DNA from: Bacteroidales bacterium
GTDB lineage: Bacteria > Bacteroidota > Bacteroidia > Bacteroidales > P3
Direction of reading: 5' to 3'
Assembly (NCBI GenBank): GCA_028709955.1
Contig: JAQUTD010000005.1
Coordinates: forward strand, 1-37,900
DNA length: 37,900 nucleotides
The position numbers and the translations under genes are program-made. A model generated the notes under the pieces. It saw only the letters and a program-made list of their open reading frames with translations, did no database searches and was not told where the DNA came from. Positions within the stretch are counted from its first letter, which is position 1, and each line of letters starts with the position of its first letter. Below, one piece after another: positions 1 to 37,900 of this stretch.

Positions 1-87
1 CACTGACATGGGTATCTCAGCATCTTGAGATGCCCATGTCGCAACCTCTGAGATGGGTATGTGAGCAAGTGTGACATGGGCATCTCG
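1..87. repeat. Phased intergenic repeat array A (GACATGGGYATCTC core)
   Basis: Four copies of a 14-15 bp core related to GACATGGGYATCTCA lie at 5-19 (+), 26-40 (inverted), 49-64 (inverted, with a changed centre) and 73-86 (+). Centres are about 21, 23 and 24 bp apart. Copies 1 and 2 form a 15-bp inverted repeat with one mismatch and a 6-nt loop. The array begins at the window edge and may continue to the left. No coding potential is seen here. Confidence 0.8.
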
Positions 88-281
88 CGACTTCTAAACG
101 AAGTTAAAATAGTTGGGAATAGGGATTAATTAGGTTTAGATTAGGTTTTCTTACTATACATCAGTATTATTTATATTTGAAGGGAGTAAAAAAACTGAAA
201 AATTAAATTTTCATCATAGAGTTATGATTTGAAAAATCTTTTGTACTTTTACAAATTCAAAAAAACTAAACTTTATTTTTT

Positions 282-1460
282 ATGAACTTTGAAGAATATT
301 TCAATCCTATTAATATTGATGAACTTGGCTTGGTTGCTGATGAAAAACAAATAAGACTTGGACAAACTATTCTAACTTTCTGCCCCGAATCAGATTTCCC
401 TGCATTAAACAATGTTGATTTGGCAATTATTGGGGTTATGGAGGAAAGAAATGCATATAATAATAAGGGCTGTGCTTTGGCTCCTAACCAAATCAGGAAG
501 TATTTATATAATCTTTTTCCTCATTCCAATCAAGCAAAAATTGCAGATTGCGGAAACTTGATTATTGGTAAGGAGATTGAAGACACCTACACTGCCTTAG
601 CTGATGTTGTTGCGGAGCTATTAAGACTAAGAGTTATCCCTATTATTATTGGAGGCTCTCAAGATATTACTTTTGCAAACTATAAGGGTTACGAAAATAT
701 TGGACAAATTATTAATGCTTTCACAATTGATAGTTCTTTCGATATTTCTGGTGACCCTGAAGAATTTAATTCCAAAGCCTACCTAACTGCAATGCTATGT
801 CGTGAGCCTAACTATTTGTTTAATTATACCCATGTTGGCTATCAACAATATTTCATAGAGAAAGACACTTTAGCTTTAATGAACAAGCTTTATTTTGAAT
901 GCTATAGGGTTGGAATGATTCAAGAAAACTTGGATAATGTTGAGCCTATGGTTAGAAATGCGGATATGGTTTCAGTTGATGTTAGTGCTGTGAGACAAAG
1001 TGATGCTCCAGGCAATGGGAATCCTTCTCCTCATGGGTTGTATGGAGAACAGCTCTGCAAACTTGTTAGATATGCGGGCATGAGTGATAAGTGTAGTTCA
1101 ATAGGGTTTTATGAAACTAACCCTTTGTATGATAATAATGGACAAACTTCTCATATGATAGCACATGCAATTTGGTATTTTATTGATGGATACCTATGGA
1201 GAAAACACGACTTTCCTTATAAGGAAAAAGAAAACTATAAAAAATTCTATGTTTCAATAAATGATAACACCAACACCATTATTTTCTATAAAAGCAAAAA
1301 GAGTGAACGTTGGTGGATGGAAGTTCCTTGTTCAAAAGACAAGATGGTTAAATATGAAAGGCATTATTTGATTCCTTGTTCTTATGAGGATTACCAGACT
1401 GCACTTAATGACGAACTTCCAGACCGTTGGTTAATGGCATATAATAAGATAATGATATGA
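282..1460 (+). CDS. Arginase/formimidoylglutamase-fold protein with altered metal motifs
   Basis: A ureohydrolase-fold protein of 392 aa. The three signature blocks are recognisable but changed: GGSQD (residues 124-128) where active enzymes have GGDH, DSSFD (150-154) where they have DAHxD, and SVDVSAVRQSDAPG (231-244) where they have SxDxD. Two metal-binding His and the second Asp of DxD therefore appear to be missing. The C-terminal ~90 residues, with a WW pair, extend beyond the core fold. Similar proteins are usually annotated as formimidoylglutamase or arginase in Bacteroidota, but the sequence does not support assuming hydrolase activity. The stop overlaps the next start (ATGA), so the two genes are translationally coupled. 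The start is preceded by an A-rich leader and no Shine-Dalgarno. Confidence 0.8.
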   Translation: MNFEEYFNPINIDELGLVADEKQIRLGQTILTFCPESDFPALNNVDLAIIGVMEERNAYNNKGCALAPNQIRKYLYNLFPHSNQAKIADCGNLIIGKEIEDTYTALADVVAELLRLRVIPIIIGGSQDITFANYKGYENIGQIINAFTIDSSFDISGDPEEFNSKAYLTAMLCREPNYLFNYTHVGYQQYFIEKDTLALMNKLYFECYRVGMIQENLDNVEPMVRNADMVSVDVSAVRQSDAPGNGNPSPHGLYGEQLCKLVRYAGMSDKCSSIGFYETNPLYDNNGQTSHMIAHAIWYFIDGYLWRKHDFPYKEKENYKKFYVSINDNTNTIIFYKSKKSERWWMEVPCSKDKMVKYERHYLIPCSYEDYQTALNDELPDRWLMAYNKIMI

Positions 1461-2632
1461 GCAGGATATTAGTTATTGACGATGAAAAGGCTATCCGTTT
1501 CTCTTTAAAAGATATAATAGAATATGAAAACCACACTGTTGAAGAGGCTCCTGATGGAATTGTGGGTCTTTCTATGATTGAAAATGAGGATTATGATTTA
1601 GTGTTTTGTGATATAAAGATGCCTAAGATGGATGGAATTGAGGTTTTAGACAAGGCTCTTAAGATTAAGGATGTTAAGTTTTGTATGATTTCTGGTCATG
1701 GAACAATTGCAACAGCAGTTGAGTGTTTGAAAAAAGGTGCAGTTGATTATATTGAAAAGCCTATTGACTTAAATAGATTACTTAAGGTTCTTAACGACAA
1801 TCTTTCTCCAAATATAACAGAAAAATCAAAAGAGAAAAGCGACAAACCAAAAGAGAATATTCATAAGCCGCATAACGTTAAGCAGCCTTCAAATATGATT
1901 GGGCAGAGCAATGCTATGAAGCAAATGTATTCTTTTATTGAAAAGGTTGGGGTTACTGATGCAAGAATATTAATTTCTGGAGCAAATGGAACTGGGAAAG
2001 AACTTGTTGCAAGGGCTCTTCATAACATAAGCTTGAGGGCAAAAAATAATTTTATTGAAGTTAATTGTGCTGCAATTCCTTCAGAACTTATAGAAAGTGA
2101 ATTGTTTGGACACGAAAAAGGAGCGTTCACTTCTGCAATTAAACAAAGAAAAGGAAATTTTGAGCTGGCAGATAACGGAACTCTTTTCCTTGATGAAATT
2201 GGAGATATGAGCCTGTCTGCTCAGGCTAAGGTTTTGAGAGCATTACAAGAAAATAAGATTACAAGAGTTGGAGGAGAGAAAGATATCCAAGTTAATGTTA
2301 GAGTTATTGCTGCAACAAATAAAAACCTAAAAGAAGAAATAGAAAAGGGACGTTTTCGTGAAGACCTTTATCATCGCCTTTCCGTTATAGTTATTAAGGT
2401 GCCTGAATTAAAAGAGAGGTTAGATGATATTCCTTTGCTTGTAGATTATTTCTTAGAAAACTATTCTTCTCAAATGCATATTCCCAAACCAAAAATAAAT
2501 AAACAAGCAATCAAAAAGCTTCAATCAATGTCATGGACTGGAAATGTTAGAGAATTAAAAAATGTTACCGAACGTTTAGCTATTCTTTGTGAGGGAGAAA
2601 TAACTGAGAAAGACATTGAGAAATATAGTTAA
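1457..2632 (+). CDS. Sigma-54-type response regulator lacking the Fis/HTH domain
   Basis: NtrC/AtoC-like. An N-terminal receiver domain (about 1-115) has D9/D10, phospho-acceptor D52 in CDIKMPKMDG and K102. A Lys-rich linker (120-145) leads to an AAA+ sigma-54 activator domain (about 145-380): Walker A GANGTGKE (175-182), sigma-contact loop GAFTSA (222-227, normally GAFTGA), Walker B GTLFLDEIGD (241-250) and GNVREL (362-367). The protein ends at residue 391, directly after the AAA+ lid, with no C-terminal Fis-type helix-turn-helix. It may act without specific DNA binding or through a partner. It starts inside the stop of the arginase-fold gene and is followed after 46 bp by the M16 gene. No cognate histidine kinase is in the window. 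Confidence 0.92.
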   Translation: MSRILVIDDEKAIRFSLKDIIEYENHTVEEAPDGIVGLSMIENEDYDLVFCDIKMPKMDGIEVLDKALKIKDVKFCMISGHGTIATAVECLKKGAVDYIEKPIDLNRLLKVLNDNLSPNITEKSKEKSDKPKENIHKPHNVKQPSNMIGQSNAMKQMYSFIEKVGVTDARILISGANGTGKELVARALHNISLRAKNNFIEVNCAAIPSELIESELFGHEKGAFTSAIKQRKGNFELADNGTLFLDEIGDMSLSAQAKVLRALQENKITRVGGEKDIQVNVRVIAATNKNLKEEIEKGRFREDLYHRLSVIVIKVPELKERLDDIPLLVDYFLENYSSQMHIPKPKINKQAIKKLQSMSWTGNVRELKNVTERLAILCEGEITEKDIEKYS

Positions 2633-2678
2633 GCTAAGAAATAAACTAAAACAAACTTAGAAAATAATACAATTATAG

Positions 2679-3917
2679 ATGATACACTACGATAAATTCA
2701 CTTTAGATAATGGGTTAAGAGTGATAGTTCACAAAGATGCCTCAACTCCTTTAGTTGCAATTAATCTTTTATATTGCGTTGGAGCAAAAGACGAAAATGA
2801 AGAAAAAACAGGATTTGCTCACTTGTTTGAACATCTAATGTTTGGAGGAAGTGAAAATTATCCTGATTTTGATGGGATTGTTGAAGAAAGTGGTGGTGAA
2901 AGTAATGCCTTTACTTGTAATGACTACACAAATTTCTACCAAACCCTTCCTGTTAGTGAAATTGAAATGGGTTTAAGGCTTGAAAGCGACAGGATGCAAA
3001 ATCTAATAATGTCACAAAAGAGTTTAGATACTCAAAAGAATGTTGTGATTGAGGAATACAAACAAAGATATCTTAACCAACCTTATGGAGATGTTTGGTT
3101 ATTGCTCCGTGAACTTTCATACACTGTTCATCCTTACAAGTGGAGTACAATAGGAAAAGATATATCTCATATTGAAAACGCAACCCTAAATGATGTCAAG
3201 CAATTTTTTCATACGTTTTATGTTCCTAACAACGCTGTTCTTTGTGTTGCAGGAAATGTTGAAACAGAAAAAGTAAAGGAGCTTTGCAAAAAACATTTTG
3301 GGCATATTCAAAAAGGAGAAGATATAATTAGAAAAAACACTAAGGAGCCATTGCAAACAAAGGCTCGTGAACTAAAGGTAAGTCGTAATGTTCCTCAAAA
3401 AGCAATTTATATTACCTACCCCATGGCTTCACGTTTAGAGAAAGAATACTATGCCTATGACTTGCTTTCTGATATTCTTTCAAGTGGTCGTTCTTCTCGT
3501 CTTTATAACAGATTGGTTAAGGAGAGAGAACTTTTTACAGAAGTTAATGCTTTTATTAGTGGTGATGTTGAAAATGGATTGTTTATTCTGACTGGAAAGT
3601 ATAGAGATAATATTTCAATGGAAGAAGGCAAAAATGCCCTTATTGATGAACTTCATAAGATAGCTTATGAAACAATTGATGAAGTAGAGTTTCAAAAGGT
3701 TAAAAACAAATTTGAATCCACAATGACCTTTTCTCAAATTAAGGCTTTGGAAAGAGCTATGAATTTGTGTTATTTTGAATACTTAGGCGATATTGATCAT
3801 ATAAACAAAGAGGTTGATTGTTATCAAGAATTGACAATCGACTTTATTCAAAAAGTTGCAAGAGAAACATTTGTTGATAAAAAATCAAATACTTTATACT
3901 ATGAAACAAAAGAATAA
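2679..3917 (+). CDS. M16 family zinc metallopeptidase
   Basis: A 412-aa M16 peptidase (pitrilysin / processing-peptidase type). The inverted zinc motif HLFEH is at residues 48-52 and the downstream Glu ligand lies in NVVIEEYKQR (Glu125 or Glu126), so the active site looks intact. A C-terminal M16_C half follows (about 165-400), with the typical glycine-rich segment near LSSGRSSRLYNRL. There is no clear signal peptide, so a cytoplasmic or non-classically exported location is likely. The 3' end overlaps the sugar transporter start by 17 nt, consistent with one transcript running from the arginase-fold gene onward. Confidence 0.92.
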   Translation: MIHYDKFTLDNGLRVIVHKDASTPLVAINLLYCVGAKDENEEKTGFAHLFEHLMFGGSENYPDFDGIVEESGGESNAFTCNDYTNFYQTLPVSEIEMGLRLESDRMQNLIMSQKSLDTQKNVVIEEYKQRYLNQPYGDVWLLLRELSYTVHPYKWSTIGKDISHIENATLNDVKQFFHTFYVPNNAVLCVAGNVETEKVKELCKKHFGHIQKGEDIIRKNTKEPLQTKARELKVSRNVPQKAIYITYPMASRLEKEYYAYDLLSDILSSGRSSRLYNRLVKERELFTEVNAFISGDVENGLFILTGKYRDNISMEEGKNALIDELHKIAYETIDEVEFQKVKNKFESTMTFSQIKALERAMNLCYFEYLGDIDHINKEVDCYQELTIDFIQKVARETFVDKKSNTLYYETKE

Positions 3918-5292
3918 TAATCTAATTCCAATGATATCTATTACGGTATTATTTTTTATGTGGGGTTTTATTACTTCACTTAATGATATACTTATTCCAT
4001 ACTTTAAAGGGGTTTATGTTCTTTCTCATTTTGAAGCAAACATAGTTCAATTAGCTTTCTTTATTGCATATTTCTTTGGTTCTTTAGCCTTCTTCCTTTT
4101 GGCAAAAACTGGAAAAGACCCTATTCATAAGTTTGGTTACAAAACAACATTAGAGATAGGACTTTATATTGCTGCTACCGCTTGTATTCTTTTTTCCATT
4201 GCTGCAATGTTAAATTTAGGTTTTGGATTTTTCTTGTGTGCATTATTTATGTTAGGAATAGGGTTAACTTTTCTTCAAGTTGCAGCAAATCCTTTTGTTG
4301 CAATGCTGGGTAATTCTGAAACTGCATCAAGCCGATTAAATTTATCTCAAGCCTTCAACTCTTTAGGAACAACACTTGGACCTGCATTGGGGGGATATTT
4401 TATTTTTAGTGTATTTATAGAAAACTCTGAAGGAGCTTATGCAGTACAAACTCCTTATCTTATTCTTGGTTTACTTCTTGGTTTGTTAGCAATATTTATT
4501 AGAACTTCAAAAATAGAAGAACCTATAAAAAAACAAGAAACATCTTCTTCAAAAGAATCTATTTTTAAGTATCCTTATGTTTGGTTAGGAGCAATTGGAG
4601 TTTTCTTTTATGTTGGTGCAGAAGTTTCGGTTGGAAGTAATTTAGTTTCTTATCTTACATCCGTTTCCAATGGAGAAATAACCAAAGATATAGCAAGCAG
4701 TTATTTATCTTATTATTGGGGTGGTGCAATGATAGGACGATTCTTGGGTGCTGTTTCGCTGAGCAAGATAAAAACTAATCTTAAGATTATTTATATGATA
4801 TTATTAGCAATAATTAGTTTTGGAATAATATTTACTATCAATTATTCTTTACATTCACTAAGCATTCATCAGGTTTGGTTTTATATTGTATTTATGCTCC
4901 TCAACTTCTTTTTCTTCTATCTTGGCAAATCAAAACCTGCTCGTTCATTAGCAATATTTGCAATTGTAAACAGTATACTAATATTAGTTGGGATGAACGT
5001 ATTTGGGAATTTAGGTTATTGGTCAATGTGGTCTCTTTTAGCGATTGGATTATTTAATTCAATTATGTGGTCTAATATATTTACTCTTGCAATTGATAGA
5101 CTTGGAGACAAAACTGCACAAGCATCTTCAATTCTTATTATGATGATTCTTGGTGGAGCAATTCTTCCTCCTATTCAAGGATTGGTTGCAGATAGTTTTA
5201 ACATTGAAGTATCATTTATCATCCCATTAATAGGATACTTATATTTAATATTCTATGGTCTGAAAGGTTATTCTATAAACAAAAAGAATTAA
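3901..5292 (+). CDS. MFS sugar:H+ symporter, FucP/GluP type
   Basis: A polytopic inner-membrane transporter of the major facilitator superfamily (fucose / glucose-galactose branch), about 463 aa with about 12 hydrophobic helices. Family hallmarks include the N-terminal FFMWGFITSLNDILIPYFK and the AANPFVAMLG segment after helix 4. I chose ATG 3901 (MKQKNNN...) rather than the upstream in-frame start of the ORF track (3856), because the longer form would add a hydrophilic tail lying entirely inside the M16 gene. The chosen start still overlaps the M16 stop by 17 nt. Substrate is inferred from family membership only. Confidence 0.92.
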   Translation: MKQKNNNLIPMISITVLFFMWGFITSLNDILIPYFKGVYVLSHFEANIVQLAFFIAYFFGSLAFFLLAKTGKDPIHKFGYKTTLEIGLYIAATACILFSIAAMLNLGFGFFLCALFMLGIGLTFLQVAANPFVAMLGNSETASSRLNLSQAFNSLGTTLGPALGGYFIFSVFIENSEGAYAVQTPYLILGLLLGLLAIFIRTSKIEEPIKKQETSSSKESIFKYPYVWLGAIGVFFYVGAEVSVGSNLVSYLTSVSNGEITKDIASSYLSYYWGGAMIGRFLGAVSLSKIKTNLKIIYMILLAIISFGIIFTINYSLHSLSIHQVWFYIVFMLLNFFFFYLGKSKPARSLAIFAIVNSILILVGMNVFGNLGYWSMWSLLAIGLFNSIMWSNIFTLAIDRLGDKTAQASSILIMMILGGAILPPIQGLVADSFNIEVSFIIPLIGYLYLIFYGLKGYSINKKN

Positions 5293-5311
5293 TTGTCAAT
5301 ATAATATATCT

Positions 5312-5842
5312 ATGAAGAGGGATTTTGTATATAAGAAAAAAATTTCTACTCCAATAGGAGAAATGCTTGCATGTGCAACAAATGAAGGAGTTTGTTTTTT
5401 AGATTTTTTAGATAGAAAGGATTATGAAAAATTATTTTCTTCAATTAAAACAATGCTTAATGCAGAAATAGTTGATATTACAAATCATACAAATTCAAAC
5501 GCATACAATATTATAGTAAAATTAGAAAAAGAGCTAAAAGAATATTTTGATAAGAAAAGAAAAGAGTTTACTATTCCTATTATTACAATAGGGACTCCCT
5601 TTCAAATGAGGGTATGGGATGAATTATTAAACATTCCCTATGGCAAAACAATTTCATACAAAGAAGAGGCAGAAAGAATTAATCATAAAAAGGCTATAAG
5701 AGCAGTTGCAAATGCAAATGGTAAAAATAAAATATCCATATTAATCCCTTGTCATCGAGTAATTGCAACCAATGGTAAGTTAGGAGGATATGGTGGAGGA
5801 TTGGATAGAAAAGAATTTCTTTTATCACTTGAAAAAGAATAA
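5312..5842 (+). CDS. ogt: Methylated-DNA--protein-cysteine methyltransferase
   Basis: A suicide DNA-repair enzyme that moves the alkyl group from O6-alkylguanine to its own cysteine. The active-site PCHRV (acceptor C147) is followed by the conserved GKLGGYGGGLDRK loop. The helix-turn-helix DNA-binding region (about 95-145) contains the usual GTPFQMRVW and IPYGKTISY segments. Length (176 aa) is normal for Ogt/MGMT without an Ada domain. It begins 19 bp after the transporter stop and is the last gene of the 5' run. Confidence 0.94.
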   Translation: MKRDFVYKKKISTPIGEMLACATNEGVCFLDFLDRKDYEKLFSSIKTMLNAEIVDITNHTNSNAYNIIVKLEKELKEYFDKKRKEFTIPIITIGTPFQMRVWDELLNIPYGKTISYKEEAERINHKKAIRAVANANGKNKISILIPCHRVIATNGKLGGYGGGLDRKEFLLSLEKE

Positions 5843-5897
5843 TTATATGAATTTGCATTTATTTTTTGCTAACAAATCTTTATTGAAAAAAAATAAT

Positions 5898-5905
5898 TAC
5901 TTTTG
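5898..5905 (+). promoter_or_regulatory. Bacteroidetes -7 box upstream of the Cys-rich gene
   Basis: TACTTTTG fits TAnnTTTG. No TTG is placed at the expected 19-23 bp upstream, so only the -7 element is claimed. It lies about 110 bp before the Cys-rich gene, implying a long 5' leader. Confidence 0.45.
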
Positions 5906-6017
5906 CAGAATCAAGATATAAAGAAAATCTTTATATAAAAGAATGTAAGTTTTTAATATTAGGAGTGTCTTAACTCAGATAAATAATAAATAATTTATAA
6001 ACAAACACAAAAGAAAA

Positions 6018-6326
6018 ATGAAAAAATTAATCTTATTAGCATTTGCTTTCGCACTTGTTACTGCAACTACAGTTAGCGCACAAGAACCTCAAAAGAAAGA
6101 AGTTAAAAAAGAATGTTGTTCAAAAGATGGTAAGAAAGATGCTTCAAAGGCTTGTTGCGATAAAGATGGTAAGAAAGTAGCCAACCACGAATGCAGTAGT
6201 AAAGACGGAAAAAAACATGAGTGCTCAAACAAAAAAGACGGGAAAAAGCATGAGTGTACAAGCAACAAAGATGGTAAAAAACACGAATGTTGCTCAGATA
6301 AAGCAAAAGCAGAAGTAAAAAAATAA
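6018..6326 (+). CDS. Secreted Cys-rich DGKK-repeat protein
   Basis: A small exported protein of 102 aa. A signal peptide (residues 1 to about 21, ending VSAQ) precedes a hydrophilic mature part holding five KDGKK units at about 13, 13, 11 and 11 residue spacing. These are separated by Cys or Cys-Cys (C33/34, C46/47, C59, C69, C80, C91/92), and later units carry KKHEC. Nine Cys plus several His in ~70 residues suggest binding of soft metals such as Cu, Zn or Ni, or a periplasmic thiol buffer. This is inference; I recognise no named family. It sits directly upstream of the ECF sigma cassette and could be its target or a cassette member. The minus-strand ORF over it is a shadow. Confidence 0.85.
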   Translation: MKKLILLAFAFALVTATTVSAQEPQKKEVKKECCSKDGKKDASKACCDKDGKKVANHECSSKDGKKHECSNKKDGKKHECTSNKDGKKHECCSDKAKAEVKK

Positions 6327-6347
6327 ATTTTCTTTTAATCTGTCAGT

Positions 6348-6383
6348 ATAAAGCAGGGTATGATATTTCAAATCCTGCTTTAT
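6348..6383 (+). terminator. Possible hairpin terminator or attenuator before the sigma gene
   Basis: ATAAAGCAGG (6348-6357) pairs with CCTGCTTTAT (6374-6383) across a 16-nt loop. There is little T-run afterwards and the sigma factor ATG follows 10 nt later, so it may attenuate rather than end transcription. Confidence 0.45.
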
Positions 6384-6393
6384 CTTTAAGTTT

Positions 6394-6954
6394 ATGGACG
6401 ACATACAAATTGCAAAAGAAATATCCTTAGGTAATCAAAAAGTTTTTGAAGACTTCTTTAACCAACATAAATTGAAGGTTATGAATTTATGTTATGGAAT
6501 GACTCATAATAGAGATAGTGCAGAAGATTTAGTTCAAGATATTTTTTTAGAGATATATTCTTCTGCAAAATACTTTCAAGGTAAATCAAAACTTTCAACA
6601 TGGCTTTATAGGATTGCAGTAAATAAAACTATAAACTATCTAAGAAAAGAGAAAATCAAAAAGTTTTTTGTTAATGTAGATGATGCAAAACATTCGCTAC
6701 AAGCTGATTCAAGAGCTGATTTATCGCTTGAAGAAAAAGAAAAAATAAATATTTTGCATAAGGTTATTGATAAATTGCCGTCTAAACAAAAAAGTGCAAT
6801 AATTTTATTTATTTATGACGAATTACCTCAAAAAGAAATTGCAGAAATAATGAATTGTTCATTGGCATCTATTGAAGTTTTAATTCATAGAGCAAAAAAA
6901 TCAATAAAAAATAAAACAGACAAAATATATGGAAACGTTATTGAAAAAGGATAG
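6394..6954 (+). CDS. ECF-type RNA polymerase sigma factor
   Basis: A sigma-70 family ECF factor of 186 aa. Region 2 (about 20-90) contains RDSAEDLVQDIFLEIY and the STWLYRIAVNKTINYLRK segment. Region 4 (about 125-180) contains LPSKQKSAIILF and the helix-turn-helix QKEIAEIMNCSLASIEVLIHRAK. No extra C-terminal domain. The last 26 nt overlap the next gene, a small membrane protein, and a CnrX/Spy-like sensor follows. This order resembles sigma / anti-sigma / metal-sensor units such as CnrH/CnrY/CnrX, so regulation by envelope metal or stress is a reasonable inference. Confidence 0.93.
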   Translation: MDDIQIAKEISLGNQKVFEDFFNQHKLKVMNLCYGMTHNRDSAEDLVQDIFLEIYSSAKYFQGKSKLSTWLYRIAVNKTINYLRKEKIKKFFVNVDDAKHSLQADSRADLSLEEKEKINILHKVIDKLPSKQKSAIILFIYDELPQKEIAEIMNCSLASIEVLIHRAKKSIKNKTDKIYGNVIEKG

Positions 6955-7240
6955 AATTGAAGAAGTTAATCCTTATTTATTCCAAAAAATTCATTCTAAA
7001 ATAAATTATGAAGCATCATACTCTATACCAGTATGGAGTATGAATATTCTTAAATTAAGTATTTTCGCATTAGTATTATTGATGGGTTTCAACATTCATT
7101 CAACAATAAATTCAAAATCGGATAGCAATCAAATATCTGAAAGCAATTCCTACACAGAATTTATTGAAGATTATCACTTTGAAGCCTTATCAAGCCTATA
7201 TCCAGTTGAACTATTAAGTGAAAAAGTAGAAGATGAATAA
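6929..7240 (+). CDS. Small single-pass membrane protein, candidate anti-sigma factor
   Basis: A 103-aa protein with a short cytoplasmic N-terminus (about 1-35), one transmembrane segment (about 38-58, ILKLSIFALVLLMGFN) and a ~45-residue acidic periplasmic tail. No zinc-binding anti-sigma motif (HxxxCxxC) is visible. The assignment rests on position: it starts inside the ECF sigma gene (26-nt overlap) and its own stop overlaps the start of the putative sensor by 8 nt, so the three are translationally coupled. CnrY-like anti-sigma factors are similarly small and single-pass. Confidence 0.75.
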   Translation: METLLKKDRIEEVNPYLFQKIHSKINYEASYSIPVWSMNILKLSIFALVLLMGFNIHSTINSKSDSNQISESNSYTEFIEDYHFEALSSLYPVELLSEKVEDE

Positions 7241-7712
7241 AAAATATTTTATTGCATTAGTAGTAGTAGTTATTTCCCTTTTATTAGTGAATATATTCTT
7301 CTTGATTAATAATAAGGATTGCTCATGCAAACAAAACAAGAAACAAGATAAAGAAAATGTTAACTGCAACTGCTATGTTACAGAAAAACTTTCTTTAGAT
7401 AAAGAACAAGCTTATAAATATTCTTTAATAAAGAAAAAACATCAAACAATTGCATTAAAAGCAATTGATAGTTTGCACGTAAGTCAAGAATTACTTATGG
7501 ATTATCTTGCATCAAATTCAGATTCTGTTAAAATTGCCGAATTAGAAAACAAAATAACAGAGTCTCAAAAAATTCTTCTTCGTCATCATATTGAACAATA
7601 TCAAGACCTAAAGGCTATTCTTAAACCAGAACAAATGGATCAGATGAACAAACTATTTAAAAGTCTTTTCGTTTGCAAACCAAGTTGCGAGCACAATCAC
7701 AAAGAATATTGA
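7233..7712 (+). CDS. CnrX/Spy-like periplasmic metal or stress sensor
   Basis: A 159-aa protein anchored by an N-terminal membrane helix (about 5-27) with a mostly helical periplasmic domain. LSLDKEQ (53-59) and LKPEQ (130-134) resemble the LTxxQ motifs of the Spy/CpxP/CnrX (heavy-metal resistance) superfamily. Paired cysteines flank the helical core: CSC (30-32) and CNC (45-47) near the membrane, CKPSC (148-152) with HNH at the C-terminus. These are plausible metal ligands or redox-active thiols. As last gene of the sigma cassette it probably senses the signal that releases the sigma factor. Convergent with the next gene. Confidence 0.78.
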   Translation: MNKKYFIALVVVVISLLLVNIFFLINNKDCSCKQNKKQDKENVNCNCYVTEKLSLDKEQAYKYSLIKKKHQTIALKAIDSLHVSQELLMDYLASNSDSVKIAELENKITESQKILLRHHIEQYQDLKAILKPEQMDQMNKLFKSLFVCKPSCEHNHKEY

Positions 7713-7713
7713 T

Positions 7714-7730
7714 CAATTACAGAATAATTG
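7714..7730. terminator. Weak hairpin between convergent genes
   Basis: CAATTA/TAATTG with a 5-nt loop, followed by TTTATT. It lies in the 19-bp gap between the convergent sensor and barrel genes. The stem is short and AT-only, so confidence is low. Confidence 0.3.
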
Positions 7731-7731
7731 T

Positions 7732-8955
7732 TTATTCCTTTAAGCTATATAATCTAAACTTTGGATTGAGTTTAAGATATAAACCAAAAGAAAACTCTGC
7801 ATAATCAGAACTATATATTTCACCGTATCCTGTTCTGTATCCTGAGAAAGGAAAATAATAAAAACAATCTACTTCAAAACCTAAAGAATAATTCTTTTTC
7901 TTTTTATAAATATATTCAAGTTTAGAATGTATCATACTAATTTCATTAAAATACATATTTTCTGTTGCTAATGAAAGATTAATGAAATTAGGGGAGCCAA
8001 AAATTGATACAAAATCTTTGCTTTTCCAATAGGCAACACTTAGGTTTAAATTGTTAGAACTTATACTTAATTTTGGGTAAATTCCATTCCCTGATTCAAA
8101 AGGGATACTTGACCCAATATTTTGAATAAAACCAGCATAATAAATATCAAAACTAATATTATCTATTAATTTATCTATCTTATAATTTACTCCTATTCCT
8201 CCAGCATAATTAGTCCATGTTTGTAATAAATCAGCAGATAAAGTATCTATCTCCCCACCCTTATGTTGAGCTACAAATTGAAAAGGGAAATATATTTGAA
8301 ATTTACTATTGGGTTTTAAAATATTTGTTTTGGTAGAGTATCCAAATGAAAAAACTTCTTGATGGTTATCATTTTTATAAATAAAACTTTGCCAATTAAA
8401 CCAAAGATCTGAAATAAAGTATTTTGAATTGAACAAAAGCTGTATACCCGCCTCAGGATCTGAGCTTAAATTTAATTCCGAATTGTAGAGAGGAAGAATT
8501 AAATTGTGGTTATTATTAATATAAAGATTCCCAAAAACTAAGTTAAGATTTTCTATCAATTCAATTTGAGCTCTAAAAAAAGGTAGTAGATGAAATCCTT
8601 TCTGATAATCATCTCCTTTCCAAACAGGGATGTCTGTGTAAGACAAGCAAGGGTAAGAATTAGTCCCCCAAAAGTGGAGCAAACTAAAGCCAGCTTCTAA
8701 GTGAATATTCTGGTCTAATGAAAAAGACAGTTTTGGTATTATTCTAAAGCCAGGAAGAGTGTATCCACTAATTTTTTCTGAAGCAAATTCATTATCCTTA
8801 AAGAAGTTTAGATTTTCAATCTCTAAAAATATCTTGTTTACATCAAGAGAGTCAATACTTGGACTTTGATAAAAGAAATCTTCCTCCTGACCAAAACATG
8901 AAAGAGAAATAAAGACAACAATAATAAAAAACAAATGTCTAATTTTCTTTTTCAT
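7732..8955 (-). CDS. Exported beta-rich protein, probable outer-membrane barrel
   Basis: A 407-aa protein with a signal peptide (about 1-22, FISLSCFGQ) and many alternating hydrophobic/polar strands rich in aromatic and Asn/Ser residues, ending near an aromatic-rich segment (FSFGLYLKLNPKFRLYSL). This pattern fits a Bacteroidota outer-membrane beta-barrel, but I recognise no specific family. The Cys at the end of the leader (SLSCFGQ) could be read as a weak lipobox. Its start overlaps the 3' end of the upstream glycosyltransferase gene by 17 nt, so both are probably cotranscribed. Confidence 0.75.
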   Translation of the reverse strand: MKKKIRHLFFIIVVFISLSCFGQEEDFFYQSPSIDSLDVNKIFLEIENLNFFKDNEFASEKISGYTLPGFRIIPKLSFSLDQNIHLEAGFSLLHFWGTNSYPCLSYTDIPVWKGDDYQKGFHLLPFFRAQIELIENLNLVFGNLYINNNHNLILPLYNSELNLSSDPEAGIQLLFNSKYFISDLWFNWQSFIYKNDNHQEVFSFGYSTKTNILKPNSKFQIYFPFQFVAQHKGGEIDTLSADLLQTWTNYAGGIGVNYKIDKLIDNISFDIYYAGFIQNIGSSIPFESGNGIYPKLSISSNNLNLSVAYWKSKDFVSIFGSPNFINLSLATENMYFNEISMIHSKLEYIYKKKKNYSLGFEVDCFYYFPFSGYRTGYGEIYSSDYAEFSFGLYLKLNPKFRLYSLKE

Positions 8956-10348
8956 AAATATTATATGATTGGGTATTTAGATTTACCTTCTTGTAATTCA
9001 TTTTTTTAAAGTTATAACTATGCTCTTTTCTTATCAATAAGTATTTTCTTTGAACTTTGATATTCCTATCAATAGAAATATTGTGAAATCTTGCATAGTA
9101 AGCAAACAAAGAATATTCTTCTAACATTTGAGGTGGAATGCTTAGAATAGATTTTTGAGGGATAAATTCCGCTATTATATCCATATCCGCTAATAGTTCC
9201 TTATCCCTACTATCCTTTCCATAAAATAAAAAAGGCAGGGAGATTGAAATGATTAATAATCCAATAGATATGTATTTTAGAGTTGAAAACCATTTTATTT
9301 TTGGATTAATGTTTGAAATTAATTTACTAACACTTTCATCTATAAGACCAGAAAAAGCAATTACAACAAAAGGGAAAGCCGGCAAAAGATAAAACCCACT
9401 TTGTTTCATACTTAATAGAATTGGCAAAACGGCTGTTAATGAAAACAAAAACATCAATAATGCTTTCTTGTTATTTTCATTATTCTTAAGTGGGTTTTTC
9501 CTTATTTTCAATTTGTGAACAAGAAAATAAATGCCAAGAATAATGAACGAAAAAATCAATTCACTAAAGAATCTTCCTAAAATATAGAAGCGAGAATTAA
9601 CTGTTATTGAATTTTGGAGCCCTCCAATTATTTGGATTTCAAAATAATGATCAAAGTAATCCATAACATCTTGGGAAAGGTATATTGAAAGTAAAATTGG
9701 TATGATGGAAAAAAGAAAAATCAATATTGAATCAGTTAACATTCTTAAGAAATTTGTCTTTCTTATAACCAGCCAATAAATAAAAGGGAATGAAAGAGGG
9801 AAGAAAGCAACAAAGCCCTTAACACTAAAACCAATGGTGAGTGATAAACCTGCCAAAAAAATAAATAGGATTCTTTTTTTGCTTAATGAATAAATATAGA
9901 AAAGAACCGAAGAAGTTGTAAAAATGATTAAGGTGTTTTCAATAATATTGTTTACCACGCTCCAAGTCATAAGAGGAATTGAAAGAAAAAAGAAGAGTGG
10001 TAAAAAAGGCATTTTAAAATCAAATTTCTTATATAGTTTTAATGTTAATAGACAAGCTATCAAAATACTTAAAACTGAATAAAATCTTTCAATCAAAAAA
10101 CTTGTTCCAAATACTTTAAAAAACTGTCCTTCAAGGAAGAAAAACATAGGAGGGTGAGACTTAAAATCAACAAGAAAAGTTTGAGAGAAGAAGGGATTCA
10201 AGAAAGTTCCTTCACCAATTGCATAGTTTTTTGAGAAGTTTGCGTATACAATTCCGTCAAGAAACATCCCTCTTGAGAGTAAGAAGGGACTAATGATTAT
10301 TAAAAAAATTGAAACTGCGAGTAAATAAAAAGGAAATGTTTTTTTCAT
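8939..10348 (-). CDS. ArnT/PMT-like membrane glycosyltransferase (GT39/GT83 type)
   Basis: A 469-aa polytopic inner-membrane protein with about 10-12 hydrophobic segments. The N-terminal periplasmic loop holds the acidic motif region MFLDGIVYANFSKNYA and HPPMFFFLEG, matching the DxxxYA...HPPL pattern of dolichyl-phosphate-mannose mannosyltransferase and ArnT-like enzymes. These use polyprenyl-phosphate sugars to glycosylate lipids or proteins outside the membrane; the acceptor here is unknown. Transcribed divergently from the GT2-fusion gene, suggesting a shared role in surface glycan synthesis (inference). Confidence 0.87.
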   Translation of the reverse strand: MKKTFPFYLLAVSIFLIIISPFLLSRGMFLDGIVYANFSKNYAIGEGTFLNPFFSQTFLVDFKSHPPMFFFLEGQFFKVFGTSFLIERFYSVLSILIACLLTLKLYKKFDFKMPFLPLFFFLSIPLMTWSVVNNIIENTLIIFTTSSVLFYIYSLSKKRILFIFLAGLSLTIGFSVKGFVAFFPLSFPFIYWLVIRKTNFLRMLTDSILIFLFSIIPILLSIYLSQDVMDYFDHYFEIQIIGGLQNSITVNSRFYILGRFFSELIFSFIILGIYFLVHKLKIRKNPLKNNENNKKALLMFLFSLTAVLPILLSMKQSGFYLLPAFPFVVIAFSGLIDESVSKLISNINPKIKWFSTLKYISIGLLIISISLPFLFYGKDSRDKELLADMDIIAEFIPQKSILSIPPQMLEEYSLFAYYARFHNISIDRNIKVQRKYLLIRKEHSYNFKKMNYKKVNLNTQSYNIYEKEN

Positions 10349-10378
10349 ACCAAAGTCAAATTCTCTTTAACAAGGTTG

Positions 10379-10386
10379 CAAATGTA
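10379..10386 (-). promoter_or_regulatory. -7 box for the ArnT-like gene
   Basis: On the minus strand this reads TACATTTG, a match to TAnnTTTG, about 30 nt upstream of the start. No clear -33 TTG is visible. Confidence 0.5.
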
Positions 10387-10419
10387 CAAAATAAAATTTT
10401 ATTAGTTCGTTTTTAATAC

Positions 10420-10427
10420 TATCTTTG
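10420..10427 (+). promoter_or_regulatory. -7 box for the GT2 fusion gene
   Basis: TATCTTTG matches TAnnTTTG about 21 nt before the start codon. With the opposite-strand box at 10379-10386 it makes a compact divergent promoter region. The -33 element is not obvious. Confidence 0.55.
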
Positions 10428-10448
10428 CAAAACTAAATTAATTTTTTG

Positions 10449-12413
10449 ATGAAATTTTCTATTATAATTGTTAATTATAATGTAGCTTATTTTTTAGAAC
10501 ATTGCTTGTATTCGGTTAGAAATGCATGCAAGAATATTGAAGCAGAGGTTTTTGTTGTAGACAACAACTCTGTGGATAATTCGCTTACTGTAATTAAGGA
10601 AAAGTTTCCAGAAGTTATTCTTATTGCCAATAAAGAAAATGTTGGATTTGCAAAAGCTAATAATCAAGCTATACGCAAAGCTAATGGAGAATATATCCTT
10701 TTACTCAATCCAGATACAGTTGTTGAGGAAGATACTTTTGAAAAGTGCATTGAATTTATGGATTCTCATCCCGATGCCGGAGGATTAGGTGTTAAGATGA
10801 TAGATGGAAGGGGAAAATTTTTGCCTGAGAGTAAAAGAGGTTTCCCTTCAGTTTGGGCATCATTCTGTAAGATGAGTGGGCTAACTAACCTATTCTCACA
10901 CTCAAAAAAATATGCTCAATACTATATGGGGCATCTCTCTGAAAATGAAGTAAACCAAGTTGATATTCTTGCCGGTGCTTACATGATGTTAAGAAAAGAA
11001 TGTTTAGATAAGGTTGGCATTTTGGATGAAGATTATTTTATGTATGGGGAAGATATTGACTTATCATATAGAATAACAAAGGGCGGCTACAAAAACTACT
11101 ATTTCCCAAAAGCAAGAATCATTCACTATAAAGGAGAAAGCACAAAAAAAGCATCACTTAATTATGTATATACTTTCTATAATGCAATGGCAATTTTCGC
11201 ACAAAAGCATCTATCAACAAAACAAACAAAACTGTTCTCAATAATAATTAAGATAGCCATTTGGTTCAGAGCCGCACTTTCTTTCTGCACAAGAATATTT
11301 AAAAATATTCTCCTCCCAATTCTAGATTTTCTCTTAGTATATCTTTCTTACTATTTATTGGTTGAATGGTGGAGCAATAATATTTGGAACGACCCAGACT
11401 ACTACCCTATTCAATACATTCAATTTGTTGTCCCAGTTTATATATTTATATGGCTTTTCTCAATCTATCTTTCAGGTGGATATTCAAAACCCTTTAGAAT
11501 CCCCAAAATTATTTCTGGAGTTTTCTTTGGAATGATAACTATTCTTGTTTTCTACTCCCTCCTTCCCGACTACTTAAGGTATTCAAGAGCCTTAGTTTTA
11601 TTGGGAGCCGTGTTATCTCTATTTGTAATAATTCTTATCCGATTTGTTTATCGTTATCTTACAACAGGCACATGGAATTTGAAAGTAAGTTTAACTAAAA
11701 GGTATGCCATTATTGGAGATGATAAAGAAGCAGTTAGAGTTGCTCAATTACTTAGAACAACTGATGCACAAACAGAATTTATTGGTCTGGTTGAAGAAGG
11801 GAAAAGAGAAACTACCAATCCTAATTTTATTGGTATTAGCTCACAAATAAAAGAAATAATTAAAATTTATAAGATTAATGAAGTAATTTTTTGTGCCAAA
11901 ACTCTTAGCCAACAAAAAATAATTAGTATGATGGCAGAACTTCAATCAACAAATATTCACTTCATAATTGCACCTCCCGAAACCGACTTTATTATTGGAA
12001 GCAACACAATCAATACTCCAACCGACCTATATGTTGTTTCTGTTAACTCCATTTCCAACGAAGACAGCAAAAGGAAGAAAAGGCTGTTAGATATTAGCTT
12101 ATCAATTTTTGTTTTAACCTTCTCTCCAATTATTGTTTTTTTCTTAAAGGAACCCTTTGGACTATGGAGAAATATATTTCTAATTATTTTTGCCAAGAGA
12201 ACATGGGTTGGATATTCTAATCAAAACCTTAATAACAACAATATTCTTCCAGCAATCAAAAAAGGGATTATTTGCACAAAAGATTCTTTAAACAATGAGA
12301 AATTGGATCAAAGCACATTAAACAGATTAGATTTGCTTTATGCAAGAAACTATTCATGGCAATCAGATATAAATATTTTCTTTAAAGCATTCCGTAATAT
12401 TGGTAGAAAATAA
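10449..12413 (+). CDS. GT2 glycosyltransferase fused to a shortened phosphoglycosyl-transferase-like region
   Basis: About 654 aa from ATG 10449; the ORF-track start at 10446 is a TTG one codon earlier. Residues 1 to about 250 form a GT2 rhamnosyltransferase-like domain (SIIIVNYN, FVVDNNSVDNS, LLLNPDTVVEED, and MYGEDIDLSYRI near the C-terminal end of the domain). About five membrane helices follow. Then comes a Rossmann-like region (about 418-520, YAIIGDDKEAVRVAQLL) of the kind found in WbaP-type polyprenyl glycosylphosphotransferases. The last ~115 residues resemble both ends of the sugar-transferase domain (KRKKRLLDISLSIF and KRTWVGYS...YSWQSDINIFFKAF), but the middle part expected to carry the catalytic Asp-Glu is missing. 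The GT2 part is probably the active module. Confidence 0.85.
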   Translation: MKFSIIIVNYNVAYFLEHCLYSVRNACKNIEAEVFVVDNNSVDNSLTVIKEKFPEVILIANKENVGFAKANNQAIRKANGEYILLLNPDTVVEEDTFEKCIEFMDSHPDAGGLGVKMIDGRGKFLPESKRGFPSVWASFCKMSGLTNLFSHSKKYAQYYMGHLSENEVNQVDILAGAYMMLRKECLDKVGILDEDYFMYGEDIDLSYRITKGGYKNYYFPKARIIHYKGESTKKASLNYVYTFYNAMAIFAQKHLSTKQTKLFSIIIKIAIWFRAALSFCTRIFKNILLPILDFLLVYLSYYLLVEWWSNNIWNDPDYYPIQYIQFVVPVYIFIWLFSIYLSGGYSKPFRIPKIISGVFFGMITILVFYSLLPDYLRYSRALVLLGAVLSLFVIILIRFVYRYLTTGTWNLKVSLTKRYAIIGDDKEAVRVAQLLRTTDAQTEFIGLVEEGKRETTNPNFIGISSQIKEIIKIYKINEVIFCAKTLSQQKIISMMAELQSTNIHFIIAPPETDFIIGSNTINTPTDLYVVSVNSISNEDSKRKKRLLDISLSIFVLTFSPIIVFFLKEPFGLWRNIFLIIFAKRTWVGYSNQNLNNNNILPAIKKGIICTKDSLNNEKLDQSTLNRLDLLYARNYSWQSDINIFFKAFRNIGRK

Positions 12414-12424
12414 ACATTTATTTT

Positions 12425-12454
12425 TTGCAACTAAACCAAATAGAATTATATTTG
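12425..12454 (+). promoter_or_regulatory. Promoter of the ornithine aminotransferase gene
   Basis: TTG (12425-12427), 19 bp, TATATTTG (12447-12454): a full match to the Bacteroidetes -33/-7 consensus, 27 nt before the ATG. It lies just after the stop of the GT2 fusion gene. Confidence 0.75.
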
Positions 12455-12481
12455 CACATTATTATTTAAAACATATTGACT

Positions 12482-13702
12482 ATGACAAAATCAGAAGAAT
12501 TTATCGAATTAGAGCATCACTATGGAGCTCACAACTATCACCCACTTCCTGTGGTTTTATCAAAAGGAGAAGGTCCATTTGTTTGGGATGTTGAAGGAAA
12601 AAAATATTTTGACTTCCTTTCAGCCTACTCAGCAGTTAACCAAGGACATTGCCATCCAAAAATTGTTAAAGCTCTTTGCGACCAAGCACAAACACTAACC
12701 CTAACATCAAGAGCATTTTACAACGATTGTTTAGGTCCTTATGAAAAATACATCACAGAATACTTTGGATACGACAAAGTATTGCCAATGAACACAGGAG
12801 CAGAAGCTGACGAAACAGCACTAAAACTTGCACGTCGTTGGGGATATAAAGTAAAAGGAATTCCTGAAAACGAAGCAATAATTATATGTTGTGAAGGAAA
12901 CTTTCATGGAAGAACAATCACTATAGTTTCAATGTCAAACGACCCCGATTCTTATGGTCAATTTGGTCCTTTCACTCCAGGATTTGTTAAAATACCTTAT
13001 AACGACACAAAAGCATTAGAAGAAGTTTTAGCAAAACATGGAGACAAAGTTGCTGCTTTTCTTGTTGAACCAATACAAGGAGAAGCAGGAGTATTTGTTC
13101 CAGATGAAGGATATTTAAAAACTTGTTACGACTTATGCAAAAAACATAACGTACTTTTCATTGCTGACGAAGTACAAACAGGAATAGCAAGAACAGGTAA
13201 ACTATTAGCTTGTGACCACGAAGGGATACGTCCTGATATGATAATCTTAGGAAAAGCACTGTCAGGTGGAGTTATCCCTGTTTCAGCAGTACTTGCAGAC
13301 AATGAAGTAATGTTAACAATAGGACCAGGAGAACATGGTTCAACCTTTGGAGGATTCTGTTTAGCAGGAAAAGTTGCAGTTGCAGCACTTGAAGTTGTAA
13401 AAGAAGAGAAACTTGCAGAAAGAGCAGAGTACTTAGGAAAAATATTCCGTGATGAAATAGGCAAAGTTAAGAGTGAAATGATAGAATTAGTAAGAGGAAA
13501 AGGATTACTAAATGCTATCGTTATTCGTCCAAAAAATGGAAAAGAAGCATGGGACGTTTGTTTAAAGATGCGTGATATGGGAGTGCTTGCAAAACCAACA
13601 CATGGACACATAATCCGTTTTGCACCACCATTGGTAATCACTGAAGAACAACTACGAGAAGCTATTGAAATAATAAAAGAAGCAATTCTTTCATTCGAAT
13701 AA
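12482..13702 (+). CDS. rocD: Ornithine--oxo-acid aminotransferase
   Basis: A PLP-dependent class-III aminotransferase converting ornithine plus 2-oxoglutarate to glutamate-5-semialdehyde plus glutamate. The start is taken as ATG 12482 (MTKSEEF); the ORF-track TTG at 12476 is two codons upstream. About 406 aa, standard for the family. Visible signatures: [69 protein letters not shown] and PLP-lysine segment ILGKALSGG. Own promoter at 12425-12454 and bidirectional terminator at 13727-13760, so it is a single-gene unit. The minus-strand 202-aa ORF over its 3' half is a shadow. Confidence 0.95.
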
Positions 13703-13726
13703 ATAAACATATATTTCTTATAAAAC

Positions 13727-13760
13727 AAAAGCACCTTTACTTCAATGTATAGGTGCTTTT
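13727..13760. terminator. Bidirectional terminator between rocD and a lipoprotein gene
   Basis: AAAAGCACCT (13727-13736) pairs with AGGTGCTTTT (13751-13760) across a 14-nt loop. A-rich and T-rich flanks suit both strands. It sits between convergent genes. Confidence 0.8.
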
Positions 13761-13766
13761 CTTATT

Positions 13767-14474
13767 TTATTGTTCAACATTAATAGTTACAGTATCTCTT
13801 GGATTATTTATATTATAATTTCTATAGATTGTAGGGTAATTTCCACAATTTATAGATCCATTAAGAGCAACAACCTTAAAAAAGAAATATTTTAAGGTAT
13901 CATTATAATCACCTTTACTAACTAATTTTTCTTTAAAACAGGGTCTCTCATAGGTAGAAGTTGGATAATCCCAAAAGCCCCAATTGTCACTACTTGTTTT
14001 AGGAAGGATTACTTTTAAGTATCCGTAAGTTATAGGTCTAATATCTACTCTCTTACTTATAATATTAACACTATCACTTTTATAATTAAATGTTCCAAAC
14101 TCAAAACTATAATCTGATGTTGCTCTTGGGAATACTCTAATTGAATAGAAGTCAACTGACATTTCTCTACTTCCTAATTCTCCATGTTTAGGAATTTTTA
14201 TTTTATAATAACCTTCTGAATTAGAAACAGCAATATTCTCTACAAAATAAGGATCTGTCCCAAAACTTCCATTTGATTCATCAAAATACTTTGCATCAAA
14301 AACAACTCCAGCAATGGGTTGTCCAGTATGGAAGTCTGTAATATAACCTTCTACATAAGTATCATAATATGTTATAATATCTTCATCATTATCCTTACAA
14401 CTGACAAACGGAGTTAGAAGCACTAAGAGCAACAATAAATTAATTATTCTTCTTTTTAAAAAAGTCTTTTTCAT
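13767..14474 (-). CDS. Lipoprotein with carboxypeptidase-regulatory-like domain
   Basis: The start is taken as the internal Met at 14474, giving the lipoprotein leader MKKTFLKRRI... with lipobox ending FVSC (C26); the 19 extra residues of the ORF track precede a normal signal peptide and are unlikely. About 235 aa. After the leader, VEGYITDFHTGQPIAGVVF is the N-terminal strand pattern of a transthyretin-like carboxypeptidase-regulatory domain. A second half with no recognised domain contains several aromatic residues and Cys pairs. Probably anchored in the outer membrane or at the surface. Function unknown. Confidence 0.82.
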   Translation of the reverse strand: MKKTFLKRRIINLLLLLVLLTPFVSCKDNDEDIITYYDTYVEGYITDFHTGQPIAGVVFDAKYFDESNGSFGTDPYFVENIAVSNSEGYYKIKIPKHGELGSREMSVDFYSIRVFPRATSDYSFEFGTFNYKSDSVNIISKRVDIRPITYGYLKVILPKTSSDNWGFWDYPTSTYERPCFKEKLVSKGDYNDTLKYFFFKVVALNGSINCGNYPTIYRNYNINNPRDTVTINVEQ

Positions 14475-14526
14475 AAGGCTTGTTGTTAAGTCGATAAATG
14501 TAATTATTAATAATTCTGCAAAGGAA

Positions 14527-14560
14527 AACAAAATAAAGGTAAAAACAAAATAAAGGTAAA
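14527..14560. repeat. 17-bp tandem duplication
   Basis: AACAAAATAAAGGTAAA occurs twice in direct succession (14527-14543 and 14544-14560), upstream of the lipoprotein gene. No function is evident. Confidence 0.75.
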
Positions 14561-14628
14561 TCCAAGCAATAGGAATTCAAATAAAGAGAAATAGTAGTAT
14601 AGTAAAATAGACTTAATATATTTGAAAT

Positions 14629-14704
14629 TATATCAAGGAAAAAAATATTTATATCAAGGAAAAATTCTTTTTTATCAAGGAAAAAAATATTTTTAGTTGA
14701 TATA
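14629..14704. repeat. Phased intergenic repeat array C (TATCAAGGAAAAA core)
   Basis: Three exact 21-bp units begin TATCAAGGAAAAA at 14631, 14652 and 14673; units 1 and 3 differ almost only at their last base. An inverted core copy, TTGATATA, is at 14697-14704. The core is nearly the same as that of array D1 (TTAAGGAAAAA), including the stretch between units. It lies between the outer-membrane protein stop and the lipoprotein promoter region, both on the minus strand. Confidence 0.85.
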
Positions 14705-14721
14705 TCTGGATTTTGCAGATA

Positions 14722-15579
14722 TTATTGTGGAATTACTTTTGGTTGTTTTTTGTCGTGGAAAAGATATCCTATCTTTAGGCTTGAAGTGTAGGTGAAGTGT
14801 GTTCCTACTCCATATAGTAATCCTACTTCATAGTAATCGTATGAATCTTCATTCAGGTTCGAAAAGCTATATCCTAATCCAAAGTTAAGGTCAATAAGAA
14901 AACGATTGGCAAACACCCATTGTTTTCCTCCTGTAATCATTAGGTTTAGTGATGCTATATTTTCTTCTCTTGATTCGTATGGGTATATTCCATTATAATA
15001 GTCATGTTGGTAGTTGTAATATTCTAATTCTGTATTTATTAATGATAATTTTATCTTAGGCATTATATAGCTTCCTTTAAGCAAATGTGCATATTTCATA
15101 TTTCTTATATAGTAGTCAGGTGAGCGATAAAATCGATAACCTCCTGAAAGGGAAACTCCAATTGCTTCCACTCCAAAGGTTTCGAAGCCTAATCCTATTA
15201 TTCCTAATCCTGCTGTCCAACTCTGTCCTGGCTTAATGCTTCTTTCGTAGTCAAATTCAGAAAAGCCCATAAGTGGTGCTAAGAAGTTAAATTTGATTGC
15301 ATTTTTAGTGTTGTCTTGGTAGTTGTTTACTCCAAACATAGAGTTTTCAATATTTAGAATTTCTCCGTTGGCAAATTTTATGTACTGAATATTATTTTTA
15401 TCTATACTAAAACGTCTTTCTTCTCCACCTAAGGTTGCGGAATAATAGACTAAGTCTTCTCCTATTTCAACAATCTTGCATGTAATTTCTGCTTTTGGAT
15501 TTTTCCTTACAATTAAATCTTGTGCAGTTATACTAAGGGTTGTAAGGGTTAATAGGATTAATAGGGTTAATTTTTTCAT
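14722..15579 (-). CDS. Outer-membrane-type protein with N-terminal beta domain
   Basis: The start is set at the internal Met 15579, because a promoter -7 box (15604-15611) overlaps the longer ORF start and because MKKLTLLILLTLTTLSITAQ is a clean signal peptide. About 285 aa. Residues ~21-80 form a small beta module (DLIVRKNPKAEITCKIVEIG, IQYIKFANGEILNIE) that I have seen in many Bacteroidales envelope proteins. The remainder has alternating Gly/aromatic strands (FNFLAPLMGFSEFDYERS, LNFGLGYSF) fitting a membrane barrel. Substrate or partner unknown. Confidence 0.78.
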   Translation of the reverse strand: MKKLTLLILLTLTTLSITAQDLIVRKNPKAEITCKIVEIGEDLVYYSATLGGEERRFSIDKNNIQYIKFANGEILNIENSMFGVNNYQDNTKNAIKFNFLAPLMGFSEFDYERSIKPGQSWTAGLGIIGLGFETFGVEAIGVSLSGGYRFYRSPDYYIRNMKYAHLLKGSYIMPKIKLSLINTELEYYNYQHDYYNGIYPYESREENIASLNLMITGGKQWVFANRFLIDLNFGLGYSFSNLNEDSYDYYEVGLLYGVGTHFTYTSSLKIGYLFHDKKQPKVIPQ

Positions 15580-15603
15580 AGCAAAATATTTATAATTATT
15601 GGG

Positions 15604-15611
15604 CAAAGATA
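15604..15611 (-). promoter_or_regulatory. -7 box of the outer-membrane protein gene
   Basis: On the minus strand TATCTTTG, an exact TAnnTTTG match 25-32 nt upstream of the chosen start at 15579. It supports the shorter start. Confidence 0.6.
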
Positions 15612-15650
15612 AATAATAATTTGATATTTTTATATTGTGCTTAGTTATTT

Positions 15651-16616
15651 TTAGTCATTTTCGATAATAATTAGGTTTTCTACACTGAATTGGAATGGTT
15701 TAATGCATTCTTGCTTTCTTAAACTACAGTTTTTCATTCGGCATTGTGAACAATATTTTTCGTCGCAAGAGTCACTATGAACTGTAAAGTATAGCTCGTG
15801 GTTTTCTTTTTGGAGAACTTCTTTTAGTTTTTCGGTGGCTTTATGTCCTTGCTTGATTGTGTAGAAACATGGCAGAGTGAGGTCGCAGTCAATATGTAGT
15901 GAATTTCCATAACGAATAACACGTAGGTTATGGATATCAATCCAATCTTCTTCTTTATTCTGATTTATTTTTTCTGCAATTATTTTTAGTTCTTCCTTAT
16001 CGTTTTGGTCAATAAGATTGGCAGTTGTTTTATGAAGAATTTTTAATCCTGTTACTATAATAATTGATCCATAAACTAATGCAAGAATGCTATCCAATAT
16101 TAATAAATCTGTGATTTTAATTAATAATAAGCCTAATAACAATCCTATGGTTGAATAGGTGTCGGATTGTAAATGTTTTCCTGATGCCACCAATGCCATT
16201 GATGATGTTTTCTTTCCTTTTCTAATACTCCATGCACCAAGAATAAAGTTTACTATTCCTGCAATGGCAACAATTATCATCCCTATTTCAAGTTGAGGCA
16301 GATCAGTGGGTTGAATAAATATTCTTTTTATCCCTTCGTAAATTATTATTCCTCCAGCAATAATGATTAATGATCCTTCAATTGAGGCAGATATTAGCTC
16401 CATTTTCCCATGTCCAAATGGATGATTTTCGTCTCTTGGTTTTGATGCCCACCTTAGTGAAATAAGGCTTATAATTCCAGCAACAACATTAACAATGCTT
16501 TCCATTGCATCGGAATAAACACCTGCTGAATTAGTAATAATATATGCTACAAATTTAGCAATTAATAGTATAGCTGATATAACTACTATTATTCTTTGAA
16601 ATTTCCAATTTTTCAT
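15651..16616 (-). CDS. CDF family cation efflux transporter with Cys-rich tail
   Basis: A cation diffusion facilitator of 321 aa with six expected helices. TM2 carries YSDAMESIVN, the loop has the usual HPFGHGKMELIS, and TM5 has the metal-site pattern HLQSD (HxxxD). A cytoplasmic C-terminal ferredoxin-like domain follows (about 205-285). An unusual tail (about 286-310) holds five cysteines in CDEKYCSQCRMKNCSLRKQEC, a likely extra metal-binding module. Probably exports Zn, Fe or a similar divalent ion; the exact metal cannot be read. A terminator separates it from the upstream TPR gene. Confidence 0.92.
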   Translation of the reverse strand: MKNWKFQRIIVVISAILLIAKFVAYIITNSAGVYSDAMESIVNVVAGIISLISLRWASKPRDENHPFGHGKMELISASIEGSLIIIAGGIIIYEGIKRIFIQPTDLPQLEIGMIIVAIAGIVNFILGAWSIRKGKKTSSMALVASGKHLQSDTYSTIGLLLGLLLIKITDLLILDSILALVYGSIIIVTGLKILHKTTANLIDQNDKEELKIIAEKINQNKEEDWIDIHNLRVIRYGNSLHIDCDLTLPCFYTIKQGHKATEKLKEVLQKENHELYFTVHSDSCDEKYCSQCRMKNCSLRKQECIKPFQFSVENLIIIEND

Positions 16617-16633
16617 AATTCAGTTTATTTTTA

Positions 16634-16669
16634 TAAAAAAAAGAGCCTTCTTTTGAAAGACTCTTTTTG
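16634..16669 (-). terminator. Terminator of the TPR gene
   Basis: On the minus strand a stem of the type AAAAAGAGnCTT / AAGnCTCTTTTT is followed by a run of T (TTTTTTTTATAAAAA). It lies between the TPR stop (16692) and the CDF start (16616). Confidence 0.75.
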
Positions 16670-16691
16670 GAAAAGATACTAAAAAACTATT

Positions 16692-17360
16692 TTATAAATT
16701 TTCTAATCTTGAAATGTATTTATCAATTTCTCTTGCTTCCATTGAAGAAGGAAAATCTGATTTAATTTTCTTGTAGGTTTCTAATGCTTTCTTATTATCT
16801 TTTTTCATTTCATAAGCAACTCCCAATTTGAAAAGAACAAATGGAGTTGTCATTTCGTTAGAGGTTGCTATTGCTTTTTCGTAGTTTTTGATTGCATCAT
16901 CAATTTTGTTTAGTTCAAGATAGCAGTCTCCTATCATAGCCTTAGCTCCTGAAGATAGAAAAACATCCTTTGATTTAAAATCTTCCAAATAGTCTATTGC
17001 TTTTTGAAACTCGCCTTTCGAAAGGTAGGCACTACCTGCATAGAAGTTTGCTAATTTACCACTTTTTGTGTGTGGATATTTATCAATAATGGCAAGAAAC
17101 CCTAAGTGTTTTCCTTCTCCATTAAGAGCTTTATCCATCTCATCATTTTTGAAAAATTGCTCTGCAGCAAACATTTCTGTTGAAGCAGCTTCTTGACGAG
17201 GTTCTGCAATTAGTTTCATGTATCCAAAAAAACCACCAATCAACACTAATATTGCAACAATTACAATTAGTATTATTTTCTGATTTTTCTCAATGAATTG
17301 TTCTGATTTTGAAATAGCTTCACCAACAGCAAGGTTCTTAGGTTTTTGTTCTGTACTCAT
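16692..17360 (-). CDS. Membrane-anchored tetratricopeptide repeat protein
   Basis: A 222-aa protein with a short Lys/Gln-rich N-terminus and one transmembrane helix (about 28-50, IILIVIVAILVLIGGFFGY). The rest is a periplasmic helical repeat domain (about 55-220) with TPR signatures such as AKAMIGDCYLELNKIDDAIKNYEKA and LFKLGVAYEMKKDNKKALETYKKI. The layout is that of YfgM-like scaffolds at the Sec translocon or cell envelope, though the specific role is unknown. A -7 promoter box lies 33-40 nt upstream and a strong terminator follows. Confidence 0.87.
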   Translation of the reverse strand: MSTEQKPKNLAVGEAISKSEQFIEKNQKIILIVIVAILVLIGGFFGYMKLIAEPRQEAASTEMFAAEQFFKNDEMDKALNGEGKHLGFLAIIDKYPHTKSGKLANFYAGSAYLSKGEFQKAIDYLEDFKSKDVFLSSGAKAMIGDCYLELNKIDDAIKNYEKAIATSNEMTTPFVLFKLGVAYEMKKDNKKALETYKKIKSDFPSSMEAREIDKYISRLENL

Positions 17361-17392
17361 AATATACTTAATGCTAAAATTAATTTAGAGTG

Positions 17393-17400
17393 CAAAGATA
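17393..17400 (-). promoter_or_regulatory. -7 box of the TPR gene
   Basis: On the minus strand TATCTTTG, a perfect TAnnTTTG match. No clear -33 element. Confidence 0.55.
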
Positions 17401-17471
17401 CATTTTTCTTTAAAAATACGAACTAATGTTATCATTTTTTTATAGCATATTTATAAAATTTAATTCTATAT

Positions 17472-17502
17472 TTGCAAAATATGATAAATATTTGTATTTT
17501 TG
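17472..17502 (+). promoter_or_regulatory. Promoter of the DHOD-like gene
   Basis: TTG (17472-17474), 20 bp, TATTTTTG (17495-17502), 24 nt before the start. A second -7-like box, TATATTTG, lies at 17467-17474, so there may be two start sites. Confidence 0.6.
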
Positions 17503-17526
17503 TTGTTTTAAATTATAATAGTTAAT

Positions 17527-18513
17527 ATGGGTATAAGTACAAAATTCATGGGCTTTAACATTAAAAGTCCAATTGTTGTTGGAAGTTGTGGATTAACCTC
17601 TAATATTGAAACCTTAAAAAAAATTGAACAAGCAGGTGCGGGTGCTGTTATTCTTAAATCTTTGTTTGAAGAACAGATTACTCAGGAAATGAATGTTAAT
17701 ATTAAAGTTTACAGTGCAAATTTTAGTGGATACCCTGAAGCATACAATTATATACAAGAACACACAAAAGGCGAGGCAATTTCAAATTATATCAATTTAA
17801 TAAAAGAAGCTAAGAAAAACTTGACAATTCCTGTTATTGCAAGCATTAATTGTATAACAGCTTCGGAATGGTTACCTTTTGTTAAAATGGTTGAAGATGC
17901 AGGTGCTGACGGAATTGAGCTCAACATGTTTATTCTTCCATCAGACATTAGTCTCTCCCACGAAGATATTGAAAGATTATATGAAGACATTGTTCATATA
18001 ATTAAAAGAGCAACATCACTTCCTATTTCCCTTAAAATAAGTCATTATTTTTCTTCCCTAACTCGATTTGCTCAAAAAATTTCATGGCTCGGTATCACCA
18101 ATCTTAATATATTTAATCGTTTCTATCAATCCGACATAAATATTGACACTCTTGAAACTATTCCAGTTAACATTAAAAGTAATCAAGACGAACTTTTCAA
18201 CACTATTCGATGGACTGCAATTATTTCACCAGAGATTAGATGTAATTTAACTTCAGGAAGTGGAGTACACAAAACTGAAGATGTTATAAAATTACTTCTT
18301 GCTGGGGCTGATACTGTTCAAATTGTTTCGGTTTTATATGATGAGGGTTTAAATTTCATTGTTGAGGCAAATAATAAATTACAGAAATGGATGGAACAAA
18401 AAGGTTTCAGCTCCATCAATCAATTTAAGGGAAAGCTGTCGGTCAAAAAGAATAAAGACGCATCAGCATTCCATAGGGTTCAATTTATGAAATATTATTC
18501 TGGCATTGAATAA
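17527..18513 (+). CDS. Dihydroorotate dehydrogenase-like flavoprotein
   Basis: A 328-aa TIM-barrel protein of the DHOD-like family common in Bacteroidota and Cyanobacteria. FMN-phosphate binding segments are visible: NLTSGSGVHKTEDVIKLLLAG and ADTVQIVSVLYDEGL. The N-terminal MGFNIKSPIVVGSCGLT matches the first strand of the family. At the position of the class 1 active-site motif (NxSCPN) it reads IELNMFILPSD, with no Cys or Ser base, so true PyrD activity is doubtful. The reaction of this subfamily is not established to my knowledge. Transcribed divergently from the TPR gene. Confidence 0.88.
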   Translation: MGISTKFMGFNIKSPIVVGSCGLTSNIETLKKIEQAGAGAVILKSLFEEQITQEMNVNIKVYSANFSGYPEAYNYIQEHTKGEAISNYINLIKEAKKNLTIPVIASINCITASEWLPFVKMVEDAGADGIELNMFILPSDISLSHEDIERLYEDIVHIIKRATSLPISLKISHYFSSLTRFAQKISWLGITNLNIFNRFYQSDINIDTLETIPVNIKSNQDELFNTIRWTAIISPEIRCNLTSGSGVHKTEDVIKLLLAGADTVQIVSVLYDEGLNFIVEANNKLQKWMEQKGFSSINQFKGKLSVKKNKDASAFHRVQFMKYYSGIE

Positions 18514-18579
18514 AAAATTAACTTAACCTATTATATATTATCGCAAGACGATTTACTAATTTAAAAACAAACTGAAATT

Positions 18580-19026
18580 ATGGAAAATCAAAACAAACCT
18601 GTAAGTTTTTTCCGTTTCGAAGATTTGCGAATTTATCACAAGTCTTTAGATTATTTTAATTGGATTATTGAACAATCAAAAACAATTAATCCTCACGAAC
18701 AAAAAATAGTTATTGACTCATTAACTAAAGCTGCTATGGGCGTTTCTGTAAATATTGCAGAAGGTTCATCACGACACAAACTCCAATTTGTAACATTTCT
18801 AAAAGATGCCAAAACAGCTGTTAGGGAATGTGTTGTTTTATCTTCAATGGCACTTGGTTGCGGAGCTTTTACTATTGAGCAATATGAACATTCAAAAGAA
18901 ATTTTGGTTGAAATGACAAAGATGCTTGGAGCTATGATTGTTTCACTTCAAAAAAGCTCACCTCGTGATTCTTCAGAACCAAAAATAGACTTTAATTCGT
19001 CCACCGAAATAGATTTTGAATATTAG
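18580..19026 (+). CDS. Four-helix-bundle protein (23S rRNA intervening-sequence type)
   Basis: A 148-aa protein of the small four-helix-bundle family first found in intervening sequences of 23S rRNA genes. Signatures: FRFEDLRIYHKSLDYFNWI at the start, AAMGVSVNIAEGSSRHKLQFVTFLKDA and the following helix AVRECVVLSSMAL. The C-terminus is a Ser/Glu-rich unstructured tail. It is not inside an rRNA gene here. Copies away from rRNA are common in Bacteroidota; the molecular function is not known. Confidence 0.88.
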   Translation: MENQNKPVSFFRFEDLRIYHKSLDYFNWIIEQSKTINPHEQKIVIDSLTKAAMGVSVNIAEGSSRHKLQFVTFLKDAKTAVRECVVLSSMALGCGAFTIEQYEHSKEILVEMTKMLGAMIVSLQKSSPRDSSEPKIDFNSSTEIDFEY

Positions 19027-19049
19027 AAAGCTTCATTTTTAATCGTTTT

Positions 19050-19082
19050 TTGCTTTTAATTGAGAGAATTGTCGTACATTTG
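19050..19082 (+). promoter_or_regulatory. Promoter of the holB-ricT-gldH-PBP1A run
   Basis: TTG (19050-19052), 22 bp, TACATTTG (19075-19082), 27 nt before the holB start. It fits the Bacteroidetes -33/-7 consensus. Confidence 0.6.
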
Positions 19083-19109
19083 TTTTTCTAAAAAGGAAAA
19101 CCAATTTTT

Positions 19110-20174
19110 ATGCAGTTCTCTCAAATTATTGAACAACACGACTTAATCAATTCTCTAATTCGAATTTACGACAATCGAAGGGTTAGTCATGCTCAGTTGT
19201 TCTTTGGAGAGGAATCCTCAAAGTGTTTTGCTTTGGCTTTAGCATATGCCCAATTCCTAAATTGCACCAACAAAAAAAGATTTAATCCCCAAGACAATAA
19301 GCTAATCATAGCCGACTCTTGTGGCGAATGTCCTTCTTGCAAAAAATTCTCTATTCTTTCTCACCCTGACCTTAATTTTGTTTTCCCAAACACAACAACA
19401 AAAAAAATAGAATCAAAAAATTCATCTGAACTCTTGCTTAATGAATTTAGGGAGTTTGTGTTAAAAAAAAATGGGTTAATAAGACTTAATGATTGGTATG
19501 ATTTTTTAGATGTTGGGAATAAACAAGGGACAATTAATGTAAGGGATTCAAATAATATTATAAAAAGATTAAGTGTTAAGTCTTATGAAGCTCAATATAA
19601 GATAATGATTGTTTGGTGTGTTGATAAACTTCATTACGAAGCAGCTCCCAAACTTCTAAAAATTTTAGAAGAACCATATGATGACACAATATTTTTATTG
19701 ATAACTGATGACAGAGAAAACATTTTACCAACAATACTTTCAAGAACTCAATTAGTTAAAGTTCCTAAAATAAAACAAGAAATTGAACAAGAAAATAAAT
19801 ATTTAATTTTATTTGTACAATGGTTGAGATGTTGCTTTTTCTACAAAACTAAGATTGGAGAGGTTGTTAGTATTATTGAGAAAGACATTGTTAAACTTGG
19901 TAGAGAAGAGCAAAAACAATTTTTGGAATTTGCCTTAGATGTATTCCAAAATAGTTTTGCAATCAAGATGGGATTAAACAAAAATTATTACTTACTTGAA
20001 AACTGTGATGAGAAGTTTAAGAATAATTTTCCCTCATTTATTACAGAAAACAATATTGAAAAAATATATAAAGAATTAGATAAAGCAATTTTACATATTG
20101 AAAGAAATGGGAATGCCAAGATGATTTTTCTTGACCTTTCAATTCAATTAGGATTTTTATTGATGATTAAATAA
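19110..20174 (+). CDS. holB: DNA polymerase III clamp-loader subunit delta'
   Basis: A 354-aa AAA+-fold clamp-loader subunit. The P-loop is degenerate (LFFGEESSKCFALA), as expected for the non-hydrolysing delta'. A Cys4 zinc module is visible: one Cys in FLNCTNK, then DSCGECPSCKK. Later signatures include LLKILEEPYDDTIFLLITDD and the SRTQLVKVP segment in place of the usual SRC motif. It loads the sliding clamp at replication forks. It is the first gene of a four-gene run, with one base between its stop and the next start. Confidence 0.92.
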   Translation: MQFSQIIEQHDLINSLIRIYDNRRVSHAQLFFGEESSKCFALALAYAQFLNCTNKKRFNPQDNKLIIADSCGECPSCKKFSILSHPDLNFVFPNTTTKKIESKNSSELLLNEFREFVLKKNGLIRLNDWYDFLDVGNKQGTINVRDSNNIIKRLSVKSYEAQYKIMIVWCVDKLHYEAAPKLLKILEEPYDDTIFLLITDDRENILPTILSRTQLVKVPKIKQEIEQENKYLILFVQWLRCCFFYKTKIGEVVSIIEKDIVKLGREEQKQFLEFALDVFQNSFAIKMGLNKNYYLLENCDEKFKNNFPSFITENNIEKIYKELDKAILHIERNGNAKMIFLDLSIQLGFLLMIK

Positions 20175-20175
20175 T

Positions 20176-21456
20176 ATGGATAATAGAGAAAATAATAACG
20201 AAGAAACAATTTTTAGTTCTGAAGAAAACGAGTTAAATCAAAATTTAGACCAAGACGATCAAGAGCTTTCAAATATTCTTGAAGAATATTCCGCATTTCA
20301 AAAGCCTACAACTGGTTATAAAGTGGATGAAGAAAAAGAAATAGTTTATGGGGATCAACTTGTTCACCCCTACTATGACGAAGATCCTTATGTTGGAAGA
20401 AATACATTTACTCCGTCAATAATGCTAACCAGAGGATGTATTAATATTCCACAGTCTTATATTCCAATTGACAAAAATGAACTTCAAAGAAATTCGAAAC
20501 TTTCTGTTCACGATTGGATGAGCAAAATTAAGCCACCTTTTGTTGAGAACAATTTTGATTGTGTTGAAGTTAGATTTAAGAATACAAGAAAGGAATTCTT
20601 TAAAATTCCAGAAGGCTTAGAAGTAACAGAAGGAGATGTTGTTGCTGTTGAAGGCTCTCCAGGACACGACATTGGAATTGTGACCTTGGTTGGAGAACTA
20701 TGCAGGGTTCAAATGAACAAAAGAAAAGTTAATCCAAATTCAGATACAATAAAAAAATTATTTCGTAGAGCAAAATCAGTTGATATTGAAAAATGGATTC
20801 AATCAATTGAAAGAGAAGATATAACAATTTTTAAAACGAGAGCCATTGTTGATGATTTGCATGTTAATATGAAAATTAATGATGTTGAATATCAAGGAGA
20901 CAATTCAAAAGCAATATTTTACTACACTGCTGATGATAGGGTTGATTTCCGTCAACTTATTAAATTTCTTGCAGAAGAGTTTAGGGTTAGAATAGAAATG
21001 AAACAAATTGGTGCCCGTCAAGAAGCTTCTCGACTTGGAGGCATTGGAACATGTGGAAGAGAGTTATGTTGTAGCTCATGGTTAAACAATTTTAATTCTG
21101 TTTCAACTCAAGTTGCAAGAGTTCAACAAATATATCCAAACCCTCAAAAATTAGCAGGTCAATGCGGTAAATTAAAATGTTGTTTGAATTTTGAATATGA
21201 CGTTTATTTGGATGAGTTGAAGACTTTCCCCGAAATTGGGGTACCTATTCATACTAAAAGAGGGAAAGCAAACTACATTAAAACAGATGTATTTAGGAGA
21301 TTAATGTGGTATGTTTATGAGGATGGTTCTGACTTTATGATGCTATCTGCTGACACTGTCAAGGAATTAATACAAATGAATAGAAATCGTGAGCCGATTG
21401 AAAATCTTGAAAAATATCAAATAAAAGTTGAACCAAAATCAAAATTAAACATTTAA
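20176..21456 (+). CDS. ricT: RicT/PSP1 family regulatory Fe-S complex subunit
   Basis: A 426-aa protein with a Bacteroidota-typical acidic N-terminal extension (about 1-100) and a PSP1 C-terminal domain (about 120-400). The Cys-rich cores GIGTCGRELCCSSW and GQCGKLKCCLNFEYDVY, family hallmarks that bind an Fe-S cluster in characterised RicT complexes, are intact. In Bacillus the family affects mRNA processing and development; the role in Bacteroidota is unclear. The order holB-ricT-gldH-PBP1A is, from memory, widely conserved in this phylum. Confidence 0.9.
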   Translation: MDNRENNNEETIFSSEENELNQNLDQDDQELSNILEEYSAFQKPTTGYKVDEEKEIVYGDQLVHPYYDEDPYVGRNTFTPSIMLTRGCINIPQSYIPIDKNELQRNSKLSVHDWMSKIKPPFVENNFDCVEVRFKNTRKEFFKIPEGLEVTEGDVVAVEGSPGHDIGIVTLVGELCRVQMNKRKVNPNSDTIKKLFRRAKSVDIEKWIQSIEREDITIFKTRAIVDDLHVNMKINDVEYQGDNSKAIFYYTADDRVDFRQLIKFLAEEFRVRIEMKQIGARQEASRLGGIGTCGRELCCSSWLNNFNSVSTQVARVQQIYPNPQKLAGQCGKLKCCLNFEYDVYLDELKTFPEIGVPIHTKRGKANYIKTDVFRRLMWYVYEDGSDFMMLSADTVKELIQMNRNREPIENLEKYQIKVEPKSKLNI

Positions 21457-21492
21457 ATTTGTTTTTATAATAAATAATTAGTTAAAAAGAAA

Positions 21493-21978
21493 ATGAATAA
21501 GATACTATTTGGATTTATTATATTATCCACATCAATAATCTTAGCGAGTTGTAACCAAAATGTTGTTTATGACGAAAGTAAAAAGGTTGATCCAAAAGGA
21601 TGGAACATAAACGATAGGGTTGAGTTTGAGGTTGATATTAAAGATACTGTAAAGTTTTATGATTTTGCAATAAACCTTAGAAACACAACTAACTACCCTA
21701 ATTCTAATATTTTCTTTTTCATTAAAACAATTTATCCTGATGGTTCTATAACAAAATCAGATACTGTTGAATGTTATTTAGCTTATATGGATGGTTCTTG
21801 GACAGGCAAAGGCAGTGGAAGGATTAAGGATAATAGATTTTGGTTTACCCAGAGGGTTGTTTTCCCACAAAAAGGAGTTTATAAATTTGAAATACAACAA
21901 GCAACAAGAGACACAAATTTAGTTGGAATTTCAGATGTTGGACTTCATATTGAATACCACACTAATAATAGGAAATAA
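21493..21978 (+). CDS. gldH: Gliding motility lipoprotein GldH
   Basis: A 161-aa lipoprotein with leader ending ILASC (C20) and the GldH pattern: VYDESKKVDPKGWNINDRV near the N-terminus, YPNSNIFFFIKTIYPDG in the middle and FPQKGVYKFEIQQATR near the end. In Flavobacterium GldH is required for gliding and for T9SS function. Here it agrees with two T9SS cargo-type proteins in the window. Its stop shares one base with the start of the PBP1A gene. Confidence 0.93.
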   Translation: MNKILFGFIILSTSIILASCNQNVVYDESKKVDPKGWNINDRVEFEVDIKDTVKFYDFAINLRNTTNYPNSNIFFFIKTIYPDGSITKSDTVECYLAYMDGSWTGKGSGRIKDNRFWFTQRVVFPQKGVYKFEIQQATRDTNLVGISDVGLHIEYHTNNRK

Positions 21979-24272
21979 TGGCTCAAAATAAATCTATACC
22001 TAAAAATAAAAAGAATAATAGTGATTTTTCATTATTCACTAAAAGAATGTGGAAAATTTTTGGTGGTTTACTAATCTTAATTGCCTCATTTTTCTTTTGT
22101 TTATCAATGGGTTGGCTCGGATTTATGCCTTCTTTTGAAGAATTAGAAAACCCTAATTCAAATTTAGCCTCAGAGGTTTATTCTGCAGATGGTGAAATTT
22201 TAGGTTATATTGGAATCCAAAATCGCTCTAATGTACAATTTTCAGAACTACCTAAATCACTAATTGATGCCCTAATTGCAACAGAAGACGTTAGGTTTTA
22301 TAAACATTCAGGAGTTGATTTTAAAAGTCTCTTCAGAGTGTTGGGGAAAACAGTAATTTCAGGAGACAGAGGCTCTGGAGGAGGAAGCACAATAAGCCAA
22401 CAATTGGCAAAAAACTTATTTCCAAGAGAGAGGAAATCAAAAATAGGTGTTATATACTCAAAACTAAAAGAATGGATTGTTGCAGTTAAGCTTGAAAGAA
22501 ACTACACAAAAGATGAAATACTTACAATGTATCTTAATACAGTTGATTTTGGCTCAAATGCATTTGGCATAAAAACCGCTTCAAAAACATTTTTCAACAA
22601 GCTTCCTTCTGAACTAAAAATTGAAGAATCAGCTGTTTTGGTAGGAATGCTTAAAGCTCCATCTGCCTACTCTCCTGTCAGACAAACTGAACGTTCAAGA
22701 GAAAGAAGAAACACTGTTTTGGCTCAAATGAATAAATATGGGATGATAACTGATATTGAGAATAAACAATTATCAGAAAAACCTTTAGATATAAGTCGAT
22801 ATAATCCTCAATCACACGATGAAGGAATAGCAACCTATTTTCGTGAATACATTAGAAACTACATGAAAGAATGGGGAAAGACCCATAAAAAACAAAATGG
22901 AGAGCCTTATGATGTTCATAAAGATGGTTTGAAAATTTATACAACAATTGACTTTAGGATGCAAAGAAATGCTGAAGAAGCAGTAAAGGAACACTTCAAA
23001 ACACTGCAAAAGCAATTCTTTTCTCACACCAAAGGCTATTCAACAGCTCCTTTTACAGGTATTTCAAAAGATGAAATTAATAAATATTACATCCAATCGA
23101 TGAAAAATTCGGATAGATATAACAATATGCAACTTGAGGGATATAGCGAAAAAGAAATTAGAGAGGAATTTAATAAGAAAGTTGAAATGCGAATTTTTAC
23201 TTGGCAAGGAATTAGAGACACGATTATGAGCCCTTGGGATTCTTTGAGATACTATAAATTCTTTTTAAACACAGGTATGGTTTCAATTGAACCACAAACT
23301 GGTCATGTAAAAGTTTATATTGGAGGGATAAATTACAAATATTTCAAATACGATAATGCCATTATGGGACGTCGTCAGGTTGGTTCTACATTCAAACCAT
23401 TTGTTTACGCCTCTGCAATGAAAGAAAACGAACTTTCTCCATGCTTTTCGCTTCCAAACATTCCTGTAACTTTTGAAGATCACGACAACTGGACTCCTCA
23501 AAACTCAAATCCAGCAAGAGAAGGTGAGATGATAACTCTTAAATGGGCATTAGCAAACTCAGTAAACTATATTTCTGCAAACCTTATAAAAAACTACACT
23601 ACTCCTAACTCAATTATTTCATTGGTGAGGAAAATGGGGATAAAATCAAGTATTCCTGCTGTACCCTCAATATGCTTAGGCACTTGTGATTTATCGGTTA
23701 TTGAAATGGCACAAGCAATGGCAACTTTTGCCAATAAAGGAACACATATTGAACCAATATTTATCACCAAAATCACTGATAAAAAAGGAGTTGTTTTAGA
23801 TATTGTTGAAACCAAATCAAACGTTGCTTTGGATGAACAAACCTCATTCCTTGTTTTAGATTTAATGAAGGGTGTTGTTGAGAGTGGAACAGGAGGAAGA
23901 TTAAGATATATCTATAATTTAAGGAGCAATATTGCTGGAAAAACTGGGACAACAGATAACAACTCTGATGGATGGTTCATTGGAATAAATCCTCGTCTTG
24001 CAACTGCTGTTTGGGTTGGAGGAGAAATTCGTTCAATTCATTTTCGTTCTACTGCCTTAGGACAAGGAGCATCTATGGCATTGCCTATTTATGGACTATT
24101 TATGAAAAAATGCGAAAAAGATAACTCACTAAAATTCTATCAAGGCGACTTTTTCAAACCCGATAATATTAATTTAGAAATGGATTGCTCAAAATACTTT
24201 GAAGAAATTAATACTGACTACTCAACTTCATCATCAAGCTCAACATCTTCAGAATATAATAAAAATTGGTAA
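21978..24272 (+). CDS. Class A penicillin-binding protein (PBP1A-like)
   Basis: A bifunctional peptidoglycan synthase of 764 aa. Cytoplasmic Lys-rich start, one membrane helix (about 27-48), a GT51 transglycosylase domain (about 80-260; catalytic Glu in TEDVRFYKHSGVD, then GGSTISQQLAKNL) and a transpeptidase domain (about 430-720) with SxxK at S470 (VGSTFKPF), SxN in SVNY and KTG in AGKTGTTDNNSDGWF. A Ser/Thr-rich tail ends the protein. It polymerises and cross-links cell wall in the periplasm. Last gene of the run; a strong hairpin follows at 24329. Confidence 0.95.
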   Translation: MAQNKSIPKNKKNNSDFSLFTKRMWKIFGGLLILIASFFFCLSMGWLGFMPSFEELENPNSNLASEVYSADGEILGYIGIQNRSNVQFSELPKSLIDALIATEDVRFYKHSGVDFKSLFRVLGKTVISGDRGSGGGSTISQQLAKNLFPRERKSKIGVIYSKLKEWIVAVKLERNYTKDEILTMYLNTVDFGSNAFGIKTASKTFFNKLPSELKIEESAVLVGMLKAPSAYSPVRQTERSRERRNTVLAQMNKYGMITDIENKQLSEKPLDISRYNPQSHDEGIATYFREYIRNYMKEWGKTHKKQNGEPYDVHKDGLKIYTTIDFRMQRNAEEAVKEHFKTLQKQFFSHTKGYSTAPFTGISKDEINKYYIQSMKNSDRYNNMQLEGYSEKEIREEFNKKVEMRIFTWQGIRDTIMSPWDSLRYYKFFLNTGMVSIEPQTGHVKVYIGGINYKYFKYDNAIMGRRQVGSTFKPFVYASAMKENELSPCFSLPNIPVTFEDHDNWTPQNSNPAREGEMITLKWALANSVNYISANLIKNYTTPNSIISLVRKMGIKSSIPAVPSICLGTCDLSVIEMAQAMATFANKGTHIEPIFITKITDKKGVVLDIVETKSNVALDEQTSFLVLDLMKGVVESGTGGRLRYIYNLRSNIAGKTGTTDNNSDGWFIGINPRLATAVWVGGEIRSIHFRSTALGQGASMALPIYGLFMKKCEKDNSLKFYQGDFFKPDNINLEMDCSKYFEEINTDYSTSSSSSTSSEYNKNW

Positions 24273-24328
24273 TTAAATTTCTTAAAAAGAAGACTAATTA
24301 AATCTTATCAGGGCATAATAAAAAAAAC

Positions 24329-24380
24329 ATAGAGGCTGTCTTGAATAAATAAATTATTTCAAGACAGCCTCTATTTTTTT
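24329..24380. terminator. Strong terminator after PBP1A
   Basis: A 17-bp perfect stem (24329-24345 with 24358-24374; core AGAGGCTGTCTTGAA) is followed by a T run and preceded by an A run, so it can act in both directions. Confidence 0.88.
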
Positions 24381-24384
24381 GAAT

Positions 24385-24494
24385 TTATCCTTAATCTATT
24401 TCAAAATAAGTTAAGGATAAAAAGATTTTTATTAAGGAAAAATTCTTTTTTATTAAGGAAAAAAGTTTTTTTATTAAGGAAAAATTTTGAGTAA
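24385..24494. repeat. Phased intergenic repeat array D1 (TTAAGGAAAAA core)
   Basis: Four consecutive 21-bp units start TTAAGGA at 24411, 24432, 24453 and 24474. An inverted core TTATCCTTAA (24385-24394) is an exact reverse complement of the first ten bases of unit 1. The core is related to that of array C. The array lies in the 488-bp non-coding gap between two convergent transcription units. Confidence 0.87.
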
Positions 24495-24615
24495 GCTTTT
24501 TTGTAAGAATCAGGATTTTCATTATTAGCCCGAAGGGGTGAAAGGTCTGTAGAAAATAATCATTAAATATATCTTCTTTGATTGATATTTATTTCCCAAA
24601 CGATTTGACCATTAC

Positions 24616-24693
24616 GATTCTGTTTACCTATCTCTTGATTCTAATTTCCTATCTCTTGATTCTATTTTCGTAGAATCAAATTCTAATTTCACT
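24616..24693. repeat. Phased intergenic repeat array D2 (TTGATTCTA core)
   Basis: Units of exactly 21 bp start GATTCT at 24616, 24637 and 24658, with a degenerate fourth at 24679 (AATTCTAATTTC). Units 1 and 2 share 18 of 21 bases. An inverted copy TAGAATCAA at 24671-24679 pairs with the third unit to give a 7-bp hairpin with a 6-nt loop. It is about 120 bp after array D1 but has an unrelated core. Confidence 0.82.
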
Positions 24694-24694
24694 A

Positions 24695-24734
24695 TGATAA
24701 AAAAAGTGGCTATCTATTTCGAGACAACCACTTT
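24695..24734 (-). terminator. Terminator of the recombinase-like gene
   Basis: On the minus strand a 13-bp stem with two mismatches (AAAGTGGTTGTCT / AGATAGCCACTTT) is followed by TTTTTTT. It begins 27 nt after the gene's stop. Confidence 0.8.
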
Positions 24735-24760
24735 GTTTAAGCCAAAAAGCATTAGAAGTA

Positions 24761-25333
24761 CTATTTACCTTTTTCTCTATTCTTCAGAACATCGTTAATT
24801 TGAGGTTCTAAAATTCTTAATTTATTGATTGTTGTTCTCGAAACTTTATACTTTTCATATATATTATTAAGAGACATACCTCTTTTAAGATCTTTAAGGA
24901 TTGCGTCCTTACGTCTTTTCATTTTATTAAGCTTAACAGTACTACCTTCTTTCCTACCAAGTTTAATTCCTTGATCTTTCATTTTTTGAATATACTCTTT
25001 AGATTTTTTTGAACGATATTCGCATAAATCATTATAAAGTTGAATCAAAATTTTAAGATCTTTTGATCTTTTAGAATCAAAACAATGGTCGTCTTCAACA
25101 CTAAAAATAAGAATATTATTGTAGGTACAATGTCTAATTACGTTAAAAATAGTTTGAGGATCTTCTCCTAATTCTAATACATTCTTAACAAATAAAACAT
25201 CATCAGGATTTAATGTGGTTAATAAGTCCTGGTTTTGAAAAAAAACATTAATTTTAAAATTTAACCTTTTGGCATAATTTGATATCTCCTCCATAGAGGG
25301 AACATCATTATTCTTCAAATAAGCTATGTTCAT
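24761..25333 (-). CDS. Serine-recombinase homologue without catalytic residues
   Basis: A 190-aa protein with the size and layout of small resolvases/invertases. The C-terminal part is convincing: long E-helix (about 95-122), GIKLGRKEGS (122-131) and a HTH_7-type helix-turn-helix (about 140-172, MSLNNIYEKYKVSRTTINKL). The N-terminal catalytic part is not: where Hin has GYIRVST it reads AYLKNND, so the nucleophilic Ser and nearby Arg are gone, and where active enzymes have DRLGRS it reads LELGED, so both Arg of that motif are replaced by Glu. It probably binds DNA without recombining it. It has its own promoter and terminator. Confidence 0.82.
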   Translation of the reverse strand: MNIAYLKNNDVPSMEEISNYAKRLNFKINVFFQNQDLLTTLNPDDVLFVKNVLELGEDPQTIFNVIRHCTYNNILIFSVEDDHCFDSKRSKDLKILIQLYNDLCEYRSKKSKEYIQKMKDQGIKLGRKEGSTVKLNKMKRRKDAILKDLKRGMSLNNIYEKYKVSRTTINKLRILEPQINDVLKNREKGK

Positions 25334-25393
25334 AATGTAAAAAATAAATTAATTAATTAACCCCCACCATAAAAGTCATGGCGGACAACTTTG

Positions 25394-25424
25394 CAAAGTT
25401 ACAATAAAAAAAATGAAAAACCAA
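25394..25424 (-). promoter_or_regulatory. Promoter of the recombinase-like gene
   Basis: On the minus strand TTG (25424-25422), 20 bp, TAACTTTG (25401-25394). The -7 box is embedded in a 14-bp perfect palindrome AACTTTGCAAAGTT (25387-25400), a candidate operator, possibly autoregulatory. The leader to the start is about 60 nt. Confidence 0.65.
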
Positions 25425-25616
25425 GAAAAATAATTAAAAATAAAAATAAAAATAAAAAAATCAACCTTTCATTACCTTACAATACAAATAAATAGAGGAG
25501 TAAAAACTTAATAAATATTCTCAATATCTTTACATAAAAAAACAGTCCAAAACTTAAACAAATGATTATCTTTTGAAATTTTAAAAAACCTAAATTATGA
25601 AGACAATAAAATAAAT

Positions 25617-25652
25617 AAGGTCTTTTTTGCATTTCAATGCTTAAAAGACCTT
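25617..25652 (-). terminator. Hairpin after the Tyr-rich protein gene
   Basis: AAGGTCTTTT and AAAAGACCTT enclose a second stem GCATT/AATGC with a symmetric internal loop. It is placed 31 nt beyond the stop of the minus-strand gene. T-rich sequence follows on that strand, but with no long T run. Confidence 0.65.
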
Positions 25653-25683
25653 ACATTTTGGTCAAGAATTTCAAGTTTAAAAA

Positions 25684-26862
25684 CTATCTTCTGCTTTTTG
25701 TTTTAGATTCTATTTGTCTCTCTTTTGAATCCTTTTTTTCGAAGTTATTAGATTTTTGTTTGGTATTGACAGAACTATTATTTCTATTTGACGTTTTAGA
25801 ATTGGATTTTGTTTCTCTATCAATTGTTTTATTTTCTCTACTTTTTCTCGTTTTATCTGAAGTTCCAAATCTATTTTGTCTTGAACTATCAGATTGATTT
25901 ATTCTCCTATCAGAATTATCCTTTCTTTTCCCTTCAATTTTATCGGAGTCATTAATTTTTTCCCTACTATCAGTATTTCTTGTCTTATTAATTTCCTCAA
26001 TTCGCTTTGGTTCTTTAAGTTTTATTGTTTGTCTGGTTGATTCTGGAGCAGTTTTTTGAAATTCTTGAGATCTTGTACGATTACTATTAATTAACTTTGA
26101 GTTGTTTTTAAGACTATTGTCATCAAATCTAACATCTTTCTTTTCAGCCTTAAAGTCGTTCTCCATATTTGTTTCAGATGGCATATCTTCCATTAGTCCA
26201 ATTTCTTCTTTATCAAAATAGCTATCTGATTGTATGTTTTTAAATCTTGAATCATCTTTGAGTTGTCCTGTTTGATTTCCATTATTTGTAGGTTTGTTTG
26301 GGTCGAATGAATTTGTTCTGCCATTACTTCCCCTTCCATCGTTATAAGTGCTTGGTCTATTTGGGTTATAGTTGGGGTTATTAGAATTATTGTGGTGAGA
26401 ATTATAGTAACTATTATAGTAGTTGTTGTAGTTTCCATAATGATGTCCATGATGAACTCCATTGTAGTAAGGATTGTATCCATAGTATCTGCTCCAACCA
26501 TAGTTTTCGTAGTAATAGTAATCCCAATAGGAATCACATCCATCAATTACTCTTAATGCATAGTCTCGAGCCTTTAATGAGTAGTGTATTGCTCTTCGGT
26601 AGTTACGACGGCTGAATTGTTCTTGAGCGTATTCATTATAGTATACAGCACGTGATATATTATTCTCCGACCAATATCCATAATAGTCAGCTATCGAATA
26701 TGCTTCTTCTATTATGTATGCAGTTTTATTTATCACCTTTCTTGCTTTATTCCTATTGTATCCATAATAAGATGCATCTGCGGTGAAGCTTATAGTAAGA
26801 AAAGCAACAACTATTAGTGCTAATCCTGCTAATTTTCCAATTTTTCTTGATTGAGCTTTCAT
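25684..26862 (-). CDS. Secreted low-complexity Tyr/Asn/His-rich protein
   Basis: A 392-aa protein. A signal peptide (about 1-30, ending FTADA) is followed by a helical region (31-115) with repeated YYGY and Tyr-rich motifs (DYYGYWSENN, YYNEYAQEQFSRRNYRRAI). Next is a very Tyr/Asn/His-rich segment (about 115-170, e.g. YNNYYNSYYNSHHNN). The rest (about 175-392) is hydrophilic and rich in Lys/Arg/Asp/Glu/Ser/Asn, probably disordered and strongly basic overall. I recognise no family for the whole protein. The composition is prion-like in the middle and polyampholytic at the end. ORFs on both strands over it are shadows of biased codon use. Confidence 0.78.
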   Translation of the reverse strand: MKAQSRKIGKLAGLALIVVAFLTISFTADASYYGYNRNKARKVINKTAYIIEEAYSIADYYGYWSENNISRAVYYNEYAQEQFSRRNYRRAIHYSLKARDYALRVIDGCDSYWDYYYYENYGWSRYYGYNPYYNGVHHGHHYGNYNNYYNSYYNSHHNNSNNPNYNPNRPSTYNDGRGSNGRTNSFDPNKPTNNGNQTGQLKDDSRFKNIQSDSYFDKEEIGLMEDMPSETNMENDFKAEKKDVRFDDNSLKNNSKLINSNRTRSQEFQKTAPESTRQTIKLKEPKRIEEINKTRNTDSREKINDSDKIEGKRKDNSDRRINQSDSSRQNRFGTSDKTRKSRENKTIDRETKSNSKTSNRNNSSVNTKQKSNNFEKKDSKERQIESKTKSRR

Positions 26863-26949
26863 AATATTTAATTTTTAAATTTTGTTTCTACTTTTAGAGA
26901 AACAAATAGCGTGCCAAAGTAAGGAAAGAGATACTATTTACTTCTAATA

Positions 26950-29883
26950 CTAATAGCAAATAGAATGGAAATCACAATAATCACAATCACTTTTATTCTG
27001 ATTGTAGATGGAACTATTATCCATTGAAAGAATATTCTTCAAACAAGAAATTAAATTCTCTTCAAAATATTGGTATATGTCAGAAAAATCATCAACAAGT
27101 GTTTTACCTTTATCTTCATTCAAAAGGTCAATATCACCTGTTTGATTTTCTATTGTTGAGGTTTTTATGTAAAGAATTTCTGGTTTAATTTTATAAGAAT
27201 TTATTTTGGGAATTAGTGCTTGAAATTCATGGTTATTAGTAATTAACCATGAATAGAAAAAGGCTTGAAAGAAATAGTCATTGCGTTTTGTTTTTTCATC
27301 ATCATTAAAGAAAATTTGATCTAAACGTACTTCTTTCTTTGCATAGTTATTAGTTTTATAATCCAAAACTCTAACAATTGTTTCGCCATTATCTTTATAC
27401 TTTAAATCAATTCTATCTATGTATCCTCCAAGTTTAATTTCCTTACCATCTATTTCCAATGTTTTTTTAAAATCTTTCTCCATTGCAATAATATTAAATG
27501 GAGCATAATTTTTATCTATCTCAATTAGTTTACGGAGATATTTAACTAAAATTTCTTTTTTTATATTCAGAATTTGGTTGTATTCTATCTTTGGACTTTT
27601 TCTTTGTTTGATTTTCAGGTATTCTATTTCAAAGTTTTCGTCAACAATTCTTTTGATATCCTTAGAGTGAAATTCTATATCCTTTTTAGTTATTTCTCTT
27701 GTATTTGTTTTTTCTATTATTTCATTATAGAATTGTGTTGCACAAGCATGAAATATTGTTCCAAAAACATTATCCTGCATTTCTTCATCAAAGTCTTGCG
27801 AAATAGTTAATCCAATAATTTGTTTGAAGAAGAATTTGAGTTGACAATTCAAATAGTCATTAATATAGGTTGGAGAAAGAAATTTTATTTCGGATTTCTT
27901 TAATATTTTATCTACATGCTGTTTTTCTCTATTAAAAGAATACATTTTCTCTTTTGGAGAATTTATTCCACAAGAAATGGATGTATAATCAAACTTCTTA
28001 TCTGTTTCTATTCTTAATTGTTGAATAAAACGAGACATTTCCTTTGGCTTTGTGTCGCTTGAAGTAGAATTATAAAGAAAATGAATTGACTCACTATGCT
28101 GTAAAAGCCTATAGAAATAGTAGGCAAATACTGCAATTTTCCTTTCAACAGTTGTTAAATTATATGCTTTTCTAATTGTAAATGGGATAAATGAAGAATC
28201 CATACTAATATTAGGCAAGAAATCATCATTTGCAGATAAGAAAAGAATATGTTTAAAATCCAAACTCCTACTTTCCAAAAGTCCCATAATTTGAATACCA
28301 TTAATTGGGTCTCCTTCAAATGGAACAATAATACTATCTAATGCACTACGAATAGTATTATATAGCAAACTCCCTTTCAAATCAATCTTTTCTTCCTTAA
28401 ATAAGTCTTCGAGATTATTCGAAACATTAGAAAACCTATACAAAGACTCGGCCAAAACCTCTTCAACTGCTTGATGAGAACTTGTAATTTCTGAATTAAC
28501 ATTCTTATCAGCGACTATATTAACAATATCTTTTAATGCCAAGATTAACTCTAAAGGCTTTGACTTAAAATGAAGAAGTGAATAAATATCATTAAACGAA
28601 TTTAGCTCACTATCACTTAAATATATTGCATTATTATTGATTAATTCATTTATTTGACTGGAGTATTCTCTTTTAAAATAGTTATGCTCAACAAAAGGAA
28701 GAAGATTTTTAAGTTTTGGAGTTGAATTCTTTGATAAAGAATTTTGATAGTTCAAATAGCTATCAATTAAAGTATACAAAGAGGTTAACTGGAATTTATA
28801 TCCCATCGTTATGTTCACTTTGGTTGTTTGATTTCCAATTGTGGGAGGCAGAGCATTTAAAACCGATGGGAGCAAATCTTCATTACAAAGTAAAATGGCA
28901 ATATCTTTTTGCTCTAAATCCTTATTGTTAAAACTTAGATTTTCTAACCATTTGCTAATATATCCTGTTTGTGAATTCTCATTGGGACAAGAAATAATCT
29001 CTAAGGATAGATTATTGGAAAGAATATTATTTGTATTTATTGCAAAATCATTTGGCATTGGGAAGTTTTTAATATTTTCTCTTAAAAAAAGTCCAGCCTC
29101 CTGTTTTTGATTATTTACATAGTAATTATCGTAATCCCAATAGAAACGGGTTTCATAAGTGTTTTTTAGCCAAGAAAAGATTTCTTTTTCAACATTATTC
29201 AAAACATTGAAGCCAACTACACAATAAACCCTATTCTCTTTTTGTTCAAAGCCACTTAATTTTTCTACCAAATCTCTATAAAGCATTCCAGAGTAGCCAA
29301 CACCCTTTTCTCTTAACTTCTTTTTAAAGTGGGAATAAATTTCAAACAAACAATTCCAAACATTTATAAACCTCTCCTTAATTTCAGAAGAAGAATCAAA
29401 ACGAAAAGATGAATTAAAAAAATCCTTCAGTAATTCCTTTTGCTCTACAGAAAGAAAATCGAAACTATTCTCTATTTCTTTATAATCTTCAATATTCTTA
29501 AAAACATTTTCAGCATTAGCAAGGTTTTTGTCAATATCATCGAAGTCTTTTAACAGCATAATTCCCCAATAGTAAAACTCTTCAAAGGTTTCCTTAACCA
29601 TTGAAGGTTTATCTCTATAAAAAACTTCTGAATAAACTTCATAAAGATAATAAGTCAAAACTACCTCTTCAGCCTCAACTAAAGAAGAATACTTACTTAC
29701 AAAATCATTAATGGTATAATATTGTGGAGAGAAAAAAGGTTTTTGCAAGTGATTATACAAAGCTTCATTAAAGAAAACCTTTGCTCTTTGGTTGGTGAAA
29801 ATTATATTAAGGTTAGTGAAATCACCCTTATATTTTTCAGCCAAATTAATAGCAACTTGAGATAGAAAAGCATCTTTAATCAT
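26950..29883 (-). CDS. AddB-like PD-(D/E)XK nuclease subunit
   Basis: A 977-aa protein with an inactive-helicase-like N-terminal part (IIFTNQRAKVFFNEAL at the start, LEIISCPNENSQTGYISKWL near 300) and a C-terminal RecB-type nuclease (about 690-977). The nuclease shows the entry segment LSPTYINDYLNCQLKFFFK, GGYIDRIDLKY and VLDYKTN. Cysteines C967, C970 and C976 (CDYCDFHSIC) with the Cys in YLNCQ fit the four-Cys Fe-S cluster of AddB. It should partner the AddA-like protein (31166-34411) in double-strand break resection. Its ATG directly abuts the stop of the T9SS repeat gene (TAAATG). Confidence 0.9.
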   Translation of the reverse strand: MIKDAFLSQVAINLAEKYKGDFTNLNIIFTNQRAKVFFNEALYNHLQKPFFSPQYYTINDFVSKYSSLVEAEEVVLTYYLYEVYSEVFYRDKPSMVKETFEEFYYWGIMLLKDFDDIDKNLANAENVFKNIEDYKEIENSFDFLSVEQKELLKDFFNSSFRFDSSSEIKERFINVWNCLFEIYSHFKKKLREKGVGYSGMLYRDLVEKLSGFEQKENRVYCVVGFNVLNNVEKEIFSWLKNTYETRFYWDYDNYYVNNQKQEAGLFLRENIKNFPMPNDFAINTNNILSNNLSLEIISCPNENSQTGYISKWLENLSFNNKDLEQKDIAILLCNEDLLPSVLNALPPTIGNQTTKVNITMGYKFQLTSLYTLIDSYLNYQNSLSKNSTPKLKNLLPFVEHNYFKREYSSQINELINNNAIYLSDSELNSFNDIYSLLHFKSKPLELILALKDIVNIVADKNVNSEITSSHQAVEEVLAESLYRFSNVSNNLEDLFKEEKIDLKGSLLYNTIRSALDSIIVPFEGDPINGIQIMGLLESRSLDFKHILFLSANDDFLPNISMDSSFIPFTIRKAYNLTTVERKIAVFAYYFYRLLQHSESIHFLYNSTSSDTKPKEMSRFIQQLRIETDKKFDYTSISCGINSPKEKMYSFNREKQHVDKILKKSEIKFLSPTYINDYLNCQLKFFFKQIIGLTISQDFDEEMQDNVFGTIFHACATQFYNEIIEKTNTREITKKDIEFHSKDIKRIVDENFEIEYLKIKQRKSPKIEYNQILNIKKEILVKYLRKLIEIDKNYAPFNIIAMEKDFKKTLEIDGKEIKLGGYIDRIDLKYKDNGETIVRVLDYKTNNYAKKEVRLDQIFFNDDEKTKRNDYFFQAFFYSWLITNNHEFQALIPKINSYKIKPEILYIKTSTIENQTGDIDLLNEDKGKTLVDDFSDIYQYFEENLISCLKNILSMDNSSIYNQNKSDCDYCDFHSICY

Positions 29884-31059
29884 TTATCTCATTACTTCAA
29901 TAGAGCCGTTAAACTCTAAAACCTTATCATGACGTTTCCCAAAGAAACGATAGAAATAAGTACCATCAGAAGAACTTGTCGCCTTAGGGTCCCATAAATC
30001 TGACTTAGTTTTTATATTCTTGACCTTATACACAACTCTCCCTTGTCGATTATATATAATTAATTCATTTTCAGGAAAAGCATTTTGCTTAATCAAATTA
30101 TGAATATCAAAAATATCGTTTACTCCATCTCCATTAGGAGTTACCGCATTAGGAAATAAAACATTATCAACCTGCAAATCCAAGTAAATTATACTATCAC
30201 AACCTAAATAAGTTTGAAGTTTTTGTTCATAAACTCCAGTTTCACTTTCATTAAACCCAAACTTATTATATACATTTCCTTTATAAATATTACCCTTAAT
30301 TGTATCAGTAAAAGTTGGATTAACTTGCAAATGCAAAACTAAAATACTATCGCATCCAAATTGAGTATTTAGATTTTGAATATAAGTGCCTGTTGAATCA
30401 GCGTTAAAACCATATTCGTAAATATCTCCTTTGCAAATTGTATCATAAATTGTATCGTAATAAGGCTCATATACCAATAAAGATAGATTTACAACACTAT
30501 CACAGCCATATTGACTTAGGAAAGAATGAGTATAAAACCCTTGCCCTATTTCATTAAATCCAAATTGATTATATATTTCTCCTTTGCAAATATCTGCAAA
30601 GATTGTATCATTATATTTCTCTCCAACAATCAAATTAAGATTAACAATACTATCACATCCCATAATGGTTTGCAAATTTTGAGTATAAAAGCCCGTTACT
30701 CGCTCATTAAAGCCATAACTGCTGTAAACCTCTCCTTCGCAAATTGTATCGTAAATTGTGAAATTGTAAACTGGATTAAAAGTAACGATTAAATAAAAAA
30801 CACTGTCAATATCTGTCCCATCAGGCATTATTGTACAAATTAGTAGTTTATCAATTCCGCTTATTGCATGATTAGTCGCTGAATCGCGAACTACAATCAT
30901 TGAATCTACTGTAACTCTATCAAAACGGTCGTTGGTAAAGGACTCATTTTCGCACATTGTAACGAAAGTAGAATCAACAAAATAAGAACTTTGACCATTA
31001 ACATTTAATGATAAAAAAAACAAAAACAGTACTAATATTATCTTCCCAAAAATCTTCAT
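29884..31059 (-). CDS. T9SS type B C-terminal-domain protein with four ~50-aa repeats
   Basis: A 391-aa secreted protein. Signal peptide about 1-22 (NVNGQ). Residues ~103-300 are four tandem repeats of about 50 aa, each with DTIC-type start, a YGFN motif and a GCDS motif (at 134, 185, 235 and 287). Residues 301-391 form a gliding-motility-associated type B sorting domain (NAVTPNGDGVNDIFDI, YNRQGRVVYKVKN, DGTYFYRF). It would be exported by the type IX system and held at or released from the surface. Unusually it lies between the addA-like and addB-like genes and abuts the latter. Confidence 0.9.
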   Translation of the reverse strand: MKIFGKIILVLFLFFLSLNVNGQSSYFVDSTFVTMCENESFTNDRFDRVTVDSMIVVRDSATNHAISGIDKLLICTIMPDGTDIDSVFYLIVTFNPVYNFTIYDTICEGEVYSSYGFNERVTGFYTQNLQTIMGCDSIVNLNLIVGEKYNDTIFADICKGEIYNQFGFNEIGQGFYTHSFLSQYGCDSVVNLSLLVYEPYYDTIYDTICKGDIYEYGFNADSTGTYIQNLNTQFGCDSILVLHLQVNPTFTDTIKGNIYKGNVYNKFGFNESETGVYEQKLQTYLGCDSIIYLDLQVDNVLFPNAVTPNGDGVNDIFDIHNLIKQNAFPENELIIYNRQGRVVYKVKNIKTKSDLWDPKATSSSDGTYFYRFFGKRHDKVLEFNGSIEVMR

Positions 31060-31096
31060 TAATAACTTCTATTATTTCATGTACAAAATTACAATA

Positions 31097-31133
31097 TTTA
31101 TTTTACTTCAACTATCTCAAGAAAAAATTCTTG
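31097..31133 (-). repeat. Echo of the addA 3' end plus small hairpin
   Basis: TTTATTTTACTTCAAC (31097-31112) repeats exactly the sequence around the addA-like stop (31165-31180), 68 bp away, and in the same sense also reads EIVEVK-stop. Next to it CAAGAA-AAAA-TTCTTG (31118-31133) forms a small hairpin that could help end addA transcription. Confidence 0.65.
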
Positions 31134-31165
31134 CAAACAAATAATCAACGTTTATCTTCTTGACT

Positions 31166-34100
31166 TTATTTTACTTCAACAATTTCAGAAGATATTTGAG
31201 ATTCATTGAAGTTTACAAACCATAGGTAGGATTGTATTTTATTAAAGCCTATTTGTTTTATTAATTGCTCGTAGGTCTTTATTTGAGAAGAATATTGATT
31301 TATGTTTTTCTTTGTTTTGGCAAATTTATAATCAACTAAGATTATATCATTGTCTTTTGTTATCATTAGCCTATCGGGACGTTTGGTTGTTATTTGTCCT
31401 TCCTCTTTTATAATAATATCTATTTCGTTCAAAATCTTATTTCCTAAAGAGAACCAAACGGATGCTTGTTCTGTGGAGAGCATTTGTTCAACAATACTCT
31501 TATAATAGTCTTTTTCGGGTTTTACTATCTCTCCTTTTTGAGCTGAGGTTTCAATGGTTTTTTCTATATCTTGTTTTGTATTTATTTTTGAAAGGAGATT
31601 ATGAAGGATAATTCCTTTTTGTCGTGGTGAGGATTCTTCCTTTTCATCGTTTTTAAGTGCACTAATAAATTCTTTGGCTTGTCTGGTTTGAGAGTATTTT
31701 ATTTGAGAGTCAAGAAAACTCGATTGAAGTGGAATTGAGTTTGGAGTTATTTTGAAGATATTTGTTTGTTCTGTCGTTGAGGTGTTTAGTTGTTTAGTTG
31801 TTGTTTCTGTTTGCTCTTCTGATTCTATACAATAATTATATTCCATTTCTCCCTCTTGATTTGTTTCTTCTTTTAGTTGCTTATTAAGTGCTATGTAGAG
31901 GAATTTTGAAATATTATCAATGTGTTTTAAATCTATTCCGTCTTTGTTTTGATTAAGTTGTCCAATAATTGACAAAGAATGTTTTGGTCTTGTTAGGGCA
32001 ACATAGAGAAGGTTAAGATTATCTACAAATTGTTGTAGCTGCTCGTCAAGATATTCTTGATGATAAAAGGAATTGTTTAGTGAATAGTTCTTGGATAAAA
32101 GGGTTGGAATGGTTGAATCTAATTTATTTTCATTTAACCATAGCTCTGTTTCGGAACTAAATTTCCAATTAGCATAAGGAATAATGACTACTGGAAATTC
32201 CAATCCTTTTGATTTATGAATTGACAAAAGTCTTATTCCTTCGTAATCATCGTTTATTATTATTTTTTTTGTTTGTAAATCTTCCTCCCAATAGTTTAGA
32301 AATGCAGTAAGGTTGGATGAGTTGTTTTTAGTGTATTCTTGCACCTGGTCTAAGAAAGATGTTATAAAAGAAAGTTCATTTGCATCTTTGTCTATTTGTA
32401 GTTGTTTAATTATATGTACTGTTAAATCGAAAAGTGGTTTTCTTAGAATTTCTTTTTTAGATATCCATTCTAATTCTTGAGGTATTTTTAGAGATTGGTT
32501 TACATCTTGAAGTGCTTTATCATCTTTATATATGTATCTTTTCAAGTTAAACAATGATACGGTATTTTCTTTATTGTTTACGTATTTCAAAGCATCAATA
32601 ATTAATCTAATGCTTTGTGAATACATATAACTAAACGCCATATCAGAAACAATACTATAGTTTTGCCCAGAAAGATAATCTGCGACAAGGCTTACTTGAG
32701 CATTTGTTCTTAAAAGAATAGCAATATCTTTTGGAGAGTATCCTTTTTCTAAGTGATAATCTATCTCTTGCTTTAATGTATTTAATGTCCTTTCTTCAAA
32801 ACTTCCTCTTTTGCCAACCAATAATTCCACTCTTATGTTACCTGATTGAGGTGAATTTGGTTTTGTTTCTTGCGATGCATCTGAGAATACTCCTTTAATT
32901 TGATTTATTCTTTCTTTATCAAGCTCTTCAATATTTTCACATAAAAGGTTTAAACCTTGAGAAAACAGATTATTATTAAACTCAACAATGTTTTTATCGG
33001 TTCTATAATTTGTTTTTAATGTTTCAATATTTGGAATTCTTGGATTGGATGATGATTCCTCGTAGGATATTCCTTTATCAATATTGTTTAATATTCTCCA
33101 GTCTCCATTTCTCCAACGATAAATTGATTGCTTCACATCTCCAACAATAACATTCCTTTGTCCCCTATCCAAACTCTCCAAAACCAAAGGAGAAAGTGTT
33201 TTCCAATTTAAAAGAGATGTGTCTTGAAACTCATCAATCATAATATACTTAATCTTAGAGCCTATCTTCTCATAGATAAAAGATATATCTGAATTATTAT
33301 CCAAACGAATTATGTCCGATAACAATTTTGAGGTGTTAGAAAGCAAGAACTTATTCTCTTCTTTCAAAATATCATCCCTATGATTAGCAATATTCTTTAA
33401 AAGACCTATATTATCAATAAAAGGGAGAACTGCTTGCCATGTTCTTAACTCTTGATTGCAATTATCAAAATATTCAAAATACTCATTAAGAAGAGGGATT
33501 AGAGTATTATTAACTAAATCTGCCCTACTTGAACGATTAACAGAATCACTAAACCATCCTTCAACTCCCTCAATTGCTTTAAAATAATAACCCTTATCTC
33601 TAAAATCAAATTTCTCCTTACTAATTCCCAAAAGAGCATTAGCAATTCCCCTTGTTTTTCCGGCAAAATCATTAACCGTAAGCCCATTTTCTTCAAAAAT
33701 CTTTGCAAACCTATCCCCATAAGCAATCAAACTCTTCTTAATCTCAACCAATTTTCCATTCCCTTTTTGCTTAAATTGGCTTAAGACCTCCTTATCCAAA
33801 GTTTTAATTTCAGACTCAAAACGCTTAAAAACCTCCTTATCCAAATTTCTGCTAAAATCAATCAATTCCTTTTCAACATTCACCCTTTTTCCTTCCTCAA
33901 CCCTCGAATCAATCATATCCATATACCAGTCATACAAAGCCTTATCCTTATCGGTGGAAGAAATCACCCTTTCAATAGTTTCTTTTATTATATCCGAGTC
34001 ATCAATAATCAAATTATAATTAGAACCAATCCCAAGCTCCTTTGCCAAATTACGCATAACCTTTTGTAAGAAAGAGTCAATGGTTTGAATATTGAAATTA

Positions 34101-34411
34101 GAATAATCGTGAAGTATGTTTTCTAAAGCCTGCGATGCTTTTTCTTGAATGATGTTGGAGTCCATTGCTGAATTTCTCTTACATAAAGCTTCAAAGAAAT
34201 CTGTTTTCTCGCCAATCTTTATACCATAAAGCTCTTTTAAAATCCTAAGTTTCATTTCTGAGGTAGCCTTATTGGTGAAAGTAACGGCAAGAATATTACT
34301 ATAAGATTTAGTATCCTTAATTAGCAAACTAACATATTCCAAAACCAAATTAAAGGTTTTACCACTTCCAGCAGAAGCCTTATATACAACAAGATTAGCG
34401 TTAACTGACAT
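31166..34411 (-). CDS. AddA/RecB-like UvrD-family helicase-nuclease
   Basis: A 1081-aa superfamily 1 helicase with C-terminal nuclease. Helicase motifs: Walker A ASAGSGKT (12-19), ILAVTFTNKAT (about 40-50), Walker B MIDEFQDTS, GDVKQSIYRWR, RLLSIHKSKGLEFPVVI and YVALTRPKHSL. The nuclease core near the C-terminus shows RPDRLMITKDNDIILVDYKFAK. With the AddB-like protein it should unwind and resect double-strand breaks to feed RecA. ATG 34411 is supported by a -7 box just upstream. A decayed copy of its first 199 nt sits at 37656-37813. Confidence 0.92.
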   Translation of the reverse strand: MSVNANLVVYKASAGSGKTFNLVLEYVSLLIKDTKSYSNILAVTFTNKATSEMKLRILKELYGIKIGEKTDFFEALCKRNSAMDSNIIQEKASQALENILHDYSNFNIQTIDSFLQKVMRNLAKELGIGSNYNLIIDDSDIIKETIERVISSTDKDKALYDWYMDMIDSRVEEGKRVNVEKELIDFSRNLDKEVFKRFESEIKTLDKEVLSQFKQKGNGKLVEIKKSLIAYGDRFAKIFEENGLTVNDFAGKTRGIANALLGISKEKFDFRDKGYYFKAIEGVEGWFSDSVNRSSRADLVNNTLIPLLNEYFEYFDNCNQELRTWQAVLPFIDNIGLLKNIANHRDDILKEENKFLLSNTSKLLSDIIRLDNNSDISFIYEKIGSKIKYIMIDEFQDTSLLNWKTLSPLVLESLDRGQRNVIVGDVKQSIYRWRNGDWRILNNIDKGISYEESSSNPRIPNIETLKTNYRTDKNIVEFNNNLFSQGLNLLCENIEELDKERINQIKGVFSDASQETKPNSPQSGNIRVELLVGKRGSFEERTLNTLKQEIDYHLEKGYSPKDIAILLRTNAQVSLVADYLSGQNYSIVSDMAFSYMYSQSIRLIIDALKYVNNKENTVSLFNLKRYIYKDDKALQDVNQSLKIPQELEWISKKEILRKPLFDLTVHIIKQLQIDKDANELSFITSFLDQVQEYTKNNSSNLTAFLNYWEEDLQTKKIIINDDYEGIRLLSIHKSKGLEFPVVIIPYANWKFSSETELWLNENKLDSTIPTLLSKNYSLNNSFYHQEYLDEQLQQFVDNLNLLYVALTRPKHSLSIIGQLNQNKDGIDLKHIDNISKFLYIALNKQLKEETNQEGEMEYNYCIESEEQTETTTKQLNTSTTEQTNIFKITPNSIPLQSSFLDSQIKYSQTRQAKEFISALKNDEKEESSPRQKGIILHNLLSKINTKQDIEKTIETSAQKGEIVKPEKDYYKSIVEQMLSTEQASVWFSLGNKILNEIDIIIKEEGQITTKRPDRLMITKDNDIILVDYKFAKTKKNINQYSSQIKTYEQLIKQIGFNKIQSYLWFVNFNESQISSEIVEVK

Positions 34412-34431
34412 AATAAAATTTTTATCTAATG

Positions 34432-34465
34432 CAAAAATACAATATTTATCTTACTTAAAAACCAA
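34432..34465 (-). promoter_or_regulatory. Promoter of the addA-like gene
   Basis: On the minus strand TTG (34465-34463), 23 bp, TATTTTTG (34439-34432), 20 nt upstream of the start. Confidence 0.5.
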
Positions 34466-34589
34466 AAGCAAAGAAGTAAACTCAAGAATATTAGCTATAA
34501 GTGTAGATTTTAGAAAACCTCAAGACACACTAAAAAAAAGAACAAAAAAATAAAGATTTGAAATAAATGTATCTAACCCTTATTATATT

Positions 34590-34770
34590 TTAATTAAATC
34601 AAGTAAAAATTTAGTAAGGTGGCAGGTTACCGACAGTAACCTGCCACCTTACACACAACATCCTGCCACCTTACTTATAACATCCTGCCACCTTACTAAA
34701 TTTATTCTTGATTTAAATAAGTTTTTTCTTCATTTAAGCAGATTTATATCTTGTTTAAATTAAAAATAAT
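34590..34770. repeat. Nested phased repeat array E (two cores)
   Basis: Two cores in the order a'-b'-b-b-b-a-a-a. Core b is CTGCCACCTTAC: inverted at 34614-34629, direct at 34637, 34659 and 34681 (22-bp steps). Core a is CTTGATTTAA-like: inverted at 34596-34603, direct at 34707, 34728 and 34750 (21-22 bp steps). The inverted b copy makes a 17-bp perfect stem with a 5-nt loop with the first direct copy. The whole left arm (34596-34626) also pairs with 34684-34714 at 29 of 31 positions, so alternative structures compete. Confidence 0.88.
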
Positions 34771-34866
34771 ACGGATTTGTTATCAATAAAAAATCTAAAT
34801 TAGATTTTTACAAGTCAAAATTTTAAATAAAAGACTTATGAATTCTTAAATAAAAAAATATACCCA

Positions 34867-34926
34867 ATTTAAGGTTATTACTGATAAGAATGTGTATTCT
34901 CGTAAAGTAATTAAAAACTAATAATG
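34867..34926 (+). pseudogene. Remnant of a T9SS type A gene 3' end
   Basis: Read in frame, this stretch gives QFKVITDKNVYSRKVIKN followed by a stop at 34919-34921, matching the end of the downstream T9SS protein (VRTEKNVYSHKVIKN). At DNA level 34886-34926 matches 37228-37268 at 38 of 41 positions, continuing past the stop. Upstream the frame soon meets a stop, and no start or body of a gene remains. Confidence 0.85.
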
Positions 34927-35232
34927 TATTAAGTTATTGACTCGTCTGGAATAAGCGTTACAGATTTTACACTTATTTTCTTGAGCAAAGTTATGAAAAA
35001 AGGAGTTGCTTGTACAAGAATGCTTTTTGTGTTTCAGCTTGTCTAATGAGGAATTCAATACCCTAAATAAAATTCTCAATTAATAAGGATTATTTCTTCT
35101 TAAACAAAACTAAAGCTGAATTGACTAAAAGGACTTTATTCCTAATCTTTATTTTTAAAATTATTTTTAAAAAAGTAAACATTTTTCACTTTAAGGTGTT
35201 ATATAAGCATTAACACTTAAAAATTATAAGAC

Positions 35233-37263
35233 ATGAAAAAACAATTAATAATTAGCTCAATGGTCACCCTTTCCATAATATTTCTCTTTAATCTTTCTCT
35301 TCATTCACAAGGAGATTGGCAATGGGCAAGGTCTTTTACAGGATATGATGGATCAATTACCTATCTACCCAATAATATTACTCGTAGCGTTTTTGACAGT
35401 TATGGGAATATATATATTGCTGGTAACATTGGTGATGATGTAAAATTTAACAATCAAGAACAATTATCAACCGATCCAAAAATGAGAAATTCAGGTTTAA
35501 TTTTAGCTAAACTTGATAATAACGGAAACCTTTTATGGAGAAAAACTATTAGGAGTACTGAATGCATATCTAATACTTATTGGATGGATATTGTTGGAGA
35601 TACTTCAATTGTGCTTTTTGCCAATAGTTACGGTCCGAAAGAAAGTGAAGATTCGTTGTTGTATTTAGATACTTTAATTGTTGGTTTATCGCCCAATCCC
35701 ATACTCAACAAAATGCCAAAAGGAGGATTGGATTGTTTTATTAGTTTTGATTTGAACGGCAATAAACAAAATGAAGTTTTTATTCAACACAAACAAATTT
35801 ATACTCAAGGAAATGAATCGGATTATCAAATATTTGAGGCTATTTCTACAATTCCATTCGTAATAGATTATTATGGTAATACATATTTTTGTGTCACGCC
35901 ATTTATTCCTCAAAAAATGGATACCTTAAAATTACTTATTAATAACAACAAAGAATATAGTTACAAAGTAGGAGATATTCAAGATAATGCTTTTATGTTA
36001 AAATTTAATTCAAATTTTGATTTAATATGGATAAAAGAAATAATAAAGGATACTTTTTGTCTTGGAGATGGAAATTCTTCATTAATTTTCAATCCAGAAA
36101 TTTCAAGTATTTCTAAGGACAATGATAAAGACAATTGTATTTATTTGACTGGAGCTATTCAAAAAGTAAGAGAATCTGACACAAATTTCTATATGGAGAT
36201 GGATTTGGGTTCTAATCAGAAGTTAAAATTTAATGATATAGGATGGGGAAGTGTTGGTTTTACTATAAAATATGATAGCTCAGGTAATGCTGTTTGGGCA
36301 AATCAAATCTATGGAGAAAAAAGATTTTACCCTATTACACCATCATTTTATAACTATTCAACAAGTGTAGTAAATTCAAAGATAAATCAAACAAATGAAT
36401 ATTTATACATAATTGGAGAAGCTGGATATTGTACATCTTATTCACAAAATGGAGAAAGAATAATTGACACAACAGCTTTTAAACTATTTTTTGATGATAG
36501 CACTCAACTTATACTTGAAATAGACTCTCTCTCCGATTATACAACTTCTAATGTTTTCTTTGCTAAACTAAACATTCAAACAGGTAAATATATTTCTCAT
36601 GGAAAAATAAAATGCAATTTGAAAAATAGTAACATTTACCAAAACGACATACCAATTATTTTACATAATAATCAAGTTTTTACTCATGCTTTTTATTGGG
36701 GCTACCTAAACGGAGTTAGAGAGAATTATTATATAGGTAAAGGAAGAGCTGGACTTGCACTTGTAAGATGGAAAGAAAACGGTGAATTGATAGAAGCAAT
36801 TAATATACCTGTTTATAATGATATAAGTAGTGTTCATTCTGGAAATGCTATACTTAGAAATAATGGAGATTTATTTGTAACAGGAACGTATAAAAAAAAT
36901 ATTACCTTTGGAGATAATGTACTAAGCGGAAGTAATGCTTGGGCAAATGTTTATATGGCAAAATATAATGATATCAGCTTTGTTCACCCTTACGGAATCG
37001 GAATTGAAAGTATTTCTACAAATAAAGGAGAGAACCTATTGATTTACCCTAATCCAACAAAAAACATTGTAAATATTGAATCAAAAGGAGAAATAATAAA
37101 CTCCTATACATTATATAATATTGGAGGACAAACAATAATTAAGAGTGAAAAGTTAAAAGTGAAAAGTGAAAAGTTAGATCTTTCCAATCTTCCCAAAGGA
37201 GTATATATTATAAAAGTAAGAACCGAAAAGAATGTTTATTCTCATAAGGTAATTAAAAACTAA
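35233..37263 (+). CDS. Secreted protein with T9SS type A sorting domain
   Basis: A 676-aa exported protein. Signal peptide about 1-26 (LSLHSQ). The body has several blocks of the form (F/Y)D(S/N)xGNxYIAG and KLDNNGNLLWRK, i.e. SBBP-like beta-propeller repeats (DWQWARSF, FMLKFNSNFDLIWIKE, ILRNNGDLFVTGTYKKNI). Residues ~595-676 are a type A sorting domain (LLIYPNPTKNIVNIES, NLPKGVYIIKV, SHKVIKN). A Lys/Ser insertion, KSEKLKVKSEKL, within this domain is encoded by a short DNA repeat. Likely an outer-surface or secreted protein; ligand unknown. Confidence 0.92.
   Translation: MKKQLIISSMVTLSIIFLFNLSLHSQGDWQWARSFTGYDGSITYLPNNITRSVFDSYGNIYIAGNIGDDVKFNNQEQLSTDPKMRNSGLILAKLDNNGNLLWRKTIRSTECISNTYWMDIVGDTSIVLFANSYGPKESEDSLLYLDTLIVGLSPNPILNKMPKGGLDCFISFDLNGNKQNEVFIQHKQIYTQGNESDYQIFEAISTIPFVIDYYGNTYFCVTPFIPQKMDTLKLLINNNKEYSYKVGDIQDNAFMLKFNSNFDLIWIKEIIKDTFCLGDGNSSLIFNPEISSISKDNDKDNCIYLTGAIQKVRESDTNFYMEMDLGSNQKLKFNDIGWGSVGFTIKYDSSGNAVWANQIYGEKRFYPITPSFYNYSTSVVNSKINQTNEYLYIIGEAGYCTSYSQNGERIIDTTAFKLFFDDSTQLILEIDSLSDYTTSNVFFAKLNIQTGKYISHGKIKCNLKNSNIYQNDIPIILHNNQVFTHAFYWGYLNGVRENYYIGKGRAGLALVRWKENGELIEAINIPVYNDISSVHSGNAILRNNGDLFVTGTYKKNITFGDNVLSGSNAWANVYMAKYNDISFVHPYGIGIESISTNKGENLLIYPNPTKNIVNIESKGEIINSYTLYNIGGQTIIKSEKLKVKSEKLDLSNLPKGVYIIKVRTEKNVYSHKVIKN
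37144..37176 (+). repeat. AGTGAAAAG short repeats inside the sorting domain
   Basis: AGTGAAAAG occurs at 37144, 37158 and 37165, with AGTTA between or after. In frame it encodes the KSEKLKVKSEKL stretch of the T9SS domain. Confidence 0.7.
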
Positions 37264-37287
37264 TAATGGATTTTATTAGCGATAAAG

Positions 37288-37330
37288 AAAGGGAAGAATG
37301 GTTTTAAGCATTTCTTCCCTTTTGTTTTTC
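37288..37330 (+). terminator. Terminator of the T9SS type A gene
   Basis: AAAGGGAAGAA (37288-37298) pairs with TTCTTCCCTTT (37312-37322), with further ATG/CAT pairing inside, followed by TGTTTTTC. It lies 25 nt after the stop. Confidence 0.75.
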
Positions 37331-37362
37331 AACCTTAATGATTGAAATAAACAAACTCTATT

Positions 37363-37813
37363 TTATTTCTTCATCCCGTTGTTTTTCAAAACTGCATCAA
37401 TTAAAGGTTGTTTTCCTCTGAAACGAACATACATATTCATTGCTTCATCGGTACTTCCTTTTGAAAGTATTTCGTTTTTAAATTTATCGGCAGTTGTTTT
37501 ATCAAAAATATCTACTGCTTCCAAGAAAGTATTAAATGCATCCACATCCAAAACTTCTGACCATACATAAGAATAGTATCCAACAGCATATTCTCCACTA
37601 AATACATGTGAGAAATAAGTTGAACGATAGCGTGGAGGGATTTGAGAGATTAAAACAATCTTTTTACCATAAAGCTCTGTTAAGATTCTAAGTTTCATTT
37701 CTGCAGTAGCCTTATTGTTGAAAGTAAATGCAAGAATATTCCAAAATCAAATTAAAGGTTTTACAACTTACGGCAGTAGCTTTATAAACTACAAGATTGT
37801 TTTAATTAATCAT
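37363..37813 (-). pseudogene. Chimeric remnant: addA 5' end joined to M3 peptidase 3' end
   Basis: Reading leftward on the minus strand, 37813-37656 is a copy of the first 199 nt of the addA-like gene with a 41-bp deletion (between AATAT direct repeats) that shifts the frame, an early stop (codon 4) and a ruined P-loop (ASAGSGKT has become ATAVSCKT). At about 37655 it switches to the last ~95 codons of an M3-family peptidase (oligopeptidase A / Dcp type): IPPRYRSTYFSHVFSG, GYYSYVWSEVLDVDAF, ILSKGSTDEAMNMYVRFRGK. The ORF-track entry 37363-37698 starts at a Met inside the addA part and lacks the HEXXH zinc site, so no functional product is expected. Confidence 0.85.
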
Positions 37814-37900
37814 TTGAGTTAAATTATAGTCTATTTACTAATTCTTTAATCTTTATTGTTTTTGAGCAATTAAAATGACCTTGAGGACATTTTTTATATC
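37814..37900. other. Window edge, no feature seen
   Basis: AT-rich sequence right of the chimeric remnant. It does not resemble the sequence upstream of the intact addA-like gene. No ORF or promoter can be supported. Confidence 0.5.

Follow-up and report, generated by a model that had tools for sequence, protein, structure and literature searches.

The closest described counterparts of the locus analysed here are CnrYXH and NccYXH of Cupriavidus metallidurans, Ni/Co-sensing systems in which an ECF sigma factor is accompanied by a small, single-pass anti-sigma factor devoid of a zinc motif and by a membrane-anchored periplasmic sensor, together with a linked RND metal pump. CnrY, a zinc-free factor that wraps sigma with two helices, belongs to a different anti-sigma class from class I. 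Signalling proceeds from CnrX to CnrY to CnrH (PMC7689651, PMC4598750), and Met123 of CnrX is needed for it (PMC7689651). The zinc motif is missing from around half of the class I anti-sigma factors that sit in the membrane, and only ~6% of Bacteroidetes ECF sigma factors adjoin a recognised class I anti-sigma factor (PMC7406223).

The window, the whole 37,900-nucleotide stretch of DNA that was analysed, derives from a 1.88 Mb Bacteroidales draft genome (G000) and contains a four-gene cassette with the same kinds of sigma factor and single-pass anti-sigma candidate and a sensor that shares the CnrX fold; only in some relatives is an RND metal pump linked as well. Unlike CnrYXH, the cassette places its sigma gene ahead of those for the anti-sigma factor and sensor rather than last, and opens with a gene for a secreted Cys-rich protein, followed by a hairpin (Table 1). 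The cassette shares the logic and sensor fold of CnrYXH, but differs in its ligand set and in the origin of its anti-sigma factor, and has an unusual Cys-rich secreted output conserved in position. We consider, with a probability of roughly 0.6, that it represents a CnrYXH-like periplasmic metal switch with a periplasmic metal buffer as its main product. Literature searches did not return a description of such a four-gene unit.

Cassette conservation and the secreted Cys/Lys-rich protein

All four genes predicted by an earlier, sequence-only reading of this DNA were recovered where it had placed them, in the order Cys-rich secreted protein, ECF sigma factor, single-pass protein and sensor. The sigma and single-pass genes overlap by 26 bases (6929 to 6954), and the single-pass and sensor genes by 8 bases (7233 to 7240). 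Beyond the sensor lies a convergent neighbour (7732-8955, minus strand) that matches the LpxZ family with 388 bits (cut-off 460) and is a relative of the lipid A deacylase LpxZ; its place beside the sensor is retained in several of the family's genera.

Table 1. Features of the cassette, in window coordinates.
Feature	Position	Strand	Details
ECF-type promoter	5944..5972	+	TGTAAGTTT-N14-GTCTTA; ~45 bases before repeat-gene ATG
Repeat protein	6018..6326	+	102 aa with a signal peptide (end: SAQ), nine Cys and five KDGKK units; homologous or equivalent gene before sigma in 19/19 sensor-bearing family genomes
Terminator-like hairpin	6348..6383	+	ATAAAGCAGGGT / ATCCTGCTTTAT; in the 67-base repeat-sigma gap, ~10 bases before sigma ATG
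ECF sigma factor	6394..6954	+	186 aa; Sigma70_r2 E 3.6e-18, Sigma70_r4_2 E 5e-15; TIGR02937 above cut-off
Single-pass anti-sigma candidate without zinc domain	6929..7240	+	103 aa; hhalign to zinc-type profile
Membrane-anchored CnrX-fold sensor	7233..7712	+	159 aa; N-linker Cys 30, 32, 45, 47; C-tail Cys 148, 152

When 61 relatives of G000 were searched, the sensor was identified in each of the 10 remaining members of the genus, as well as in 8 further genomes of the family. When the neighbourhoods were read, each of the 19 sensor-bearing family genomes was found to carry a short gene for a secreted Cys/Lys-rich protein directly before sigma; in one (G009) a contig ends within sigma and divides the cassette. 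Sensor-less genomes of the family gave no repeat-protein match at E ≤ 1e-3, and weaker matches (E 0.001-0.1), located in long ORFs, were judged to reflect composition and set aside. Across 393 genomes of the order, the KDGKKHEC coding pattern occurs only at the repeat gene of the cassette. The proposed tie between repeat protein and cassette is thus borne out, and the finding that would have spoken against it, a repeat protein residing mostly away from such cassettes, is contradicted by the same 393 genomes. A contig scan yielded matches only in Bacteroidales MAGs, and a search of the cassette region against Rfam returned no match.

The repeat protein carries a signal peptide cleaved between TVSAQ and E, with no lipobox. 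Its mature form of 80 residues comprises 25 Lys (31%), 9 Cys and 4 His, a Cys content of about 11% compared with 1.44% in the remaining window proteins, and the five KDGKK units claimed for it lie at residues 36, 49, 62, 73 and 84. Comparison with three close relatives gave dN/dS values of 0.03-0.07, indicating a protein under purifying selection rather than a chance ORF. Within the family its sequence drifts from KDGKKHEC to DKKxCC, HKCTG and HKCSHDGKDHKC while retaining its richness in Cys, Lys and His, with Cys being the most regularly kept feature. As the sequence-only reading had suspected, the protein appears undescribed: neither Pfam nor NCBIfam has a model that it fits at threshold. 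It resembles metallothioneins and periplasmic Cys-rich metal-binding proteins in being small, Cys-rich and hydrophilic; it differs in being secreted and strongly Lys-rich, in matching no family, and in having its Cys mostly as single residues or CC at a spacing of 11-13 residues. For Gram-negative bacteria it offers a candidate for a protein that buffers metal in the periplasm.

Sensor fold, ligands and the anti-sigma candidate

An AlphaFold model of the sensor built from 23 relatives (pLDDT 82) comprises a membrane helix (residues 3-27), a disordered linker bearing Cys, and a four-helix hook. Searched against the PDB with Foldseek, its best 14 matches were all CnrX or NccX (E 0.01-0.05, probability 1.00), with TM-scores to the target of 0.54-0.75, mostly 0.7. 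A wider sensor profile matched NccX (1.7e-6), ZraP (1.9e-6), Spy (1.5e-5) and CnrX (2.5e-5), placing the sensor in the same superfamily as the LTXXQ/Metal_resist proteins Spy, CpxP and ZraP; among the 23 relatives, 12 match LTXXQ and 5 match Metal_resist (PF13801), the latter with E values no higher than 0.05, of which the best is 3.7e-11. Unlike those proteins, the sensor is membrane-anchored and encoded in a sigma operon. The window sensor itself falls below Pfam thresholds, and PF13801 matched neither it nor any other protein of its genome.

The Ni/Co ligands of CnrX, in the established numbering H42, H46, E63, H119 and M123 (the last also in PMC7689651), align without gaps to N46, T50, K67, Q122 and L126 of the window sensor, which therefore keeps none of the five and has instead Cys-rich ends. 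Given that Met123 is required in CnrX and is replaced here by Leu, a different ligand set would have to operate if metal is sensed. Equivalents of H119 and M123 are kept in 0/22 family sensors; other Bacteroidales sensors retain the former in 49/87 cases and the latter in 18/87. The description of the sensor as CnrX-like consequently holds for fold and profile, but not for the metal-ligand set. The CxC and CxxxC pairs attributed to it were found as C30xC32, C45xC47 and C148xxxC152. Cys residues are present in the N-linker of 21/22 family sensors and in the C-tail of 22/22, whereas 45/87 other sensors have no Cys at either end.

Containing no Cys, the single-pass protein has no HxxxCxxC motif, and its searches against Pfam and NCBIfam gave no match at threshold. 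Its columns 5-68 aligned by hhalign to columns 48-119 of a profile of zinc-type Bacteroidales anti-sigma factors (probability 95.4, E 1.7e-8). Since the zinc domain is missing from this alignment, the protein is best described as a member of the zinc-type family minus that domain; judged from profile similarity, it is homologous to the HxxxCxxC anti-sigma factors of Bacteroidales and has lost the N-terminal zinc domain. It thus shares a homologous membrane helix and adjoining region with membrane-bound class I factors, but not their N-terminal HxxxCxxC domain, and differs from CnrY, to which no sequence match was found, in its relationship to zinc-type Bacteroidales factors. A low-confidence model predicts a helix at residues 15-29 and a long helix from residue 35, and a PDB search with anti-sigma profiles returned no CnrY, and RsiW only at E 0.15. 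The zinc motif is missing, as had been pointed out from the sequence, but this is not in itself unusual. Here the whole N-terminal domain is gone, and because zinc-less membrane anti-sigma factors are common, the protein represents a variant rather than an anomaly. Zinc-less versions were also detected elsewhere in the order (L091, L096, L147, L150, L151, L153, L156-L158 and L161). The cassette can be viewed as a recurrent alternative to the class I anti-sigma pairing, one whose sensor, promoter and output are defined. Inside the anti-sigma gene we also observed a terminator-like hairpin of 12 pairs (7016-7043, plus strand).

Promoter, candidate regulon and intergenic hairpin

In nine cassettes of the genus, the repeat gene, but not sigma, is preceded at a distance of 45-55 bases by the motif TGTAAGnTT-N14-GTCTTA; the window copy lies outside the coordinates covered by the sequence-only reading. 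An exact search across the genus produced 14 matches in 11 genomes, compared with a single match for the reversed control, nine of them at the cassette and three before an RND-pump operon. Allowing one mismatch gave 28 matches against 22 for the control, such that most single-mismatch matches are attributable to chance. Recurring TATAAG...GTCTTA and ...GCTCTTA matches were dropped, those inspected lying in coding regions, and a match at G004:C51 has no candidate gene. Similar sites stand ahead of the cassettes in other genera (L037, L039 and L041) and in a diverged genus member (L032); no recognisable promoter was found in G001 or in the diverged genera. In a scan for sigma-70 promoters, matches were no more frequent than in shuffled sequences. 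On the basis of its co-occurrence with the cassette, the motif is likely to be recognised by the cassette sigma factor, and it could be used in reporters.

In three relatives (G002, G003 and G006) this promoter precedes an operon without a sigma gene, which encodes paralogues of the anti-sigma factor and the sensor, then a small Cys/His protein, and ends in a CusA/CzcA pump that scores 1164 bits with TIGR00914 (cut-off 701). The pump carries DFGLIVDGSVIIVES in TMH4, a mark of the CzcA type. As the operon has no sigma factor of its own, control by the cassette sigma is the simplest reading, and in some relatives the targets of that sigma factor probably include a CzcA-type efflux pump. The suggested link of the cassette to metal is in this way strengthened, through the operons of those three relatives; the genome of the window has no pump operon with the cassette promoter, and no RND metal efflux pump is linked to the cassette in the window. 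The small Cys/His-rich protein encoded between the paralogous sensor and the pump (L033-L035) gave no Pfam or NCBIfam match.

The motif, exact or with one mismatch, was also found before the gene for a secreted 243-aa protein in 6/9 genus orthologues, with scores of 19.6-24.3 compared with 18.5 for the best of 2000 shuffles. The protein (L177 1501-2333; G000:C129:23387-24216) has a type IX sorting tail, and its gene lies beside one for an Omp28-like lipoprotein. The CxxC motif of this lipoprotein would suit a thiol or redox switch, in which the Cys pairs of the sensor gain or lose disulfides in response to reactive oxygen, sulfide or electrophiles and the output serves as a sacrificial periplasmic thiol pool, as would the Cys that the sensor carries at either end, the many Cys of the output and the absent CnrX ligands. 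We nevertheless regard such a switch as fairly improbable, given that a metal efflux pump operon has the same promoter, that G001 keeps the whole unit with a sensor lacking any N-linker Cys, and that the characterised CnrX-type folds are metal sensors.

The gap between the repeat gene and sigma forms a stable hairpin in 15/15 cassettes (mean z -4.5), a feature absent from the sequence-only reading. Its stem is near-invariant within the genus and entirely different between genera, indicating that structure rather than sequence has been kept. The hairpin resembles an intrinsic terminator with an imperfect U-tract (TTTATCTTTAAGTTT), and may cause partial termination, resulting in an excess of repeat mRNA. 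Together with a Bacteroidetes-type -7 box recognised by eye upstream of the repeat gene (TACTTTTG, 5898-5905), it would also be in keeping with the repeat gene being an unrelated housekeeping gene that precedes the cassette by chance. This we consider very improbable, in view of the 19/19 linkage, the fact that sensor-less genomes of the family lack the repeat protein, and the position of the promoter motif before the repeat gene and not before sigma.

If the cassette is a metal switch, the sensor would use its Cys/His ends to bind a metal ion that is thiophilic or divalent, most likely one of the Zn/Cd/Co/Ni group, and the ensuing conformational change, transmitted via the membrane helices, would cause the anti-sigma factor to free sigma. 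The freed sigma would then transcribe the operon from the TGTAAGnTT-N14-GTCTTA promoter. Most transcripts are proposed to end at the hairpin after the first gene, so that the Cys-rich protein would be produced in excess, with a modest increase in sigma, anti-sigma and sensor. By buffering periplasmic metal, the Cys-rich protein would in turn reset the sensor, although it could instead have redox or envelope functions.

Related units across the Bacteroidales

The sensor profile matched in 150/393 genomes of the order. Most of the units identified consist of sigma, a zinc-type anti-sigma factor and the sensor, followed by a Spy-like protein. In others, a secreted protein that contains VDxNxxGICDN repeats and additional Cys is encoded ahead of sigma or downstream of the sensor; secreted proteins of this kind were noted next to CnrX-like sigma units at L126, L127, L130, L139, L141, L146, L151 and L156.

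The Spy-like LTXXQ protein that follows most such units might suggest that the window cassette too is an envelope-stress unit of the Spy/CpxP kind, its sensor monitoring misfolded or damaged envelope and its Lys-rich protein binding anionic envelope material instead of metal. The 31% Lys of the output (25/80) and the conserved synteny with the LpxZ relative could be read in the same way. We find this unlikely, and slightly more so than a thiol switch, because both the fold and the profile point to CnrX/NccX rather than to Spy and CpxP, because the family of the window has a Cys-rich output where the Spy-like one is absent, and because Cys is what that output keeps most regularly.

Returning to the metal switch, sensors in 63 classified units averaged 2.96 Cys beside Cys-containing outputs and 1.56 otherwise (Mann-Whitney p 0.002, Fisher p 0.0097), in statistics that ignore kinship and use a crude classification. 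This correlation agrees with a ligand type shared by sensor and output. Only one further RND pump was found near the order-wide units (L137, among 65 loci), indicating that the pump link is not general. As a tentative extension, which we hold to be somewhat short of an even chance, the Bacteroidales may harbour a large undescribed class of sigma-controlled periplasmic metal sponges: low-complexity, Cys-rich secreted proteins of unrelated sequence at the same gene position, overproduced from hairpin-attenuated, autoregulated operons whose CnrX-fold sensors have exchanged the Ni/Co site for Cys ligands matched to the output. The units offer a natural series of CnrX-fold sensors whose ligand set and output protein appear to have changed together.

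In another Bacteroidales family, a similar Cys/Lys-rich secreted protein was observed with no adjoining sigma cassette (L061 1486-1839, in G051); the gene that follows it looks YedF/DsrE-like.

Follow-up and report, generated by a model that had tools for sequence, protein, structure and literature searches.

Classical HU proteins bind DNA with little sequence specificity and are usually treated as near non-specific packaging proteins. Plasmid iterons and partition operator arrays consist of direct repeats about two helical turns apart, adjoin AT-rich DNA and lie near the gene for their binding protein. The MatP-matS, Noc and ParB-parS systems each pair one chromosomal DNA-binding protein with dispersed palindromic sites that are single and short. 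The HU-HIG family (PF18291, HU/IHF fold) was reportedly found to be expanded in Bacteroidetes by Burroughs et al. in 2017, who are said to have proposed a role against invasive DNA. We know of no report of palindromic arrays cognate to HU-HIG, and searches of open-licence papers turned up no case in which many HU paralogues are each paired with private arrays. HU paralogues, phased operator arrays and dispersed intergenic minisatellites are each known kinds of element.

The BrickBuilt element of Porphyromonas gingivalis is present as 19 dispersed intergenic copies made of imperfect 23-nt tandem units, the number of which varies between strains; its arrays reach up to 22.8 units, have IS5-type terminal repeats and use one word only, and one copy (BrickBuilt_14) adjoins a gene whose annotated product is a DNA-binding protein of HU type, PF00216 (PMC4596501).

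The array described here lies in the window, the stretch of 37,900 nucleotides from a Bacteroidales bacterium that was analysed as a whole. It resembles BrickBuilt in occurring in Bacteroidales as dispersed intergenic tandem units of varying number, but BrickBuilt is much longer, whereas here many words per genome share one pitch, lack such terminal repeats and are enriched before HU-HIG genes. With iteron and partition arrays it shares direct repeats spaced by about two turns, beside AT-rich DNA and near the gene of a (here candidate) binding protein, and it departs from them in that many proteins with different words occur per genome and the arrays are scattered chromosome-wide. Unlike the MatP, Noc and ParB sites, the arrays are multi-unit and the candidate protein is one of many HU-fold paralogues. 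This candidate partner in the window's genome, here named HigT, is a full-length member of PF18291 (79 bits against a cut-off of 26). We interpret the window array as a dispersed, word-specific and helically phased putative binding array for HigT, and we give this reading a probability of about 62%.

Anatomy of the array upstream of addA

The array (34578-34770) is intergenic and comprises several near-palindromic words at a pitch of 21-23 bp, namely four 17-bp units with a 22-bp pitch set inside AT-rich 21-bp units. The features of the region are the following:

31166-34411, minus strand: UvrD/AddA-like gene, neighbour of the array
34578-34613, no strand: left AT-rich flank, with the words CCTTAT (34578-34583) and inverted ATCAAG (34598-34603), then an AAATTT junction (from the sequence)
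34614-34630, minus strand: unit 1, inverted, GTAAGGTGGCAGGTTAC (from sequence, arm pairing and motif count)
34636-34652, plus strand: unit 2, GTAACCTGCCACCTTAC, exactly complementary to unit 1 (from sequence, arm pairing and motif count)
34658-34674, plus strand: unit 3, ACATCCTGCCACCTTAC, 22 bp past unit 2 (from sequence and motif count)
34680-34696, plus strand: unit 4, ACATCCTGCCACCTTAC, 22 bp past unit 3 (from sequence and motif count)
34697-34770, plus strand: right AT-rich flank, with CTTGAT (34707), CTTCAT (34728) and CTTGTT (34750) in a 21-22-bp register with the units
35233-37263, plus strand: gene with a T9SS sorting tail, neighbour of the array
37363-37788, minus strand: remnant of two fused genes, in which an N-terminal piece of AddA carrying two stops runs into the C-terminus of an M3 peptidase

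The core CCTGCCACCTTAC occurs at 34614-34626 on the minus strand and at 34640, 34662 and 34684 on the plus strand. With up to two mismatches, four matches were found in the 37.9 kb against 0.19 expected, a number reached by 0 of 100 shuffles, and a chance origin of the array is excluded. Its half-sites are GTAACCTG and GTAAGGTG, which the first unit joins in reverse order.

Unit positions and motif count bear out the nested array that the first-pass annotation had placed upstream of addA. The perfect 17-bp stem it described is exact (34614-34630 with 34636-34652, 5-nt loop), and the longer stem, given there as 29 of 31 bp, proved slightly better, with 34 of 37 positions paired (arms 34590-34626 and 34684-34720). 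The array does lie between the divergent addA-like and T9SS genes; the gene remnant said to be beside it is instead found behind the T9SS gene.

The same annotation had read the order of the arms as a possible switchable hairpin or a record of stepwise duplication, and the two halves of this reading fared differently. Among 61 copies from seven genomes the arms show no covariation specific to a locus, the outcome that the annotation had named as refuting the hairpin: complementarity of arms from the same locus was 13.5 of 22, compared with 13.7 of 22 for arms swapped between loci within species (p = 0.81), a result confirmed per segment. The first unit has the ordinary orientation in 44 of the 61 elements and is inverted as in the window in five. 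The competing-cruciform design is not conserved among sister copies. Short-range R/Y dyad covariation within units is significant in these copies, but since neighbouring units share letters it is inseparable from duplication and is no proof of structure. Stepwise duplication survives, because units duplicate singly: an array has 2-5 units, and its orthologues depart from it in length by one complete unit at a time.

Dispersal, pitch and exchange of array words

The window's word occurs at seven places in its own draft genome. Several of these coincide with the end of a contig, and the repeats thus seem to break assembly. Between 18 and 52 tandem matches were found in each of six other species of the genus, none in four, and essentially none in other genera; the relatives with the word are the Bacteroidales MAGs UBA4893, UBA4866, UBA5515, CTSoil_023, STF2_138 and Go_Prim_bin_146. 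Among 60 genomes across the phylum the window's own genome was the sole carrier. As many as four species share an array copy at the same orthologous site. A phage or plasmid origin is rejected, as the word had no match in 2.9 million viral contigs or in 72,556 plasmids. The window array is a member of a chromosomal family scattered through intergenic DNA. A variant that shares the core of the word was seen in two Prevotella MAGs, where 22-bp arrays (L038, L074, L079) read CTTTCCTGCCACCTTTCTCCCA and differ in the arms; the fetched DNA around them held no HU-HIG gene.

The orientations of the genes flanking the arrays are mixed (-- 19, +- 15, -+ 12, ++ 10), which argues against a simple promoter or terminator role, and this role was rejected. 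A polar, KOPS-like chromosome motif was likewise discarded on the strand of the arrays relative to GC skew (24:31) and to gene strand (26:29), as were phased A-tracts, for which the signal at lags 10 and 11 was absent.

The pitch is strict. In a search of 611 kb of the genus over all periods from 12 to 60 and with no seed, all 45 intergenic tandem arrays repeated every 21-23 bp or at twice that period (the shuffled control gave one hit in five replicates, 0.2 per replicate), and the coding arrays in the same DNA mostly showed multiples of three. Per Mb of intergenic DNA, array density falls from 506 in the genus to 270 in the family, 97 in the order and 48 in the phylum. In the 61 elements of the window's family the unit spacing is 22 bp in 166 cases and 21 bp in 14, of which 12 belong to one spacer type, and units diverge by 18% on average. 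The AT-rich flanks of the sister copies have a 21-bp periodicity of their own: in 50 of the 61 the first flank word has an offset of 10, and successive words are spaced by 21 bp in 87 of 110 cases. Words differ between arrays, the significantly palindromic ones being associated with a pitch of 22-23 bp and the AT-rich ones with 21 bp; palindromy of the latter is not significant, and they may therefore be another class. Other gaps of the window contain further 21-bp arrays (14622-14690, 24420-24485 and 24630-24690, with TATCAAGGAAAAAAATATTTA, TTATTAAGGAAAAATTCTTTT and ATCTCTTGATTCTAATTTCCT).

At one orthologous site a whole word can be exchanged for another. Upstream of addA, CCTGCCACC is found in the window's genome, AAAGATGYGCATCTTT in three relatives, and an array of GATGTACATC together with an HU-type gene in two more. 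Upstream of dprA, with flanks aligned, G010 has a TGCCA array, both G006 and G002 have a TACGA array, and G008 has neither. At this site (L282, L284) GGTACGACC/GGTCGTACC stands in place of CCTGCCACC between conserved flanks, and in G008 the array block is missing and the right AT-rich units are kept. The EtfA locus proved unusable as a clean empty site, as a neighbouring gene differs.

HU-HIG genes, their upstream words and HigT

HU-HIG genes number 5-42 in most array-rich genomes and 1-3 in most others, the window's genome having 13, five further species of the genus 21-24 and the three g2 genomes 28-42. Arrays were seen in 14 of the 17 genomes with at least five copies and in 6 of the 29 with fewer (p = 6e-5), at densities of 0.57 and 0.09 per intergenic kb, respectively, these genomes being related and the correlations thus not independent. 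Exceptions occur on both sides: G054 has 23-bp arrays and one HU-HIG gene, G047 (12 copies) has no arrays in 20 kb, and G003 (23 copies) has none in its sampled contigs.

The association also holds at the level of single genes. A palindromic array lies upstream of 16 of 43 HU-HIG genes (drawn from several genera) compared with 13 of 451 other genes (drawn from the genus only; OR 20, p = 2e-11), and a 20-24-bp array found by either detector lies upstream of 28 and 48 of them, respectively. When genes with free upstream DNA were scored identically, a palindromic array of ~22 bp preceded 27 of 41 HU-HIG genes and 22 of 102 others (p = 1.3e-6); HU-HIG genes lacking such DNA, mostly the later genes of a tandem, had an array in 2 of 23 cases. 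HU-HIG operon heads tend to have several palindromic words, mostly 3-5, with a 22-23-bp pitch, mostly ~115-290 bp upstream.

The word differs between HU-HIG genes, examples being TATAATGCCATTATA, ACGAAATGGCATTTCGT, ATCATGGCATGAT (L314), AAAGATGTGCATCTTT, CTAACGTCGTTAG, CTTATGCCATAAG, TAAGTCTGACTTA (L342) and, in a genome of another family (G059), GCTGTCAGCTGACAGC. Word similarity tracks protein similarity, being 0.61 for pairs with at least 55% identity and 0.44 otherwise (0 of 200 permutations), with some words misassigned by the automatic caller. Orthologous HU-HIG genes share words, and several paralogue pairs of ~60% identity have related words (partly by reading). By eye, four HU-HIG genes of G010 that have no nearby array (L308, L312, L313, L315) share a motif resembling AACCTCGCGATGATATAGGGTTAATCG, placed 20-40 bp ahead of the start codon, which may be a control element of a second type.

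The window's word precedes one HU-HIG orthologue, by ~165-185 bp, in its own genome and in four relatives. In the window's genome this is higT (G000:C42:13654-14055), and the word, CCTGCCACC flanked by GTAA/TTAC, is found ~168 bp upstream at G000:C42:14221 (L036), where a contig end cuts the array and leaves one unit visible. The distance is 164-173 bp in G010, G006 and G002 (L045, L052, L093) and ~185 bp in G008. Of 82 arrays of the word counted in the DNA examined, four are gene-linked, all at HigT, and the rest are dispersed.

Word and HigT orthologue occur together in G000, G002, G006, G008 and G010, and G001, G003 and G009 have no intact pair. The match is imperfect: the word is repeated many times in G004 and G005, which have no HigT orthologue above 37% identity, and G007 has a higT that is 99% identical to that of G010 over 462 bases (G007:C16:32628-33089) but no arrays of the word. 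The similarity ends ~17 bp before the start codon, which suggests that the coding sequence moved and its array was left behind. An apparent HigT remnant with five stops is found at G009:C53:2875-3021, in a genome that has no CCTGCCACC arrays.

By Pfam, by profile and by a confident model HigT has an HU/IHF fold. Its family profile matches HU/IHF entries in the PDB (E 1e-11), and the alignment-based model (pLDDT 91), used in place of a poor single-sequence model (pLDDT 36), has BVU_2165, HU and IHF as its best structural matches and includes an additional N-terminal strand pair. No close relatives of HigT were found in viral contigs, and only distant HU-like matches were retrieved from three plasmid and four phage records.

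A predicted HigT complex and competing explanations

Heads of HU-HIG operons tend to carry their own palindromic words, the same word being repeated as intergenic arrays elsewhere regardless of gene direction. HigT dimers are predicted to bind one dyad after the next, perhaps cooperatively; spaced by two helical turns, they would line up along a single face of the DNA, and this occupancy would build a bent or wrapped nucleoprotein complex. The complex may autoregulate higT, and HigT may nucleate the same complex at remote loci for chromosome organisation, silencing or marking of the cell's own DNA. The arrays would evolve by duplication of units and replacement of whole blocks between copies.

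Strong predicted folding of the array strand (z-score -6.7 to -8.4) and the perfect 17-bp stem with its longer alternative speak for a cruciform or RNA hairpin that switches and so controls addA or the divergent gene next to it. Arm covariation is nevertheless absent, the inverted unit is present in few copies, arrays occur alike in divergent, convergent and co-directional gaps, and relatives have other words upstream of addA, which makes this explanation very improbable; known RNAs gave only sub-threshold Rfam matches. Less improbable, though still unlikely, is a neutral by-product, in which duplications of about two turns and small palindromes arise preferentially through slippage or template switching and the arrays have no function. 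It agrees with arrays that grow and shrink by units, with the likeness of neighbouring units and with random gene orientation and strand, yet the spacing leaves 22 bp only for 21 bp despite the divergence of the units, array density in intergenic DNA is much lower outside the family, and the enrichment of arrays before HU-HIG genes would go unexplained.

Somewhat ahead of the neutral account, and also doubtful, stands a non-autonomous mobile minisatellite, a BrickBuilt-like MITE with the array as cargo or body, which would spread and replace words by transposition or conversion, its placement before HU-HIG genes being secondary. The dispersed, intergenic, repeated units with leader- and tail-like flanks recall the P. 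gingivalis element (PMC4596501), and the dprA site, with either of two words or neither depending on the species, is what such an element could produce. Against it, BrickBuilt-like terminal repeats (GAGACCTTNGCA / TGAAAGGTCTC) are absent near the array, where GAGACCTTNGCA had no match within two mismatches and the count in the window equals chance. Viral contigs and plasmids gave no match, and copies persist at orthologous sites. RAYT transposase is lacking in most array-rich genomes (no Y1_Tnp, PF01797, in the array-bearing G002, G005, G006, G008 and G010), and REP/BIME elements with RAYT were also rejected. The strict pitch across unrelated words and the link to HU-HIG would remain unexplained by mobility. 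Judged on the repeats alone, a CRISPR is not indicated (units imperfect, spacers of 4-5 nt that recur between loci), nor, judged on the arrays alone, are plasmid iterons or a replication origin (many dispersed chromosomal arrays, no plasmid match).

A paralogue-specific palindromic array before HU-HIG genes, repeated chromosome-wide, gives each protein a predicted target, and such arrays would explain a class of mostly unannotated intergenic repeats that break metagenome assemblies. Should binding be confirmed, many HU paralogues paired with arrays private to each would constitute a new kind of system. More tentatively, the sequences may point to a many-channel nucleoid code, a reading we think somewhat less probable than its negation, in which some Bacteroidales would have ~10-40 HU-fold paralogues, each binding phased arrays of a palindromic word of its own, both ahead of its gene and at sites scattered elsewhere. 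Each gene would diverge together with its word, and words would be exchanged at orthologous sites, perhaps as self/non-self or chromosome-domain labels; such a code, if true, would be categorically new.

An intact M3 peptidase gene precedes addA in G007 and G001. The window's intact addA shares 93% identity with that of G010, against only 80% for DprA and EtfA; the window's addA was therefore probably acquired from a relative, with the native copy decaying.
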